From NCBI GenBank assembly GCA_947457545.1, contig CANGXD010000001.1, forward strand, positions 62,001 to 126,000: a DNA stretch of 64,000 nt, written 5' to 3'. The position numbers and the translations under genes are program-made. Source of the DNA: Gemmatimonadaceae bacterium. Lineage in GTDB: Bacteria > Gemmatimonadota > Gemmatimonadetes > Gemmatimonadales > Gemmatimonadaceae. This document shows, one piece after another, positions 1 through 64,000 of the stretch. Within the stretch, counting starts at the first letter, position 1. Each line of letters begins with the position of its first letter. Below the pieces are notes generated by a model. It saw nothing but the letters and a program-made list of their open reading frames with translations. It was not told the DNA's origin and did no database searches.

Positions 1-429
1 TTCCACGGAGAGAAGTTCTTCGTACGCGAAGCGCTCGAGCCGGGGGGGCGCCTTCGCTACGTGGCGACGCCACTCCTTGTTGTACTGGTGCTCGTCGAAA
101 CCACAGATGTCGTCTTTGCCGTCGATTCCATCCCGGCCATCTTCGGCGTCACGCGCAATCCATTTCTGGTGTACACGTCGAACGTGTTTGCCATTCTCGG
201 ATTGCGCTCGATGTACTTCGTGCTTGCCAACATCATCGGCAAGTTCTACCTGCTCAAGTATGGCTTGTCCGTCGTGCTTGCGTTCGTCGGCGCCAAGATG
301 CTGCTCTCGGAAATCATGCCGATTGGCATCGGCGTGTCGCTCGGAGTGGTGGCGGCCGTGTTGGTCGGTAGCGTGCTGCTCTCGCTGCTGATTCCGAACA
401 AGCAGGCTGCAGACGGCGACGGCCACTGA
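1..429 (+). CDS. TerC/Alx family integral membrane protein, C-terminal part
   Basis: The frame is open from base 1 to a TGA at 427-429, so only the last 142 residues are present and the start lies off the left edge. The hallmark TerC stretch ETTDVVFAVDSIPAIFGVT is at visible residues 33-51. Several hydrophobic segments follow, with a conserved LKYGLS...FVGAKMLL region typical of the family. TerC proteins are multi-pass inner-membrane proteins linked to metal (notably manganese) export, tellurite resistance and insertion of exoenzymes; which role applies here cannot be told. It converges on the trpG/pabA gene and is one of only three plus-strand genes in the window. Confidence 0.9.
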   Translation, partial: FHGEKFFVREALEPGGRLRYVATPLLVVLVLVETTDVVFAVDSIPAIFGVTRNPFLVYTSNVFAILGLRSMYFVLANIIGKFYLLKYGLSVVLAFVGAKMLLSEIMPIGIGVSLGVVAAVLVGSVLLSLLIPNKQAADGDGH

Positions 430-455
430 CCGTCACAATCTCCGTCCTTCGGCGG

Positions 456-1055
456 CTATGCGCGTACCGAAGGGCGGACGCTACGCGACATGCGCAGAAA
501 GTTCACGAGCAAGGTACGCCCATGCTCCGTGAGGATGGATTCGGGGTGGAACTGAACGCCCCACACCGGGTGCTCACGATGCTGCAGGGCGTGAATCTCC
601 GTGGCATCGTCGGTGGCCACCGCGGTGACCTGCAGGCACGCGGGCAGTGTTTCACGCTTCACGACCAGTGAGTGATAGCGCATGACGCCGAAGGGCGAGG
701 GAACGTCCTGAAAGAGGCCGGTCCCGTCGTGCACGAGCCGCGACATCTTGCCGTGCATGACGCGCGATGCGCGTACTACGTCGCCACCGTAGGCTTCGCC
801 AATCGCCTGATGTCCGAGGCACACGCCCAGCAGCGGAATTGCGCCGCCATACCGGCGAATAACGTCGACCGAGATGCCGGCTTCTTTGGGTGAGCACGGG
901 CCCGGCGACACGACGATGGCCTCCGGCGCCATCTGGCCCACCTGGTCTACCGTCAACGCGTCATTCCGGTGCACCTCGAGCTGCTCGCCGAGCTCACCGA
1001 AGTATTGCACCAAGTTGTACGTGAACGAATCGTAGTTGTCGATGACGAGAAGCAT
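456..1055 (-). CDS. trpG: Glutamine amidotransferase subunit of anthranilate / aminodeoxychorismate synthase
   Basis: A class I glutamine amidotransferase of 199 residues, normal for TrpG/PabA. It starts with the family signature [14 protein letters not shown]. The catalytic triad is visible: Cys79 in GVCLGHQ, His170 and Glu172 in FHPESI. It hydrolyses glutamine and hands ammonia to a chorismate-using partner, TrpE (tryptophan) or PabB (folate). Neither partner is in the window, so it may serve both, as PabA/TrpG proteins do in many bacteria. It is the last gene of a minus-strand run, 15 bases after xerD. The C-terminal RSVRPSVRA is a small lineage-specific tail. Confidence 0.93.
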
Positions 1056-1070
1056 GGCCGTCGCGGAAAG

Positions 1071-2018
1071 TCAGGAACGCGGGTGGAACTGCTTGTGCAC
1101 ACTCCGAAGATACTCACGATCCACGTGCGTGTAGATCTGGGTGGTCGCGATATCGGCGTGACCAAGCATCTCCTGCACTGCCCGCAGGTCTGCGCCGCCT
1201 TCCAGCAGATGCGTGGCGAATGAGTGACGTAACGTGTGCGGCGAAACGGCCTTCTCGATGCCGGCCTGCTCCACGTATTTACGCAAGATCTTCCAGGCCC
1301 CCATCCGCGTGAGTGGCCTCCCCTGCCCGTTCAGGAAGAGAATGCCTTTGCCATGCCCGCGCTCCAGCACCGGGCGAAGTTCGCGTGCGTACACGGCAAC
1401 GGCACCGATGGCCGAGCGGCCGATGGGGACGAGCCGCTCCTTGCTCCCTTTGCCAAACACGCGCACCAAGCCGTCCTCGAGCAGCACGTCCTTCACCGCC
1501 AGTCCGATCCATTCGGACACGCGGAGCCCCGCGCCATACGCCAACTCGAGCATGGCGCGATCACGGAACGCCAATCGTTCATCCAGCTGCGGCGCTGCCA
1601 GCAGACGGGTGACCTCGTCGACCGAGAGCACCTCCGGGAGTGTGCGCCACCGCTGCGGCGAATCGAGCCGCTCCGTGGGGTCCGTGTGCACCAGCCCCTC
1701 GGCGATCATGATGCGAAACCACGTACGAAGCGCCGAGATGTTGCGGCGGATAGAGCTACCGGCGAGTCCGAGATCCTTGAGATGGTACACGAACTCGCGA
1801 AGGATGCCGGGCGAAATGTCGCGCGCACTCGCTACGCCGTGCTCACGCAGATACGCCGCACAGCGAATGACATCGCGACGGTACGCCTCGATGGTCCGCG
1901 GAGATGCGCCTTCCTCGAGCGCGAGCGCATCTTCGAACGCCTGCAAGAAGAAGCCACGGCGCAGTGTGCGCTCTTCGTCGCTCATCGGGGCGGCGCCCGT
2001 TTGACCAGTGGGCGTCAT
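1071..2018 (-). CDS. xerD: Tyrosine recombinase XerD (chromosome dimer resolution)
   Basis: A site-specific tyrosine recombinase of 315 residues. The N-terminal SAM-like DNA-binding domain (about 10-110) is followed by the catalytic domain. All active-site residues are visible: Arg166 (GLRVSE), a Lys in GKGSKER, His261 and Arg264 (PHTLRHSF), His287 (LGHAD) and Tyr296 (IYTHV). XerC/XerD act at dif to resolve chromosome dimers. The start at 2018 is chosen because its ATG overlaps the upstream DedA stop as ATGA. An in-frame start further upstream (2051) would run into the DedA gene. Context is housekeeping, with no phage or integron genes nearby, so it is not a mobile-element integrase. XerC versus XerD cannot be settled without the paralogue. 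Confidence 0.93.
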   Translation of the reverse strand: MTPTGQTGAAPMSDEERTLRRGFFLQAFEDALALEEGASPRTIEAYRRDVIRCAAYLREHGVASARDISPGILREFVYHLKDLGLAGSSIRRNISALRTWFRIMIAEGLVHTDPTERLDSPQRWRTLPEVLSVDEVTRLLAAPQLDERLAFRDRAMLELAYGAGLRVSEWIGLAVKDVLLEDGLVRVFGKGSKERLVPIGRSAIGAVAVYARELRPVLERGHGKGILFLNGQGRPLTRMGAWKILRKYVEQAGIEKAVSPHTLRHSFATHLLEGGADLRAVQEMLGHADIATTQIYTHVDREYLRSVHKQFHPRS

Positions 2019-2632
2019 TGATGAGCCCCGTTGGCGCGGCGGCGGCGCCAAAGGAGATACAAAACAACCGCGATCGTGAGCGCGAGCGCCGCCAACCCAA
2101 TGGTGCGTTGCTGACTCGCAATGAGCTCAAGCAGTTGCTCGGCATTGGCACCCGCGCGAAACGCCAACAGGCAGATGATTCCGTACCACACGCCCGACGC
2201 CACCGACATGGCCACCGCGGCTCGAACGGCACCAATGCCAAGCGCACCGGCCATAGGAGGCACCAGTGCTCGTACACCCGGAAGGAATCGGCTTACCACC
2301 ACTGCAGCCATGCCTTGCGTGCTGAATCGTTGAGCGAAGCGATCCGCAGCCGTCGGCGACACGATGGTGGGAAATCGGCGCATGAGCCATGGCAATCCGA
2401 AGCGATGCCCAAGTCCGTACATGAGCATCGCACCGCCAATATTGCCCACCATGGTGGCAATCCATGCGCCCAGCCATGAGCCGTTGCCACGCGCGGCCAC
2501 GAATGCGCCAAGGGCGATGACCGTATCGGCCGGGAGCGGCGGAAAGACATTCTCGGCGAACGCGGCGACCGCCAGCGCCCCATACAAAAGCGGGTCTGGC
2601 AGACCCGTGAGCCATGCGAGCAGGTCGTTCAC
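2015..2632 (-). CDS. DedA family (VTT domain) inner-membrane protein
   Basis: A 205-residue polytopic membrane protein with GTG start. The DedA/VTT core is clear: an early FPPLPADTVIALGAF block, a central GLPWLMRRFP segment, then VVVSRFLPGVRALVPPMAGALGI, which carries the conserved F-x-P-G-x-R signature of the family. DedA proteins are thought to flip or transport lipid carriers such as undecaprenyl phosphate and to support envelope integrity. The C-terminus ends in a basic cytoplasmic tail (LLWRRRRANGAHQ). Its stop overlaps the xerD start, so the two are translationally coupled. The exact substrate is unknown. Confidence 0.9.
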   Translation of the reverse strand: MNDLLAWLTGLPDPLLYGALAVAAFAENVFPPLPADTVIALGAFVAARGNGSWLGAWIATMVGNIGGAMLMYGLGHRFGLPWLMRRFPTIVSPTAADRFAQRFSTQGMAAVVVSRFLPGVRALVPPMAGALGIGAVRAAVAMSVASGVWYGIICLLAFRAGANAEQLLELIASQQRTIGLAALALTIAVVLYLLWRRRRANGAHQ

Positions 2633-2696
2633 GGCGTGTTCGGAGACAGGATGATCGTGAACGGCAACGCGGTGCCGCGGCGCGTCCGCTCGCTGG

Positions 2697-3176
2697 TCAG
2701 CGAGACACCAGCGTCGCGGTACACATCACGGCAAGCCCTTCACCACGTCCGATCCATCCCATGCCTTCGTTAGTCTTGCCCTTCACGAAAACGGCCGACA
2801 CCTCAACGCCGAGCACCGCGGCAAGACGCGCCCGAATGGCTTCGCGCTGAGGGCCGATCTTGGGAAGCTGCGTGACGACCGTGATGTCGACGTTCCCCAC
2901 CGCGAAGCCTGCCGCGTGCATGCGCGCCACGGCCGCTTCGAGCATGATCACCGAGTCTTTGCCTTTGTTGGCCGCATCGGTGTCCGGAAACATCTCACCG
3001 ATATCTCCCAATGCTGCGGCTCCGAGGATGGCGTCGGTGAGCGCGTGGCAGATGGCGTCGCCATCCGAATGCCCCGCGCAATGCACGTTGGAGGGAATGT
3101 CGATGCCCCCTAACCGCATGGGGCCGCCCTCGCCAAAGCGGTGTGAGTCGTAGCCGATCCCTACGCGTACTGTCAT
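2697..3176 (-). CDS. ispF: 2-C-methyl-D-erythritol 2,4-cyclodiphosphate synthase
   Basis: 159 residues, the usual IspF length. The enzyme cyclises CDP-methylerythritol 2-phosphate to MEcPP in the MEP isoprenoid pathway, which also supplies the menaquinone side chain made by neighbouring genes. The zinc-binding pair Asp10 and His12 sits in GIGYDSHRF; the AGHSDGDAICHALTDA and GDIGEMFPDTD blocks are intact, as is the C-terminal KTNEGMGWIGRGEG. The frame extends upstream to 3554, but that part overlaps mqnC and has no IspF homology, so ATG 3176 (5 bases after mqnC) is chosen. ispD, usually linked to ispF, lies about 48 kb away in this window. Confidence 0.97.
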   Translation of the reverse strand: MTVRVGIGYDSHRFGEGGPMRLGGIDIPSNVHCAGHSDGDAICHALTDAILGAAALGDIGEMFPDTDAANKGKDSVIMLEAAVARMHAAGFAVGNVDITVVTQLPKIGPQREAIRARLAAVLGVEVSAVFVKGKTNEGMGWIGRGEGLAVMCTATLVSR

Positions 3177-3181
3177 GCGGC

Positions 3182-4240
3182 TCACGCCGCCGCCGTGGCG
3201 GCAAGCGGTGAAGCTGCCGGCGCGGCGTCGGAGATAATGGAGTAGTCCTGACGGCGACGAGCCGGCGTGAAGCCCGCATCGGTGATGAGCCGGTCGAGTT
3301 CGTCGACGGTGGTGCGGTGCGTCGTGTTGGCTGCCGAGACGACGTTCTCTTCGATCATGAGCGAACCGAAGTCGTTGCAGCCGTAACGAAGCGCCATCTG
3401 CCCCACCTTCATGCCCATCGTGACCCAGCTCGACTGCAGGTTGGGCACGTTGTCGAGCACAATGCGCGAGATCGCAACCGTACGCAGATACGTCGTCGCA
3501 TCGGTCTTCGGCATGTGTGACATGGTCGGCGTGTTCTCTGGCTGGAGCGGCCACGTGATGAACGCCGTGAAGCCATTTGTGCGCGCCTGCAGATCACGAA
3601 CGCGCTGCAAATGTTCGATACGCTCCGCGAGCGTTTCGCCGATGCCGTACATCATGGTGACCGACGTCTTCATGCCCTCGTTGTGCGCCAGCTCCATGAT
3701 CTCGAGCCAGCGATCGGCACCGGCCTTCTTGGGGGCGGCGATGTCACGCACGCGCTGCACGAGAATTTCGCCGCCGCCGCCCGGAATCGAGTCTAGCCCC
3801 GCTGCGCGCAGTTCACGGATCACATCGCGCGCATCCATGCGGAAGCGCGTAGCAAAAAAGTCCACCTCGCTCGGCGAGAAACCGTGGATGTGAATGGGAT
3901 GATACGCCTTGATGTACCGCAGCAGGTCGAGATACCACTCGAACGGGATGTACGGATTGTGTCCACCCTGAATGAGAATCTGCACCCCGCCGAGCGCCTT
4001 CGTCTCTTCGATCTTCTGTCCGATCTGCTCGTACGAGAGCGTGTACCCTTCGCTATGCTTGGGGCGACGATAGAAGGCGCAAAAGCCGCAATCTGCGACA
4101 CAGACGTTCGTGTAGTTGATATTGCGATCGACGATGTACGTGACCACGCCGTGCGGATGCTTCTGCTCGCGTATCCGATCGGCTTCGAGGCCGAGTTCGA
4201 GTAGCGGGGCGTTGGTGTAGAAATCGAGGATATCACGCAT
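3182..4240 (-). CDS. mqnC: Cyclic dehypoxanthine futalosine synthase (radical SAM)
   Basis: A radical SAM enzyme of the futalosine menaquinone pathway that cyclises dehypoxanthine futalosine. The canonical CX3CX2C motif is in NVCVADCGFCAFYR. The MqnC-type blocks QILIQGGHNP, HGFSPSEV and PENTPTMSHMP identify it over the related MqnE. From ATG 4240 it has 352 residues. An in-frame ATG at 4303 would add 21 residues but overlaps the end of mqnA by 32 bases; no good ribosome-binding site favours either start. It ends in an Ala-rich tail. It follows mqnE and mqnA in the same direction, so the three form one pathway unit. Confidence 0.94.
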   Translation of the reverse strand: MRDILDFYTNAPLLELGLEADRIREQKHPHGVVTYIVDRNINYTNVCVADCGFCAFYRRPKHSEGYTLSYEQIGQKIEETKALGGVQILIQGGHNPYIPFEWYLDLLRYIKAYHPIHIHGFSPSEVDFFATRFRMDARDVIRELRAAGLDSIPGGGGEILVQRVRDIAAPKKAGADRWLEIMELAHNEGMKTSVTMMYGIGETLAERIEHLQRVRDLQARTNGFTAFITWPLQPENTPTMSHMPKTDATTYLRTVAISRIVLDNVPNLQSSWVTMGMKVGQMALRYGCNDFGSLMIEENVVSAANTTHRTTVDELDRLITDAGFTPARRRQDYSIISDAAPAASPLAATAAA

Positions 4241-4271
4241 GAGGCAGACGCTCAGTCTCGCTAGTGGTCGA

Positions 4272-5141
4272 TCAGGCGGCAGGGAGGAAAGCCAGCGTGC
4301 CATCAGGCACCCGGCCGGCCAACACGAGCCGACGGAAAAACTCCGTCAGTCCCGCGAGATGCGGGTACGACAGACGGTAATCGAGTCCCGCGAAATACTC
4401 GCGGCACGTTTGCAACGGTACACCGCTGGCGAACGCCGCTTGCGCTGACAGCTCACCGAGGTGCTGTAGTCCCCAGTCTCTCGAGGCAATAAGGGACGCA
4501 TGCGCCGAGAGAGAGGCGTGCACCGGCGTGCGGCGCTGCGCCACCCACACGGCAAAGACGAACGGGAGTCCCGTCCATTCTTTCCACGCGGCGCCCAGGT
4601 CTTCGCGATACGGATAGAGCGCCGCCCACGGCCCGCCGCGGTTGGCAGCATCGAACAGCTTGAGCGCCGCGTCACCGATGACCAGGCGCGCGTCGTGCGC
4701 TTCGTCGCTGAAACGGGCGATGTCCGCCATTTCCGCATCACCCGCTACGAACTCGGGACGACACTTCCAGACATGTTCGAAGAGGAGCTCGAGCAGATGC
4801 ACCGATGTCATGCTGCTCTTGCTCACGACCACGCGGCAACCGCCCAGATCGCGCGGCGCGCGCTTGCTGAAGAGCATGACGCTACGCACTGGGCCGTCGC
4901 TGGTGATGCCCAGTTCCGGAAGCAGCAGGAGGCGATCGGCGTCCTTGGCGTACTCCACCGCCGAGACGACGCTCACGTCGATATCGCCGTTGGCCATCAG
5001 GCGGTTGAGCTGCGTCGGCACGCCGTCGACCAACTCACCATCGAGCGGGACAATGCCGCGTTCAATGCCCCCGTACACCGGGTAGCAGTTGATGTAGCGA
5101 ATGCGCCCCACGCGCAGTGGCAACCGCCCTGTGTCGGGCAC
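4272..5141 (-). CDS. mqnA: Chorismate dehydratase, menaquinone (futalosine pathway)
   Basis: 289 residues with GTG start, one base after the mqnE stop. MqnA dehydrates chorismate to 3-enolpyruvyl-benzoate, the first committed step of the futalosine route. The family signature RVGRIRYINCYPVYGGIE near the N-terminus, the VPTQLNRLMANGDIDVS block and the substrate-binding SKSSMTSVHLLELL segment are all visible; the fold is a periplasmic-binding-protein-like lobe pair used here as an enzyme. Length is normal. Placement between mqnE, which uses its product, and mqnC supports the call. Confidence 0.95.
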   Translation of the reverse strand: MPDTGRLPLRVGRIRYINCYPVYGGIERGIVPLDGELVDGVPTQLNRLMANGDIDVSVVSAVEYAKDADRLLLLPELGITSDGPVRSVMLFSKRAPRDLGGCRVVVSKSSMTSVHLLELLFEHVWKCRPEFVAGDAEMADIARFSDEAHDARLVIGDAALKLFDAANRGGPWAALYPYREDLGAAWKEWTGLPFVFAVWVAQRRTPVHASLSAHASLIASRDWGLQHLGELSAQAAFASGVPLQTCREYFAGLDYRLSYPHLAGLTEFFRRLVLAGRVPDGTLAFLPAA

Positions 5142-5142
5142 G

Positions 5143-6342
5143 TCAGGCCTCGGCAGACACCAGCGCGTCGGCTGGTGCGGAAATTCCTTCGCCCGTATCG
5201 TCGTCGGGAAACTCCCGGATGACGCGATAGAATGAATCGCGCTCGGCCGGCTGCTTGCCGGCCCCGCGAATGAGCGCCAGGAGCTGCGGGAGCGTCATGC
5301 CCTGCGGCGTGCTCGCCCCTACGGCGTGATAGATCTTTTCCCGCACGACGGTGCCTTCGATATCGTTCACCCCGAAGTGCAGTGCGATCTGCGACAACGC
5401 GGTCGTCACCATGATCCAGTGCGTCTTGATGTGCTCGAAGTTGTCGAGGAACAGGCGTCCCACGGCAAGATTGCGCAGATCATCGAAACCCGTCGTGCTG
5501 GTCCCCGTGCGACCGAGCGTCTTCCCCAGCTCGTTGTCGTCGGGGTGATAGGCCAGCGGAATGTACGCCAGGAAGCCGCCAGTTTCGTCCTGCAACTCGC
5601 GCAGCATGTTGAGGTGCTGCATGCGGTCGTCGATGGTTTCCACATGCCCATAGAGCATGGTGCAGTTCGAGCGGATGCCGAGCTGATGGGCCGTGCGGTG
5701 CACATCGATGTAATCCATGCCGCCGAGCTTCTTATCGGCGATCTGTTCTCGCACGGCAGCACTGAACGTCTCAGCACCGCCGCCAGGAAGCGTATCGAGC
5801 CCGGCCTCGCGCAGCGCGATGAGTACCTCTTCGCGGCTCTTCTTTTCAATGCGCGCAATGTGGGCGATTTCCACGGCCGTGAGCGCCTTGATGTGCACCT
5901 GCGGGTGGCGCGCCTTGAGCGCGCGGAACATCGTCTGGTAGTACTCGAGGCCGGCCTGCATGTCGAGGCCGCCGACAATGTGGAACTCACGCGTGATGGT
6001 GCCGTCGGCCCGGTCGGACTCTGCGAGCACCTGCTCGAGCGAATAGCGGTACGCGCCCTCCTCCTTGGGGAGGCGCGCATAGCCGCAGAAGACGCAAGTC
6101 TTCCGCAGCACGCAGATATTCGTGGGGTTGATGTGCTGATTCGCGGCAAAAGTCACGCGATCGCCGTGACGGGCCCGATTGGCTGCATCAGCCATGGCCC
6201 CGACCCCCAGAATGTCGGGGGTCGTGAAGAGGAGCGTACCGTCAGCAACGGTGAGGCGCTCGCCGGCAATCAGCTTTTCGCCGATGGGGCGCAGCGCCGG
6301 ATCGCGCAGCTTGTTTAGGTCGAACGGGACCGCATGAGGCAT
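5143..6342 (-). CDS. mqnE: Aminodeoxyfutalosine synthase (radical SAM)
   Basis: 399 residues. MqnE joins 3-enolpyruvyl-benzoate with SAM to make aminofutalosine in menaquinone synthesis. Family blocks are visible: QHINPTN before the cluster, HIVGGLDMQAGLEYYQ, GGGAETFS, NCTMLYGHVE and YIPLAYHPDDNELG. The cluster motif is unusual: Cys77, Cys83 and Cys86 (NICVLRKTCVFCGYAR), a CX5CX2C spacing rather than CX3CX2C. I checked this on the nucleotide sequence at about 6075-6120 and it is not a reading error. It is the first mqn gene of the unit and lies 66 bases after fabF, separated by a hairpin. Confidence 0.92.
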   Translation of the reverse strand: MPHAVPFDLNKLRDPALRPIGEKLIAGERLTVADGTLLFTTPDILGVGAMADAANRARHGDRVTFAANQHINPTNICVLRKTCVFCGYARLPKEEGAYRYSLEQVLAESDRADGTITREFHIVGGLDMQAGLEYYQTMFRALKARHPQVHIKALTAVEIAHIARIEKKSREEVLIALREAGLDTLPGGGAETFSAAVREQIADKKLGGMDYIDVHRTAHQLGIRSNCTMLYGHVETIDDRMQHLNMLRELQDETGGFLAYIPLAYHPDDNELGKTLGRTGTSTTGFDDLRNLAVGRLFLDNFEHIKTHWIMVTTALSQIALHFGVNDIEGTVVREKIYHAVGASTPQGMTLPQLLALIRGAGKQPAERDSFYRVIREFPDDDTGEGISAPADALVSAEA

Positions 6343-6362
6343 CTGGACGTACCAAGGCTCCG

Positions 6363-6381
6363 GCGCGGCGACACGCCGCGC
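6363..6381 (-). terminator. Hairpin between fabF and mqnE
   Basis: A perfect 8-bp inverted repeat (gcgcggcg at 6363-6370, cgccgcgc at 6374-6381) with a 3-base loop sits between the fabF stop and the mqnE start. On the minus strand it would form right after fabF. There is no clear U-tract behind it, so it may be a weak terminator or an mRNA-end stabiliser rather than a strong intrinsic terminator. Confidence 0.5.
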
Positions 6382-6408
6382 ATCACCCCAATGAACGCCC
6401 CGACAGCC

Positions 6409-7650
6409 TTACCCGTGCCAGCGTCGGAGCGCGATCGAGACGTTGTGACCACCAAAGCCGGAGCTGTTGGAGATCGCGACGTTCACCTGGCGTGCCTTGG
6501 GCACGTTGGGCGTTACGTCGAGATCGCACTCCGGATCTGGGGTGCTGTAGTTGATCGTAGGAGGAATCATACTATCGCGCATAGCTAGCGCGCAGGCAAT
6601 GAATTCCACCCCGCCGGCCGCGCCAAGCATATGCCCGGTGGCCGATTTGGTCGAACTGACGGACAGCTGGTACGCGTGCTCCCCGAACACCGCCTTGATC
6701 GCCTTGATCTCGTTGGGGTCGTTGAGCGGCGTGGACGTGCCGTGGGCGTTGACGTAATCGACATCGGTTGGCGCCAGCTTCCCGTCGGCGAGCGCCTTCC
6801 GCATGGCCCGCTGGAGCCCTTCATGCGCGTCGGGCTGTCCCGTGAGGTGGTAGGCGTCGCCCGTAGCGCCGTACCCGATCACCTCGCCGTAGATCCGTGC
6901 TCCACGCCGCTGCGCGTGCTCGAGCTCTTCGAGGACGACCACGCCGGCACCTTCGCCGAGCACAAAACCATCCCGCGTCGCGTCGAAGGGACGGGACGCC
7001 GTCGCCGGCGAGTCGTTGCGCTCCGACAGCGCGGTCATGTTGCCGAAGCCACCGATGGCCATGGGGAGCACCGCCGCCTCCGTACCGCCAGCGAGCATGA
7101 CGTCGGCGTCGCCGTACGAAATGGTGCGGAAGGCTTCGCCAATAGCATGTGCACTGGTGGCGCACGCCGACATCGTGGCGTAATTGGGGCCCTTGGCATT
7201 GAAGCGCATGGACACGATACCGGCCGCGATGTCTGCGATGTACATGGGGATGAAGAACGGCGAAATACGCCGATTCCCCGACTTCATGAGCGTGGAGTGC
7301 TGGTCTTCCATCGTGGCCAGACCACCGATGCCGCTGCCGATGATGACCCCAAGGTCTTCGGGGACGTATCCACCAGCTTCGAGCCCCGCATCACGCATGG
7401 CCTGCACAGCGGCACCCATCGCGTACTGCGTGAACAGGTCGGCGCGCTTGGCTTCCTTGCGGTCCATGTAGAGGCCCACATCGAAGTCCTTCACCTCGCA
7501 CGCAAACTTCACCTTGAAGTCTGATGCGTCGAACTTGGTGATCAGCGTGCCGCCCGACACTCCACCCAGCAAATTCTGCCAGGTCGTCGCCACGTCGTTA
7601 CCGACGGGCGTGATCGCCCCAAGACCTGTGACGACGACCCGACGCCGCAT
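6409..7650 (-). CDS. fabF: 3-oxoacyl-ACP synthase II
   Basis: 413 residues, full length for KAS II. It condenses malonyl-ACP with acyl-ACP in fatty-acid elongation. The catalytic triad is visible: Cys163 in SACATSAH, the first His in NAHGTSTPLNDPNE and the second in SATGHMLGAAGG. The C-terminal SSGFGGHNVS glycine-rich motif is intact. The start ATG overlaps the acpP stop by one base (TGATG), giving translational coupling with its acyl-carrier partner. It is the last gene of the fab operon read right to left. Confidence 0.97.
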   Translation of the reverse strand: MRRRVVVTGLGAITPVGNDVATTWQNLLGGVSGGTLITKFDASDFKVKFACEVKDFDVGLYMDRKEAKRADLFTQYAMGAAVQAMRDAGLEAGGYVPEDLGVIIGSGIGGLATMEDQHSTLMKSGNRRISPFFIPMYIADIAAGIVSMRFNAKGPNYATMSACATSAHAIGEAFRTISYGDADVMLAGGTEAAVLPMAIGGFGNMTALSERNDSPATASRPFDATRDGFVLGEGAGVVVLEELEHAQRRGARIYGEVIGYGATGDAYHLTGQPDAHEGLQRAMRKALADGKLAPTDVDYVNAHGTSTPLNDPNEIKAIKAVFGEHAYQLSVSSTKSATGHMLGAAGGVEFIACALAMRDSMIPPTINYSTPDPECDLDVTPNVPKARQVNVAISNSSGFGGHNVSIALRRWHG

Positions 7651-7889
7651 CAGCCCGCGACCTTCGCCTCGAGGTACGCGATGGCGTCACCGACGGTGCG
7701 CAGCTTTTCGGCGTCCTCGTCAGGAATGTCGATGTTGAATTCCTTTTCGAATTCCATGACCAGTTCGACGATGTCGAGCGAGTCAGCGCCAAGGTCCTCG
7801 ATGAAGCTCGCTTCGGGGGTGAGCTTCTCGCGCTCAACGCCGAGTTCCTTCTCGATGATATCCTTGATCTTCGACGCGTTATCCGACAT
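7650..7889 (-). CDS. acpP: Acyl carrier protein
   Basis: 79 residues, acidic, with the phosphopantetheine attachment site Ser37 in [12 protein letters not shown]. It carries growing acyl chains for the Fab enzymes and for PlsX. An AGAGGAAC ribosome-binding site lies just before the ATG. The gene lies between fabG and fabF, a common arrangement, and overlaps fabF by one base. The 114-base gap before it (7890-8003) is the largest within the fab cluster and could hold its own promoter, which would suit the high demand for ACP. Confidence 0.98.
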
Positions 7890-8003
7890 GGGAACGGTTC
7901 CTCTGAAGTTGTTGAAGTGAGAATGGGGAAGTTAGCCATCGCACGGCGTCACAGGGAGGGTCTTCGGGGACAAAACCCGAATTCCCGCCCCGTTTACCGG
8001 GGT

Positions 8004-8765
8004 TTACATCACGAGGCCGCCGTCCACCACAAAGACCTGCCCGGTCACATAACTGGTCAGGTCGGACGCAAGCACAACCACCATGCCCGCGATGTCGTCG
8101 GGGGTCCCGAGTCGTTCCAGGGGGATCCCCGCACTCATGGCCGCGCGCGCCTCAGGCGCCATCGCCGCCGTCATGTCCGTTTCGATGAAGCCTGGCGCGA
8201 TCACATTGGCCAGGATGTTCCGCGATGCCAATTCCTTGGCGATCGACTTGGTCATGCCGATGAGACCGGCTTTGCTGGCGGCGTAATTCGCCTGCCCCTT
8301 GTTGCCGATGAGCCCGACGACGCTGGCCACGTTGATGATGCGGCCCCACCGGCGCTTCATCATGCCGCGCGTGGCGGCGCGGCAGGTGGCAAAGGCCCCG
8401 CGCAAATTGGCGTTGAGCACCGCATCCCAGTCATCGTCCTTGAGACGGATGAGCAGGTTGTCGCGCGTGAGGCCCGCGTTGTTGACCAGAATATCGAGTT
8501 GGCCAAAGTCCTTCTCCACCGCCTCGACCAGCGCGGCGGCCTGCGCCGGCTCGGACACGTCGGCCGCATACCCGCGCACCTCGGCGCCGGTCGCCGCGGC
8601 AATCTCCGCCGCCGCGGCCTCGGCCTTCGCCTGGTCGCGTCCGGTGACGGCTACGCGTGCCCCGGCGCTTGCCAGAGCCGCTGCGATGGAGCGGCCGATG
8701 CCGCGCGTCGAGCCCGTAACCAGGGCGACGCGTCCGGCGAGACTGATTGTGAGACCGGTAGCCAT
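8004..8765 (-). CDS. fabG: 3-oxoacyl-ACP reductase
   Basis: 253 residues from ATG 8765. A short-chain dehydrogenase: cofactor motif GSTRGIGRS (residues 18-26), NNAG (95-98), catalytic Ser148, Tyr161 and Lys165 (YAASK). It uses NADPH to reduce beta-ketoacyl-ACP in fatty-acid elongation. The frame extends upstream into the end of fabD; ATG 8765 matches the family N-terminus and is 14 bases after the fabD stop. It lies between fabD and acpP, the standard order. Confidence 0.97.
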   Translation of the reverse strand: MATGLTISLAGRVALVTGSTRGIGRSIAAALASAGARVAVTGRDQAKAEAAAAEIAAATGAEVRGYAADVSEPAQAAALVEAVEKDFGQLDILVNNAGLTRDNLLIRLKDDDWDAVLNANLRGAFATCRAATRGMMKRRWGRIINVASVVGLIGNKGQANYAASKAGLIGMTKSIAKELASRNILANVIAPGFIETDMTAAMAPEARAAMSAGIPLERLGTPDDIAGMVVVLASDLTSYVTGQVFVVDGGLVM

Positions 8766-8779
8766 AAGACTATAGCCTG

Positions 8780-9733
8780 TCAGGAGTTCTGGGAGACGCT
8801 TTCGAGAAACTTCTCGACTTCGGCGACGGTGCCGACGGCCGTCGTTTTCACCGACGGCGCAATGCGCCGCGCCAGCCCGGTGAGGACGGCGCCGCTGCCG
8901 ATCTCCACGAAGGTCGCGTCCGGATGCCGTTCGGCGAGGGTGCGCATCACCCGCGTCCACTGTACGGGGGCCGTGAGCTGCTGCAACAGCAGCTCGCGCG
9001 CGACGTGCGCATCAGCCACGGGCTCGGCGTTGACGTTCGCGACGACGGGGACCGTCGGCGTGTGCCACTGTTCCGCGTTGAGCGCGGCGGCCAGGCCATC
9101 GACGGCCGGCGCCATGAGCGGCGAATGAAACGCGCCACTGACGGGTAACGGCAAACAGCGCTTGGCGCCTGCTTCCTTGGCGAGTTCCATGGCCCGTTCG
9201 ACGCCGGCGACTTCACCGGAGATGACGACCTGCTCCTCGCTGTTGTAGTTGGCCGGGACCACCAAGCCGCGCTCGGTCGTTGCCTGCGCGCAGAGATCGT
9301 CGATCGACGCCGTCAGGACGCCAAGAATGGCGGCCATCGCGCCCGGTCGCTGCACACCCTGTTCGTACATGAGCGCGCCGCGGCGGCGAACGATACGCGC
9401 GGCGGCGGCCAGCTCGAGTGTGCCCGCGACATGGTACGCGGAGAACTCGCCCAGTGAATGGCCGGCGGCGCCTGCCAGCCGTCCGCCCACGGCGTCGCGA
9501 ATCACGGCCCACACCGCGGCGCTGTGCGCCAGCAATGCTGGTTGCGCATTCAGCGTGCGGGTCAGTTCGTCGGCGGGACCTTCGAACGCCAGCGTCGACA
9601 GCGCGGCACCGACCGCATCGTCGACGACATGGAAGGCATCGCGTGCGGCGGGAAAGGCCTCATAGAGGTCTTTCCCCATCCCAACCTTTTGTGAACCCTG
9701 TCCGGGGAGCAGGAACACGTAGTGCATGGACAT
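8780..9733 (-). CDS. fabD: Malonyl-CoA:ACP transacylase
   Basis: 317 residues. It loads malonate onto ACP. The N-terminal LLPGQGSQ oxyanion motif and the nucleophile Ser93 in GHSLGEFSAY are visible, as is the later SGAFHSPLM block with the catalytic His. Two in-frame ATGs two codons apart (9733 and 9727) are possible and neither has a strong ribosome-binding site. An extension up to 9829 would overlap fabH and lacks homology. It lies between fabH and fabG. Confidence 0.96.
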   Translation of the reverse strand: MSMHYVFLLPGQGSQKVGMGKDLYEAFPAARDAFHVVDDAVGAALSTLAFEGPADELTRTLNAQPALLAHSAAVWAVIRDAVGGRLAGAAGHSLGEFSAYHVAGTLELAAAARIVRRRGALMYEQGVQRPGAMAAILGVLTASIDDLCAQATTERGLVVPANYNSEEQVVISGEVAGVERAMELAKEAGAKRCLPLPVSGAFHSPLMAPAVDGLAAALNAEQWHTPTVPVVANVNAEPVADAHVARELLLQQLTAPVQWTRVMRTLAERHPDATFVEIGSGAVLTGLARRIAPSVKTTAVGTVAEVEKFLESVSQNS

Positions 9734-9801
9734 CGCGTGACGAGAAGGCTGAAGTGCGATCGTGGTCGATCGGAAGGGCGAACGGCGTCGACGTGGCGGC
9801 G

Positions 9802-10794
9802 CTAGAAGCGCGCGACGATCGAGCCCCACGTGAAGCCGGCGCCAAAGGCGGCAAAGAGCACCGTGCTCCCCTCCTTGATGCGCCCCTGCTCCATGGCGTC
9901 ATTCAGCGCGATGGGGATCGAGGCCGCCGACGTATTGCCGAACCGATCGACGTTCACAAACACCTTCTCCATCGGCACACCGGCGTGCTTCGCCGTCGCT
10001 TCGATGATGCGGATGTTTGCCTGATGTGGAATGAGCAGGTCGACGTCGGCCGCAGTGATTCGCGCGCTGTCGAGCGCCCGATCGGTCGCTTCGGCCATGG
10101 AGCGCACCGCGTGCTTGAAGACTTCGCGGCCGGCCATGTGGATGAACGCCCGGTTGCCGACCTCGGGCGAGTACGGTTCCGCGCCGCCGCCAGCGGGACG
10201 CCAGAGCAGTTCTGCGAGCGCGCCGTCGGAGCGCATGAACGTGGAGAGAATGCCCTTCTCTTTCTTCTCACCACGCGCGCGACGCAGCACCGTGGCGCCG
10301 GCACCGTCGGCAAACAGAATGCAGGTATTCCGGTCGGTCCAGTCGACGATCGCGCTCAGTTTTTCGGCGCCGATGACGAGCACGGTATCCGCCGACCCGC
10401 TCGCAATGAGCGAGTCACCGACAATCGCGCCGTACAGCCATCCGGAGCAGGCAGAGGCCACGTCGAAGGCGGATGCGCGCGATGCCCCCAGCGCGGTTTG
10501 CACCTCGACGGCCTGCGACGGAAGCAAGTGATCGGGCGAGGCGGTGCCGACGATGATCACGTCGATTTCGCCGGCCGTCACGCCGGCCTTGAGCATCGCC
10601 TGCTGCGAGGCCTTGGCGCACAACGAGGTCAGCGATTCCCCGGGTTCGGCAATGTGTCGCTGCCGAATGCCGGTGCGCTCAATGATCCAGTCGTCGTTCG
10701 TCTCGATCCCCATGGCGGCGAGATCGTTGTTGGTAACGACCTTGGCCGGCACCGCGTGACCAGTGCCGGCGATATACGAGAACGGACGCTTCAT
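9802..10794 (-). CDS. fabH: 3-oxoacyl-ACP synthase III
   Basis: 330 residues. It starts fatty-acid synthesis by condensing acyl-CoA with malonyl-ACP. The catalytic Cys116 is in DVASACSGWLYG, the His in LLIPHQANIRI, and the Asn in RFGNTSAASIP, the complete KAS III triad. The N-terminal GTGHAVP and WIIERTGIRQR blocks are typical. Its ATG overlaps the plsX stop as ATGA, so the two are coupled. Acyl-CoA preference (acetyl or branched) cannot be read from the sequence. Confidence 0.97.
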   Translation of the reverse strand: MKRPFSYIAGTGHAVPAKVVTNNDLAAMGIETNDDWIIERTGIRQRHIAEPGESLTSLCAKASQQAMLKAGVTAGEIDVIIVGTASPDHLLPSQAVEVQTALGASRASAFDVASACSGWLYGAIVGDSLIASGSADTVLVIGAEKLSAIVDWTDRNTCILFADGAGATVLRRARGEKKEKGILSTFMRSDGALAELLWRPAGGGAEPYSPEVGNRAFIHMAGREVFKHAVRSMAEATDRALDSARITAADVDLLIPHQANIRIIEATAKHAGVPMEKVFVNVDRFGNTSAASIPIALNDAMEQGRIKEGSTVLFAAFGAGFTWGSIVARF

Positions 10795-11831
10795 GACGTG
10801 GTTCCGGAGGCGGTGGCCTGAGGCATCGACTCCGCGAGTCGCTGCCCGATCTGATCGGTCATCCCCGATTCATGGGCGCGGAGCGCCACATGAATGGCGT
10901 TCTTGATGGCGCGCGGGGAGCTCTTGCCGTGCGAAATGATGGAGACACCGCGCACCCCGAGGAGTGGCGCGCCCCCATACTCATCGACGTCGAGTTGCTT
11001 GAGCGACCCGGCAATTTCGCGCGCGTCGAGTCCGGCCACTTTCGACACCATGCCGATGAGCATGGGGCCAATGCTCTCGTAGAACTTGAGCAAGATGTTG
11101 CCGGTAAATCCGTCGCAGACGACGACGTCGATGTCTCCGCGATCGCAGAAGCCGCGCGGCAAATCGCGTCCTTCGACGTTGCCGAGGAAGTTGACGCCCG
11201 CGCCGCGCAAGCGCTGGTGCGCCTCCTTGACGGCCAGGTTGCCCTTCTCCGGCTCTTCGCCAATGGAGAGCAGGCCCACGGCGGGATTCGGGCGATCGAG
11301 CAGCGCCTGAGCATACACCGTCCCGATGCGGGCAAACTGCACCAGTTCCTCGGGGGCGCAATCGACATTGGCGCCGACATCGAGCACGAGGATGGGCTGC
11401 TTCGCCGTGGGGAAAATGGTCCCGATGGCCGGGCGCGTGAGCCCGGCATGGAGTTTGAGCGAGACCAGCGACGCGGCCATCTGCGCGCCGGTGTTTCCGG
11501 CCGAGACGAAGCCGTGCGCATGCCCTTCGGCGACCCGCTTGATGCCGACGACCATGGAGCTCTGCGTTTTCCCCCGGAGGGCGACAGACGGCTTGTCTGT
11601 CATTTCGATAACGTCGGGCGCCTCAACGATCGAGAGTCGATCACGGACGCGCGTAAAATCGGCGAGCTCCCCGCGCAACAGCGCGGCGAGTTCCGCCTCA
11701 ATTACGGCCGTCTGACCAACCAACTCGATGTGGTGCTCGGGACCGAGTGCGCCGAGCGCATGCAGGGCGCCCGCGATGGGGGCCCGGGGGGCGAAGTCAC
11801 CCCCCATGGCATCCACGGCGATGCGCGCCAA
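10791..11831 (-). CDS. plsX: Phosphate acyltransferase PlsX
   Basis: 346 residues. PlsX turns acyl-ACP into acyl-phosphate for PlsY in phospholipid synthesis. The family start ARIAVDAMGGDFAP is obvious, but no ATG precedes it in frame. The best start is a TTG at 11831-11829, with CAGGAAG 5-11 bases upstream and only 2 bases after the rpmF stop. Later family blocks are intact, for example LDVGANVDCAPEELVQFA and DGFTGNILLKFYE. It is coupled to rpmF upstream and fabH downstream in the conserved rpmF-plsX-fabH order. Confidence 0.95.
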   Translation of the reverse strand: MARIAVDAMGGDFAPRAPIAGALHALGALGPEHHIELVGQTAVIEAELAALLRGELADFTRVRDRLSIVEAPDVIEMTDKPSVALRGKTQSSMVVGIKRVAEGHAHGFVSAGNTGAQMAASLVSLKLHAGLTRPAIGTIFPTAKQPILVLDVGANVDCAPEELVQFARIGTVYAQALLDRPNPAVGLLSIGEEPEKGNLAVKEAHQRLRGAGVNFLGNVEGRDLPRGFCDRGDIDVVVCDGFTGNILLKFYESIGPMLIGMVSKVAGLDAREIAGSLKQLDVDEYGGAPLLGVRGVSIISHGKSSPRAIKNAIHVALRAHESGMTDQIGQRLAESMPQATASGTTS

Positions 11832-11833
11832 GC

Positions 11834-12016
11834 TTACGCTTCCTGCGCCGTTACCCGCTGCTCGCCCGCATAGAACCCACACTCCGCGCATACGCGGTGC
11901 GGGCGCTTGGCCGTGCCGCACTGCGGGCACGACTGAATCACGATGGCGGGCGCGGTCTTGTGCGTGTTGCGGGCGCGCTTCCGCCGCTTGGATGTACGGC
12001 GCTTCGGTACGGCCAT
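11834..12016 (-). CDS. rpmF: 50S ribosomal protein L32
   Basis: 60 residues. The basic N-terminus AVPKRRTSKRRKRARNTHK is the L32 hallmark. A zinc ribbon follows, with two CX2C pairs (CPQCG and CAECG). The frame stays open upstream to 12187, but ATG 12016 matches the family start exactly. It stands at the head of the plsX-fab genes, as in most bacteria, linking ribosome and membrane synthesis. Confidence 0.97.
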   Translation of the reverse strand: MAVPKRRTSKRRKRARNTHKTAPAIVIQSCPQCGTAKRPHRVCAECGFYAGEQRVTAQEA

Positions 12017-12062
12017 GGGATGCTGACCTGAACTTTTTGAGACAAAAGGACCAATGAGCGAC

Positions 12063-12563
12063 TTAGCGCAGGTTGCGCAAAGCTTCCCATCGGGGATCTG
12101 AGGGTGGAGGACAGGTGCAGCCCCCCGTGTTGCGATCGGCACCGCAGGACGGACACAGTCCCTGGCACTCCTCCCGACACAACGCAAACGCCGGAACGGC
12201 CAACAGCCATTCCTCGCGCAACGCCGGGCGAAGATCGAGTTCCCGCTCGCCTGCAGGGATCAGCACGACATCGTCCTCTTCGGCGACGTCGAGACCCGAC
12301 TCCGCGAAGAGCAACTGCACATCATCCGACACCTGCGTGGTGACGTCGGTCAGGCACCGCCTGCACGTCGTCTCCGCCATGCCTTCGAACCGGCCGCTGA
12401 AGTAAAAACGACCCTGCCCCGCACTGGAAAGGCGGCCCGTCACGTGCACCCCGGGATCAACCGGACGTGAATCGCCTTCTTCCCATACGGAATCTGCCCC
12501 GCCAAGCAAACCATCAACGCTTTGCGCGTGGGCTTCCAACGTCCGGATGTCAAAGCACAGCAT
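12063..12563 (-). CDS. YceD/DUF177 family 23S rRNA accumulation protein
   Basis: 166 residues from ATG 12563. It has the DUF177 pattern: a beta-rich N-terminal part, a CRRCLTDV motif in the middle and a Cys-rich end (CREECQGLCPSCG then GGCTC). YceD is needed for normal 23S rRNA levels in E. coli and plants, and is almost always next to rpmF, as here (46 bases upstream). The Cys pairs suggest metal binding. An extension to 12596 is possible but adds no conserved residue. Confidence 0.88.
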   Translation of the reverse strand: MLCFDIRTLEAHAQSVDGLLGGADSVWEEGDSRPVDPGVHVTGRLSSAGQGRFYFSGRFEGMAETTCRRCLTDVTTQVSDDVQLLFAESGLDVAEEDDVVLIPAGERELDLRPALREEWLLAVPAFALCREECQGLCPSCGADRNTGGCTCPPPSDPRWEALRNLR

Positions 12564-12580
12564 AGCCGTGTAACGTAGAA

Positions 12581-12609
12581 CGCCAGCCCCTGTCACACAA
12601 GGGCTGGCG
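12581..12609 (-). terminator. Hairpin between ndk and yceD
   Basis: A perfect 9-bp inverted repeat (12581-12589 with 12601-12609) and 11-base loop lies 91 bases beyond the ndk stop and 18 bases before the yceD start. On the minus strand it could end the ndk transcript. It has no good U-tract, so strength is doubtful. Confidence 0.5.
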
Positions 12610-12699
12610 CCGCTTTCCTTTCCCGATTCCGCACCGCCAAGTGACGCCGCCGTGCGGAGTTAGCCGCCAGACCGGACGAGCCGGTCGAGCAGCACCGGG

Positions 12700-13122
12700 T
12701 CAGGCGATGACGTCGACTTCGGTGAAGAAGAAGCGCGACTCGCGCGCCGCGTTCTCGTCCGAATCCGAGGCGTGAATGGCGTTCTTCCCCTTCGACTCCG
12801 CGTACAGCTTCCGCACCGTGCCCTCGGCCGCTTCGGCCGGGTCCGTGGCGCCGATCGCCGTGCGGAGGGAGGCCACCGCGTCATCCTTCTCGAGGATCAT
12901 GGGCATGCACGGGCCGCTCGTCATGAACTCGACCAGTTCGCCGAAGAACGGGCGCGCCGAGTGCACTTCGTAGAACGAGCCGGCCTGGGCCGTCGTCATG
13001 TGCATGACGCGGGCGGCCTTCACCTTGAAGCCCTGCTTCTCGAGGAGGGCGATGATGTTGCCAGCGTTGCCCGCGCCAAAGGCGTCAGGCTTGATGATGG
13101 TAAGCGTGCGACGACCGGCCAT
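12700..13122 (-). CDS. ndk: Nucleoside diphosphate kinase
   Basis: 140 residues, the standard length. It balances NTP and dNTP pools by phosphate transfer through a phospho-histidine. The N-terminal [10 protein letters not shown] motif and the active-site His117 in NAIHASDS (usually NxIHGSDS) are visible. It stands alone between sucCD and the yceD operon, with a hairpin on each side, so it is probably a single-gene transcript. Confidence 0.97.
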
Positions 13123-13167
13123 GGTCAGGTATTGGGCAAAGGGTTAAACGGCAGCGCCGGAACGCAG

Positions 13168-13198
13168 GCGCGGCGGGAGCCAAAGGCCCCCGCCGCGC
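13168..13198 (-). terminator. Hairpin after sucD
   Basis: A perfect 10-bp G+C stem (13168-13177 with 13189-13198), loop 11 bases, lies 22 bases downstream of the sucD stop on the minus strand. It probably ends the sucCD message, although the T-run expected of a classic intrinsic terminator is missing. Confidence 0.6.
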
Positions 13199-13220
13199 GC
13201 AAGATAACCAACCGGGGCGC

Positions 13221-14093
13221 TTAGGAAAGCCGCGCCGAGATCAGTTCGACAAAGTCGATCGGGCGCTGAGCCACGCCCATGCCCGCCGCCTTGAACGAGT
13301 CGATCTTCTCCGCCGCCGTACCAGCCGACCCGGAAATGATCGCGCCCGCATGGCCCATACGGCGGCCCGGCGGAGCGGTCTGACCGGCGATGAAGCCCAC
13401 GACCGGCTTGGTCATGTGGTTCTTCACGAAGTCGGCCGCTTCCTGTTCGTCGGTACCACCAATTTCGCCCATCATGGCCACGGCCTTGGTGTTCGGATCC
13501 GCTTCGAAGGCTGCGAGACAATCGATGAAGTTCGTGCCGTTGATCGGGTCACCACCGATACCGACGCACGTGCTCTGACCGATTCCAGCCTTGGTGAGCG
13601 CGTTCACGACTTCGTAGGTGAGCGTGCCCGAGCGGCTGACGACACCCACGGGGCCCGGCGTGCAGATGCGCCCCGGAATGATGCCGACCTTGCTCTGGCC
13701 CGGCGTGATGAGTCCCGGGCAGTTGGGGCCGAGCAGGCGCGCGCCATGCTCCTTCACGTACGGATACACCTTGGTCATGTCCAGTACGGGCACGCCTTCG
13801 GTGATGCAGACGATGAACTTCACGCCCGCCGCCGCCGCTTCCATGATCGCATCGGCCGCGTACATGGGCGGCACGTAGATCACCGACGTATTGGCGCCAG
13901 TCGCCTGCACCGCGTCGTACACGGTGTCGAAAATCGGCGCCGTGCCTTCGAACGTCTGGCCGCCCTTGCCCGGCGTGACGCCCGCGACGACCTGCGTGCC
14001 GTACTCGATCATCTGCTTGGCATGGAACGAGCCGTCGCGGCCCGTGATGCCCTGCACCACCAACTTGGTGCTGTTGTCGATGAAGATGCTCAC
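13221..14093 (-). CDS. sucD: Succinyl-CoA ligase alpha subunit
   Basis: 290 residues with GTG start that overlaps the sucC stop (GTGA). The CoA-binding Rossmann domain begins [17 protein letters not shown]; the phosphorylated His lies in [14 protein letters not shown], and the [20 protein letters not shown] segment before it is typical. With SucC it makes succinate and ATP or GTP from succinyl-CoA in the TCA cycle. Full length and in the usual order after sucC. Confidence 0.97.
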
Positions 14094-15235
14094 GCGGCAC
14101 CTCCCTTGGTGGCGAGTTCCACGGCGCGCTGCACGGCGGAATCCATATCGCTCGACGCCGCGAAGCCGTTGTCCTTGAGAATCTTCAGAGCGATCTCCTC
14201 GTTGGTGCCCGTGAGACGAATGACAATGGGCACCTTCAGCGGATTCTGCTTGGTCGCCGTGACGATGCCGTTGGCGACGTCATCGGTGCGCGTGATGCCA
14301 CCGAAAATGTTGAACAGAATGCACTTCACGTTCGGATCTGACGTGATGATGCGCAGGGCGTTCACGACCTTTTCCGGATTCGACGAACCGCCGATGTCGA
14401 GGAAGTTGGCCGGGTCGCCGCCGTAGTACTTCACGAGGTCCATGGTGGCCATCGCGAGACCGGCGCCGTTCACGACGCAACCGACGTTGCCGTCGAGCTT
14501 GATGAACGTGAGGTTCGCGTTGCGGGCGTCGACTTCGCTCGGCGCTTCCGACGACTCGTCGCGCAGCGCCGCAATGGCGGGACGGCGATCGAGCTCGTTG
14601 TCATCGATGACCATCTTGCCGTCAACCGCAATGAGCTCACCCTGCGGCGTCATCACGAGCGGATTGATTTCGGCGAGTGAGCAGCCGGCGTCCATGAACG
14701 CCGCATACAGCTGCTGCATCATCTTCGCGGCCTGACGCGCGAGCTTCACATCCTTGTACAGGAAGAAGCCCATACGCATCGCTTCGAAGGGAAGCAGCCC
14801 GTAACGCGTGTCCACCGGATGATAGAGAATCTTCTCCGGCGTGCTCGCGGCCACTTCTTCGATGTCGATGCCGCCGGCGGCGGACACCATGAACACCGGC
14901 TTCTTGGTGGCGCGATCGACGATGATCCCCACATACGCTTCGGACGCGATGTCCGCCGCGACGGTGACGAGCACCTTCTCCACCGTGAGATCCTTGATCG
15001 TCATGCCGAGGATGGCCTGCGCCTTTTCCTTGGCGGCAGCCGGCGTGGGGCAGAACTTCACACCACCCGCTTTGCCGCGCCCTCCGGCATGCACCTGGGC
15101 TTTGACCATGACGGCGGTGCCCATTCGCGTTGCGATGGCCTCCGCCTGCTCCGGCGTCGTGGCGATCTCACCGGGCGGGATCGCCACACCGGCCGCCCGC
15201 AACAGCTCCTTCGCCTGATACTCGTGTAGGTTCAC
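14090..15235 (-). CDS. sucC: Succinyl-CoA ligase beta subunit
   Basis: 381 residues, an ATP-grasp enzyme. It begins [13 protein letters not shown], the family start. The [17 protein letters not shown] lid, [10 protein letters not shown] and [18 protein letters not shown] blocks are intact. It forms a heterotetramer or dimer with SucD. ATP or GTP preference is not evident by eye. It is the first gene of a two-gene unit, 142 bases from the end of the UPF0182 gene. Confidence 0.97.
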
Positions 15236-15335
15236 GCGGTCTCCAAATTCTGGGGAATGTCAGCGGTTCAATGCTTGGTGGTCGAACCTCCGCTTGGCAA
15301 TACGCACATTGCCGAGGCGAGTGGTACGTCCTGAC

Positions 15336-15367
15336 GGAGAGCCCGCCGTGAACCGGCGACGGTCTCC
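15336..15367 (-). terminator. Imperfect hairpin after the UPF0182 gene
   Basis: Two stem segments (15336-15340 with 15363-15367, and 15344-15348 with 15354-15358) with a small internal loop form an imperfect hairpin just beyond the UPF0182 stop on the minus strand. Likely the end of that transcript before sucC; no U-tract. Confidence 0.4.
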
Positions 15368-15377
15368 CCGGCCGCAA

Positions 15378-17918
15378 TTACTGCGGCGGTCTGCCCAACA
15401 CCCGTCCGAGACTGTCGAATGCCGCCCCGAACGCGCTCCAGTTGCCCTGCTTCATCGCCTGACGCATGCGTTCATACCACCGTGCCGCGTCACCTTCGAT
15501 TCGTTCGACGTCATCCCGGCGATCCGCACTGCCGGCGGGAACACTGCCGACAACCGTCTCACCCAGCATCGTGAGCGCAGTCGCCAAGGTACCGCCCACT
15601 CCAACGGCGGTGCCGTCGGTAATCGCTACCCGCGAGACGACGACGCGTCCATCAGCACCGGTAATCTGCACCGGCTGCACGAGAAGCACGCCACGGCTCG
15701 TCGAAATTGATGACACCCGTCCCCTGCGTACACGGAGCTCCCGACGACTGCTGTCCGCGGCCGGCCCCTGAATACTGTCGTCGAACGCGCGGAGTCGCTC
15801 TAGCGCCACCGGCCACCGGAAGCTTGGCGCGGCTGAAGGCGACCACCAGGTGACTTGGTCAGCGCCACCAGTCACTGTTGCCACGCCGGCGATGCCCTCG
15901 GCCTCGTCGAGCAAGGCGACACTCCAGGAAAGCTGTGGCGTCCCCGCCTGATCGAGCATGACCGGCGCCGGGATGCCACCGGCCAACGCGCTGTCGGGGA
16001 GATGCCGTACCACCTCCCCCTCCGAGCGTGAGCCATAGCGCGCGAAGGTGCGCAGCTGGGCGAGGGCGCTCTCCGAGGCAGGTGGCAAGGCCGCCACGAG
16101 CGCGGGCGGGAGCGCCGAGACCGGCGTGAAGAGCCGCGGCAGCCGCGTCATCCACGTACGCGCCACCGGATCGGGACGTGCAACCGGCACCAACCGCACG
16201 CGGCCCGTGCTGGCGTCCACAATGGCCGTCGCGGCCCGTTTGAAATACGTGTAGACCCCACCGTCGATCTGCCAACGTTGGCTGAGCGGATACCGGTCGG
16301 AGGCGCTATACAGATGCAGTACCCAGTACAGCTGCCCCTCGCTGCGGACCGGGTACAGCTGCTCGCTCTGTTCGAAGACCGGCATGAGACGTCGCACGCG
16401 ATCTCGGACATCGCGGTGGGAGACCAGCAGCGGAACGCCAGCCAGAGAGTCGGCATCGAGCAGTGCGAGATCGCGCATGGCCCACGCGTGGGCGATGCGC
16501 GCCTGTCGGGAATCAAGCAGTGCACCCGGGACCTCGGTCGCTGTGTCGGCATCGAGGACTCGGGCGCCTTGCACGCCAGGCCCCACCAAGGGCCACAAGT
16601 CGCGGTCGTCCGCGCGTCCGGGCACGGTGAGGCTGCTGTCTCGCAACACAGGCGTCGCCACGTTCACCAGCGACAATCGCCATGATTCCGACGTGGCGAT
16701 CGGGCGGCGAACCCGCAGCGCGGTGAGCTGATCATCCACAAGTTCCCAGCCAAGGCCGGCCACGTCGACGAACTGCTTCTCCGTGCCCGCCGCGCGCGCC
16801 GTACGTGCCGACGCCGCCACCGGTTCACTCTCTCCCAATCCCGCGGGCAGCGTGGACGCATCCCACATCGCGGCGCGGCGAGGCAAGGTCGACGTGGGCG
16901 CCGGGAGTGGCGCGCGCACACCCGTGTCGGCTCCGACGATGCGCATCCCGTCGACGTCGAACGCGCGGCGACTGTAGAGTGCGCGCGCCGCGAGGTAATC
17001 ACGGTCGCGTCGCGACGGGTCACCGAGTGTATCTCCCCGCGCGAGCACGGCAGGGACCGCGTGGCGGAGGCCAACGGCAGCAACGAGTACCACCGTGAGC
17101 GTGACGAACGCGGCGCGCAGTTGCCCTACCCATCCGGTACGCAAAATGATCAGCGCGGCGATCGCCGACCCGTACGACAGGACGGAATCCATGCGCAGGG
17201 TCACGCGATGATCCACGTGCAGAAACAACCCATCTGGACCACTGCCCTGCAGCAGCAGGTCGAAACCGTCGAGCCGATAGCTCCACGCCAGCAGCAGCAG
17301 TACCAACGCGCCGAGGACGCTGAGATGTCGACGCACGTGATTGGACGCCGCCAGCCGCCGCCCTTCCAGGCGGAGCGAGCGAGTAAGCGCGTACAGCACG
17401 AGCACCATGGCGGTCAGCGAGACGATGCTCACCAGCGCCCACAGATACATCGTTTCCTCGAAGGGCAGCCAGTACACGTAATGCCCGAGATCGCGATCGA
17501 AGATGCCTTCGATTTCACTGAACGGCACACCGTGTCGCACGAGCGCCAGGTCTTCCCAGTTGGTGAGGGGAATCGCGAGAATGGCGCCGACAATGAGTGC
17601 CAGCACGATCGTTCCCGACAGCAGGCGACGGCCGGGGATCATGGCCGTCAACTCGATGTTCGCTACACGCGACGGTACGGCGACCGCAAGAATGGTGCGA
17701 CGAACGGCCTGCAGATTCGCGAAGGCAAAGATCGATCCGGCAATCCATGCACCACCTTGCAGCAGCAGCGTATCGATCACCTGTTCCCAGAACAGCGACG
17801 GAGCGCCCATGGCTTCGAACCACGCATGGTCGACGATCAACGCCGTCGCGGTGCGCCCCACCAGCAGGAGCACCGCGGCAACAGCCACGACGATGATCAG
17901 AAGGCTCCGCGCGCGCAT
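15378..17918 (-). CDS. UPF0182 family large membrane protein
   Basis: 846 residues, close to the usual UPF0182 (COG1615) length. Seven hydrophobic segments can be picked out in the first third, from LLIIVVAVAAVLLLVG at residues 6-21 to VTLTVVLVAAVGL. A long extracytoplasmic region follows, with family-like motifs such as RDRDYLAARALYSRRAFDVDGM and QLYWVLHLYSASDRYP. The function of the family is unknown. It ends with a hydrophilic stretch containing ARWYERMRQAMKQGNWSAFG, reminiscent of a small helical repeat. It starts 21 bases after the phosphohexomutase gene, so the two may share a transcript. Confidence 0.85.
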   Translation of the reverse strand: MRARSLLIIVVAVAAVLLLVGRTATALIVDHAWFEAMGAPSLFWEQVIDTLLLQGGAWIAGSIFAFANLQAVRRTILAVAVPSRVANIELTAMIPGRRLLSGTIVLALIVGAILAIPLTNWEDLALVRHGVPFSEIEGIFDRDLGHYVYWLPFEETMYLWALVSIVSLTAMVLVLYALTRSLRLEGRRLAASNHVRRHLSVLGALVLLLLAWSYRLDGFDLLLQGSGPDGLFLHVDHRVTLRMDSVLSYGSAIAALIILRTGWVGQLRAAFVTLTVVLVAAVGLRHAVPAVLARGDTLGDPSRRDRDYLAARALYSRRAFDVDGMRIVGADTGVRAPLPAPTSTLPRRAAMWDASTLPAGLGESEPVAASARTARAAGTEKQFVDVAGLGWELVDDQLTALRVRRPIATSESWRLSLVNVATPVLRDSSLTVPGRADDRDLWPLVGPGVQGARVLDADTATEVPGALLDSRQARIAHAWAMRDLALLDADSLAGVPLLVSHRDVRDRVRRLMPVFEQSEQLYPVRSEGQLYWVLHLYSASDRYPLSQRWQIDGGVYTYFKRAATAIVDASTGRVRLVPVARPDPVARTWMTRLPRLFTPVSALPPALVAALPPASESALAQLRTFARYGSRSEGEVVRHLPDSALAGGIPAPVMLDQAGTPQLSWSVALLDEAEGIAGVATVTGGADQVTWWSPSAAPSFRWPVALERLRAFDDSIQGPAADSSRRELRVRRGRVSSISTSRGVLLVQPVQITGADGRVVVSRVAITDGTAVGVGGTLATALTMLGETVVGSVPAGSADRRDDVERIEGDAARWYERMRQAMKQGNWSAFGAAFDSLGRVLGRPPQ

Positions 17919-17939
17919 GTCAGCGCCGTCCGATGTCGC

Positions 17940-19319
17940 TCAGAGCTCGACGCCCTGCTCGCGCACCCACGTCTCCATGACGGCGCGAATGTGTGCGAGT
18001 CGCTCGGGCGTCCGTGCTTCGTAGCGCGCCACGATGACCGGCTGTGTGTTGGACGCCCGGAGCAGTCCCCAGCCGTCGCCGAAGAGCACGCGCACCCCGT
18101 CGACGTCGATCACGTCGTACGACGCGGAGAAATGCGGCACCGCCTTCGACATGATCGCAAACTTGGTGACATCGTCGGTATCGATGCGGATCTCCGGGGT
18201 CGACACGAAATGCGGCACATCGGCCAGCAGTTCGTCAATGCGCTTGCCACTGTCGGCCACGATACGCAGCAAACGCGCGGCAGCGTAGAGCGCATCATCG
18301 TGTCCGTAGAATCCTTCGGTGAAGAACATGTGCCCAGACATCTCGCCGGCGATCGGCGCGTGCATCGACTTCATCTTGTCCTTGATGAGCGAATGCCCAG
18401 TCTTCCACATCACCGCGGTCCCGCCTGCCTTCTCGATTTCATCGGTGAGCGCTTGTGAGCACTTCACATCGAAAATGATCGGCTGTCCCTTCCCCGTGCG
18501 CGCGAGCACGTCACGCGCATACAGGATGAGAATGTGATCGCCCCAGATGATCCGTCCGTGGGCATCGACGACGCCTATGCGGTCGGCGTCGCCGTCGAAG
18601 GCGACGCCCAGTTCCGCGCCACTCTCGCGCACCGCGGCAATGCAATCCGCAAGATTCTCGGGAACGGTGGGATCTGGATGGTGATTGGGGAACGTGCCGT
18701 CGCTTTCCGTGAACAGACCGACCCCATCGACTCCCAGTGCTTCGAACAGCTGTGTGGCCACCAACGCCCCGGCGCCGTTCCCGCAATCGTAGACCACGCG
18801 CAGGGCCGAGCCGTCCGGTCGGGTGATCGGACCGATACGGGTGGCGATATCGTGGACGTATCGGTCGATCACCGCCGCGTGACGTACGTGCCCGTGTCCT
18901 GCAGGATGCTGTCCGCCCACGATGTACTGGTACAGCGTCTGGATGTCGGCGCCGTGGAGCGACGCCGTGCCGAGGCACATCTTGAAGCCGTTGTATTCGG
19001 GGGGATTGTGCGATCCCGTGATCTGAATGCCGCCAACCACCGGCTCGTGGTGCAGCGCCCAATAGAGCAACGGCGTCGGCACGACGCCGACATCGACGAC
19101 GTCGACCCCACACTCGGTGAGACCACGCACCAGTGCATCGCGCAGCGCGGTGCCACTGGGCCGGTTATCGCGCCCGACGGCCACGGCGCCGGAAATCCCG
19201 CGTGCAGCCAGCAACGAGGCGTAGCCGCGACCGATGCCGTATGCGACCTCGTCCGTAAGGTCGGTACCGACAATGCCGCGTACGTCGTATTGCCGGAAAA
19301 TCGTCTGACTGATGCTCAT
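17940..19319 (-). CDS. Phosphomannomutase/phosphoglucomutase
   Basis: 459 residues from ATG 19319. An alpha-D-phosphohexomutase of the AlgC/ManB type: IFRQYDVRG start, active-site phosphoserine in QITGSHNPPEYNGF, metal-binding DGDADRIG, and the sugar-specificity loop GEMSGHMFF. It interconverts the 1- and 6-phosphates of mannose or glucose for sugar-nucleotide and envelope glycan synthesis. An upstream in-frame extension to 19367 lacks homology. It lies downstream of nuoN, separated by a hairpin, and leads into the UPF0182 gene. Confidence 0.93.
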   Translation of the reverse strand: MSISQTIFRQYDVRGIVGTDLTDEVAYGIGRGYASLLAARGISGAVAVGRDNRPSGTALRDALVRGLTECGVDVVDVGVVPTPLLYWALHHEPVVGGIQITGSHNPPEYNGFKMCLGTASLHGADIQTLYQYIVGGQHPAGHGHVRHAAVIDRYVHDIATRIGPITRPDGSALRVVYDCGNGAGALVATQLFEALGVDGVGLFTESDGTFPNHHPDPTVPENLADCIAAVRESGAELGVAFDGDADRIGVVDAHGRIIWGDHILILYARDVLARTGKGQPIIFDVKCSQALTDEIEKAGGTAVMWKTGHSLIKDKMKSMHAPIAGEMSGHMFFTEGFYGHDDALYAAARLLRIVADSGKRIDELLADVPHFVSTPEIRIDTDDVTKFAIMSKAVPHFSASYDVIDVDGVRVLFGDGWGLLRASNTQPVIVARYEARTPERLAHIRAVMETWVREQGVEL

Positions 19320-19351
19320 GCCGAAGCGAACGGGGAGGGGATCATCGGAAG

Positions 19352-19380
19352 GGAGCGACCACGCCACTCGGGGCCGCTCC
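19352..19380 (-). terminator. Hairpin at the end of the nuo operon
   Basis: A 9-bp stem (19352-19360 with 19372-19380, one G-U pair on the minus strand) and 11-base loop lies 5 bases past the nuoN stop. It is followed by CTTCC rather than a T-run. Its position at the end of the 14-gene nuo cluster makes termination the likely role. Confidence 0.55.
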
Positions 19381-19385
19381 GAAAA

Positions 19386-20966
19386 CTATCGCGCGTTGCT
19401 GTCGCTGATACTGGCGGCCTGCAAGCGGACGCCGGCGGGGGCCGGCGCCGGTGGGACGAGCGAGCCTTCCCTCTGGCTGGTCACGGCCTTGCGGGCCATC
19501 TGCACCACCGGCGTGGGATACAGTCCGAGCGCAAGCAGCACCGCCGCAGTGAACGCAATCAATGAGTGCGCCATGGGGGCACTCGCCGGCAACGGTTGCC
19601 CCTCCGGGCGCGCACGCATGAACATCGCCGATACGACGGCGAGGTAGTACGCCGCCGAGATCGCACTCGTTACCACGAGAATGACCGCCAGAATGGTTTG
19701 CGGCGCGTTGGCCTGCAACGCGGCCTGCAAGACGTACCACTTGGCGAAGAAGCCCATGCCACCCACGAGCGGCATACCGAGGAAGGCAAGCAGAAACACA
19801 GCCATCGCGGACGCGAGCCACGGGCGGACCAACCACAGGCCCGCAATGTCGTCGACGGTCGGTGATACATCGCGCCCGTTGTTGATCGCGACCAGCACCC
19901 CAAAGGCTCCCATAGTCGCGAGCGTGTATGACACCATGTAGAACACGATCGCCGTTGTGGCAGGTGCACCACCAACGACGAGCGCGACAAGCAGATACCC
20001 GGCATGCGCGATACTCGAATACGCCAGCATGCGGACGAGGTTGCGCTGCGAGAGTGCGAACACGTTGCCAACGACCATCGTCACGACGGCAAGCCACCAG
20101 AGGCCGGTGTGCCACCGTGCGGCGGAGGCGCCCAGCACTTCCACCATGACTCGCGCGAAGGTGGCGAAGGCCGCCGTCTTGACCGACGCCGACATGAAGG
20201 CCGCCACCGGCAACGGTGCCCCGTCGTACACGTCGGGCGTCCACAGGTGGAACGGTGCGGCAGCCACCTTGAACGCAAACCCCACGAGCAGCAGCGCGGC
20301 GCCCATGACGAAGAGCGGCGTCAGCGACGCGTGTGCCGTCATCCACTGCGCAATATCGACTAACCTGGTGCTGCCGGTTGCGCCGTACAACAGCGCGATG
20401 CCGTACAAGAGAAACCCGGAAGCCACGGCCCCGAGCAGGAAGTATTTGACCGCCGATTCCGCGCCCCGCTTGCTGCGACGGTTCACGCCGGCGAGCACGT
20501 AGACGGCCAGCGACATGAGCTCGATGCCCAGAAAGACGAACATCAAGTCGCGCGCGGCGGCGAGGACCATCATGCCGACCGCTGCCAGCAACACCAGCAC
20601 CGGGACTTCCGGGCTGAAGGCGTGACTGCGCTGCTGCTCCGCCTCGACCAGCATGAGCGTGAGAACCACCCCCAACAGGATGATGAGGTCGATGGCCCAG
20701 CGGAAACCATCGCCGGCAATGCGCAGATCGGCGGTGCCCTCGGCACCGTCGCCCCAGGCAATGACGACCACCAGACCCACCAGCATGGAAAGCACCATCC
20801 CGAAGCGCGCCATGGACGAGGTCCGCTCGGCGCCCTCCGCGGCGCCCGCCTGCTGACGCTGCGGATGCCACACGGACGCTAACAGCATGACCATCGCGCC
20901 GGCGGACAGCAGAAGTTCGGGAGCAAGGGCGCGCAACATCGCGCCACCAGTCATCATCTCGCTCAT
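19386..20966 (-). CDS. nuoN: NADH-quinone oxidoreductase subunit N
   Basis: 526 residues, about 14 membrane segments. One of the three Mrp-antiporter-like proton-pumping subunits of complex I. Conserved features include FLGIELMSLAVYVL, the GAVASGFLLYGIALLYG helix and AFKVAAAPFHLWTPDVYDGAP, which carries the channel lysine and the TPDVY motif typical of NuoN. Its ATG overlaps the nuoM stop (ATGA). The C-terminus extends about 30 residues past the last helix. It is the last gene of nuoA-N. Confidence 0.96.
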   Translation of the reverse strand: MSEMMTGGAMLRALAPELLLSAGAMVMLLASVWHPQRQQAGAAEGAERTSSMARFGMVLSMLVGLVVVIAWGDGAEGTADLRIAGDGFRWAIDLIILLGVVLTLMLVEAEQQRSHAFSPEVPVLVLLAAVGMMVLAAARDLMFVFLGIELMSLAVYVLAGVNRRSKRGAESAVKYFLLGAVASGFLLYGIALLYGATGSTRLVDIAQWMTAHASLTPLFVMGAALLLVGFAFKVAAAPFHLWTPDVYDGAPLPVAAFMSASVKTAAFATFARVMVEVLGASAARWHTGLWWLAVVTMVVGNVFALSQRNLVRMLAYSSIAHAGYLLVALVVGGAPATTAIVFYMVSYTLATMGAFGVLVAINNGRDVSPTVDDIAGLWLVRPWLASAMAVFLLAFLGMPLVGGMGFFAKWYVLQAALQANAPQTILAVILVVTSAISAAYYLAVVSAMFMRARPEGQPLPASAPMAHSLIAFTAAVLLALGLYPTPVVQMARKAVTSQREGSLVPPAPAPAGVRLQAASISDSNAR

Positions 20967-22537
20967 CGATTCAGCGATACAGGGGGAAGCTGCGCCGGGG
21001 CATTCGGACCGAAGCGTACCGATTCCACCAGATCACGCGACGCACGCTCGGCGCGCTGCAGCACAGGCTGCGGCACAATACCGAGATACAGAATGGCGAC
21101 GGCAAAGACACTCATGACGAACTTTTCGCGCCCCGACAGATCGGCCAGAGCACGGTTGTCCTGCCCGTCGAGGCGACCAAACAACAGGAGCTGCAACGCG
21201 CGGAGACCGTAGGCCGCCGCGAAGATCACGCCGCTTGTGGCGATGATGGCCATGACCGGGAGCTCGGCGTAGGTCCCCAGCAACACGAGGAACTCACCCA
21301 CAAAGCCGTTCGTGCCCGGCAACGCCACGGTCGACAGCATGACGAGCGTGAGCATGACGCTGAACCACGGGACGACCTTCGCAATCCCGCCGTAGGATGA
21401 CATATCGGTGCTGCCCGTACGGTCTTCGAGCATACCAGCCAACAGGAAGAGTGCGCTGGTGCTGATCCCGCTGCTCACCATACTGACGACAGCGCCCTGC
21501 ACACTCTGCTGCGTGAGCGCAAAGCTGCCGAGCATGATGAACCCCAAGTGACTGATGGAGCTGTACGAAATCATGCGCTTGAAGTCACGCTGTGTCGTGG
21601 CAAGCAGCGCGCCGTACACGATTGCCACTACGGACAGCACGAGAATGGTGCCTCGCACCGTCTCGTTGGTCGCCGCCGCTGGAAACAACGGAATCGCGAA
21701 GCGCAGGATGGCGTATGCCCCAACCTTGAGGCCGAGAGTCACGGCCGCAAACGTTGGCGCCGCCCCCTGCGCGTCCGGCAACCACGTGTGAAACGGAACA
21801 AGCGCCGACTTCACGGCGAACGCGGTGAAGAACGCCAAGAACATCAGCAGCTGCGTTTGCGGCGTCAGCGTAATCTCGCGCAGAGTGTCGAGATGCAACG
21901 AGGTGCCGCCTCCCACATTCCACAGGGCGATGATGGCCACCAGCATGAGCAGTGAACCCACCAACGTGAACAGCACGTAGCGCAGGCTCGCCCGTGACGT
22001 GCCCGCCGCTCCCCACACCCCGACCAGCAGGTACGTGGGAATGAGCATCAGTTCCCAGGCAAGATAGAAGAGCAAGAGGTCGAGCGTCACGAACACGCCG
22101 ACCAGTCCCGAGGTCAGCAACAGCGCCAGGGCGCCAAAGGCGGGCGTCCGGACGGTGACGTTGTTCCACGAGCCGAGGAGGGCGAGCGGCGCGACGACGG
22201 CGGTGAGCACCACCATTGGCAGCGACAGTCCATCGACGCCGACACTGAAGGTCGCCCCGAGATCGGTGAGCCATGGGAGGTCCACACGCGCCTGCCAACC
22301 GGTGACCCCGGCGTCGTACCCCCCCCACAGCGCCAGCGCGAGAACGGCTTCCACGACGAGGGCGCCGAGCGTGAGTACTCGCGCATCGGGGCCTCCAGAG
22401 GGCGCTTCGACTCCACTCTCATCGCGCGCGACATCACGCCCGAGCACGCGCACGAGCAGCGCGGCCACGATGGGCCAGAGCAACATCGCCGGAAGCACCC
22501 AGCGATCGAAATTCAGAGACAACAGGAAATCGCGCAT
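20963..22537 (-). CDS. nuoM: NADH-quinone oxidoreductase subunit M
   Basis: 524 residues, a proton-pumping antiporter-like subunit of complex I. Family signatures: FSVGVDGLSLPMVVLTA, the AWELMLIPTYLLVGVWG helix with the essential Glu, FAVKSALVPFHTWLPDAQ with the channel Lys, and SSISHLGFIMLG. It follows nuoL by 3 bases and overlaps nuoN by 4, so all three pump subunits are translated together. Confidence 0.97.
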   Translation of the reverse strand: MRDFLLSLNFDRWVLPAMLLWPIVAALLVRVLGRDVARDESGVEAPSGGPDARVLTLGALVVEAVLALALWGGYDAGVTGWQARVDLPWLTDLGATFSVGVDGLSLPMVVLTAVVAPLALLGSWNNVTVRTPAFGALALLLTSGLVGVFVTLDLLLFYLAWELMLIPTYLLVGVWGAAGTSRASLRYVLFTLVGSLLMLVAIIALWNVGGGTSLHLDTLREITLTPQTQLLMFLAFFTAFAVKSALVPFHTWLPDAQGAAPTFAAVTLGLKVGAYAILRFAIPLFPAAATNETVRGTILVLSVVAIVYGALLATTQRDFKRMISYSSISHLGFIMLGSFALTQQSVQGAVVSMVSSGISTSALFLLAGMLEDRTGSTDMSSYGGIAKVVPWFSVMLTLVMLSTVALPGTNGFVGEFLVLLGTYAELPVMAIIATSGVIFAAAYGLRALQLLLFGRLDGQDNRALADLSGREKFVMSVFAVAILYLGIVPQPVLQRAERASRDLVESVRFGPNAPAQLPPVSLNR

Positions 22538-22540
22538 GGG

Positions 22541-24564
<2,024 letters not shown>

Positions 24565-24568
<4 letters not shown>

Positions 24569-24858
24569 CCGCGGAGGGTCCGGAGGTTCGAAACGTCCAC
24601 CGTGCCGAAGTGCCGGAAGATCGAGATGATGATCGCCAGGCCGACGGCCGCTTCTGCGGCAGCGATCGTCATGACCATGACGACGAACACCTGACCGGTC
24701 ACGTTGTGCATCTTGGCAAAGGCCACAAAGCTGAGGTTCACGGCGTTCAGCATGAGCTCAGCGCACATGAACAGAATGATGGCGTTGCGACGCGTAAGCA
24801 CGCCGACGAGGCCGATCACAAAAAGAATCGCCGACACGATAAGCGCTTCGGTAATCAT
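24565..24858 (-). CDS. nuoK: NADH-quinone oxidoreductase subunit K
   Basis: 97 residues with three membrane helices, normal for NuoK. The conserved glutamates of helices 2 and 3 are visible in [16 protein letters not shown] and [13 protein letters not shown]; they belong to the proton path linking quinone site to pumps. Overlaps nuoJ (ATGA) before it and nuoL after it. Confidence 0.97.
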
Positions 24859-25361
24859 GCCTGCACCCGTTTTTTGGCCAGCAGCACCGCGCCAATGACG
24901 GCCACGAGGAGCACCAGACTCGTCAGTTCGAACGCCACGAGATAGTCAGTGAAGAGCGATGCGGCTACCGGCTCCACCACGTTGTCCAACGCAGGCGCCG
25001 ATTCGACACGCGGCAGTTTGTTGCGCTGCGCCACGAGGAGATTGGCCAGCAACGCGATGCCGACCAGACCGGCCCCAAGCCGCGCCCCGAGGCTCCGGAG
25101 ATCGGTCAGTTCGCTGTGCCCCAGATTGAGGAGCATGACCACGAACACAAAGACCACCATGATGGCACCGGCGTAGACCAGTACCTGAATGGCGCCGATG
25201 AACGGGGCATCGAGCATCACGAAAAGCCCCGACAGCGCGAACATCACGTTCACGAGCCACAGCGCCGCCGGCACCGGGTTCTTGCGCGTGACGAACAGCA
25301 GCGCCGAGACGATGGCCAACAACGAGAAGAGGTAGAACTGGAACTCGAAGAAGCTGTTCAT
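24855..25361 (-). CDS. nuoJ: NADH-quinone oxidoreductase subunit J
   Basis: 168 residues from ATG 25361, which overlaps the nuoI stop (ATGA). Five membrane helices are expected. The conserved helix [20 protein letters not shown], with the pi-bulge region that changes shape during coupling, is intact. The frame extends upstream to 25718, but that part overlaps nuoI and is not homologous. Confidence 0.96.
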
Positions 25362-25855
25362 TCGCCCTTCGGGTCCGCAGGGTCCCACAGCTCGCTCACC
25401 GGATGCGTCTGCGCCATCAGTCGCTCGAGGTCGTACACGAACGAGGCCCGATCGTACTCCGAGTTCTCGTAGTGGCGCCCCACGTGAATGGCCTCTTCGG
25501 GGCACACTTCCTGGCAGTACCCGCAGAAGATGCACCGAAACTCGTCGATCTCGAACACGATCGGGTAGCGGTTCCCCTGCTCGTCTTCCCCAGGCGTCAG
25601 CTTGATGCAGTTGGCCGGGCACACCGTGGGGCACAATCCGCACGCGACGCACTTGGCCTTGCCGTCTTCCGTGGTCAGCATGCGGTGCGTGCCGCGCCAA
25701 CGCGGCGAGAGATCCCACTTGGTCTCGGGATACTCCATCGTGACCTTGTGCGGGTCGACGAGGTGCTTGAGCGTCACGGCCATCCCCTTGAGCGTCGCGC
25801 GCACGTAGCTCACGCGCTCGAGCGGACGCTCCATGACCTTGATTCCGATTGCCAT
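25358..25855 (-). CDS. nuoI: NADH-quinone oxidoreductase subunit I (8Fe ferredoxin)
   Basis: 165 residues. It binds the N6a and N6b [4Fe-4S] clusters: CVACGLCPTVCPANCI and CIFCGYCQEVCPEEAI are both complete. It passes electrons from the peripheral arm to NuoB. The ATG overlaps the nuoH stop by one base (TGATG). Confidence 0.98.
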   Translation of the reverse strand: MAIGIKVMERPLERVSYVRATLKGMAVTLKHLVDPHKVTMEYPETKWDLSPRWRGTHRMLTTEDGKAKCVACGLCPTVCPANCIKLTPGEDEQGNRYPIVFEIDEFRCIFCGYCQEVCPEEAIHVGRHYENSEYDRASFVYDLERLMAQTHPVSELWDPADPKGE

Positions 25856-27231
25856 CAGTTTCCTCCTTCCGCCGTCAACGACGGGGCGGCGATCGCCACC
25901 GGCGATGTCAGGTCGGCACGCGGGCGTCCCGCGGCCAATTCACTACGTGACAAGTCGAGCCCGCGGGCGCGCAACCGCTCGAGATCGACGGGAGCAACAC
26001 GCGCACTCGCCGGGCTGATGAGTTTGCCGCGATCGAGCCACCACAGCAGGAACGCGATGAGCATCACGTTGAGCGCCAGTAGCGCCAGCGAGAAGAGCGG
26101 ACCGCGCGCGACGCCGAGCATGTCGAGCCCCAGCGTGGCCGTTGCGATGATCACGATGTACGCCAACGCCACCGGGAGCATCACGCTCCACCCCAGTGAC
26201 ATCAATTGGTCGTAGCGGAAACGCGGCAGCGTCCAGCGTACCCACATGAACACGAAGATGAAGAAGCCGACCTTGCTGATCATCATCAGTGTGGTGGCGA
26301 GCGTCTTCAGTACCGTGTAGGGGGCTTCGTTGTCCCACTGAGTGAACGGGATGTCCCAGCCACCGAAAAACATCACTGCGGTCAATCCACTGACCGTGAG
26401 CATGTTCGCATACTCGGCGATGAAGAACATGGAGAACTTCATGCCGCTGTACTCGGTGTGATATCCCGCTACGAGTTCCGACTCCGCCTCGGGCAGGTCG
26501 AAGGGCAAGCGGTTGGTCTCCGCGAAGGCCGCCACGAGAAACGTGAACCAGGCCACCGTCAGCGACAGTACATTCCAACCCATGGACGACTGCTGCTGTA
26601 CAATGGCGCCAAGCGACACGTTGCCGGCAAGAAGCAGCACCGGGATGGTGGACATCCCCATCGCGATCTCATAAGAGATCATCTGCGCACTCGAACGCAG
26701 GCCGCCCAGGAACGCGTACTTGTTGTTGGAGGACCATCCGGCGAGCACGATGCCGTACACCCCGAGCGAGGACACCGCGAGGGTGAACAGGAAGCCGACG
26801 GGAAGCGGCGCGATGGCCAGATCGATGAGTCCCCACGGCGTGGGCAGCGGCGCACCGAACGGCAGCACGGCCCATGTCATCATGGCGGGAATGAAGGCCA
26901 GCGCCGGAGCGATGATGAAGAGCCATTTGTCCGCAAACGGCGGATTGGTCTCCTCTTTCATGAAGTTCTTGATGCCGTCGGCGACGGGCTGCAGGATGCC
27001 GCCGGGACCGGCGCGATTGGGGCCGCGTCGATCCTGAAACCACGCCGCCAGCTTTCGCTCCACCAGCGTCAGCAGCGCCACCGTCACGAGATAGATCCCG
27101 AAGAACACGAGGATCTTGATGACGCTCGCGGCGACGAACGTACCGATCGCTTCTGGCGCGACCTGCGGATTGGCCCGCGGAAAAAGCGTAGCCAGGTCGA
27201 GCGCGTTCAAAACGGCCAGGGGCAGCGTCAT
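25855..27231 (-). CDS. nuoH: NADH-quinone oxidoreductase subunit H
   Basis: 458 residues, longer than the roughly 325-420 of many NuoH. The membrane core has the family motifs LTLVERKLAAWFQDRRGPNRAGP and AETNRLPFDLPEAESELVAGYHTEYSGMKF (in parts), which line the quinone chamber. About 55 hydrophilic residues follow the last helix (from DRGKLISPASAR to the end), a C-terminal extension of unknown use. Overlaps nuoG upstream (ATGA) and nuoI downstream (TGATG). Confidence 0.96.
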   Translation of the reverse strand: MTLPLAVLNALDLATLFPRANPQVAPEAIGTFVAASVIKILVFFGIYLVTVALLTLVERKLAAWFQDRRGPNRAGPGGILQPVADGIKNFMKEETNPPFADKWLFIIAPALAFIPAMMTWAVLPFGAPLPTPWGLIDLAIAPLPVGFLFTLAVSSLGVYGIVLAGWSSNNKYAFLGGLRSSAQMISYEIAMGMSTIPVLLLAGNVSLGAIVQQQSSMGWNVLSLTVAWFTFLVAAFAETNRLPFDLPEAESELVAGYHTEYSGMKFSMFFIAEYANMLTVSGLTAVMFFGGWDIPFTQWDNEAPYTVLKTLATTLMMISKVGFFIFVFMWVRWTLPRFRYDQLMSLGWSVMLPVALAYIVIIATATLGLDMLGVARGPLFSLALLALNVMLIAFLLWWLDRGKLISPASARVAPVDLERLRARGLDLSRSELAAGRPRADLTSPVAIAAPSLTAEGGN

Positions 27232-28808
27232 GCGCTCACCCCGGCTGCCGCTTCAACACCCTGCTCCAGCACGGGCAATCCGCGCAGCCCCAGCGCTTCG
27301 TACTCGAGACCGGCGAAGGCCGGCTGCGAGGCCGCGAGCGCGGTAAACACTTCGGACGGCAGGAAGTACTGACCATTGCCACCGGCCGCCGCGACCAGAT
27401 CGGCCAACACGTACCAGGTTGGCCGGGCCACGCCGGGGGCGGTACGCGCCTGCAGGAAGCGCTGTACGCGCCCACGCAGGTTCGTAAACGTCCCTTCTTC
27501 TTCGATGATCGTCGTGATGGGCAATACCACGGTCGCCGACTGCGCCGCGACGGCAGGGAGCGTCGTGCCGATGTAGACGAGCGACGACAGCCCCGCGAGA
27601 TCGGCCGCCGACACGTCGTCGAGGGCATCACCAACGACCAGCAAGGCGTCGCCCAGTCGCGAAGCGTCCGCCACCGTCTCCACTTCCGAAAATCCGAGCA
27701 GGCGGGCGCCGGTGGCGTTCGCCGCACGCTCAGCGCGGAGGGCGAGGTCGGGCGCGCCCGGGAGCGGCACCACATCGCCGCGCACGACGCGGAACGTCCC
27801 CTGCCCCTTCAGCTGCGCGACCAGTTGCTGCAACAGAAACAACGCTTCGTTCGACAGATTGGGCGACGCCAACACGGTGACGCGAGTCCCGCTCAGGGCG
27901 CGCACGCCAGCAGCAATCGCATCTTCCCAGTCGGCGATGGCGAGGGCGCCGTGCTGGCGCACCATCGGCTGGTCTGCACGATCACGTCGAGCGAAGTCGC
28001 GATACGTCTGACGCCCGACCTCGCACATGTAATACTGATTCACCGCGTCATTGGGACGAGGCTTGAGACGAACCGGAACGTTGTCACGCGTTTCGGCGAC
28101 CGCGTTGCACCCTTGACTGCAACCGGTGCAAATGGTGGGCGCCCGATCGAGCTCCCATGCGCGTGCCTTGTTGAGGAAATCCTTGCTCAGCAACGCGCCA
28201 ACCGGGCACAAGTCAATGACGTTGCCAGCCCACGGATTCGTCAGGTCGTGACCTTCCGCCTTGCCGATGAACGCCCGGTCGCCGCGCTCGGAGACGTTAA
28301 GAACCGGCTCCTGTGCCACGTCGCCCATGAAGCGCACGCACCGCGTGCAGAGAATGCACCGGTTCTGCACATAGAGAACATCGCCGCCGAAATCTTCGAC
28401 GGGATTGAAGCGCTTCGGCTCACGATAGCGTGAATCGGCACGCCCTTCGGCGAAGGTGTAGTCCTGCAGCTCACACTCGCCCGCCTGATCGCAGATCGGG
28501 CAGTCGAGCGGGTGATTGATGAGCAGGAATTCCAACACGCCCTTGCGCGCGTCGAGCGCCTTGGGGGAGTGGACGTGTACGACCTGCCCTTCCATGACCG
28601 TCGTGGCGCACGCCGGCGCCAACTTCGGCATCTTCTCCACTTCGACCAGACACATGCGGCACACGCCGGCCACCGGGAGACCCGGGTGGTAGCAGTAATG
28701 CGGCACGAGTACACCGGCGGTCTTCGCCGCTTCCAGAATCGACATACCGTCCGGGACCGTGACCGGACGACCTTCGATCGTGAGCGATACCATCTTCACG
28801 TCAGCCAT
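27228..28808 (-). CDS. nuoG: NADH-quinone oxidoreductase subunit G, short form
   Basis: 526 residues, clearly shorter than the 700-900 of many NuoG. The N-terminal [2Fe-2S] site (Cys39, 50, 53, 67), the His/Cys site HPLDCPICDQAGEC, the CILCTRCVRF/LCPVGAL cluster and an N7-type motif (CTGCSQGCNAV and a later YYMCEVG) are all present. The molybdopterin-like domain that follows is cut down to about 270 residues and ends without the usual C-terminal lobe. Likely functional, because the electron-carrying clusters are complete and the operon is intact. Confidence 0.95.
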   Translation of the reverse strand: MADVKMVSLTIEGRPVTVPDGMSILEAAKTAGVLVPHYCYHPGLPVAGVCRMCLVEVEKMPKLAPACATTVMEGQVVHVHSPKALDARKGVLEFLLINHPLDCPICDQAGECELQDYTFAEGRADSRYREPKRFNPVEDFGGDVLYVQNRCILCTRCVRFMGDVAQEPVLNVSERGDRAFIGKAEGHDLTNPWAGNVIDLCPVGALLSKDFLNKARAWELDRAPTICTGCSQGCNAVAETRDNVPVRLKPRPNDAVNQYYMCEVGRQTYRDFARRDRADQPMVRQHGALAIADWEDAIAAGVRALSGTRVTVLASPNLSNEALFLLQQLVAQLKGQGTFRVVRGDVVPLPGAPDLALRAERAANATGARLLGFSEVETVADASRLGDALLVVGDALDDVSAADLAGLSSLVYIGTTLPAVAAQSATVVLPITTIIEEEGTFTNLRGRVQRFLQARTAPGVARPTWYVLADLVAAAGGNGQYFLPSEVFTALAASQPAFAGLEYEALGLRGLPVLEQGVEAAAGVSA

Positions 28809-28815
28809 TGTCCCC

Positions 28816-30144
28816 TCACGCCGCCGAGGCGCGGAGCGCCCCGGGAACGGTAACCATCGACGGATTCGCCGCGATCTTCGCCTCGAACTCGTGCCGGAAC
28901 TTCTTGAGACCGGACACTACCGGCGTCGCGCACGAGTCACTCAACACGCAGATCGTCTTGCCGCTCATGCCATCGGCAATGGACAACAGCGTATCGAGAT
29001 CTTCCATCGTGCCCTGATTGTCGCGAATACGCTCCATGATGCGCGTGATCCACGCCGTGCCTTCGCGGCACTGTGAGCACTGTGCGCAGCTCTCGTGCGC
29101 ATAAAAGCGCGTCAGGCGCGCAATCTGACGCACCATACACTGCCGATCGTCGAATACGATCGCCCCACCGGAACCGAGCATCGTTCCCGCAGCGACCATC
29201 CCCTCATAATCCATGATCGCGCCTTCGGCTTCTTCGCGCGTCAGAATGGGGACCGACGAGCCGCCGGGGATGACCGCCTTGATCTGCCGACCCGGCAGCG
29301 GACCGCCACACAGCTCGTAGAGGAAATCCTTGAACGGAAAGCCGAGGGCGACTTCGTAGTTGCCCGGACGCGTGATGTTGCCGCACACCGAGAACAACTT
29401 GGTGCCGATGCTCTTGGGGTTGTCCGGGCGCCCGAATTGCTTGTACCACTCCGCACCATGCTTGATGATGTACGGGACGGTGGTAAGCGTCTCCACGTTG
29501 TTGATCGTGGTGGGCTTGCCAAACAACCCGGCGACGGCCGGGAACGGCGGCTTGATGCGCGGGTTGCCGCGCCGCCCTTCCAGCGAATTCATGAGCGCCG
29601 TTTCTTCGCCGCAGATGTACGCGCCGGCACCGCGATGCACGTGGACGTCCACGCGCTTTCCGCTGCCCATCGCGTTCGCCCCAAGAATACCGGCGGCATA
29701 GGCCTCTTCGACCGCCTTGGTCACGCGCGCGTACGGTTCGGTGAACTCGCCGCGAATGTAGATGTACGCCGTCTCCGCGTAGATCGTATGCGCGCCCAGC
29801 GCGACACCTTCTACCAAGCCATGCGGAGTCCAGCGCATGATCTCGCGATCCTTGAACGTCCCCGGTTCGGATTCGTCCGCGTTGCAGCAGAGATAGTGCG
29901 TCTTGCCATCGGGCTTCATGAAGGACCACTTCATGCCCGTCGGGAATCCGGCGCCGCCGCGACCGCGCAGCCCGGAATCCTTAACGATCGTCTGCAGTTC
30001 CTGCGGGTCGGTAAAGAGCGCCTTCTCGAGGGCTTCATACCCGCCACGGGCACGCCAGCCGCTGAGGGTGCGCGCCTCGGGATCGCCGAAGTACTTGGAA
30101 AGGATCGGCGATTCACGCGGATGGGACGGATGCGGGTACCCCAT
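28816..30144 (-). CDS. nuoF: NADH-quinone oxidoreductase subunit F (NADH/FMN)
   Basis: 442 residues from ATG 30144. It oxidises NADH through FMN and the N3 cluster. Glycine-rich FMN/NADH sites LRGRGGAGFPTGMKW and GAGAYICGEETALMNSLEG are visible, as are the N3 cysteines in SCAQCSQCREGTAW plus the later Cys in ICVLSDSC. The ATG overlaps the nuoE stop (TAATG). The frame continues upstream to 30528 inside nuoE without homology. Confidence 0.98.
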   Translation of the reverse strand: MGYPHPSHPRESPILSKYFGDPEARTLSGWRARGGYEALEKALFTDPQELQTIVKDSGLRGRGGAGFPTGMKWSFMKPDGKTHYLCCNADESEPGTFKDREIMRWTPHGLVEGVALGAHTIYAETAYIYIRGEFTEPYARVTKAVEEAYAAGILGANAMGSGKRVDVHVHRGAGAYICGEETALMNSLEGRRGNPRIKPPFPAVAGLFGKPTTINNVETLTTVPYIIKHGAEWYKQFGRPDNPKSIGTKLFSVCGNITRPGNYEVALGFPFKDFLYELCGGPLPGRQIKAVIPGGSSVPILTREEAEGAIMDYEGMVAAGTMLGSGGAIVFDDRQCMVRQIARLTRFYAHESCAQCSQCREGTAWITRIMERIRDNQGTMEDLDTLLSIADGMSGKTICVLSDSCATPVVSGLKKFRHEFEAKIAANPSMVTVPGALRASAA

Positions 30145-30695
30145 TACTTCAGCTCCGACAGAACGCGCGGCACCGACTCTGGTGTCACGGACTCGATGAA
30201 GTCGTTGTTGATCATGACCGGCGTGGCGAAACCACAGGCGCCAAGGCACTCCACCTCGATGACGGTAAACTTGCCATCGGGGCTGGTCAGCCCGAGGTCG
30301 CCGCAGCCGGTGTGTTCGAGAAAGCTCTTCACCACATCTTCGGCACCGCAGATGTTGCACGGCGTCGTGGTGCACACCTGAATGAAATGGCGCCCCACCG
30401 GATGCTGGTGATACATGGTGTAGAAGCTGACGACGCCCTTGATGTAGGCCGGGGTGATCTCGAGGATCGACGCAATCTCTTCGATCCCCTTGTCGCTCAC
30501 CCAGCCGCGCGCGTCCTGCAGCATCCACAGCGCAGGCAACAACGCCGCCTGCTTCGTGGGATAGCGTGACAGAATCGTGTCGAGTTGTGCGCGCGCGTCC
30601 CCAACGAACACGGGTTCGTGCGGCGCGTCGTGATGATGACCATGCGGCGGGGCGGCGACGAGCGCGCCCCCACTGGCAGATGGGCCATGACTCAC
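30144..30695 (-). CDS. nuoE: NADH-quinone oxidoreductase subunit E
   Basis: 183 residues with GTG start overlapping the nuoD stop (GTGA). A thioredoxin-like [2Fe-2S] subunit (cluster N1a): the ligands lie in CTTTPCNICG and ECLGACGFATP. About 30 residues of low-complexity, His-rich sequence (HGHHHDAPH) precede the fold and may bind metal or be unstructured. Confidence 0.96.
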   Translation of the reverse strand: MSHGPSASGGALVAAPPHGHHHDAPHEPVFVGDARAQLDTILSRYPTKQAALLPALWMLQDARGWVSDKGIEEIASILEITPAYIKGVVSFYTMYHQHPVGRHFIQVCTTTPCNICGAEDVVKSFLEHTGCGDLGLTSPDGKFTVIEVECLGACGFATPVMINNDFIESVTPESVPRVLSELK

Positions 30696-32014
30696 CGGTC
30701 GATTTCTCCCATCACGATGTCGATGCTGGCGTTGATGGCAATCACGTCAGAAAGCAGATGGCCTTCCACCATGCGGGGGATGGCCGAGAGGTTCACGAAG
30801 GACGGCGGACGAATGCGCCACCGCACTGGTTTGGAGCTGCCGTCGCTGACGAAGTAGTAGCCCTTCTCACCCTTGGGGCTCTCGACGGGCACGTAGCACT
30901 CGCCGGCAGGCGGACGTGGCCCTTCCATGACGAGCTTGAAGTGGTGGATCATGCTTTCCATCTCACTCGTCGCCTTGTGCTTGGGCGGCAGAATGAGACG
31001 CGGGTCGTCGATGTTGATCGGGCCGTCCGGCAGACGACGCAGCGCCTGCTCGAGAATGCGCACGCTCTGGCGCATCTCTTCGACGCGCACGAGGAAACGA
31101 TCGTACACATCACCCTGCGTGCCCACCGGTACGTCGAAGTCGTACGTCTCGTAGTCGAGGTACGGAAAATCCTTTCGCACATCGTACGCGACGCCCGACG
31201 CGCGAAGCATCGGTCCCGACAAACCGGCGTTGACCGCTTCCTGCGCGTTCATGGCGCCTAAGCCCACCGTACGCCCCGCCCAGATGGCGTTGGTCTCGAG
31301 CATGCCGACCGACTCTTCGAGCGTCTTGGGGAATCCCTTGAGAAACGCACGGAGTCCATCGAGCCACCCGTCGGGAATGTCAGCCGCCATGCCGCCGACG
31401 CGCGTGGCCGTCGTCGTCAGTCGCGCGCCAACCCACCCCTCAAGCAGGTTGTACACGTTCTCGCGTTCCTGATACAACCAGAGAAACGGCGTGAACGCGC
31501 CGATGTCCACCGACGTCGTGCCGAGCCACACCAGGTGCGAGATGATGCGCGAGAGTTCCATGAGAATGACGCGCAGTACCTTGGTCCGCTCCGTCATCCC
31601 GACACCGAACAACCGCTCCGCGCCCAGTACGAACGCGACATTGTTGCCCGGCGAATTGAGATAATCCTCGCGGTCCGTCCACGGGATGATCTGATTGTAC
31701 TGACGGTACTCACCGATCTTCTCGAAGCCGCAGTGCAGATAGCCGATGTGCGGGATGCAGCGCACGACGGTTTCGCCATCGAGCTCCAGCACCAGTCGCA
31801 ACACGCCGTGCGTTGCGGGGTGCTGAGGGCCGATGTTGATGAGCATGTGGTCGGCTTCGAGCTCAGGCTCGGCGGTTTGCATCGCGAGTGCCGACGGTGC
31901 GTCAACAGCCAGCGCGCGTCCGCCCTGCGCGGTGAGTGCCGCCCGCAGCGGCTGCCCCTGCGCGTCGAGGCCGCTGGTGCCGAGCGCCACTTCGATGGTG
32001 CGACGCGCGCTCAT
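30692..32014 (-). CDS. nuoD: NADH-quinone oxidoreductase subunit D (49 kDa)
   Basis: 440 residues from ATG 32014. The quinone-site subunit: INIGPQHPATHGVLRL with the critical His, IGYLHCGFEKI, and YDFDVPVGTQGDVYDRF are intact. A 55-60 residue N-terminal extension of low complexity precedes the conserved core. The start overlaps the nuoC stop (ATGA). An extension to 32233 would lie wholly inside nuoC and is rejected. Confidence 0.97.
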   Translation of the reverse strand: MSARRTIEVALGTSGLDAQGQPLRAALTAQGGRALAVDAPSALAMQTAEPELEADHMLINIGPQHPATHGVLRLVLELDGETVVRCIPHIGYLHCGFEKIGEYRQYNQIIPWTDREDYLNSPGNNVAFVLGAERLFGVGMTERTKVLRVILMELSRIISHLVWLGTTSVDIGAFTPFLWLYQERENVYNLLEGWVGARLTTTATRVGGMAADIPDGWLDGLRAFLKGFPKTLEESVGMLETNAIWAGRTVGLGAMNAQEAVNAGLSGPMLRASGVAYDVRKDFPYLDYETYDFDVPVGTQGDVYDRFLVRVEEMRQSVRILEQALRRLPDGPINIDDPRLILPPKHKATSEMESMIHHFKLVMEGPRPPAGECYVPVESPKGEKGYYFVSDGSSKPVRWRIRPPSFVNLSAIPRMVEGHLLSDVIAINASIDIVMGEIDR

Positions 32015-32754
32015 TCGCCTTCCTCCAGCTTGTCGGTCGCTGCGTGGTCTGCCAGGCGCTGCTTCATGTCCTGCGGCAACGAGTCGAAGGCATCGGCGAT
32101 GCTGAGCTCTTCCATGGAGTACCGCGCTTCGGGGTCGGCCGCGAGCGCCTGCTTGAGTTGCTCGGCGCGCGAAAACCGACCGCGGAGTGGGAAGTCTTTC
32201 CGCAACGGATACCCCTCGCGGTACTGCTCCCACATGAGGAGCCTGCGCAGGTCGGGGTGTCCTTCAAAGCGAATGCCGAACATGTCGTAGCACTCGCGCT
32301 CGAGCCAATCGGCGCCGCTGTAAATGTCGAAAATGCTGGGGACCCACAGCGCACCGCGCTTGGGCAGCTCGACCTTCAGACGGAGAAACCGCCGGTTCGC
32401 CAAGGCGCGCAGATGCCACACGACTTCGAGGGGACGATCACCGTCCCGATACTCCACGGCAGTGACATCGACGAGGTAGTCGTAACGCTCGGTGGGGTCG
32501 TCGTGCAGGAAACGCACGATCTCGTGCAACGCGTCCCGTGTGACGAAGACGGTGGTCTCCCCCCAGATGACCTCGGAGCGCAGGACGGCGCTCCCGAAGC
32601 GGGAGGCCAGCACCGCAGCGGTCGGATTGGCAGGCGCGCCGGTCCGCGGCACGTTGACAGGCGTGATCGGCATCCCATGCGCGTCAGACGCCACCGCCGC
32701 CATGGGCGACGGGGCGACGAGCGCCTCAGATCCGGTAGGCACAGGGACGGTCAC
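32011..32754 (-). CDS. nuoC: NADH-quinone oxidoreductase subunit C (30 kDa)
   Basis: 247 residues with GTG start overlapping the nuoB stop (GTGA). The family core [29 protein letters not shown] (in parts) and [10 protein letters not shown] is clear. About 45 residues of Pro/Ala-rich sequence lie before the fold and about 50 acidic ones after it. NuoC is separate from NuoD here, not fused as in enterobacteria. Confidence 0.96.
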
Positions 32755-33377
32755 GGTGCCGATCGGGTTTGATGTACGGAGTTGCCGAACGGCTCGGACA
32801 GTTCGTCGATCCGCGAGGGCGGGATGTACAACTGGCTCGTGGGATCAGGCTCGATCTCGACATGCCGCGTGCTGTCCTTGAGGCGCTCCTGCATGACCTT
32901 CTTCTGCAGCATGATGATGCCATGCATCAGCGCTTCCGGACGAGGCGGACAACCGGGCACGTACACATCGACGGGGATGATCGTGTCGATGCCCTGCACC
33001 ACGGCATAGTTGTCGAACATGCCGCCGGTGGACGCGCAGGCGCCCATGGCGATGACCCACTTGGGTTGCGGCATCTGCTGATAAATGCGTCGCAAGACCG
33101 GCGCGAGCTTGAGCGGCACGCGGCCGGCGCAGAGCAGTACGTCGGCTTGTCGCGGCGAGTAACTCAGCCGTTCCATACCGAAGCGCGACAGATCGTAGCG
33201 GCTGGCCGCCGTCGCCATGAACTCGATGGCGCAACACGCGGTGCCGAAGGGCATGGGCCACAGCGAGCCGGCGCGCGCCCAGTTGACCAGAAAGTCGAGG
33301 CGCGTGGTCACCCAGCCATCTTGTGCGGCGGGATCGACCTGAACGAGGCGCGAGTCGGTAGCGGGAATCAGTCCCAC
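32751..33377 (-). CDS. nuoB: NADH-quinone oxidoreductase subunit B
   Basis: 208 residues. It carries cluster N2, next to the quinone: TACCAIEFM with the tandem cysteines, [10 protein letters not shown] and [11 protein letters not shown]. The start is a GTG at 33377, which overlaps the last 10 bases of nuoA; the frame above it is open to 33536 but overlaps nuoA and is not homologous. Confidence 0.97.
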
Positions 33378-33772
33378 GTCAGCGCTCCCTTCTTCCAGAC
33401 ATAGAGGAATCCGACCACGAGGATGAAGGCGAAGACCAGCATCTCCCCGAGACCGAAGAACGACAGCTGTCCGCTGGGACAGGCATTCGCCACCAGCGGT
33501 ACGTGGCAAGAGAGCTGCCGATAGTGCACGCCCCACGGAATCATGAACACCGTCTCGATATCGAAGACGATGAACAGCATGGCGACGAGATAGAACTTGA
33601 CCGAGAATCGCTCGCGGGCATCGCCGAGGGGGCTGATGCCGGACTCATACGGTTGCGATTTGACCGCGGTCGGCTGTGCCTTCGTGATGAGATGCGCGAT
33701 GCCGAGAATCAGCACCGCGTTCAGGATGACGAAGCCCAGGAGGAGCAGGACCGGCAGATATGTACGTAGCAT
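33368..33772 (-). CDS. nuoA: NADH-quinone oxidoreductase subunit A
   Basis: 134 residues from ATG 33772, with three membrane helices. The conserved loop [21 protein letters not shown] (in parts) and [11 protein letters not shown] with its acidic residues are visible. It contains a Cys loop between helices 2 and 3 ([15 protein letters not shown]) longer than in E. coli. First gene of the nuo operon, with a structured leader upstream. Confidence 0.96.
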
Positions 33773-34039
33773 CGCGGCGCAGCAGGGAACCAACAGATCA
33801 CGAAGGGGGAGTGACTTCGTGAAACAATTCACAAACGCAGGAGGAAGGTACCAACGGGACCAGAATCCCTCAACAGCATGTGTTATTGTTTTTGTATGAA
33901 GTAACCGTCGAAGCTGTTTTGGCAGGCTTCGCCACTCGGCAGTAGACTTCACCGCGTAGTCTCGGCGTCTCGGGCGCCGCGCATCATGGACCGGCTGGTC
34001 CTAATGCGGACCATCCAACCCTCCTGCTCTACTCACCCC
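33773..34039. promoter_or_regulatory. Divergent nuoA/dcd intergenic region
   Basis: 267 bases between the nuoA start (minus) and the dcd start (plus), so promoters for both must lie here. The most A+T-rich stretch is about 33880-33904 (tgttattgtttttgtatgaa and flank), the best place for a promoter; I cannot assign -35/-10 boxes. On the nuoA side two mutually exclusive hairpins can form: 33799-33805 with 33815-33821, or 33819-33823 with 33828-33832. A third stem is at 33909-33914 with 33926-33931. Confidence 0.5.
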
Positions 34040-34594
34040 ATGGGGCTCTGCTCAGACCGCTGGATCACACGCATGGCGCGCGAACACGGCATGATCGAAC
34101 CGTTCGAGGATCGCCAGGTGCGCGAAGGCGTCATCTCCTATGGCGTCAGCTCATACGGCTACGACATGCGGGTCGCATCCGAGTACCGGATCTTCACCAA
34201 CGTGCTGAGCTCGGTGGTCGACCCGAAGCAGTTCGATCCGAAGAGCTTTGTAGAGTTCGAGGGCGACGTCTGCATCGTGCCCCCCAATTCGTTCGCCCTG
34301 GCCCGCAGTGTCGAATACTTCCGCATTCCGCGCAATGTGCTCACGCTCACGGTTGGCAAGAGCACGTATGCCCGCTGCGGCATCATTACCAACGTCACAC
34401 CCTTCGAGCCCGAGTGGGAAGGATATGTGACCCTCGAGATTTCCAATACCACGCCGCTCCCCGCGAAGATCTACTCGAACGAGGGCATCGCGCAGGTCGT
34501 GTTCTTCACGGGCGACGAAGGTCCTGAAGTGAGCTACGGCGACAAGAAGGGGAAGTATCAGGGGCAGCACGGCGTGACCCTGCCCCGCATCTAA
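34040..34594 (+). CDS. dcd: dCTP deaminase
   Basis: 184 residues. It deaminates dCTP to dUTP, feeding dTMP synthesis. The family start [19 protein letters not shown], the active-site GKSTYARCG serine/arginine motif, [18 protein letters not shown] with the catalytic Glu, and [12 protein letters not shown] at the end are all present. ATG 34040 aligns best with the family N-terminus; an upstream frame to 33986 is not conserved. It is the only complete plus-strand gene in the window. Confidence 0.96.
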
Positions 34595-34649
34595 CCCGCT
34601 CTTAACCGAGAATTGAGGACGCAGAACTGAGAATTCCGAACTCAGCGCT

Positions 34650-34766
34650 GGATAGGTGTGAGAGTCGAGTAACGCAGGGGTGAGAAGTGAGGACCCGCGG
34701 TTGGGGAGACCGCCACCGCAGGTCCTGGCCGCTCGCATCTGCGTGACTCGACTCTCACGCCTATCC
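34650..34766. repeat. Long imperfect palindrome after dcd
   Basis: Outer arms 34650-34677 and 34739-34766 are 28 bases each and complementary with two mismatches. Inside, 34690-34701 and 34715-34726 form a second 12-base stem with one mismatch. Weaker complementarity continues outwards to about 34628 and 34790. As RNA or extruded DNA this is a single long stem. It lies downstream of dcd and could end its transcript, but the size is more like a repeated palindromic element. Confidence 0.85.
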
Positions 34767-34788
34767 GGAGCTGAACTCTGAGCTCTCA

Positions 34789-34856
34789 GCTCTCGCGTCC
34801 GTACCTGACGTCTCAGCCCTCGGCTCTCGCGTCCGTACCTGACGTCTCAGCCCTCG
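34789..34856. repeat. Two perfect tandem copies of a 34-base unit
   Basis: Bases 34789-34822 and 34823-34856 are identical 34-mers (each starts gctctcgcgtccgtacctga). A partial third copy (gctctc) follows at 34857. There are no spacers and only two copies, so it is not a CRISPR array. It adjoins the palindrome and shares its ctgag/ctcag words. Confidence 0.9.
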
Positions 34857-34865
34857 GCTCTCACC

Positions 34866-35483
34866 TTAGCCCCCGGCGTAGATGTATCGGCAGTTTCGCT
34901 CCTGCGCCTGCTGCAGGGTAACGATCATGGCGGGTACCACTTCGACGCCCGGCAACAGGTTGGCGCGCACTTCTTCGCCGAAACTGGTGACGCGGTCGCG
35001 ATCGGCGCGCTGATCTTGGGGAAGGAAACGGCCCCCCGATGAGCGAATGGAATTGGCGCACGCAAGCAAGATCACCTTACGCGACGCGAGCGTCGTAATC
35101 GCATCCCTCATGGGACTGCGGTCCCCCGGCATCCCCATGATCTCCCCAATCGTGGGGTACTTCGCCCAGACGGAGTCGTTGAAAAACCAGCCGATCGAAC
35201 GGCCGTTCAATCCAACGATCACCGTGCAGTCCTGCTCCCGAATCCCGTACGCGGTCTTCTGCGTGTCGAGATAGGTTTGCGCCCAACGGAGCGCGAGGCC
35301 CTCGGTGGGCATATGTGAGTGAAACACCACGCGGTGCGTGCCGGTGACACGCTTCATCCATGGGTCTTCGACGACGGCGTTAGCTGCAGCGGCCCCCACG
35401 GCTTGCGCCGGCACCACGCCGATGGCCGCGCCGATCGCGGCAAGCCGGCTAAGGAAATCGCGACGCGCGGTACTGGTGGTCAT
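34866..35483 (-). CDS. Tat-exported DsrE-like protein
   Basis: 205 residues. A twin-arginine signal (RRDFLSRLAAIGAAIGVVPAQA) directs it, probably folded, to the periplasm. The rest resembles the DsrE/DsrF-like fold: an early strand HRVVFHSH, a central VIVGLNGRSIGWFFND, KVILLACANSI with a Cys near residue 140, and a final VEVVPAMIVTLQQAQERNCRYIYAGG pattern (in parts). DsrE-type proteins carry sulfur on cysteine. Its start overlaps the stop of the diheme cytochrome gene (ATGA), which suggests they act together. The fold call is from pattern only; substrate unknown. Confidence 0.65.
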   Translation of the reverse strand: MTTSTARRDFLSRLAAIGAAIGVVPAQAVGAAAANAVVEDPWMKRVTGTHRVVFHSHMPTEGLALRWAQTYLDTQKTAYGIREQDCTVIVGLNGRSIGWFFNDSVWAKYPTIGEIMGMPGDRSPMRDAITTLASRKVILLACANSIRSSGGRFLPQDQRADRDRVTSFGEEVRANLLPGVEVVPAMIVTLQQAQERNCRYIYAGG

Positions 35484-36310
35484 CTGGCGAGAGAGTCGGG
35501 GGAGAGACGACGAGTGAGCAGCGGTCGTGGCGACGGGATGGATCGTCCTGCACGGCGAGCACCATCGGTGGCGTACGCGACGTCGAGCGGCGCGTCACCT
35601 CGCGGCCAGTCACGTTCCTTGCCGGGATGGTCCTGACGCGGCTGCGATAACACGTACGCCGCGATGTCCGCCGCCTGCTGCGGCGACAGCGTGCCACGTT
35701 GGTCGAACGGCATGTTGTGGCGAATGAACGTCGCGAAGGTGAAGTGCCGAGCCATGCCGGCTCCAATGGAGAAGCTGCCAGCCCCCCAGAGCGGCGGATT
35801 GATGCCCATGCCCTGACCCGCCGCACCATGACAGCGCGCGCATGTGGCCGCATAGCCCTGGCGGCCGCGCCGACCGTCGCCACCGACGCGCACCGTGTCC
35901 ACGCCGGCCGATCGCGGTCGCTCGCGCAATGACTCGATGTACGCGACCATGTCGCCTATATCGCGCCCACTCTCCGGCAGCATGCGGCCGGCAAGGCTGC
36001 GCGCGATGCACTCGTTGACACGACGTGCAAGCGATTCCTCGTATGCGGGGCGCGCACGGAAGCGTGGGTAGCGCGATGCGCTGCCGTTCCACGGCATCGC
36101 CGCGTTGTTGGTGCCGTTATCGAGATGGCACGACACACAGCGCAACCCATTTCCGCTGTACGCCGGAAGCGAATCCGCAAACGCCGTCACCAGCGCTAGC
36201 CCGCGGACCGGATTCCCGGTACTCGCGTTCGCGACCACCGGCGTCCTTTGGGCGCGGATGACGGAGACGCCCACGATAGAGGCGATCAGAACGACCGACA
36301 CGAGTTTCAT
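35480..36310 (-). CDS. TsdA-like diheme cytochrome c (possible thiosulfate dehydrogenase)
   Basis: 276 residues from ATG 36310, with a signal peptide (MKLVSVVLIASIVGVSVIRA). Two haem sites: Cys58-x2-Cys61-His62 in GNGLRCVSCHLDNGT and Cys157-x2-Cys160-His161. Cys101 in RRVNECIARSL matches the position where TsdA of Allochromatium vinosum has its unusual Cys haem ligand, and PPLWGAGSFSIGAGM and RHNMPF match the TsdA second domain. TsdA oxidises two thiosulfates to tetrathionate in the periplasm. The gene follows sdhB after a terminator-like hairpin and overlaps the DsrE-like gene. SoxA-type or other COG3258 cytochromes are alternatives. Confidence 0.75.
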   Translation of the reverse strand: MKLVSVVLIASIVGVSVIRAQRTPVVANASTGNPVRGLALVTAFADSLPAYSGNGLRCVSCHLDNGTNNAAMPWNGSASRYPRFRARPAYEESLARRVNECIARSLAGRMLPESGRDIGDMVAYIESLRERPRSAGVDTVRVGGDGRRGRQGYAATCARCHGAAGQGMGINPPLWGAGSFSIGAGMARHFTFATFIRHNMPFDQRGTLSPQQAADIAAYVLSQPRQDHPGKERDWPRGDAPLDVAYATDGARRAGRSIPSPRPLLTRRLSPDSLAR

Positions 36311-36334
36311 ACGCACGAATATGCGCCAACTACG

Positions 36335-36368
36335 CGGGGGCGCCAGCGATAGCTCGTCGGCGCCCCCG
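36335..36368 (-). terminator. Hairpin at the end of sdhCAB
   Basis: A perfect 10-bp G+C stem (36335-36344 with 36359-36368) and 14-base loop lies 24 bases past the sdhB stop on the minus strand, before the cytochrome gene. It probably ends or attenuates the sdh message. No U-tract is seen. Confidence 0.65.
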
Positions 36369-36392
36369 TGATCGTTCGATGTACCCGCCGAA

Positions 36393-37166
36393 TCAGCCTG
36401 AACCGGCAACGGCGCGCGGCTCCTGACGACGGGCGCTCGCCACCAGATAATCGCGGTTCATCTTCTTGATGACGTCGATGCTGATCTCCTTCGGGCACGC
36501 CTCCTGGCATTCACCTGCCAAGGTGCAATGGCCAAAGCCTTCGAGATCCATGTGCTCGACCATGGCGAGGGCGCGCTTGTCCCGCTCAGGCTGGCCCTGC
36601 GGGAGGTTGCCGAGGTGCGAAATCTTCGCGCCGGTGAAGAGCGACGCCGACGCGTTGGGACACGCCGCAACGCAGGCACCACAGCCGATGCACGCGGCGG
36701 CATCCATCGCCTCCTCGAGCACGTCTTTGCCAATAAGGATCTCGTTGGCGTCACGCGCGCCACCGGTGTTCACCGAGATGTAGCCGCCCGCCTGAATGAT
36801 GCGATCGAACGACCCACGGTTGACCACAAGGTCCTTCACCACCGGGAACGGTGAGGCACGCCACGGTTCGACGGTGATGATGTCGCCGTCCTTGAACGCG
36901 CGCATATGCAGCTGACAGGTCGCGGCGCCCTTCCACGGTCCATGGGCCTGACCGTTGATCATCATGGCGCACGATCCACAGATGCCTTCACGGCAATCGT
37001 GCGAAAACGCCACCGGCTCCTTGCCCTCGAGCGTCAACTGCTCGTTGAGCATATCGAACATTTCGAGGAACGACATGTCCGGGCCGACGCCATCGAGCGT
37101 GTACGTCTCGAGCTTGCCGGGGGCCTGGGACGCCGGCTGACGCCAGACGTTGAGAGTGAGCTTCAT
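36393..37166 (-). CDS. sdhB: Succinate dehydrogenase iron-sulfur subunit
   Basis: 257 residues. Three clusters are encoded: [2Fe-2S] in [15 protein letters not shown] with a later Cys, [4Fe-4S] in [13 protein letters not shown], and [3Fe-4S] in [14 protein letters not shown]. The order and spacing fit the type-B enzymes of Bacteroidota and Gemmatimonadota. It passes electrons from SdhA to SdhC and menaquinone. Its ATG overlaps the sdhA stop (TAATG). Confidence 0.97.
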
Positions 37167-39079
37167 TACTTGTAGCTCCGCGTGGAGAGGTGCACGTTCT
37201 CGTACACCAGCGGTTCCTTGTTGAGGATCGGGGCCTTGCCTTCACCGGCGTACTCCCACGCGGCAACATACGCGTAGTCGTCGTCATTGCGCTTGGCCTC
37301 GCCTTCTTCCTGGTACTCGGTGCGGAAGTGACCACCGCACGACTCTTCACGATTCAGCGCGTCACGGCACATCAGTTCACCCAACTCGATGAAGTCGGCC
37401 ACGCGTCCGGCCTTCTCCAGCGACTGGTTGAGCGAGTCGCCGCTGCCCGGCACGTTCACGTTGCTCCAGAACTCTTCCTTGAGTTGCGGAATCAGTTCCA
37501 GCGCCTTCGTCAGACCGGCCCGGTCACGCGCCATCCCGCAGTACTCCCACATGATCTTGCCGAGTTCCTTGTGGAAGGAATCGACCGTCCGCTTGCCCTT
37601 GATGCTCAGGAACTTGTTCTGCTGCGCGCGCACAGCGCCTTCGGCTTCTGCGAACGCCGCATGCGACGTGTCGACCTTGGGCAGCTTGGTACCAGCGAGA
37701 TAATCGCCGATGGTATACGGCAGTACGAAATACCCGTCGGCAAGTCCCTGCATGAGCGCCGAAGCGCCAAGACGATTCGCCCCGTGATCGGAGAAGTTGG
37801 CTTCACCGGCCACGTGCAATCCGGGCACCGTACTCATGAGGTTGTAGTCGACCCAGAGGCCGCCCATGGTATAGTGCACCGCGGGGTAAATGCGCATGGG
37901 CTGTTCGTACGGATTCTCGTCCGTGATGCGCTGGTACATGTCGAAAAGATTCCCGTAGCGTTCGGCGATCGTCTGCCGGCCGAGACGCTTGATCGACTCG
38001 GCGAAGTCGAGGTACACGCCGAGCCCACCCGGACCCACGCCACGACCATCGTCGCACGCTTCCTTGGCCGCACGTGACGCGATGTCGCGCGGAGCCAGGT
38101 TGCCGAAGCTCGGATACTTGCGCTCGAGGAAGTAATCCCGCTCTGCTTCCGGAATCTGCGCCGGCGGACGATTGTCGCCGCGCTTGAGCGGCACCCAGAT
38201 ACGTCCGTCGTTGCGCAGCGATTCCGACATGAGCGTCAGCTTCGACTGATGCTCACCATGCACCGGAATGCACGTGGGGTGAATCTGCGTGTAGCACGGA
38301 TTGGCAAACGCCGCCCCCTTCTTGTGCGCGCGCCAGGACGCCGTCACGTTGGAATACATGGCGTTGGTGCTCAGGTAGAACACGTTCCCGTATCCACCCG
38401 TCGCGAGCACGACGGCATCGGCCGCGTGCGAGGTGATCTTGCCGGTCAGCAGGTTGCGCGTGACAATGCCGCGCGCGTGTCCGTCGACCACGACCAGATC
38501 GAGCATTTCCTCGAAGGTGTGCATCTGCACCTTCTTCGCCGCCACCTGCTTCTCGAGCGCCGAGTACGCGCCCAGCAACAGCTGCTGTCCGGTTTGTCCG
38601 CGCGCGTAGAACGTGCGCGAGACCTGCGCGCCACCGAACGAGCGGTTGGCGAGCAGTCCGCCGTATTCACGCGCGAACGGCACTCCCTGCGCCACACACT
38701 GGTCGATGATGTTCACCGACACCTGCGCAAGCCGGTACACGTTGGCTTCACGCGCCCGGAAGTCGCCGCCCTTGATCGTGTCGTAGAAGAGCCGGCGCAC
38801 GGAGTCGCCGTCGTTCTGGTAGTTCTTCGCCGCGTTGATGCCGCCCTGCGCCGCGATGGAGTGCGCGCGCCGCGGCGAATCGTGGAAGACGAAACACGAC
38901 ACGTTGTAGCCAAGCTCGGACATCGTGGCTGCCGCCGATGCACCGGCGAGGCCGGCCCCGACCACGATGACATGGTGCTTCCGCTTGTTGGCGGGGTTCA
39001 CGAGCTTCATCGAGAACTTGTGGTGGTCCCACTTCGATTCGAGGGGACCACTCGGGATCTTGGGATTCAGGTCGAGCAT
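37166..39079 (-). CDS. sdhA: Succinate dehydrogenase flavoprotein subunit
   Basis: 637 residues from ATG 39079. FAD domain [15 protein letters not shown], the flavinylated His in [20 protein letters not shown], and the substrate site [14 protein letters not shown] with catalytic His/Arg are visible. The length and the [12 protein letters not shown]-type insert are those of type-B succinate dehydrogenase/fumarate reductase. The frame runs on to 39577 within sdhC, but that part is not homologous. One base separates it from sdhC. Confidence 0.97.
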
Positions 39080-39080
39080 G

Positions 39081-39803
39081 TCAGTGGGTCTCCGCGGCGG
39101 CCGTGGACGTGACCGTCGCGTCGTCGACTTGTGCCGGCGCGTCGGGGAACAGGCCGAGGACGGCCGCGACAGGAACGACAATGAAGCCGCCCGCCACGAC
39201 GATCGCGAGTACGAGCGCGAGCTTGCGCTTGAGGGGCTGCGTGGACGGTTGTGCCACGCCGAGCGTGCGCACCACGGCCCAGCTGCCATGGTAGAGGTGC
39301 AACCCGAGCGCCAACATCGCCAGCACGTAGAACCCCGCGACGAGCGGGTTGGCCAGACCGAGTCGGACGTTGTTGTACGGATCGAGGTGCGTGAACTGCG
39401 GATGCACCGCCCCAATCGTGAGGTGCAGCAGATGGAAGACGATGAACGCGAGGAGCAGCACGCCGCCCCAGCGGATGGTGCGCGCCGCCAGTGTCGTGAC
39501 CTGCGGGCGGCGCACGGCATACGCCTCAGGCCGCGCCGCCTTCGACAACATGGTGAGCTGATACGCCGCCACAGCATGGAGGACGACGGCCGTGAGCAGG
39601 CCGATGCGGATGGCCCAGAGCAACGGCATGCTCGTGCGGAGCAGTTCGGCGTAGTGCTTCATGGCTGCAGGCGCATCCGGATAGAACATCTGGAGGTTGC
39701 CAGCCATATGGCCGATGACGAACAGGATCCCGATGATCCCGGTCACAGCCATCACGATCTTCTTGCCGACCGTGCTCTGCCAGAAACGCGAGAGAGCGTA
39801 CAT
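39081..39803 (-). CDS. sdhC: Succinate dehydrogenase cytochrome b subunit
   Basis: 240 residues with five membrane helices, the single diheme cytochrome b558 type. Haem-ligand histidines are in candidates [44 protein letters not shown] and [13 protein letters not shown]. It anchors SdhAB and reduces menaquinone. No separate SdhD is needed in this type. First gene of sdhCAB. Confidence 0.96.
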
Positions 39804-39821
39804 AAGCGGGGTGGAAGTAGA

Positions 39822-39854
39822 AACCGGCGCCTCACTGTCGTGAGCGCGCCGGTT
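39822..39854 (-). terminator. Terminator after mdh
   Basis: A long hairpin: 39822-39835 pairs with 39840-39854 (14 bp with one bulged base), loop tgtc. On the minus strand it follows the mdh stop by 9 bases and is trailed by TTTCTACTTCC, a partial U-tract. This is one of the better intrinsic terminators in the window and separates mdh from sdhCAB. Confidence 0.75.
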
Positions 39855-39863
39855 CGGACTGAA

Positions 39864-41007
<1,144 letters not shown>

Positions 41008-41979
41008 TCAGCCGCCGACCTCACTGAGCGCACGCAGGCCGCCCACGCGCATCTGCAGCAGCGCGTGCTCTTTGGGCTTCTCGGCCAAGGCCTTGGCAAA
41101 GAGGGGGGCCAGTGGCTCCCCGCGGCGCAGCGCGTCTCGCAGAACGACTTCGTGGTCACCGAAGAGGCACGTCCGGAGCCGACCGTCGGCGGTGAGCCGG
41201 ACGCGATTGCAGGTCTCACAGTAGGTGTGCGTCATCGGGGTGATCACCCCGACCGACCCCGGCGCGTCCGGATAGCGGTAATAGACCGCCGGACCGTTGC
41301 CCTTTTCGGGACCACGATCGGGCAACAGGTCGGCCACCGCGCGCACACGGGATAGCACTTCGTCGCTGGGGACGACGTGGTCCCAGGTCAGTTCCCGCAG
41401 TTCGCCCACGGGCATGAGCTCGATGAAGCGCACATGCCATGGATACTCGCGCGTAAGCGCGGCAAAGTCGGCGATCTCGTCGTCGTTGATTCCGCGCATG
41501 AGCACGACGTTGATCTTGATAGGGCCGATACCGGCCTCCTGCGCCGCGCGCGCCGCCGTCACCAGGTCGAAGCCCAGGTCACGACGGGCAATGCGAATCA
41601 CCCGCTCCGCTTGCAGAGAATCGGCGCTGATGTTCACGCGATCGAGTCCCGCGTCCGCGAGCTCGCGCGCCATGGAGGGGAGCTTCACCCCGTTGGTCGA
41701 CAGGGCGATGTCTTCGATCCCGTCGATGGCCTTGAGCATGCGGATCAGCGCGGGCAGCTCCGGGCGGATCGTTGGCTCCCCACCGGTGATCCGCAAGCGC
41801 TTGAGTCCAAGGGGCGCCAGCTGTCGGACGATCTCGGCGATTTCCTCGTACCGCAGAATCTCCTGCTTAGGCAGCCAAGGAAGCCCTTCCAGCGGCATGC
41901 AGTACTGACAGCGGAAGTTGCAGCGATCGGTGACCGAAATGCGGAGGTATTCGATCTTTCGCCCGAATTGATCAAGCAT
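41008..41979 (-). CDS. moaA: GTP 3',8-cyclase (molybdenum cofactor)
   Basis: 323 residues from ATG 41979. Radical SAM motif Cys20-x3-Cys24-x2-Cys27 (DRCNFRCQYCMP), ITGGEPTIR, and the C-terminal second cluster CETCNRVRL...TCLFG, which binds GTP. It ends in GG, as MoaA should. First step of molybdenum cofactor synthesis. Overlaps moaE by 8 bases. moaC and moeA are not in the window. Confidence 0.97.
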   Translation of the reverse strand: MLDQFGRKIEYLRISVTDRCNFRCQYCMPLEGLPWLPKQEILRYEEIAEIVRQLAPLGLKRLRITGGEPTIRPELPALIRMLKAIDGIEDIALSTNGVKLPSMARELADAGLDRVNISADSLQAERVIRIARRDLGFDLVTAARAAQEAGIGPIKINVVLMRGINDDEIADFAALTREYPWHVRFIELMPVGELRELTWDHVVPSDEVLSRVRAVADLLPDRGPEKGNGPAVYYRYPDAPGSVGVITPMTHTYCETCNRVRLTADGRLRTCLFGDHEVVLRDALRRGEPLAPLFAKALAEKPKEHALLQMRVGGLRALSEVGG

Positions 41980-42454
41980 CGGCGAGCCCCATGTCAGTCC
42001 GCGCCGCGGCCCGGGTCGGATCGACCCATGCGCGTTCCCCGTCGAGATAGTGCTCGCGCTTCCAAATGGGCACGCGCTGCTTGAGGGCTTCGATGATGTC
42101 CCGGGCACCGTCGAGGGCGGGGCCACGGTGCGCATGGGCAGCCACGATCGCGACGCTCACGTCGCCAACGGCGAGGGTGCCAATCCGATGTTCGATGGCC
42201 ACGCGAAGCCCGGAGATGCGGTCACAGACCTCGCGTGCGACCGACGCGAGCTCGAGCGCCGCCATCGACTCGTATGCTTCGTAGTCCATGCCGCTGACCC
42301 CGCGCCCGTCGTTCAGATCGCGCACTGTGCCCAGAAAAACCGAAAGGGCGCCGACGCCGGCGGCCTGCGTCGTTGCGATCAGCCGAGCGACGTCGATGGG
42401 CTCCGTGACGATCGCCGAGTGCAGGAGACCGTGCTGCGAGGAGGTCGCCGTCAT
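41972..42454 (-). CDS. moaE: Molybdopterin synthase catalytic subunit
   Basis: 160 residues from ATG 42454, which overlaps the moaD stop (ATGA). Conserved blocks: LSVFLGTVRDLNDGRGVSGMDYEAYE (in parts), IEHRIGTLAVGDVSV, HRGPALDG and KQRVPIWKREHY with the catalytic Lys residues. With MoaD it inserts two sulfurs into precursor Z to make molybdopterin. An open frame above the ATG to 42775 is not conserved. Confidence 0.96.
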   Translation of the reverse strand: MTATSSQHGLLHSAIVTEPIDVARLIATTQAAGVGALSVFLGTVRDLNDGRGVSGMDYEAYESMAALELASVAREVCDRISGLRVAIEHRIGTLAVGDVSVAIVAAHAHRGPALDGARDIIEALKQRVPIWKREHYLDGERAWVDPTRAAARTDMGLADA

Positions 42455-42693
42455 CCGCCGGCGACCGGCGGGATAAGCGCCACTTCGTCGCTCGGCCCGA
42501 CAATGGAGGCGGGCGCGGCAAACGCCTGGTTTACGGCGACCAGTGGCTTCGCTGGCAGACAGTCCCCGCCGGGCATGGCGCGCAACGCCTCTACCAGCAC
42601 CGAGACCGCACAAGGGGCGGTAACCGGGACCTCGAGGCGACGGGCGCCAAAGGCGTCGGCGTACGACGCGAAGAGCAGGATGGGAACGCTCAT
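42451..42693 (-). CDS. moaD: Molybdopterin synthase sulfur carrier subunit
   Basis: 80 residues, a small ubiquitin-like protein ending in PPVAGG. The terminal Gly-Gly is adenylated and thiocarboxylated to carry sulfur to MoaE. It is the first gene of moaD-moaE-moaA. Its leader (42694-42822) contains a short imperfect hairpin but nothing I can identify as a riboswitch. Confidence 0.93.
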   Translation of the reverse strand: MSVPILLFASYADAFGARRLEVPVTAPCAVSVLVEALRAMPGGDCLPAKPLVAVNQAFAAPASIVGPSDEVALIPPVAGG

Positions 42694-42822
42694 GACAAGC
42701 GGAAGATAGCGCCGGGAGGCCGAAGTAGTTCCGGCACATGCGAGAAAGCACCGAAAAGAGCGACGCCCCCGCCACCTGATGCAGGCAGCTGAGGGCGTTG
42801 AACGACGAGCGGCAGCGACGGG

Positions 42823-43161
42823 TTAGGAATCGCCGTAATCGTCATCATCGTCGAGCATGTCCGCTTCGACGCCGGCGACCATGGCCCGCAGTTCCTTGCT
42901 GGGCTTGAACACGGGGACAGGGCGCGCAGAGACCTCGACCGGCGAGCCCGTACGCGGATTCCGCGCCATGCGCGTTTTGCGCTGGCGGATTTTGTACGTC
43001 CCGAAGCCACGGACCTCGATGTTTTTCTGCTCCTGCAGCGCTTCCTTGATAGCATCAAGGAACGCGTCAACGACGCGCGCGCAGTCTTTCTTGGAGATGG
43101 TCGGTCCGGCGGTCCGAGCAATGCGAGCCGTGACGTTCTCGACCAGATCGGCTTTGGTCAT
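42823..43161 (-). CDS. HU/IHF family DNA-binding protein
   Basis: 112 residues. The histone-like fold is clear: MTKADLVENVTARIA, then the DNA-binding arm with RQRKTRMARNPRTGSPVEV (R-N-P-x-T-G motif), and VFKPSKELRAMV. A short acidic tail (DMLDDDDDYGDS) follows the fold, which HU of E. coli lacks. It bends and compacts DNA. HU versus IHF cannot be decided from one chain. Confidence 0.93.
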   Translation of the reverse strand: MTKADLVENVTARIARTAGPTISKKDCARVVDAFLDAIKEALQEQKNIEVRGFGTYKIRQRKTRMARNPRTGSPVEVSARPVPVFKPSKELRAMVAGVEADMLDDDDDYGDS

Positions 43162-43194
43162 GTGGCGGGCGGAGAGTTTCGGAGCAGAAACGCT

Positions 43195-43224
43195 GTGGGC
43201 ACCAAGCTACGGCTCGGTGCCCAC
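43195..43224 (-). terminator. Hairpin between carA and the HU gene
   Basis: A perfect 9-bp stem (43195-43203 with 43216-43224) and 12-base loop lies 50 bases beyond the carA stop and 34 bases before the HU start on the minus strand. Either the carA terminator or part of the HU leader. Confidence 0.55.
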
Positions 43225-43273
43225 GAAGCGAACGTATGGCCTTAGTGCTTATCAGTCAAGCGTTTGGGCCATC

Positions 43274-44386
43274 TCACCCACGACGATTTCTCAGGGCCGT
43301 GAGAAACTGATCGAACAATGGCACGGCATCGTGCGGTCCCGGAGCGGCCTCAGGATGGTACTGCACGGCAAAGATCGGCAGCGTCTTGTGGCGGAGCCCC
43401 TCGACGGTCCCATCGTTGAGATTCACGTGGGTGACAGCCAGATCAGGGGCGCCTTCGACCCCTTCGGGAGAACCGACCACGGCAAACCCGTGGTTCTGGG
43501 ACGTGATGAGCACCTGACCGGTGGCCAGATCCTTCACCGGCTGGTTCCCACCGCGATGCCCAAACGGCATCTTCGCCGTCCGCCCGCCAAAGGTCAGTCC
43601 GAGCAGTTGGTGCCCGAGGCATATGCCGAACATCGGCACCTGTTGCGACGCGATGCTGCGGATGGCGGCCGGCGCGTACGTGACGGCCGCCGGGTCTCCA
43701 GGACCGTTCGACAGGAACACGCCGTCGGGATTCATGGCGAGCACCTGGTCCGCGCTGGTGTCGCTCGGCACCACCGTCACCCGCACCCCGTGCTCCTCGA
43801 AGAGGCGCAGGATGTTGCGCTTGATCCCGTAGTCGTACGCGACGACATGGTACGGCGCGTCGGCCTTGCCCCACGTGTACGGCTCGCGGGTGGAGACGAC
43901 CGTCGCCAAGTCGAGCCCTTCCATGCTGGGGCAGCTGTCGAGCGCCGCGAGGGCTTCCTTGGTGGGGGTCTCCCCCGCCCCGATCACGCCCTTCATGACA
44001 CCGATGTTTCGCAGATGCCGCGTCAGTCGACGGGTATCGACCTCGGTGAGCACCGGTACGTCGTACTGCTCGAGCCACTCCCGCAAATCGCCGGTGGCGC
44101 GCCAGTTCGAATAGGTCGGTGAGAGCTCACGCACCACCACGCCCGCGACCTGTGGGCGCGCGGATTCGGGGTCTTCGAGGTTGATGCCGTAGTTGCCGAT
44201 CTGCGGCGCTGTCAGCACCACGATCTGGCCTTTGTAGGAGGGATCGGTGAACACCTCCTGATAGCCGGTCATGTTCGTGGTGAACACGACTTCGGCAACG
44301 GTCGGCAGGGAGGGCCCCACCAGTCGACCGAGAAAAAGGGTTCCGTCCTCGAGGAGGAGGAACCCTTTGGGCGGCAAGCTGTGCAC
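43274..44386 (-). CDS. carA: Carbamoyl-phosphate synthase small subunit
   Basis: 370 residues with GTG start. The glutaminase subunit: N-terminal [12 protein letters not shown], the CPSase domain, then a class I amidotransferase domain with the catalytic Cys in [12 protein letters not shown] and His/Glu in [13 protein letters not shown]. It gives ammonia to CarB for pyrimidine and arginine synthesis; carB is not in the window. It lies 8 bases after secG, an unusual partner. Confidence 0.97.
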
Positions 44387-44394
44387 CTGCCGCC

Positions 44395-44775
44395 TTACTT
44401 CTTCGCGGGCGCGGCCGGTGTGGCCGGCGCTGCCTGCTGCGTCAGAGGCGCGGCAGGAGCCGCGGTCCCGCTACCCGTGCTGGGCGCCGACGCGGGGGCC
44501 GGCGCGGCGAGCTTGTCGAGCACCGACTTGGGGGCCGTTCCGCGGCTGGACATGATCTGCAGCACGAACGCCAAGCCGAGGAAAATGCCGCCACACCACC
44601 ACGAGGTCTTCGTGAGGAGGTTGCCGGCCTGACGCGACCCGATCACGGAGTCCGACGACGAGCTCGCGCCGCCAAAGCTGGCGGCGAGACCGCCACCCTT
44701 GCCCGACTGAAGAAGAATCGCCGCCGCAAGCACGAAAGCGTCGAGGATGAGCAGAGTCAGCAGAAACGTGTACAT
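44395..44775 (-). CDS. secG: Preprotein translocase subunit SecG
   Basis: 126 residues. Two membrane helices ([18 protein letters not shown] and [14 protein letters not shown]) enclose the family loop [14 protein letters not shown]. It assists the SecYE channel in protein export. The last 50 residues are an Ala/Pro-rich tail, longer than in E. coli. Immediately upstream of carA; secG often follows tpiA, as it does here across 160 bases. Confidence 0.95.
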
Positions 44776-44805
44776 GTCGCGGAGACGGATTGCCGTGAGT
44801 GAAAC

Positions 44806-44923
44806 GGGCCGGTTCCCGGCCCTAGCCTCGTAAAATCACCTGCTCGCGCCCCTACGACAAGTGCTTGGGGCGCAGAAGGTTGGGCAGACCGGCGTGGAGT
44901 GCGTGCCCGGTACCACACTCCAC
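44806..44923 (-). promoter_or_regulatory. Three hairpins between tpiA and secG
   Basis: The tpiA-secG gap (44776-44935) holds three stems: 44894-44901 with 44916-44923 (8 bp), right after tpiA; 44846-44852 with 44867-44873 (7 bp), followed on the minus strand by GATTTTAC; and 44806-44812 with 44816-44822 (7 bp, 3-base loop), in the secG leader. The first or second probably ends the glycolytic transcript. No ORF or known RNA family is evident. Confidence 0.55.
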
Positions 44924-44935
44924 CACCTTGAACAC

Positions 44936-45691
44936 TTACGCCCGTACGATACTTGCCCAGCTGTCGGGATCGAGCGACGCGCCCCCGACCAGCAAGCCGT
45001 CCACATCGGACGCCGCCAGCAACTGCGACGCGTTACCGCGGTTGACCGAGCCGCCGTAGAGGATGGGGACCCCCGCCGCGGCCTTCTCCCCAATTCGCGA
45101 CACGAGCGCCTGTCGCAGCACGCCATGGATTTCGCTCGCGTCGGCGGGCGTGGCGGTCCGGCCCGTCCCGATCGCCCACACCGGCTCGTACGCCACCATG
45201 ATCTGGGCTGTCTGTCCCGCGTCGAGCTCTGCCAGCCCAGCGGTCAGCTGGCGTTCGACCACTTCCGCGGTCCGACCGGCTTCGCGCTCCTCGAGCGTTT
45301 CGCCGACGCACAACATGGGAGTCAGTCGCCCCTGCACGATGAGCGACATCTTTCGCGTCGTCATTTCGTCGGTTTCCCCGAACACGTGACGCCGTTCGGA
45401 GTGTCCGACCAGGACGACGCGCGCCCCCACATCGCGCGCCATCAACACGGAGTTTTCTCCCGTAAAGGCGCCTTGGGCTTCCGAGTGCACATTCTGCACG
45501 CCGACCCAGATCTCCGGCCGCTCGCGCAACCCGTCGATGACCGTGGTCAGCGTGATCGCCGACGGGAAGAACACCAGCGTCCGTTCGTTCAGCTTGGGCA
45601 CCTGCGCGAGAAACCGCTGCAGAAACGCCTTCGCATCGGTGGGACTGAGATTGAGCTTCCAGTTGGCAGCAATAACCGGCTTGCGATGCAT
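44936..45691 (-). CDS. tpiA: Triosephosphate isomerase
   Basis: 251 residues, standard length. N-terminal KPVIAANWKLN with the catalytic Lys, electrophilic His in LVGHSERRHVFGE, and catalytic Glu in VAYEPVWAIGTGRTA are all present, as is the phosphate-binding GGSVN. It interconverts dihydroxyacetone phosphate and glyceraldehyde 3-phosphate. It follows pgk by 27 bases. Confidence 0.98.
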   Translation of the reverse strand: MHRKPVIAANWKLNLSPTDAKAFLQRFLAQVPKLNERTLVFFPSAITLTTVIDGLRERPEIWVGVQNVHSEAQGAFTGENSVLMARDVGARVVLVGHSERRHVFGETDEMTTRKMSLIVQGRLTPMLCVGETLEEREAGRTAEVVERQLTAGLAELDAGQTAQIMVAYEPVWAIGTGRTATPADASEIHGVLRQALVSRIGEKAAAGVPILYGGSVNRGNASQLLAASDVDGLLVGGASLDPDSWASIVRA

Positions 45692-45718
45692 GGGAGAATC
45701 CGAAAAGATGAGCGACGG

Positions 45719-46915
45719 TCAGCGCGCGTCGAGCGCGCTGACGCCGGGAAGGTCTTTGCCTTCGAGAAATTCGAGCGACGCGCCACCGCCGGTGGAGACG
45801 TGCGACATCTGTGCTTCGAGCCCGGCTTCGGTAACGGCCGCCGCGCTGTCGCCACCACCGATAATCGTGGTGGCACCTTTACCGGTGGCGATGGCCATCG
45901 CTTCCGCAACGCCACGCGTGCCAGCGTCGAACGGCGGCTTCTCGAACACGCCCATCGGGCCGTTCCAGAGAACGGTGCGCGCCCCCTCCACCAGCACACG
46001 ATACAATGCCGTGCTCTCCGGGCCGATATCGAACATCGCTTGCCCGACCGGGATCGCGTCCCGAGCCACCGACGTCGCTTGTGCACCGGCGTCCATTGCC
46101 GGGGCAATCGTCGCGTCGATCGGGAGCACCAGCTTGTCACCCGCACGGGCGAGCAAATCGGTGGCCATGGCCAATCGATCAGGCTCGACGAGTGAATTGC
46201 CCGTTTCGAATCCCATCGCCTTGAAGAAGGTGCACGCCATCGCCCCGCCAATCAGCAACTTGTCCACCTTCGGCAGCAGCGCTTCGACCACATCGATTTT
46301 GCCGGAGATCTTCGAGCCCCCGAGAATCGCCACGAACGGGCGTTCGGGTGCCGCGAGTGCGCCGCCGAGATACGCCAGTTCTTTCTCCATGAGCAGGCCG
46401 GCGACGGCCGGACGGCAAAACTTTGCAACACCCGCAGTGCTCGCATGTGCGCGGTGCGCCGCACCGAACGCGTCGTTCACGTAAAAATCGCCGAGCTGCG
46501 CCATCTGATACGCGAGGGCTTCGTCGTTCTTCTCTTCGCCCGGGAGAAAGCGCGTGTTCTCGAGCAGCAGGACATCGCCGGGCGCAAGATTCTGCGTCGC
46601 TTCGACAGCGCGCTCTCCGACGGTCACATCGAGGAAGTGCACCGGACAGGAAAGCAATGTCTTGAGGCGCGCCGCGACCGGCGCCAGCGAATACTTCGCC
46701 TCCGGTGCGCCCTTGGGGCGTCCGAAATGGGCGAGCAATACGACTGACGCCCCGCCGTCGCGCAGTGCGTTGATGGTCGGCAACGCCGCCCGGATACGCG
46801 TGTCGTCGGCGACGGCCCCCGACTCATCGAGTGGGACATTGAAGTCGACACGAACAAGCGCGCGTCGCCCCTGCATGTCAGCAGCGGACAGGTCGCGAAT
46901 GGTTTTGGTGGTCAT
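45719..46915 (-). CDS. pgk: Phosphoglycerate kinase
   Basis: 398 residues from ATG 46915. [17 protein letters not shown], the [10 protein letters not shown] arginine loop, [15 protein letters not shown] and the C-terminal nucleotide site GGGDSAAAV are intact. It makes ATP and 3-phosphoglycerate. The frame is open to 47041 but without homology. Two hairpins separate it from gap, so it may have its own promoter or be expressed at a different level. Confidence 0.98.
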
Positions 46916-46990
46916 CGGGAGCAGTTCGGGAAGGCGCGCGATGCCCGGCCGCGACACAGACGTCGACCGGGTGCGTCGTACTGATGCGAA

Positions 46991-47028
46991 AGGTCGCAGA
47001 GAGAACCACCGGCTCGTCTCTGCGACCT
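46991..47028 (-). terminator. Strong hairpin between gap and pgk
   Basis: A perfect 12-bp stem (46991-47002 with 47017-47028), 14-base loop, followed on the minus strand by TTTCGCAT. It is the second and stronger of two hairpins after gap and should partly or fully end gap transcription before pgk. Confidence 0.7.
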
Positions 47029-47043
47029 GGGCAGACTGCAAAC

Positions 47044-47075
47044 ACCGGCCCGACGGTGTACCCGTCGGAACCGGT
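47044..47075 (-). terminator. Hairpin directly after gap
   Basis: A two-part stem (47044-47048 with 47071-47075; 47050-47056 with 47062-47068) and 5-base loop, 10 bases past the gap stop on the minus strand. With the next hairpin it may protect the gap mRNA 3' end. Confidence 0.55.
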
Positions 47076-47085
47076 ACGGTGTCGC

Positions 47086-48096
47086 TTAGAGGCGCGAGCC
47101 GACGAAGCGGAGCAGATCAACGCAGCGCGACGAGTAGCCCCACTCGTTGTCGTACCAGCCGGAGATCTTCACCATGGTGCCGTTGATGACAATGGTGCTG
47201 CCGGAGTCGAGCGTGCACGACATCGGGTTGCCGATGTAGTCGACGGAGACGAGCGGCTCATCGCTGTAGCCGAGGATGCCTTCGAGCGTGCTTTCCGACG
47301 CAGCCTTGAAGGCCGCGTTGACCTCGTCCCTGGTCACCGGGCGGTCGACGATGCACGTCAGATCGGTGAGCGACACATCGGGCGTGGGCACGCGCACGGC
47401 GATTCCGTCGATCTTGCCCTTCACTTCCGGAATAACCAGCGACGTGGCCTTGGCCGCGCCCGTGGTGGTGGGAATCATCGACACGGCCGCCGCGCGGGCG
47501 CGACGCAGGTCCTTGTGCGGCAGGTCGAGGATGCTCTGGTCGTTGGTGTAGCTGTGGATCGTGACCATCGAACCATGCACGAAGCCGAAGTTGTCGCGAA
47601 TCACCTTCACCATCGGCACGAGGCAGTTAGTCGTGCACGACGCATTCGAGATGATATGGTGCGACGCCGCATCGTACTTGTTGCTGTTCACGCCCATCAC
47701 GATGGTGATGTCTTCATCGGTGGCGGGCGCCGAGATGATGACCTTCTTCGCGCCGCCTTCGATGTGCTTGCGCGCGTCGTCCGCCTTGGTGAAACGCCCC
47801 GTGCTCTCGAGCACGATGTCGACTCCGAGGTCCTTCCACGGCAGCTTGGCCGGATCGCGCTCGGCGAGAATCTTGATGCGATCGCCGTCGATCGTGATGG
47901 CGTCGGCCTCGTGTCCCACCTGTCCGTCGAACTTGCCGTGCACCGAGTCGTACTTGAACAGGTGCGCCAGAGTGGCGGTGTCGGTCAGGTCGTTGATGGC
48001 CACGAAGTCGATGTCGGCGACGCCCTGCTGCTTGGCGGCGCGGAGCACCTGGCGACCGATGCGGCCGAAGCCGTTAATGCCAACGCGAATACCCAT
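47086..48096 (-). CDS. gap: Glyceraldehyde-3-phosphate dehydrogenase, type I
   Basis: 336 residues. Rossmann motif [11 protein letters not shown], an Asp at position 36 (AINDLTD) that favours NAD, nucleophile Cys154 in [10 protein letters not shown], and [12 protein letters not shown] near the end. Glycolytic type-I enzyme. Only 5 bases separate it from comF upstream, so it can be read from the long yicC-comF run as well as from its own promoter. Confidence 0.98.
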
Positions 48097-48101
48097 TCGA
48101 G

Positions 48102-48986
48102 TCAGTTCCGGGTGAAGTCTGAGTCAGGAGCGGCACGGTCGCCAGGATCGGGCGCCCGTCCGAAGGTCACACAGCTGATGATGCGAGCACCGCCGTCCAG
48201 CAAGGCATGGACTGCGGCATTGACCGTCGCGGCGGTCGTGATGACATCGTCGACCAGCACCACGTGCTGGCCCCGAAGGCGTGCTTGCCAATTCACCGGC
48301 ACCGCGAACGCCTGTGAAACGTTGCTTGTCCGCTCCGAAGGTGTCAACCGGACTTGCGATTGAGTATGTCGGATACGCATCAGCGCGTCGGGCCACACCG
48401 GGAGTTGCCACAACGGGCCAAGGGCCTGCGCCAGCAGCGTCGCCTGATTATAGCCGCGCTCGCGGAGTCGCTCGGCCGCGAGCGGAATAGGGATGAGCGC
48501 TACACGCTCCTCGCGAACATCCAGGGGCCAGTCGAGGCGCGCCATGCGTCGACCCATGGCCAGCGCGGCACGCGACCAGCCTTGGTACTTGAGCGCATGC
48601 ACGAGGTCGCCCCCCGTCCCGGCGTCCATGCGCGTGACGGACCGGACCGCACGGAGCGCCGGCGACAAACGGGCGCACCACCGACACGGGGGGATTTCGG
48701 TGCTCGACGTCGGGATGTCGGTCGGCGTGTCGGCGGTGTCGACACGCGCTGCCTTCCGTCCTTCGGGAAGCGGCACACTGAGCGACAACAGCGGATGACC
48801 ACAGCGGTCGCACAGCGGGTATGTCAACGGTACCAGCCGCGACAGACAGAGCGCGCACACAATGCCGTCCACATCCGGCCGGTGTGGGCGGCGACAGATG
48901 ACGCAGGCTGCAGGAAGCAACAGGTCGAGCAATCCGCCGCCGGCCGCTCGGACCGATGCCATCCACGACGGCGCGAGAGCCGTCAT
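48102..48986 (-). CDS. comF: ComF family phosphoribosyltransferase-like protein
   Basis: 294 residues from ATG 48986. An N-terminal zinc-finger part has [20 protein letters not shown] and a later CRWC. The C-terminal PRTase domain ends with the PRPP motif [13 protein letters not shown]. About 35 extra residues rich in Thr/Pro/Ser lie between CX2C pairs 3 and 4. ComF is needed for DNA uptake and processing in naturally competent bacteria, but homologues are widespread. The start overlaps the aroE stop (ATGA). Confidence 0.9.
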
Positions 48987-49891
48987 GGATCGGCGTTCCC
49001 CGGACCGCGCATGGCGCGCGGCGCGTTGGCAGGCGGCACCATCGCACCCAGCGCCTCCCACATGACCGACCGCGGTGCCTCGATCCCGAACCAGCATTCG
49101 AACGCACTCGCTCCCTGCTCCACCAGCATGCGCAGGCCGTCTTCGGCGATCAGCCCTCGGGCGCGTGCGGCATGCACCCACTCGGTCCCCGACGCGCGAT
49201 AGACCAGATCGTACACCGCACAGTCCTGACGAAGCAGTGCCAGCGGTACCGGATATCCATCGCCGTCGCGCATGCCGAGGGGCGTGGCGTTGACCACCAG
49301 CGAGACCGACGACCACGGTACGGTCGTGGAGTCCGCGTGATGCAGCACTGTTCGTTGCTGTCCAGCTAAGGCCGTATTCGCCACGAGTGCGACCGCGCGA
49401 TCGGGCGTTCGCGTGACAAGATGCAGCCTCGTGGACATATCGCCCACACCGTCGAGCGCGACCAGCACAGCCGCCGCCGCCCCGCCCGCCCCAACAAGTA
49501 CGACGTCGCCGGCGATCCCGTGCGGACAGAGCGCGGTGATCGTCGCCAGAATGCCGTCGATATCAGTGTTGTGACCGACGAGCGCCGCGCCGTCCCACCA
49601 GAACGTGTTCACGGCGCCGGTGCGTTCGGCGGCCGTGCTGCGCAGCGCACAGGCGGCATACACCGCTTGCTTGTGCGGCATCGTGACGTTGCCGCCGGTG
49701 CGCGTCTCGCGAAATGTCGCGAGGACGCCGGTGAGTTCACTTGCCGATACCTCACGGCGTTCGTACGTCACGGCGCGCCCAACGGCGTTGAGGGCCGCGC
49801 TCTGAAAGACCGGCGATAACGACTGTGCCACGGGTTGGCCGAGAATGACCAGCGCGCGCGGCGCCTCGGACGCACGCGGCGCCGTGTTCAC
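48983..49891 (-). CDS. aroE: Shikimate dehydrogenase
   Basis: 302 residues with GTG start. The substrate site ILGQPVAQSLSP and GGNVTMPHKQAVY with the catalytic Lys, and the NADP site LVGAGGAAAAV, are visible. It reduces dehydroshikimate toward chorismate, the precursor used by mqnA and trpG/pabA in this window. Slightly longer than usual, with a Pro/Ala-rich tail. Overlaps comF. Confidence 0.95.
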   Translation of the reverse strand: MNTAPRASEAPRALVILGQPVAQSLSPVFQSAALNAVGRAVTYERREVSASELTGVLATFRETRTGGNVTMPHKQAVYAACALRSTAAERTGAVNTFWWDGAALVGHNTDIDGILATITALCPHGIAGDVVLVGAGGAAAAVLVALDGVGDMSTRLHLVTRTPDRAVALVANTALAGQQRTVLHHADSTTVPWSSVSLVVNATPLGMRDGDGYPVPLALLRQDCAVYDLVYRASGTEWVHAARARGLIAEDGLRMLVEQGASAFECWFGIEAPRSVMWEALGAMVPPANAPRAMRGPGNADP

Positions 49892-49894
49892 CGA

Positions 49895-50350
49895 TCAGCC
49901 TTGGCGCTGACGCGTGATGGCGTCGAGGATGCTGCCAATTTCGTGCTCGAGCTCGCGGTAGGTCGCGCGATATACATCGAGATCACCACCGAACGGATCG
50001 CTCACGGCGCGCGTCTCACCACCGGCGAACGCGGTGAGCATGTGCGATCGCCCACTGCCACCAAGGGCTTCTGCCCGTTCGAGATGGTGTGGTCCCATGG
50101 AAAGAATGAGGTCCGCGGCCGCGACGATCTCCGGCGACAGTTGCCGCGCGCGATGCTCACTGATGTCGATCCCATGCTCGAGCGACACGAGCAGAGACCC
50201 GTCGGAGGCCGGTGAATCCGGCCATGCGCTGGTCCCCGCACTGCTCACCGCGAGGTCAGTGAGCTGTCGCTCGGCAATGAGTCTACGGGCGATCCCCTCG
50301 GCGAGCGGGCTGCGGCAGGTGTTACCGGTGCAGACAAAAAGCAAATGCAT
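49895..50350 (-). CDS. Low-molecular-weight protein-tyrosine/arginine phosphatase
   Basis: 151 residues from ATG 50350. The P-loop Cys7-x5-Arg13 in FVCTGNTCRSPLAEG is at the very N-terminus, and the general acid Asp is in VSDPFGGDLDVYRAT. It may act on protein tyrosine (exopolysaccharide control) or on protein arginine as YwlE does. Its ATG overlaps the tsaC stop (TGATG). Pairing with tsaC is seen in Firmicutes also (ywlE near ywlC). Confidence 0.93.
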   Translation of the reverse strand: MHLLFVCTGNTCRSPLAEGIARRLIAERQLTDLAVSSAGTSAWPDSPASDGSLLVSLEHGIDISEHRARQLSPEIVAAADLILSMGPHHLERAEALGGSGRSHMLTAFAGGETRAVSDPFGGDLDVYRATYRELEHEIGSILDAITRQRQG

Positions 50351-51033
50351 CAGGTATCTCCGAGGAGGTCGGGCACGACATCGCGCAACTGCGACGCCGC
50401 GAGCACGCCTGGGCGAATCACGCGCGCTCGTCGACCGGTACAATCCACGACGGTGGAGGGCTTGCTGGGTTCGAGCCGCCCCCCATCGAGTACATGCAGC
50501 AATCCGCGACGGATCTCGTCCGGCCACTGGCTTACAATCTCTGAGGCCACCATGGCAGGCGGTACCCCTGGCCGGTTAGCGCTCGTACTGGTGATCGGCT
50601 CGCCGTACGCGTGCAGCAGGCGCTGCAGTCCAACGTGCGGCGTGAACCGTACGGCCACACCACCTTCGGGTCCACGCAGGCGCGGCGGTACGCGTCCCTC
50701 GCCTCCACGCAACACCAGCGTGAGCGGTCCCGGCCAGAATCGCGCCGCGAGGTCGGCGGCATACGTGGGCATGTGCAGATCCAGCCGTCCAACCTGCTGC
50801 ACCGATCCGATGAGCAGCAGGAACGGTTTGCCGGGCGGACGCCCCTTCATGCGCACCAGCGCCTCGACGGAATCGAAATCGACGGCGGTGCCGAAGCCAT
50901 AGACCGTTTCGGTGGGATAGGCGAGCACGCGACGCTCGGTGAGGTGCGCAATCGTGCTGCGCAGCGCTCCCTCGATCTCCGCCGGTGACCAGAACGGTAC
51001 TGTGAGCTGATCGGCGTTAGCCCCGGATGGCAT
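50350..51033 (-). CDS. tsaC: L-threonylcarbamoyladenylate synthase
   Basis: 227 residues, the Sua5/YciO/YrdC domain without the Sua5 C-terminal domain, so TsaC type. It makes threonylcarbamoyl-AMP for the t6A37 modification of ANN-reading tRNAs. Visible: YPTETVYGFG, KGRPPGKPFLL and TSTSANRPG. It sits 3 bases after ispD and overlaps the phosphatase gene. Confidence 0.94.
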   Translation of the reverse strand: MPSGANADQLTVPFWSPAEIEGALRSTIAHLTERRVLAYPTETVYGFGTAVDFDSVEALVRMKGRPPGKPFLLLIGSVQQVGRLDLHMPTYAADLAARFWPGPLTLVLRGGEGRVPPRLRGPEGGVAVRFTPHVGLQRLLHAYGEPITSTSANRPGVPPAMVASEIVSQWPDEIRRGLLHVLDGGRLEPSKPSTVVDCTGRRARVIRPGVLAASQLRDVVPDLLGDT

Positions 51034-51036
51034 ACG

Positions 51037-51822
51037 CTACTCCGACAACATGCTGAGCGCGTCCGCGCGCGCGAAATCACTCTCGTCCGTGATCTTCATA
51101 CCGCGCTCACTGCCGCGCACGACGACCACCGGCAACCCCAAGCGTTCGCAGAGTGCGGCATCGTCGGTAGCCCCGATCTGCTCGCGACGTGCCGCGATAT
51201 GTGCCTGCTCGAGCATCTCGCGCGGAAACGCCTGCGGTGTTTGCGCGCGCCACAACCGTGCACGATCGACCGTGCGCACGATGCGACCATCGTCGTCCAC
51301 TTCCTTGAGCGTATCGACGACCGGCAAGGCGGCCACGGCACCATGTCCCTTCCGCGCTTCGGCAATCACGCGCTCGATCGTCGCATCGGTCACGAGCGGT
51401 CGCGCGGCGTCGTGCACGACGGCGACCGTGACCTCTTCGGGGAGATCTTCGAGTCCGTTCACGACACTCTCGTGCCGCTCGCGTCCGCCGACCGACACGA
51501 GCAATCGATCGACATCACACTGAAAAAGCCAAGGTGGCGGGTCGGCGGCATAGGCTTTGGGCAGCACCACGACGACGACGGCGACGTCGGGACGCGCCAT
51601 GAACGCCTGCACGCTGTGCAGCAGCGCCGGCTTGCCAGACACCCAGCGGAACTGCTTGAGCTCCGTACTACCGGTGCGCGAGCCCGAGCCGCCGGCGACG
51701 ATCACCACGCCCACGTCGCGCACGACGCCGGGGGCGGTGGGAGTCGACTCGCCACGAGAGGCGATGACCGGTGGAGGAATGATGCGCCGCGGCGGCTGCG
51801 GCACGTTTGGTGATTCGCTCAT
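51037..51822 (-). CDS. ispD: 2-C-methyl-D-erythritol 4-phosphate cytidylyltransferase
   Basis: 261 residues from ATG 51822. The MEP-pathway enzyme that activates methylerythritol phosphate with CTP. The CTP site VVIVAGGSGSRTG, the KQFRWVSGKPALLHSVQAF segment, HDAARPLV and TPQAFPREMLEQAH are conserved. A 35-residue Pro-rich N-terminal extension precedes the fold. The frame to 51879 overlaps radA without homology. Confidence 0.95.
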   Translation of the reverse strand: MSESPNVPQPPRRIIPPPVIASRGESTPTAPGVVRDVGVVIVAGGSGSRTGSTELKQFRWVSGKPALLHSVQAFMARPDVAVVVVVLPKAYAADPPPWLFQCDVDRLLVSVGGRERHESVVNGLEDLPEEVTVAVVHDAARPLVTDATIERVIAEARKGHGAVAALPVVDTLKEVDDDGRIVRTVDRARLWRAQTPQAFPREMLEQAHIAARREQIGATDDAALCERLGLPVVVVRGSERGMKITDESDFARADALSMLSE

Positions 51823-51841
51823 GCGTGACTCCACAGGGTGC

Positions 51842-53239
51842 TCACGACGCGTCCTTGCCAACGGTCCGCTGCAGCACATCCGTCAGCGTGCGAACGCCAA
51901 TCAACTGCATATCGCCCGGCGCGCGGCGCGGCATGGCGCGGTCGGAAAGGAATGCTTTGGTCATCCCCAACTTGGCTGCTTCGGCGAGGCGACGCTCGAC
52001 CTGCGACACCGGTCGGACTTCACCGCCGAGCCCGAGCTCGCCGAGAAAAATCGCCTGCGCCGGAAGCGGCTTGTCCACGACACTCGACGCGAGCGCCGCG
52101 ACGATGGCGAGATCGACGCTGGGTTCCTGCACCCGCATCCCGCCGACGATGTTGCAGAACACGTCGAGTTGCGCGCAGGAGAATCCGCCGCGCTTGTCGA
52201 GCACGGCCAGCAGCAGGGCGAGTCGTCGTGAATCGATGCCGTTGGCTACCCGCTGCGGAGTGCCAAAGCCGGCCTTCGCTGCCAGGGCCTGTACCTCCAC
52301 GAGTACGGGACGCGTCCCTTCCATGAGCGCACACACCGCACTGCCACTGGCGACGGCACTGCGATCGCCAAGAAACAGCGCCGATGGATTTTCGACCGGG
52401 ATGAGGCCCGTGCCAACCATACGGAAGACGCCGATTTCGTCGACGCTACCGAAGCGGTTCTTGGTGGCGCGCAGGACACGATGATCGAGCGTGCCGTCAC
52501 CTTCGAAATACAAGACCGTGTCGACGATATGCTCGAGCGTCTTGGGACCGGCAATACCACCGCCTTTGGTCACGTGCCCGATGACGAAGACCGTAGTGCT
52601 CGTGTCCTTGGCAAAGCGCATGAGCCGCGCGGCACACTCACGGACCTGCCCGACATTGCCTGGCGCTCCCTCGAGCAGTTCCGTGTGAACCGTTTGGATG
52701 GAGTCGACGATGAGACACTTGACCTGTCTGCCGCCGGCCATCGGTTGTGCCGCCGTAGCGAGAATGGTTTCGAGCGACGTTTCGGTGAGCAACGAGACCG
52801 CGGAGGCATCTTCGGCCAGCCGGTCGGCTCGCAGTCGCACCTGCAACGCACTCTCTTCACCGGACACGTAAAGCGTGGGCTGACCAGCCGCTTCGAGTCG
52901 CGCCGCGACTTGCAACAGCAGCGTGCTCTTGCCGATGCCCGGCTCGCCACCCACCAGCACCATGCTTCCAGGCACGATCCCGCCACCCAGGACGAAGTCG
53001 AACTCGTCGAGCCCCGTGTACCAGCGCGGCGTGTCCGCTGTCGTCACGCGACCGAGTGACACCGTCGTACCGGCAATGCCACCAGCGGCACGGGCCGCCG
53101 TGCGCTTGCTCGTCGGCGCCGCCGCTACGACCTCCTCGGCCAGGGTATTCCACGCACCACATGCCTCACACTTTCCCGCCCACTTCGGGTACTGCGCGCC
53201 GCATTCCGTACAGGCGTACACCGTCTTCGCCTTCGCCAT
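51842..53239 (-). CDS. radA: DNA repair protein RadA
   Basis: 465 residues. N-terminal zinc finger (Cys10, 13, 24, 27), RecA-like ATPase with Walker A GGEPGIGKSTLLLQ, the RadA signature KNRFGSVDEIGVF, and a C-terminal Lon-like domain (PSVDLAIVAALASS). RadA/Sms drives branch migration in recombination. ATG 53239 overlaps the dnaB stop (TGATG); a TTG one codon upstream is less likely. Linked to dnaB, with which RadA shares its helicase-like function. Confidence 0.96.
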   Translation of the reverse strand: MAKAKTVYACTECGAQYPKWAGKCEACGAWNTLAEEVVAAAPTSKRTAARAAGGIAGTTVSLGRVTTADTPRWYTGLDEFDFVLGGGIVPGSMVLVGGEPGIGKSTLLLQVAARLEAAGQPTLYVSGEESALQVRLRADRLAEDASAVSLLTETSLETILATAAQPMAGGRQVKCLIVDSIQTVHTELLEGAPGNVGQVRECAARLMRFAKDTSTTVFVIGHVTKGGGIAGPKTLEHIVDTVLYFEGDGTLDHRVLRATKNRFGSVDEIGVFRMVGTGLIPVENPSALFLGDRSAVASGSAVCALMEGTRPVLVEVQALAAKAGFGTPQRVANGIDSRRLALLLAVLDKRGGFSCAQLDVFCNIVGGMRVQEPSVDLAIVAALASSVVDKPLPAQAIFLGELGLGGEVRPVSQVERRLAEAAKLGMTKAFLSDRAMPRRAPGDMQLIGVRTLTDVLQRTVGKDAS

Positions 53240-54762
53240 CAAAACGGCGTTCCGTTGAAGTCGTCGTGACTCCCCTTCACCAGCTTCGGCCCGTTGAAGC
53301 CGCCGCCACCGCCGTACTCCGGCGGCGCCTCTCGCGGCGAGAAGTTGTCGAACCGGGTGTACTGCTTGTGATAGAACAGGCGTGCGCTGCCAATGGGGCC
53401 GTTACGCTGTTTGCCGATGATGATCTCGGCCTTGCCTTCGACGGACGGGTCTTTGAGACGGCCGTTCTCGTCGCGCTCCGCGTACACCTCCTGACGGAAG
53501 ATGAACATGATCACGTCGGCGTCCTGCTCGATCGCGCCCGATTCTCGCAGGTCGGAGAGCTGCGGCCGTCCCTTGTCGTCGCCCGTTCGTTGTTCGGGGG
53601 CACGCGAAAGCTGCGACAGCGCCACGACCGGCACGCTGAGCTCTTTCGCGAGCGCCTTGAGGCCACGCGAGATCTGCGAGACTTCCTGCTGACGATTCTC
53701 CACGCCGGCCGGGCCGCTCATGAGCTGCAGGTAGTCCACGATGATGAGCCCGAGATCGTGCTCGGACTTGAGGCGCCGCGCTTTGGCGCGCATGTCGAGC
53801 AACGTGATGCCCGGCGTGTCGTCGATGAAAATGGGAGCATGACTCAGAATACCCGCCGCCTGCGCCAGACGTGGCATCGATTCGTCGAGCGCCCTACCAC
53901 CTTTACGCAACGCCTGCGCATCGATGAGCGCTTCAGCGGCAAGCATACGCTGCACGAGCGACTCCTTGCTCATTTCGAGCGAGAAGAACGCGACGGGGAC
54001 CTTGGCCGTGATCGCTGCGTGCTGCGCAATGTTGAGCGTGAACGCCGTCTTGCCCATGGACGGACGCGCCGCCACGATCACGAGATCGGCGGGCTGCAGC
54101 CCCGATGTCATGTGATCGAGCTCGGTGAATCCCGTGGGCACACCGGTTACCGCCTGATCGCTCTGCGCGAGGAGCTCCAGCTTCTCCATGGCCGGCCAGA
54201 GCAGCTCTTTGATGCGGGAGAAGCCACTCTTCTCGCGGCTCTGCCCAAGGCCGAAGATGCGCGATTCAGCACTGTCGAGCAGATCGTTCGCGGTGATCCG
54301 CCCCTCGAACGCTTCCTGTACGACCTCGGTACTGACTTCGATGAGTCGGCGCAGCAGCGCCTTCTCCTTGACGATTTTGGCGTGATACTCGACGTTGGCG
54401 ACGGTGGGCACGGCGTCGAGCAGAAAGCCGAGATACTCACGCCCACCGGCGTGCTCGATCTCGCCGCGCCGTTCCAGTTCGTCGGCCAGCGTGAGTGGAT
54501 CGACCACGCTCCCGCGTTCTGTGATGGAGAGCATGGCGCGGAAGAGACGCCGGTGTCCTTCGCGATAAAACATCGAGTCGTCGACATGCTCGCCGGCGCG
54601 AAGAATCGCGTCCGCATCGAGCAGCATGGCACCGAGCACGGCTTGCTCTGCTTCTTCCGACCAGGGCGGCCGGCGTTCCTTGTACGGATCACGCGTCGCG
54701 CCGCCGCTGTTCTGCAGCGCGCCGCCGGTGCCGTTCGGATTGGTTACAGCGAGACTGGTCAT
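53239..54762 (-). CDS. dnaB: Replicative DNA helicase
   Basis: 507 residues. N-terminal primase-interacting domain (PWSEEAEQAVLGAMLLD), linker, then a RecA-like motor with Walker A AARPSMGKTAFTLN, Walker B LGLIIVDYLQLM and DLRESGAIEQDADV. No intein interrupts it, although dnaB is a common intein site. A Gly-rich tail (EYGGGGGFNGPK) ends the protein. Six bases separate it from the glycosylase gene. Confidence 0.97.
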   Translation of the reverse strand: MTSLAVTNPNGTGGALQNSGGATRDPYKERRPPWSEEAEQAVLGAMLLDADAILRAGEHVDDSMFYREGHRRLFRAMLSITERGSVVDPLTLADELERRGEIEHAGGREYLGFLLDAVPTVANVEYHAKIVKEKALLRRLIEVSTEVVQEAFEGRITANDLLDSAESRIFGLGQSREKSGFSRIKELLWPAMEKLELLAQSDQAVTGVPTGFTELDHMTSGLQPADLVIVAARPSMGKTAFTLNIAQHAAITAKVPVAFFSLEMSKESLVQRMLAAEALIDAQALRKGGRALDESMPRLAQAAGILSHAPIFIDDTPGITLLDMRAKARRLKSEHDLGLIIVDYLQLMSGPAGVENRQQEVSQISRGLKALAKELSVPVVALSQLSRAPEQRTGDDKGRPQLSDLRESGAIEQDADVIMFIFRQEVYAERDENGRLKDPSVEGKAEIIIGKQRNGPIGSARLFYHKQYTRFDNFSPREAPPEYGGGGGFNGPKLVKGSHDDFNGTPF

Positions 54763-54768
54763 GTCACA

Positions 54769-56019
54769 TCACTCCGCACCGCTTTTGGCGGCGCGTGCAG
54801 CATCGAGGATACGTCGGGCAAGTTTCACATCTTCCCACGCGGGGCGCTTCCACGCTTCGTTGCGAAGCAGCGCGGCGGGATGATAGGTGACGATGAGCGG
54901 GACGCCGTGGAATCCATGAACCTTTCCACGGAGCGCCCCGATCGCGGTCGTCGTTTGCAACAGCGTTTGCGCGGCAAATCGGCCTAGCGCCAAAATGACC
55001 TTCGGCTGCACGAGTTCGATCTGCCTCAGCAGATACGGCTGACACGCCTGCACTTCTTCCGGCAGCGGATCGCGATTGCCGGGAGGACGGTGCTTGAGCA
55101 CGTTGCAGATGTAGACGTCCTCGCGCGAGAGCTGAATGGCGCCGAGAATCTTCGTAAGCAACTGGCCGGATTCTCCCACGAACGGCCGTCCTTGTTCGTC
55201 CTCCTGCGCGCCCGGCGCTTCGCCCACGCACAGAAAGTCCGCCTGCGGATTCCCTTCACCAGGCACCGGATTTCGCGCCGACTTGTGCAACGCACACGCC
55301 GTACATCCGGCGACGCGCGCGCCGATGTCGTCCAAGGAACGCAGCGCGCCGATCTCCGGCGCGACGTCGTGCAAGTGGAGCTTCCCGGCGTCGAGGCCGG
55401 CCGACAGCTCGAGCGCGGCGAGCCATGGCGGCAGCACGAAGGCCGCGCCGCTGCTCACAGGCGCGGTGGCGGCAGGCACTACGGGCGACGGGGACGACGC
55501 CGCTGGAGAAACCGGCACCGGTGGCTTCGCGACGCTGCCTGCGTCGCTCGCACCGGGACGCAGCGCCCCCGCGTTACGAAGCGTCGCCCGCCAGTCGGTG
55601 CTGACCGTCTCGTCGAAACGACGCTCCGGGACCGGCGGCGGTGGCGGCGCCTGCGGCGCAGGCGGCATGTCGTACGAATAATCGGGGGGCGCATCGTGCA
55701 TGCCCGGCGGTGGGCCGTCGTGCATGCCGGGAGGCGGTCCATCGCGCAGGCCGTTCTTCGGCTCGGCGACCCGCGACTCCGCTGCGCGCGGGCGCGACGC
55801 CCCGCCGGCATTGCGTAGCCCGACCAGCTTGAGCACCTCCTCCACGGATAACCCATCGAGCACGAACTCGGATTCACCGAGCTCGCGCCGTTGTTCGAGA
55901 TACCGGCGAAGCCGATCCCTGGCGTCCACGATGGCGGGTGGGGAGGAGTGGGGTGCGGCGCGAACGCGCACGGTGCCTGCGGGCGGAGAGACAACGCGCC
56001 GCGTCGAGACCGGAGTCAC
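54769..56019 (-). CDS. Family 4-like uracil-DNA glycosylase with long N-terminal extension
   Basis: 416 residues with GTG start, about twice the usual size. The C-terminal 190 form a Fe-S uracil-DNA glycosylase: Cys239-x2-Cys242, motif A FLCVGEAPGAQEDEQGRPF, and motif B TYHPAALLR. The third cluster Cys, normally in KCRPP, is His310 here (CNVLKHRPPGNRDP), while Cys305 and Cys326 are present. The N-terminus has a helical piece (RRYLEQRRELGESEFVLDG) and a Pro-rich linker holding a tandem DGPPPGMH repeat (residues 93-108). It removes uracil from DNA. It lies between rpoZ and dnaB. Confidence 0.88.
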   Translation of the reverse strand: MTPVSTRRVVSPPAGTVRVRAAPHSSPPAIVDARDRLRRYLEQRRELGESEFVLDGLSVEEVLKLVGLRNAGGASRPRAAESRVAEPKNGLRDGPPPGMHDGPPPGMHDAPPDYSYDMPPAPQAPPPPPVPERRFDETVSTDWRATLRNAGALRPGASDAGSVAKPPVPVSPAASSPSPVVPAATAPVSSGAAFVLPPWLAALELSAGLDAGKLHLHDVAPEIGALRSLDDIGARVAGCTACALHKSARNPVPGEGNPQADFLCVGEAPGAQEDEQGRPFVGESGQLLTKILGAIQLSREDVYICNVLKHRPPGNRDPLPEEVQACQPYLLRQIELVQPKVILALGRFAAQTLLQTTTAIGALRGKVHGFHGVPLIVTYHPAALLRNEAWKRPAWEDVKLARRILDAARAAKSGAE

Positions 56020-56052
56020 GACGCGGCGTCAGGTCCTGCAACTACCAGGAAC

Positions 56053-56262
56053 TCAGGCCGAAGGACGACGGCGCGGCACGACCTTGTAGTCGATCTCGCC
56101 ATCGGTGAGCTCTTCGAGCGCCCGCGTGGTGAGTTTCTTCTCGTTGATCGAACGATCGCGCGGGAATTCGTTCAGCACTCGCGCGAACTTCGCCGCGATG
56201 AGTACGCTGAGATACTTGTTGGCCGCGTGCTTGGCCACTTCCTTCGGAGTGAAAACCTGCAT
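56053..56262 (-). CDS. rpoZ: RNA polymerase omega subunit
   Basis: 69 residues. The omega core is visible: a helix NKYLSVLIAAKFARVLNE and the conserved KKLTTRALEELTDGEIDYK. It assists assembly of RNA polymerase. Downstream of gmk in the conserved yicC-gmk-rpoZ order, overlapping gmk by one base (TGATG). Confidence 0.93.
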   Translation of the reverse strand: MQVFTPKEVAKHAANKYLSVLIAAKFARVLNEFPRDRSINEKKLTTRALEELTDGEIDYKVVPRRRPSA

Positions 56263-56909
56263 CAGTCGTCCTTGCTGAAGACGTGAATTTCCTGCTCGAG
56301 TTGCGCGATGAGCCCCTCGACCTGTGCTTCGACTTCATGTACCCGGTCGTGCCGGAGTCCTTCCGCGTCGATGATGGCACTGACCTGATCGACAGCCCGG
56401 TCGAGGTTGTCGTTCACTACCACGTAATGGTAGCGCCCGACTTCCCCCAACTCGGCCCGTGCATTCCGCAGGCGTACCAGCAACTTGGCGCGATCTTCGC
56501 TTTTGCGCGCCGAGAGACGGGTCTTGAGCACCTCTCCCGACGGCGGCAACACGAAGATGAGCACGGTGTCGGGGAACGCCGCATGAAACTGCCGCGCCCC
56601 CTGCACATCGATGTCCATCAGCACATGACGTCCAGTGTCGAGGACCCGCTCGACCTCTGTCCGTAACGTGCCGTACAGGTTGCCGTGTACCTCAGCCCAC
56701 TCGGCGAACTCGCCGCGTTCCACGGCGCCCTGAAAGTCGCCGCGACTGAGGAACCGGTAGTCACGACCGTCGACCTCCCCCTCACGAGGGGCTCGCGTCG
56801 TGCAACTCACAGAATAACCAAGATCGAGGCGCCGCTCCAGCAGGCGTCTCGCAATCGTGGTCTTTCCACCCCCGGATGGGGCGGACAGGATGACCGGAAA
56901 TGCGCTCAC
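56262..56909 (-). CDS. gmk: Guanylate kinase
   Basis: 215 residues with GTG start that overlaps the yicC stop (GTGA). P-loop SAPSGGGKTTIAR, GMP-binding SVSCTTRAPREGEVDGRDY, and the lid are visible. It phosphorylates GMP to GDP. Conserved neighbour of rpoZ. Confidence 0.97.
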   Translation of the reverse strand: MSAFPVILSAPSGGGKTTIARRLLERRLDLGYSVSCTTRAPREGEVDGRDYRFLSRGDFQGAVERGEFAEWAEVHGNLYGTLRTEVERVLDTGRHVLMDIDVQGARQFHAAFPDTVLIFVLPPSGEVLKTRLSARKSEDRAKLLVRLRNARAELGEVGRYHYVVVNDNLDRAVDQVSAIIDAEGLRHDRVHEVEAQVEGLIAQLEQEIHVFSKDD

Positions 56910-57781
56910 TCGAGGTTCTCTACCTGCTCGCGGATACGCTCGAGCTCTTCCTTGAGGCCCACCACCTCATGGAGGATCGGGGCATCGGCGGCCTTGCTGC
57001 CGGTGGTATTCGCCTCGCGCAGCATTTCCTGCAGGAGAAAGCCGAGCCGCTTCCCAACGGGTTCCCCACCCGATTCATCAAGCGCGCTCCGGAAGGCCAC
57101 AATGTGGGACTGGAAGCGGTCCAGCTCCTCCGCGACATCCATGCGATCGGCCAGGATGGCGATTTCCTCGGCCAGCCGCGCCTCGTCGACGGCAACCCCG
57201 CCGGCGAGCTCCCGCACCGATTCACGCAGGCGATCGCGGTGGGCCACGATCCGTTCCGGGGCACGGGCGGCTATCCGGCTCAGAGCCCCGCTGACCGCCT
57301 CCAGCCGCTGCCGAAGGACGAGGGCCAAGCGCTCCCCTTCCTCGGCTCGTGCACGCTGCAGGGCGTCCAGAGCGCCTTCCACAATGGCCACCAGCTCCGT
57401 CACCGTGCCCGACAGATCTTCCTCACGGGGCGCGGACATGACATCGGGCATACGCAGCACACTGGCCAGATCGACGCCGCCACTCAATCCGTTCGCGTCG
57501 ACAAGGGCCTTGAGTTGCGCCGCCGCCGCAGCGAAGCGCTCATGATCGATGGCAACCGGCGCATCGGCGAGGCGCTCTGCGCGCGCCGTGAGGGTGACAT
57601 GGCCGCGAGAGACTTTCAGCCGCATGGCCTCGCGTACCTCTGTCTCCCAGCGGCCGAAGGCACTGGGCAGTTTGATGCTGGGTGAGAAGAACCGGTGGTT
57701 TACCGTGCGCACGTCGACGACGACGCGCAGCGCGCCCACGGTGCCCTCTGCCTGTCCATATCCCGTCATGGAGCGAATCAT
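56906..57781 (-). CDS. yicC: YicC family endoribonuclease-like protein
   Basis: 291 residues. The N-terminal signature MIRSMTGYGQAEG and the C-terminal GKRLGFLLQEMLREANTTGSKA are those of YicC (YicC_N plus DUF1732). E. coli YicC acts on small RNAs such as RyhB. The start codon lies in the 3' arm of an 8-bp hairpin (57779-57818), which may restrict initiation. First gene of yicC-gmk-rpoZ. Confidence 0.95.
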   Translation of the reverse strand: MIRSMTGYGQAEGTVGALRVVVDVRTVNHRFFSPSIKLPSAFGRWETEVREAMRLKVSRGHVTLTARAERLADAPVAIDHERFAAAAAQLKALVDANGLSGGVDLASVLRMPDVMSAPREEDLSGTVTELVAIVEGALDALQRARAEEGERLALVLRQRLEAVSGALSRIAARAPERIVAHRDRLRESVRELAGGVAVDEARLAEEIAILADRMDVAEELDRFQSHIVAFRSALDESGGEPVGKRLGFLLQEMLREANTTGSKAADAPILHEVVGLKEELERIREQVENLE

Positions 57782-57818
57782 CCCCGAATGATAACCTGTT
57801 CAGGTCATCCCGGGGATG
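57779..57818 (-). promoter_or_regulatory. Hairpin covering the yicC start codon
   Basis: Arms 57779-57786 and 57811-57818 pair perfectly (CATCCCCG/CGGGGATG), with an inner acctg/caggt stem (57794-57798 with 57801-57805). The yicC ATG is the last triplet of the 3' arm on the minus strand. It can act as terminator for the upstream barrel gene, as a block to yicC translation, or both. Confidence 0.55.
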
Positions 57819-57824
57819 CGCGGG

Positions 57825-59798
57825 TCAATTCGAAAACTCCCAGCGCACGCCGTACATCTGCACGGCAGGTGGCATGGTTATGCCCCGAATCTGCTCGTAT
57901 TGCCCGCCCGTCAGGTTTCGGTACTGGTAGAACAGCGTCCCGCGTTGAATCCGAATCTCGACCAGGCCGGTGACCACGCTTGCCGGCTCCGTGGTCCATT
58001 TCACGGGATCGGCGTCCGGCCCGTAGTAGAACGGCACCCCCGACCGGCGATCGAGAATCAGACGCGCATTGAACCCGAACTGTCCCTTGGGAAACATGCG
58101 ACGCCACTCGGACACCAGCGCGAGCTCCGTGCGGATCTGTGTCTTGGGACGATTGAACTGCGCACCGTCCCACGTGATGGCCTGGACGTCGACATACAGA
58201 TCCTTGTACAGACGACCGTTGGCGTTGACCGTGAGTCCGGTGGCCGCATTGGTGGGCAGCACGTTGGCGGTTGCCCCAATGAGCGGCAAACTGCTGTAAA
58301 CGGTCGCATCATCGCGCAGCACGCCGCCGCCCAACCACAGCCGCTTGACGTTGATCGCGGCTTCCGCCCGGAGCGTGGCCGACGCCGGCCGACCGGTGGC
58401 CGAATCGGGCGAGCGACTGCTGCGCCCCGCCAGAACGGCAAGCCACGGCAACGGGCGGATTCTCGCAAACAGGTCGACACGGTCCGTGGAATCACGTCCG
58501 TTACGCTCGACCCACCCGCCAGCATCGAGCTTCCACCACTGCACCTGACCGCGTAACACGGGCGCCTGCTCCAGCCGACCCGCACGTGGCCGAAGGCGAT
58601 TGGTGAGCGAAGCGGTCCACCACGAGGCGCGGTAGCCCACCGCGAGCAGATGCTGCGTTTGGCCGCGAATGGTATCGCCCTCGATCACCAACGTGTCCTT
58701 CTCGGAGATGATCGTCGAATCGGCTCCCTGCTGCTTCGTGCGCAGCGCATTCACCAGCGCCTGCGACCAGAATCCGCGCGACGTGTCTCCGTAACCGACC
58801 CGCACATAGGCTTCGCGCCGCTGTCCCTTGAACGCAGGGAGCGCAAGGAACTCGGTGCGCGGTGTGTGCGCGTCGCGCTCGCGGCTCACCCCAGTGGCAA
58901 AGGCATCGACGCTCAGTTTGCCACGCGCCCATCCGAGACGTGTGTAGAACGACTGCGTTTGCCCATCGCTGCGAAGTCGCGTGGTCCCTTCGGTCCCGCC
59001 GAATGCCGATACGCGTCCTGACTGCGTGGCGATCTGTTGACCGCCAAACTGGAACATGGCGCCATTGCGCCAGCGACGGGAAAGGAATCCGCGGAAGGCG
59101 TTGGTGTTCAAATCACCGGTAAAGATGTCCACGCGCGTTGCCGGCGTCGTGCTACGGACGGTCTTCGAACGAAGCCAGACACGCACTTCGCCCGGTGCCC
59201 GTTCCACGACCACCTCATCGAGATTCCAGAGTTGGACATCCGAGAGATCCAGCATGCCCTCGTTACGCGGTTCGATCGCATCGAGTTCGACGCCGTCGAG
59301 AAAGATGCGAATGCGCGACGGATCGCCATTCAACGTGGCGGCATGGATGCCGGCCAGCCACCCGCTGCGATACGTCGTGATGCCCGGCACGCGATCGAGG
59401 AGATCCGCGAGATTGAGCGCGCCGCTGCCCAAGATGGAGTCGCCGCGCCACCGCAGCCGATCGACGATCTCCGTGTTTCGCGGGATCTCGAAATGCATCA
59501 CTGGCGACTTGATCGTGTCGCCGGCGATGAACTTGGCTATGCTGTCGGCGCGCTCACGCGCCCGCACCCGCGCGGCGGAGTCGGCCTTGGCATCGGCGGC
59601 CGCACGAACGGAGTCCACGCGGGTGGGCGTCGGCGGCTTCCGCACCGTGTCGCGCGCCGGGACCGGCACCACTACGCGGACGGAATCCTTCCGCGTGCTG
59701 TCGGGTCGCACCTGCCCCACCGCGGGACGCGTGACCGTGCCGATGGCGAGTAGCATGGTCACCGCGTACCGCGCAAAACGGGACACAATCGTACGCAT
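57825..59798 (-). CDS. TonB-dependent receptor-like outer-membrane protein
   Basis: About 657 residues from ATG 59798, with a signal peptide ending near AVGQ. A charged, repetitive linker of about 90 residues (many DSVR/DSAARVRARERADS words) leads to a plug domain: LADLLDRVPGITTYRSG, then IRIFLDGVELDAIEP and VVVERAPGEVRVW. About 450 residues of barrel strands follow, ending in YGVRWEFSN. No typical TonB box or carboxypeptidase-like domain is visible. Substrate unknown. A GTG start at 59837 overlapping the pepA stop (GTGA) or an ATG at 59825 are alternatives but would lengthen the signal peptide. Confidence 0.8.
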   Translation of the reverse strand: MRTIVSRFARYAVTMLLAIGTVTRPAVGQVRPDSTRKDSVRVVVPVPARDTVRKPPTPTRVDSVRAAADAKADSAARVRARERADSIAKFIAGDTIKSPVMHFEIPRNTEIVDRLRWRGDSILGSGALNLADLLDRVPGITTYRSGWLAGIHAATLNGDPSRIRIFLDGVELDAIEPRNEGMLDLSDVQLWNLDEVVVERAPGEVRVWLRSKTVRSTTPATRVDIFTGDLNTNAFRGFLSRRWRNGAMFQFGGQQIATQSGRVSAFGGTEGTTRLRSDGQTQSFYTRLGWARGKLSVDAFATGVSRERDAHTPRTEFLALPAFKGQRREAYVRVGYGDTSRGFWSQALVNALRTKQQGADSTIISEKDTLVIEGDTIRGQTQHLLAVGYRASWWTASLTNRLRPRAGRLEQAPVLRGQVQWWKLDAGGWVERNGRDSTDRVDLFARIRPLPWLAVLAGRSSRSPDSATGRPASATLRAEAAINVKRLWLGGGVLRDDATVYSSLPLIGATANVLPTNAATGLTVNANGRLYKDLYVDVQAITWDGAQFNRPKTQIRTELALVSEWRRMFPKGQFGFNARLILDRRSGVPFYYGPDADPVKWTTEPASVVTGLVEIRIQRGTLFYQYRNLTGGQYEQIRGITMPPAVQMYGVRWEFSN

Positions 59799-59833
59799 GC
59801 GCACGGCGTACCCTGCGTCCGTCATGGCTGCCG

Positions 59834-61315
59834 TCACTGCTGCGCGCGGGCCCGTACGAACTCCACGAACGTTCCCACCGGTGTACCCGTCGGCCCCTTG
59901 GGGATCCAGCCCAGGTCGCTCTGCGAGTAGGCCGTACCCGCCACATCGAGATGCACGAACGGGAAGCCGTCGACGAACTCCTGGAGGAACAACGCCGCCG
60001 TGATCGAGCCCGCGGCGCGGCCACCGGTGTTCTTGATGTCGGCGACGTCGCTCTTGATCTGCTCCTTGTACTCATCCCACATCGGCATCGGCCATCCGGG
60101 TTCACCGGCTGCAATACCAGCCGCGAGTACCTCGTCGGCAGCCGCCTTGTCGGTGCTGAACACGCCAACGGCATTCCCGCCGAGGCCGATCACGATCGCC
60201 CCCGTGAGCGTGGCCGCATCGATCGCGATCGCCGGATTGAAGCGCTTGGCGAAGACCAGCAGATCGGCCAGCACGAGGCGGCCTTCTGCGTCGGTGTTGA
60301 TGATTTCGATGGTCTTGCCGTTGGAGGCGCGCACAACGTCACCCGGCTTGACGGCTTCGCCCGATGGCATGTTGGTGGTCGAGCCGATGATCCCCACCAC
60401 GTTGATCGGCATCTTGAGGCGTCCGATGGTTTCCATCGCGCCCATGACACCGGCAGCGCCCATCATGTCAAACTTCATCCACTCCATTTCCGGCGCCGGC
60501 TTGATGGAGATACCACCCGTGTCGAAGCAGAGTCCCTTGCCGATGAGCACGACGGGCTGCTGATCGGCAGGGCCGCCCTTATGCTCGAGGGCCACGAGAC
60601 GCGGCTCCTGCGTTGTGCCTTGTGCCACGCAGAGAAACGAGCCCATCTGCAGATCTGCCATTTCGCGGCGACCGAGCACAGTGATCTGCATGCCGTGCCG
60701 CTGTGCGATATCCTGCCCGACTTCGACGAAGCTTTCAGGGGTGCAATAATTGCCCGGCATCTGCCCCAGTCGCTTGGCAATATTCTGGCCTTCGCCCGTC
60801 GCAACACCGACCTCTAGGGCCGCGCGGTTGGCGGCGGTGTCGTCCGCGAGGATCGTCACCAACTCGAGACGGGCGCGCCGATCCTTCTCGGGGGGCTGCG
60901 TCTGCAGGTCGGGATACGACCAACTCCCAGCCGCTGCACCGATCGCGAGTCCTTCGATACTCGCCGTATCGGCACCAGGCAGGTAGAGATGCATGGCGCC
61001 GGTCCCGAGCTTGCCCGCCTGCCGCGCCGCGATGGCTGCCGCCCGACGCGCCGTGGTACGTGTCAGCGGTGCAGCGGCGCGCCCCACGAGCAGCAGGCGC
61101 TGGACCCCGCGTTCGCCGCCGACGAGCAGAAGCGTTTCGTCCTTGCCCCCACGGAAATCGCGTCGCGTGATCGTGCGCGTGATTGCCCCGTTGAACTGCG
61201 CGTCGAGCGCCGTCAGCGCCTCAGGAAGCGTGGGCTCCGAGGGCAGGATGATCGCGAGCAACGGAGTATCGAGCGCATCCGGCGCGTCGTGACGGAGCGA
61301 GAACGAGAGCGGCAT
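59834..61315 (-). CDS. pepA: Leucyl aminopeptidase (M17)
   Basis: 493 residues from ATG 61315. A cytosolic dizinc aminopeptidase: the M17 signature NTDAEGRLVL, the metal-site LIGKGLCFDTGGISIKP, and WMKFDMMGAAGVMG are intact. It trims N-terminal residues from peptides; some PepA also bind DNA at Xer sites. It reads into the outer-membrane protein gene. Confidence 0.96.
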   Translation of the reverse strand: MPLSFSLRHDAPDALDTPLLAIILPSEPTLPEALTALDAQFNGAITRTITRRDFRGGKDETLLLVGGERGVQRLLLVGRAAAPLTRTTARRAAAIAARQAGKLGTGAMHLYLPGADTASIEGLAIGAAAGSWSYPDLQTQPPEKDRRARLELVTILADDTAANRAALEVGVATGEGQNIAKRLGQMPGNYCTPESFVEVGQDIAQRHGMQITVLGRREMADLQMGSFLCVAQGTTQEPRLVALEHKGGPADQQPVVLIGKGLCFDTGGISIKPAPEMEWMKFDMMGAAGVMGAMETIGRLKMPINVVGIIGSTTNMPSGEAVKPGDVVRASNGKTIEIINTDAEGRLVLADLLVFAKRFNPAIAIDAATLTGAIVIGLGGNAVGVFSTDKAAADEVLAAGIAAGEPGWPMPMWDEYKEQIKSDVADIKNTGGRAAGSITAALFLQEFVDGFPFVHLDVAGTAYSQSDLGWIPKGPTGTPVGTFVEFVRARAQQ

Positions 61316-61480
61316 GATTGCGATGCAAAAGGTCAGACGACGTCCCAAAGGGACTCTTGGGGAGACGGGAAGCTAGGCATTCGCGGGCAGCTGCGGCAAG
61401 CGAACTACCGAGGTGGCACATTGGCCGCCATGGGGCGCGGCGCCTTGGCGAGATATCCCACGCGATGTACCCGAAACAGC

Positions 61481-61510
61481 AAAGCCCGGTCCCTCACGGG
61501 ACCGGGCTTT
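61481..61510 (-). terminator. Terminator after the tRNA genes
   Basis: A perfect 13-bp stem (61481-61493 with 61498-61510) with a tcac loop. The ends are A/T (aaagcccgg.../...ccgggcttt), giving a U-tract on either strand. On the minus strand it ends the tRNA-Asn transcript. The best intrinsic terminator in the window. Confidence 0.9.
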
Positions 61511-61516
61511 TGCAAA

Positions 61517-61588
<72 letters not shown>

Positions 61589-61661
61589 TCGAATTCCCTG
61601 CTGCACATAACGCAGACCGCGCCCGAAGCGCTGCCCCCGCCATGTCCCCCTACGCCGTACA

Positions 61662-61745
61662 TGCCCAGAGTGGGGGTCGAACCCACATGACCTTGCGGTC
61701 GACGGATTTTGAGTCCGTTGCGTCTGCCGATTCCGCCATCTGGGC
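61662..61745 (-). tRNA. tRNA-Leu (CAA)
   Basis: 84 bases, a class II tRNA. Acceptor GCCCAGA/TCTGGGC with discriminator A73, D arm GGCGGAATCGGCAGACGC, anticodon loop CTCAAAA with CAA (reads UUG), a long variable arm, and GTTCGACCC T loop. No encoded CCA. Confidence 0.97.
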
Positions 61746-61746
61746 G

Positions 61747-61779
61747 CACGAACGGGCGCCTGCGGAGCGCCCGTGCGTG
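61747..61779 (-). terminator. Hairpin between the Spy-like gene and tRNA-Leu
   Basis: A 7-bp G+C stem (61753-61759 with 61767-61773) extended by four outer pairs (61747-61750 with 61776-61779). It follows the Spy-like gene on the minus strand and directly precedes tRNA-Leu, so it may end the sigma-operon message; it lacks a U-tract. Confidence 0.5.
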
Positions 61780-61838
61780 GAACAAGTGTACATCGTGAAC
61801 CCGCGGCACGCTACCGTGTCGGCGCGGGATCCGTCCAA

Positions 61839-62432
61839 TCAGCGCTGGCCACCGGGGGGACGTCGATACCGCGGGCCATTTCCGGGCCGGTCCGCAGCCG
61901 AATCCGCCCCGACGCGTCGCCGCTGGAGCTCCTGCATCCCCCGTCGAAGCTCATCCTGCAACGCAAAGTACCGGGCGCGCTGCAGCGGGCTCAGGAACTT
62001 CGACAACTCCCTGAGTTCCTGCTCCATGAGATCGAGTCGACGCCGCTCCAGCCGAGGCATCTGGTCGAGCAGTTCACTGATGCGCGCCTCGTTGGCGTTG
62101 TCACCGGCCAACAACTCGTCGCGCATCGCTTGACGCGCCTGCATCTCGTCTCGACGCAGCGCGCGGCGCGACTCTTCCGTGCGTGTCGCCACGTCACGCA
62201 GTTTGCCCGCTTGTTCATCGGTCAACTGCAACCGCTCGCGCACCATGCGCTCGACTCGCTCCTGAAAGCGCCGCTCGAGCGCGACACGCCGCGGGTCATC
62301 CTTGCGCCAGCCCCCCATATCCTTGGGCGGCTGACCGACAGGCGGCGTGGCCTGCGCCAACGCCAGCGACGACGAAAACACGATGGCGAGGAACCCGCAC
62401 ACGAGGCGGACCGACGTGACTACCGGCTTCAT
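61839..62432 (-). CDS. Spy/CpxP-like periplasmic protein (LTxxQ motif)
   Basis: 197 residues. A signal peptide (to about ALAQA) is followed by an all-helical, charged mature part with the LTDEQAGKLRDV motif typical of Spy/CpxP and heavy-metal-sensor-like proteins, and a C-terminal FLSPLQRARYFALQDE block. Spy is an ATP-independent chaperone; CpxP and CnrX are stress sensors. The ATG overlaps the anti-sigma stop (ATGA), so it is co-translated with the sigma/anti-sigma pair and may be a regulon member or third partner. Confidence 0.8.
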   Translation of the reverse strand: MKPVVTSVRLVCGFLAIVFSSSLALAQATPPVGQPPKDMGGWRKDDPRRVALERRFQERVERMVRERLQLTDEQAGKLRDVATRTEESRRALRRDEMQARQAMRDELLAGDNANEARISELLDQMPRLERRRLDLMEQELRELSKFLSPLQRARYFALQDELRRGMQELQRRRVGADSAADRPGNGPRYRRPPGGQR

Positions 62433-63127
62433 GGTGTACTCCCGCCGCTGGGAGGCACGATAGGCACCCCCGGAAGCGGCTCAGTGTTCGTGGCGCCATC
62501 CCACTGGTCGAGGCGATCGAGCATGCGCTGCAACTCGGCCTCGGTGTAATCCCCGAGATCTCCGTACGACACCGAGACCGTGGCGGCGGCACGCGCCGGT
62601 GCAGGCACGGCGGACGCCCCCGTATCGACGTTACCCTCAGGCAGGATGGCGACGACAGACGCGCTCTCCCCAAGCGGCAGCGCGCTGGCGGTCGGCGCCG
62701 GTACGGCCACCACGCCGCGTCTCGCCACGAGCAGCGACGTGCCGCCCGCCACCATCACCGCGAGGGTGGCCGCAATACGCCACACCGACAGGCCAAACAC
62801 TTCGGGGCGCCGGCGGCGCTCACGCAGAGTCGGCGAGACCGTCGGCGAGTGTTCGCGACGAGCGTTGCCTTCGTCCTCGGGCCTAGACACGACCAACCGA
62901 GGGCCGGTGACTTCCGGTCGCGGGAGCGCCGCGACTATACGCGCGATGTCCGGCACGACGACGCGCGGGCGGGCCTGACGGACCAGCACCAACACCGACG
63001 CATCCTCGGCGCACACGGGGCACTCCGCGACATGCGCAGCAACCCGCGCCATCGTGATGTCGTCGAGCGACTCCGCGATGTAATCGGGAAGCAGATCCTG
63101 CAGCTCGTTGTTGCCGCATTCAGTCAT
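62429..63127 (-). CDS. Membrane anti-sigma factor with zinc finger
   Basis: 232 residues. The N-terminal cytoplasmic ZAS-like domain has His32-x3-Cys36-x2-Cys39 (HVAECPVC). A single membrane helix is at about 115-135 (VWRIAATLAVMVAGGTSLLV), and the periplasmic part is Ala/Pro-rich. Such proteins hold their ECF partner inactive until released. Its start overlaps the sigma gene by 8 bases. Confidence 0.85.
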   Translation of the reverse strand: MTECGNNELQDLLPDYIAESLDDITMARVAAHVAECPVCAEDASVLVLVRQARPRVVVPDIARIVAALPRPEVTGPRLVVSRPEDEGNARREHSPTVSPTLRERRRRPEVFGLSVWRIAATLAVMVAGGTSLLVARRGVVAVPAPTASALPLGESASVVAILPEGNVDTGASAVPAPARAAATVSVSYGDLGDYTEAELQRMLDRLDQWDGATNTEPLPGVPIVPPSGGSTP

Positions 63128-63674
63128 GAAGAAACTCCTTCACCGCACGCATCGCGTTATGGTAGTGCACTCGTGCCGCTCCCTCGGTAGATCCGAGAAT
63201 CTCGGCGATTTCCTTGTAGTTCCGCCCTTCCTGCACCCGCAGCAGGAAGACGTCCCGCTGCATGCGGGTCAGGCGCGCCATCGCGTTGGTCACGCGCTGA
63301 GCCGCCTCGTTCGCGACCATCGTATCCAACGCATCGAATCCGCTGATCGCGTGCATATCCTCGAGCTCTATGTCTTTCCCTCGACGCGCGTTCGCACGAC
63401 GACGGTCAATCAACAACCGACGCTGAATGGTGAACAGCCACGTCCGCAGCGAGCTGTCGGCGCGAAACGTGTCCATCGCCGAAAAGGCCCGCACGAACGT
63501 GTCCTGCACCAACTCATCCACGTCATCGATGACGCCGAGCCGAGCGGCGAAACGCGCTAGCGCCTCAGCATGCCGCTCGACGATCGCCGTCGCGGCACGC
63601 TGATCACCCGCCTTCCACTGTTCGATGAGCACGCCGTCGACTGAGGCGTCCTCCTGCTGGGTGGCATCGATCAT
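63120..63674 (-). CDS. ECF RNA polymerase sigma factor
   Basis: 184 residues. Region 2 ([20 protein letters not shown] and [15 protein letters not shown]) and region 4 ([26 protein letters not shown], then [16 protein letters not shown]) are complete, with no region 3, so it is group 4 (ECF). No good ribosome-binding site precedes the ATG. It heads a three-gene unit with anti-sigma and Spy-like genes. Likely an envelope or redox stress regulator; the signal is unknown. Confidence 0.92.
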
Positions 63675-63784
63675 ACGTTCAGAATATTGGACGAGTGGAG
63701 GGCCCAGTTGTTAAGGTGCCCGTTCGAACGCTTGGCCCCCACCGGGATTTGACCGGAGCGGCTCGGGGGCACAGGTTGGCAACC
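63675..63784. promoter_or_regulatory. Divergent sigma/GDPD intergenic region
   Basis: 110 bases between the sigma gene (minus) and the phosphodiesterase gene (plus). It holds a perfect 10-base palindrome, cgttcgaacg at 63721-63730, and an A+T patch (agaatattgg, 63681-63690) close to the sigma start. Promoters for both genes must lie here; I cannot place the boxes. Confidence 0.5.
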
Positions 63785-64000
63785 ATGTCACCATCTTCTG
63801 TCGATCGACCGGCGATTCCGGAGATCATTGCGCACCGGGGGGCCTCCCGCGCCTTTCGGGAGAATACCCTGCCGGCCTTTGCCCATGCGCTCGCGCTGGG
63901 CGTGGACGGCATCGAACTCGATGTGCACGCGACGTCCGACGGAGTGCTCGTGGTACATCACGATCCCGATCTGCCGGTGGGCGCGGACCATCGCGCCACT
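63785..64000 (+). CDS. Glycerophosphodiester phosphodiesterase, N-terminal part
   Basis: 72 codons from ATG 63785 to the right edge, still open. The catalytic entry of the GDPD TIM barrel is plain: [19 protein letters not shown] with the His-Arg and Glu-Asn pairs, then [20 protein letters not shown] with the metal-binding Glu-x-Asp and the general His. It hydrolyses glycerophosphodiesters to glycerol 3-phosphate and an alcohol. No signal peptide, so cytosolic type (UgpQ-like). Confidence 0.93.

Follow-up and report, generated by a model that had tools for sequence, protein, structure and literature searches.

Catalysis by TsdA is described as proceeding through an S-thiosulfonate on a cysteine, and in the model given for SoxAX the thiosulfonate is resolved on a cysteine of SoxYZ (PMC4423706). 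A cysteine-S-thiosulfonate is also reported for a DsrE-family protein of Metallosphaera, which forms it from tetrathionate and hands the group to TusA (PMC4175335). A further thiosulfate dehydrogenase, TSD, has been identified in A. ferrooxidans as the product of AFE_0042 (PMC6335251). Here we analysed a 64,000-nucleotide stretch of DNA (the window) that holds a tsdA-like gene (35480–36310) and a dsrE-like gene (34866–35483) on the minus strand. Relatives of both kinds of thiosulfate dehydrogenase are thereby encoded side by side, and we find this arrangement repeatedly and in two phyla. An earlier note on this DNA had placed the two genes within 34866–36310 and read them as a small periplasmic unit for sulfur oxidation or sulfur sensing. 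We confirm its observation of the gene pair; its interpretation is partly supported.

The gene pair in the window

The two genes and the sites discussed below are as follows.

35480–36310, minus strand: tsdA-like gene with an ATG start, for a predicted exported di-haem cytochrome c of 276 aa (phmmer, profile, PF21342)
36125–36139, minus strand: haem 1 CxxCH, C58-H62 (sequence)
36020–36052, minus strand: putative active-site arginines R87 (36050–36052) and R97 (36020–36022), at the positions of TsdA Arg109 and Arg119 (alignment)
36008–36010, minus strand: codon of Cys101, at the position of the A. vinosum TsdA haem-1 ligand Cys123, precursor numbering (alignment)
35996–35998, minus strand: S105, at the position of TsdA active-site Ser127 (alignment)
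35828–35842, minus strand: haem 2 CxxCH, C157-H161 (sequence)
35711–35716, minus strand: N199-M200, with M200 at the position of the A. vinosum TsdA haem-2 ligand Met209 (alignment; as described in PMC5146829)
35480–35483, minus strand: ATGA overlap of the tsdA-like stop and dsrE-like start; the plus strand reads TCAT
34866–35483, minus strand: dsrE-fold gene, 205 aa, a distant homologue of TSD-type thiosulfate dehydrogenase, NF052225 (AF2 model, NF052225 match, hhalign)
35442–35483, minus strand: putative twin-arginine leader, R7-R8-x-F10-L11 (sequence, homologue alignment, TIGR01409)
35058–35060, minus strand: codon of Cys142, the family's only invariant cysteine (alignment, AF2 model)

The overlap of the cytochrome gene with that of a Tat-leader protein, which the earlier note had pointed out, is there in the sequence. 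The end of sdhB lies 82 bp upstream of the tsdA start, and dcd follows the dsrE-like gene in convergent orientation. Orthologues are present in 15 of 16 other genomes of the genus that were searched, and together with the conserved pairing this rules out a chance ORF. The host is a Gemmatimonas, a bacterium of soil and water; its closest matches among records with a name are Gemmatimonas UKL202c (92%) and a MAG from a pond, the latter with 97% for the cytochrome.

The spacers on either side of the pair hold repeats and a hairpin. Between the dsrE-like gene and dcd we found a palindromic element (34623–34793) with 84-nt arms that are 76% complementary and separated by a 3-nt gap; since related copies occur at about 31 places in the genome (58 matches, both strands counted), it is a dispersed MITE-like repeat. 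Its end is overlapped by a 34-nt unit in three tandem copies (34764–34865). Between sdhB and tsdA the minus strand has a GC-rich hairpin (36335–36370) with an 11-bp stem and without a T run, with a z of -2.5 against shuffles that was computed for the 85-nt spacer.

The cytochrome matched A. vinosum TsdA (PDB 4wqc) by phmmer over residues 33–226 (E 4.5e-31), and profile A2, built from 20 cytochrome relatives, did so with an E of 6.8e-62. The SoxA-TsdA model PF21342 scored 33.2 bits on it, above the cut-off of 27. In the active-site equivalences listed above, residues of A. vinosum TsdA are numbered on the precursor, as in PMC4423706. All four residues concerned (C101, R87, R97 and S105) are invariant across the 20 rows of the alignment, and Cys101 is also invariant in 10 rows that include other phyla. 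M200, at the place of the haem-2 methionine that is strictly conserved in TsdA, is invariant as well. With its two CxxCH sites, cysteine haem-1 ligand, two arginines, serine and haem-2 methionine, the cytochrome is, as judged by alignment, a TsdA homologue. The TsdA identity proposed in the earlier note, and its placing of Cys101 where TsdA has the cysteine ligand of haem 1, thus hold at the level of sequence. The AF2 model of the cytochrome, made on A2, was weak (pLDDT 64.9, with residues 73–90 under 50); its eight closest chains were all TsdA or TsdBA (Z 15.5–17.6, the next chain reaching 9.4), and even the weak model supports a TsdA fold. The predicted placement of Cys101 at haem 1 is taken from the alignment to the solved TsdA and not from a distance in the model.

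The partner protein opens with a putative Tat-type leader (MTTSTARRDFLSRL), in which R7, R8 and F10 are nearly invariant across 28 homologues. The Tat model TIGR01409 matched 14 of these 28 family members at E ≤ 0.1; on the window protein it gave 13.7 bits, below the 16.7 cut-off, with the RRxFL motif conserved. Pfam DsrE models matched none of the 28, and the PF02635 cut-off was not reached. An AF2 model made from the 28 homologues had a pLDDT of 91.1 and fitted ST0148 (2pd2) with a Z of 15.2 over 107 residues at 1.4 Å; other fits were to YchN (12.4), the DsrH chain of DsrEFH (10.6) and a TusBCD chain (10.3). Z exceeded 10 for ten rows, made up of DsrE/YchN/TusD-type proteins, entries from structural genomics and a single designed cage (8uja), and dropped to 5.3 for the next row. 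As modelled, the partner is a member of the DsrE fold outside the Pfam family PF02635, so that the DsrE-like pattern which the earlier note saw in the 205-residue protein is borne out by structure prediction, although Pfam is blind to it. C142 is invariant in all 28 rows; in the model it closes a strand, directly ahead of a helix, and it aligns with the cysteine of 2pd2 (VGCENSIR against LACANSIR).

The same genome encodes a second, divergent Tat DsrE-fold protein (L002:1195–1929; genome G000, contig C27), which adjoins a protein with a PEP-CTERM-like tail, with no cytochrome within the 3.3 kb seen.

Kinship with TSD-type thiosulfate dehydrogenase

The model NF052225, named 'thiosulfate dehydrogenase', matched the C-terminal part of the window partner (E 1.1e-8), giving 34.8 bits over residues 119–200 against a curated cut-off of 300 that was not reached. 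It also matched 26 of the 28 partner relatives at E ≤ 0.1, the best at 6.7e-18. No protein in 298 Gemmatimonadota genomes scored over the cut-off, and we therefore refer to the Gemmatimonadota proteins as TSD relatives and not as members. Profile A1, built on the partner family, reached a true TSD (E 1.1e-14) on one plasmid, a replicon of Burkholderia stagnalis; this protein gave 399 bits to NF052225. Searches of plasmid records with the single queries P0002 and L018 gave no match, and the L025 query gave three weak ones.

We aligned A1 by hhalign with A3, an alignment of 11 TSD proteins. Ten of these were scanned against NF052225, nine scoring above 300 bits and the tenth, whose start is truncated, 285; the eleventh row (L137) lay outside the scan. 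The two families aligned with a probability of 99.5% and an E of 4.6e-23 over 157 columns, with Cys142 on Cys203. By this profile comparison the partner and TSD share ancestry in the conserved-cysteine domain, the partner being a homologue of the family and not a member, a kinship that goes beyond the earlier note, which had missed it. Because searches of the PDB with P0005 and with A3 gave no match, a DsrE fold for full TSD is predicted by way of its alignment with the family of the window partner, for which the model was made.

In Gluconobacter oxydans, a TSD gene (371 bits) is followed by that for a substrate-binding protein and then by that for a DoxD-DoxA protein. This is the order described for AFE_0042-0043-0044 of A. 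ferrooxidans, namely Tat protein, solute-binding protein and DoxDA (PMC2754497), and from this match in gene order we infer that NF052225 is the family of AFE_0042. The earlier note's remark that DsrE homologues are normally cytoplasmic needs qualifying here, as TSD proteins have Tat leaders and PF02635 proteins sit in such sulfur clusters, in P. fungorum and, with a signal-like leader and alongside TsdA, in Hymenobacter.

Gene pairing across genomes

From a scan of genome contigs we took 80 TsdA-anchored loci, picked without regard to the partner. All are from Gemmatimonadota except L032, from a bacterium whose protein is 97% identical to that of the window, so the count beyond this phylum comes entirely from plasmid records. 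The partner lies directly downstream on the same strand in 46 of the 80 loci, the HMM edges being 0–143 bp apart. Among the other 34, two have the partner further downstream past an insertion, one has it upstream and one stops at the edge of its contig; the partner is missing from the remaining 30, six of which carry a second TsdA-like gene nearby instead. The 46 paired loci comprise 17 of the 20 with the context of the genus and 29 found elsewhere, of which thirteen share one other neighbourhood. When loci were anchored on the partner, tsdA adjoined it in 21 of 29, a set of best-scoring matches and not a random draw, in which L014 is scored as a miss and its matching record L047 has TsdA 3.3 kb off. 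Anchoring on NF052225 gave TsdA alongside in 6 of 12 loci, one of which (L126) is the same place as L023. No TsdA was seen within 1.5 kb in 8 of the 29 partner-anchored and 6 of the 12 NF052225-anchored loci. The co-occurrence of the two families across genomes that the earlier note had suggested looking for is thus found from both sides, and we reject chance neighbours as an explanation, given how often the pairing recurs.

The TsdA tree requires 14 or more switches between the paired and the unpaired state (contig-edge row left out). This, and the 30 loci that lack the partner, indicate that the partner has been gained or lost while the cytochrome stayed; the cytochrome hence does not depend on the partner, which is no obligate subunit. 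A tblastn search for a frameshifted partner in the 30 partner-less loci revealed no clear hidden copy in the subset that was inspected. The matches there fell mostly inside the tsdA region because the stop-to-stop query ORFs carry out-of-frame tsdA sequence.

Some loci differ in layout. Insertions of ~3.3 and ~1.5 kb separate tsdA from the partner in two Gemmatimonas relatives (L047:6765–10115 and L049:4890–6454), and L023:1477–3508 has a tandem pair of DsrE-fold genes followed by tsdA, an order opposite to that of the window. We also searched for SoxY (PF13501), which had no match in 30 genomes of the genus, but 14 of 14 control genomes were silent as well, so this does not show an absence of Sox.

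Outside Gemmatimonadota, 11 Pseudomonadota plasmid loci had TSD-family genes, and five of them (Caballeronia, two P. fungorum strains, Bosea and M. radiotolerans) also encode a TsdA-like cytochrome in the few kb covered. We count these as four independent cases, since the two P. fungorum loci share gene order and closely similar proteins. In Bosea the cytochrome gene lies 58 bp upstream of TSD, in the same order as in the window. The four Pseudomonadota cytochromes that were aligned keep the haem-1 cysteine, R97, S105 and M200, and have Lys at the position of R87.

A Hymenobacter plasmid (NZ_CP141185.1, locus L119) clusters a TsdA-like cytochrome with an OprD porin, rhodaneses, YeeE/YedE and DUF6691, and the cluster also holds a DsrE-family protein (PF02635) with a signal-like leader, P0003. 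It is a possible parallel pairing in Bacteroidota.

A candidate thiosulfate module and known systems

We hypothesize that the pair acts in the periplasm as a thiosulfate/tetrathionate module, with a thiosulfonate passing between C142 and the haem cysteine C101, a reading that we hold about as readily as we doubt it. Thiosulfate would bond to the haem ligand Cys101 as an S-thiosulfonate, and haem 2 (Met200) would pass the electrons on to a carrier, either soluble or in the membrane; the reaction might also run in reverse. The DsrE-fold protein, exported by the Tat route as its leader suggests, would be a dedicated but dispensable partner of a likewise exported cytochrome and would contact it directly. 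Its C142 would accept the thiosulfonate group, or donate it in the reverse direction, in place of a second thiosulfate, in the way proposed for SoxYZ and SoxAX, and would then release the group as tetrathionate or hand it on. In favour are the TsdA identity with its active-site residues, the modelled DsrE fold with invariant C142, the homology to NF052225, the recurrent pairing in two phyla, and the thiosulfonate chemistry described for TsdA, for the SoxAX model and for the Metallosphaera DsrE-family protein. Against this stand the 30 of 80 TsdA loci without a partner, the many Tat DsrE-fold relatives found apart from TsdA, and the weakness of the NF052225 alignment.

An alternative that we consider unlikely is that there are two parallel thiosulfate dehydrogenases, the DsrE-fold protein being a haem-free TSD of the AFE_0042 type that makes tetrathionate at C142, with the cytochrome mainly taking up electrons. 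This would agree with the homology of the partner to NF052225, with the TsdA-like cytochromes beside TSD genes in five of 11 plasmid loci, and with the A. ferrooxidans TSD (~25 kDa), which is described as active while reducing neither ubiquinone nor horse cytochrome c (PMC6335251). However, the window partner lacks ~60 residues relative to TSD and its score falls well short of the family cut-off, and the cytochrome has a complete TsdA active site, needless in a mere electron acceptor.

We see still less chance that the module is mainly a tetrathionate reductase or a protection against tetrathionate, with TsdA working in reverse and C142 intercepting tetrathionate. DsrE3A of the archaeon M. cuprina is described as reacting with tetrathionate and not with thiosulfate (PMC4175335), which favours this possibility and also counts against the exchange module. 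The cytochrome, moreover, has N199 where TsdA of C. jejuni, which is biased to tetrathionate reduction, has Asn254 and that of A. vinosum has Lys208 (PMC5146829). However, position 199 varies within the cytochrome family, and the exchange of Asn254 for Lys is reported not to have turned the C. jejuni enzyme into an oxidiser (PMC5146829); the residue is thus no predictor of direction, and we do not read the direction from N199.

It also seems improbable, to a greater degree again, that the DsrE-fold protein, rather than being a carrier, senses sulfane sulfur or serves in maturation by shielding the haem-1 cysteine. Such a role could explain a dispensable protein with one conserved cysteine whose relatives are multi-copy in many genomes, but the window shows no signalling gene between the two genes or immediately next to them, and TsdA of A. 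vinosum and C. jejuni is not known to need such a factor. That lying behind sdhCAB, which the earlier note had named as neighbour, couples the unit to succinate dehydrogenase has hardly any likelihood and is rejected as genus-only synteny uninformative on function: of the 20 genus loci 19 have sdhCAB directly upstream, but none of the 60 others does (many on truncated contigs), while the pairing persists, and the GC-rich hairpin separates sdhB from tsdA.

Returning to the exchange of a thiosulfonate between C101 and C142, the pairing suggests that TSD and TsdA, two thiosulfate enzymes found separately and thought unrelated, work as partners. We put forward, tentatively and with more doubt than conviction, that TSD-type and TsdA-type enzymes form one system, in which TSD would be a thiosulfonate-carrying cysteine protein of the DsrE fold with a TsdA-type cytochrome as its natural redox partner, a counterpart of SoxAX–SoxYZ evolved on a DsrE scaffold in Gemmatimonadota and Pseudomonadota. 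TSD would thereby gain a proposed fold, catalytic residue and electron partner, each of which could be tested with two small recombinant proteins. A search of open-access full text, judged by titles and the openings of abstracts, found no recognisable report of a TsdA/DsrE-fold pairing or of this fold.

Compared with TsdA of A. vinosum and C. jejuni (PDB 4wqc, 4v2k), the window cytochrome appears the same in its two haems and in the positions of C101, R87, R97, S105 and M200. Unlike TsdA, it adjoins no TsdB cytochrome gene and has that of a Tat-type DsrE-fold protein there instead, and it differs from the A. vinosum enzyme in having Asn for Lys208 and in a C-terminal stretch (residues ~234–276) past the aligned part. 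With the DsrE/DsrF/TusD family (PF02635; ST0148 2pd2, MTH1491 1l1s, YchN, DsrEFH and DsrE3A) the partner shares, as modelled, the fold and the cysteine motif, whereas it escapes the Pfam DsrE model and has an extra, putatively Tat-type N-terminal leader, an insertion and a predicted periplasmic context. The partner resembles TSD (NF052225) in its putative Tat-type leader and in the single invariant cysteine of its C-terminal domain, and both groups are genomically linked to TsdA-like cytochromes; the partner has about 205 residues against about 263 in TSD and, in contrast to the Gluconobacter TSD, is not trailed by a substrate-binding protein and doxDA. Like SoxAX–SoxYZ, the pair would combine a Cys-ligated haem enzyme with a small exported cysteine protein. 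The likeness of SoxYZ to the DsrE-fold protein is meant as an analogy in how they may work, with no sequence relation claimed, and TsdA is a relative of the SoxA family only.
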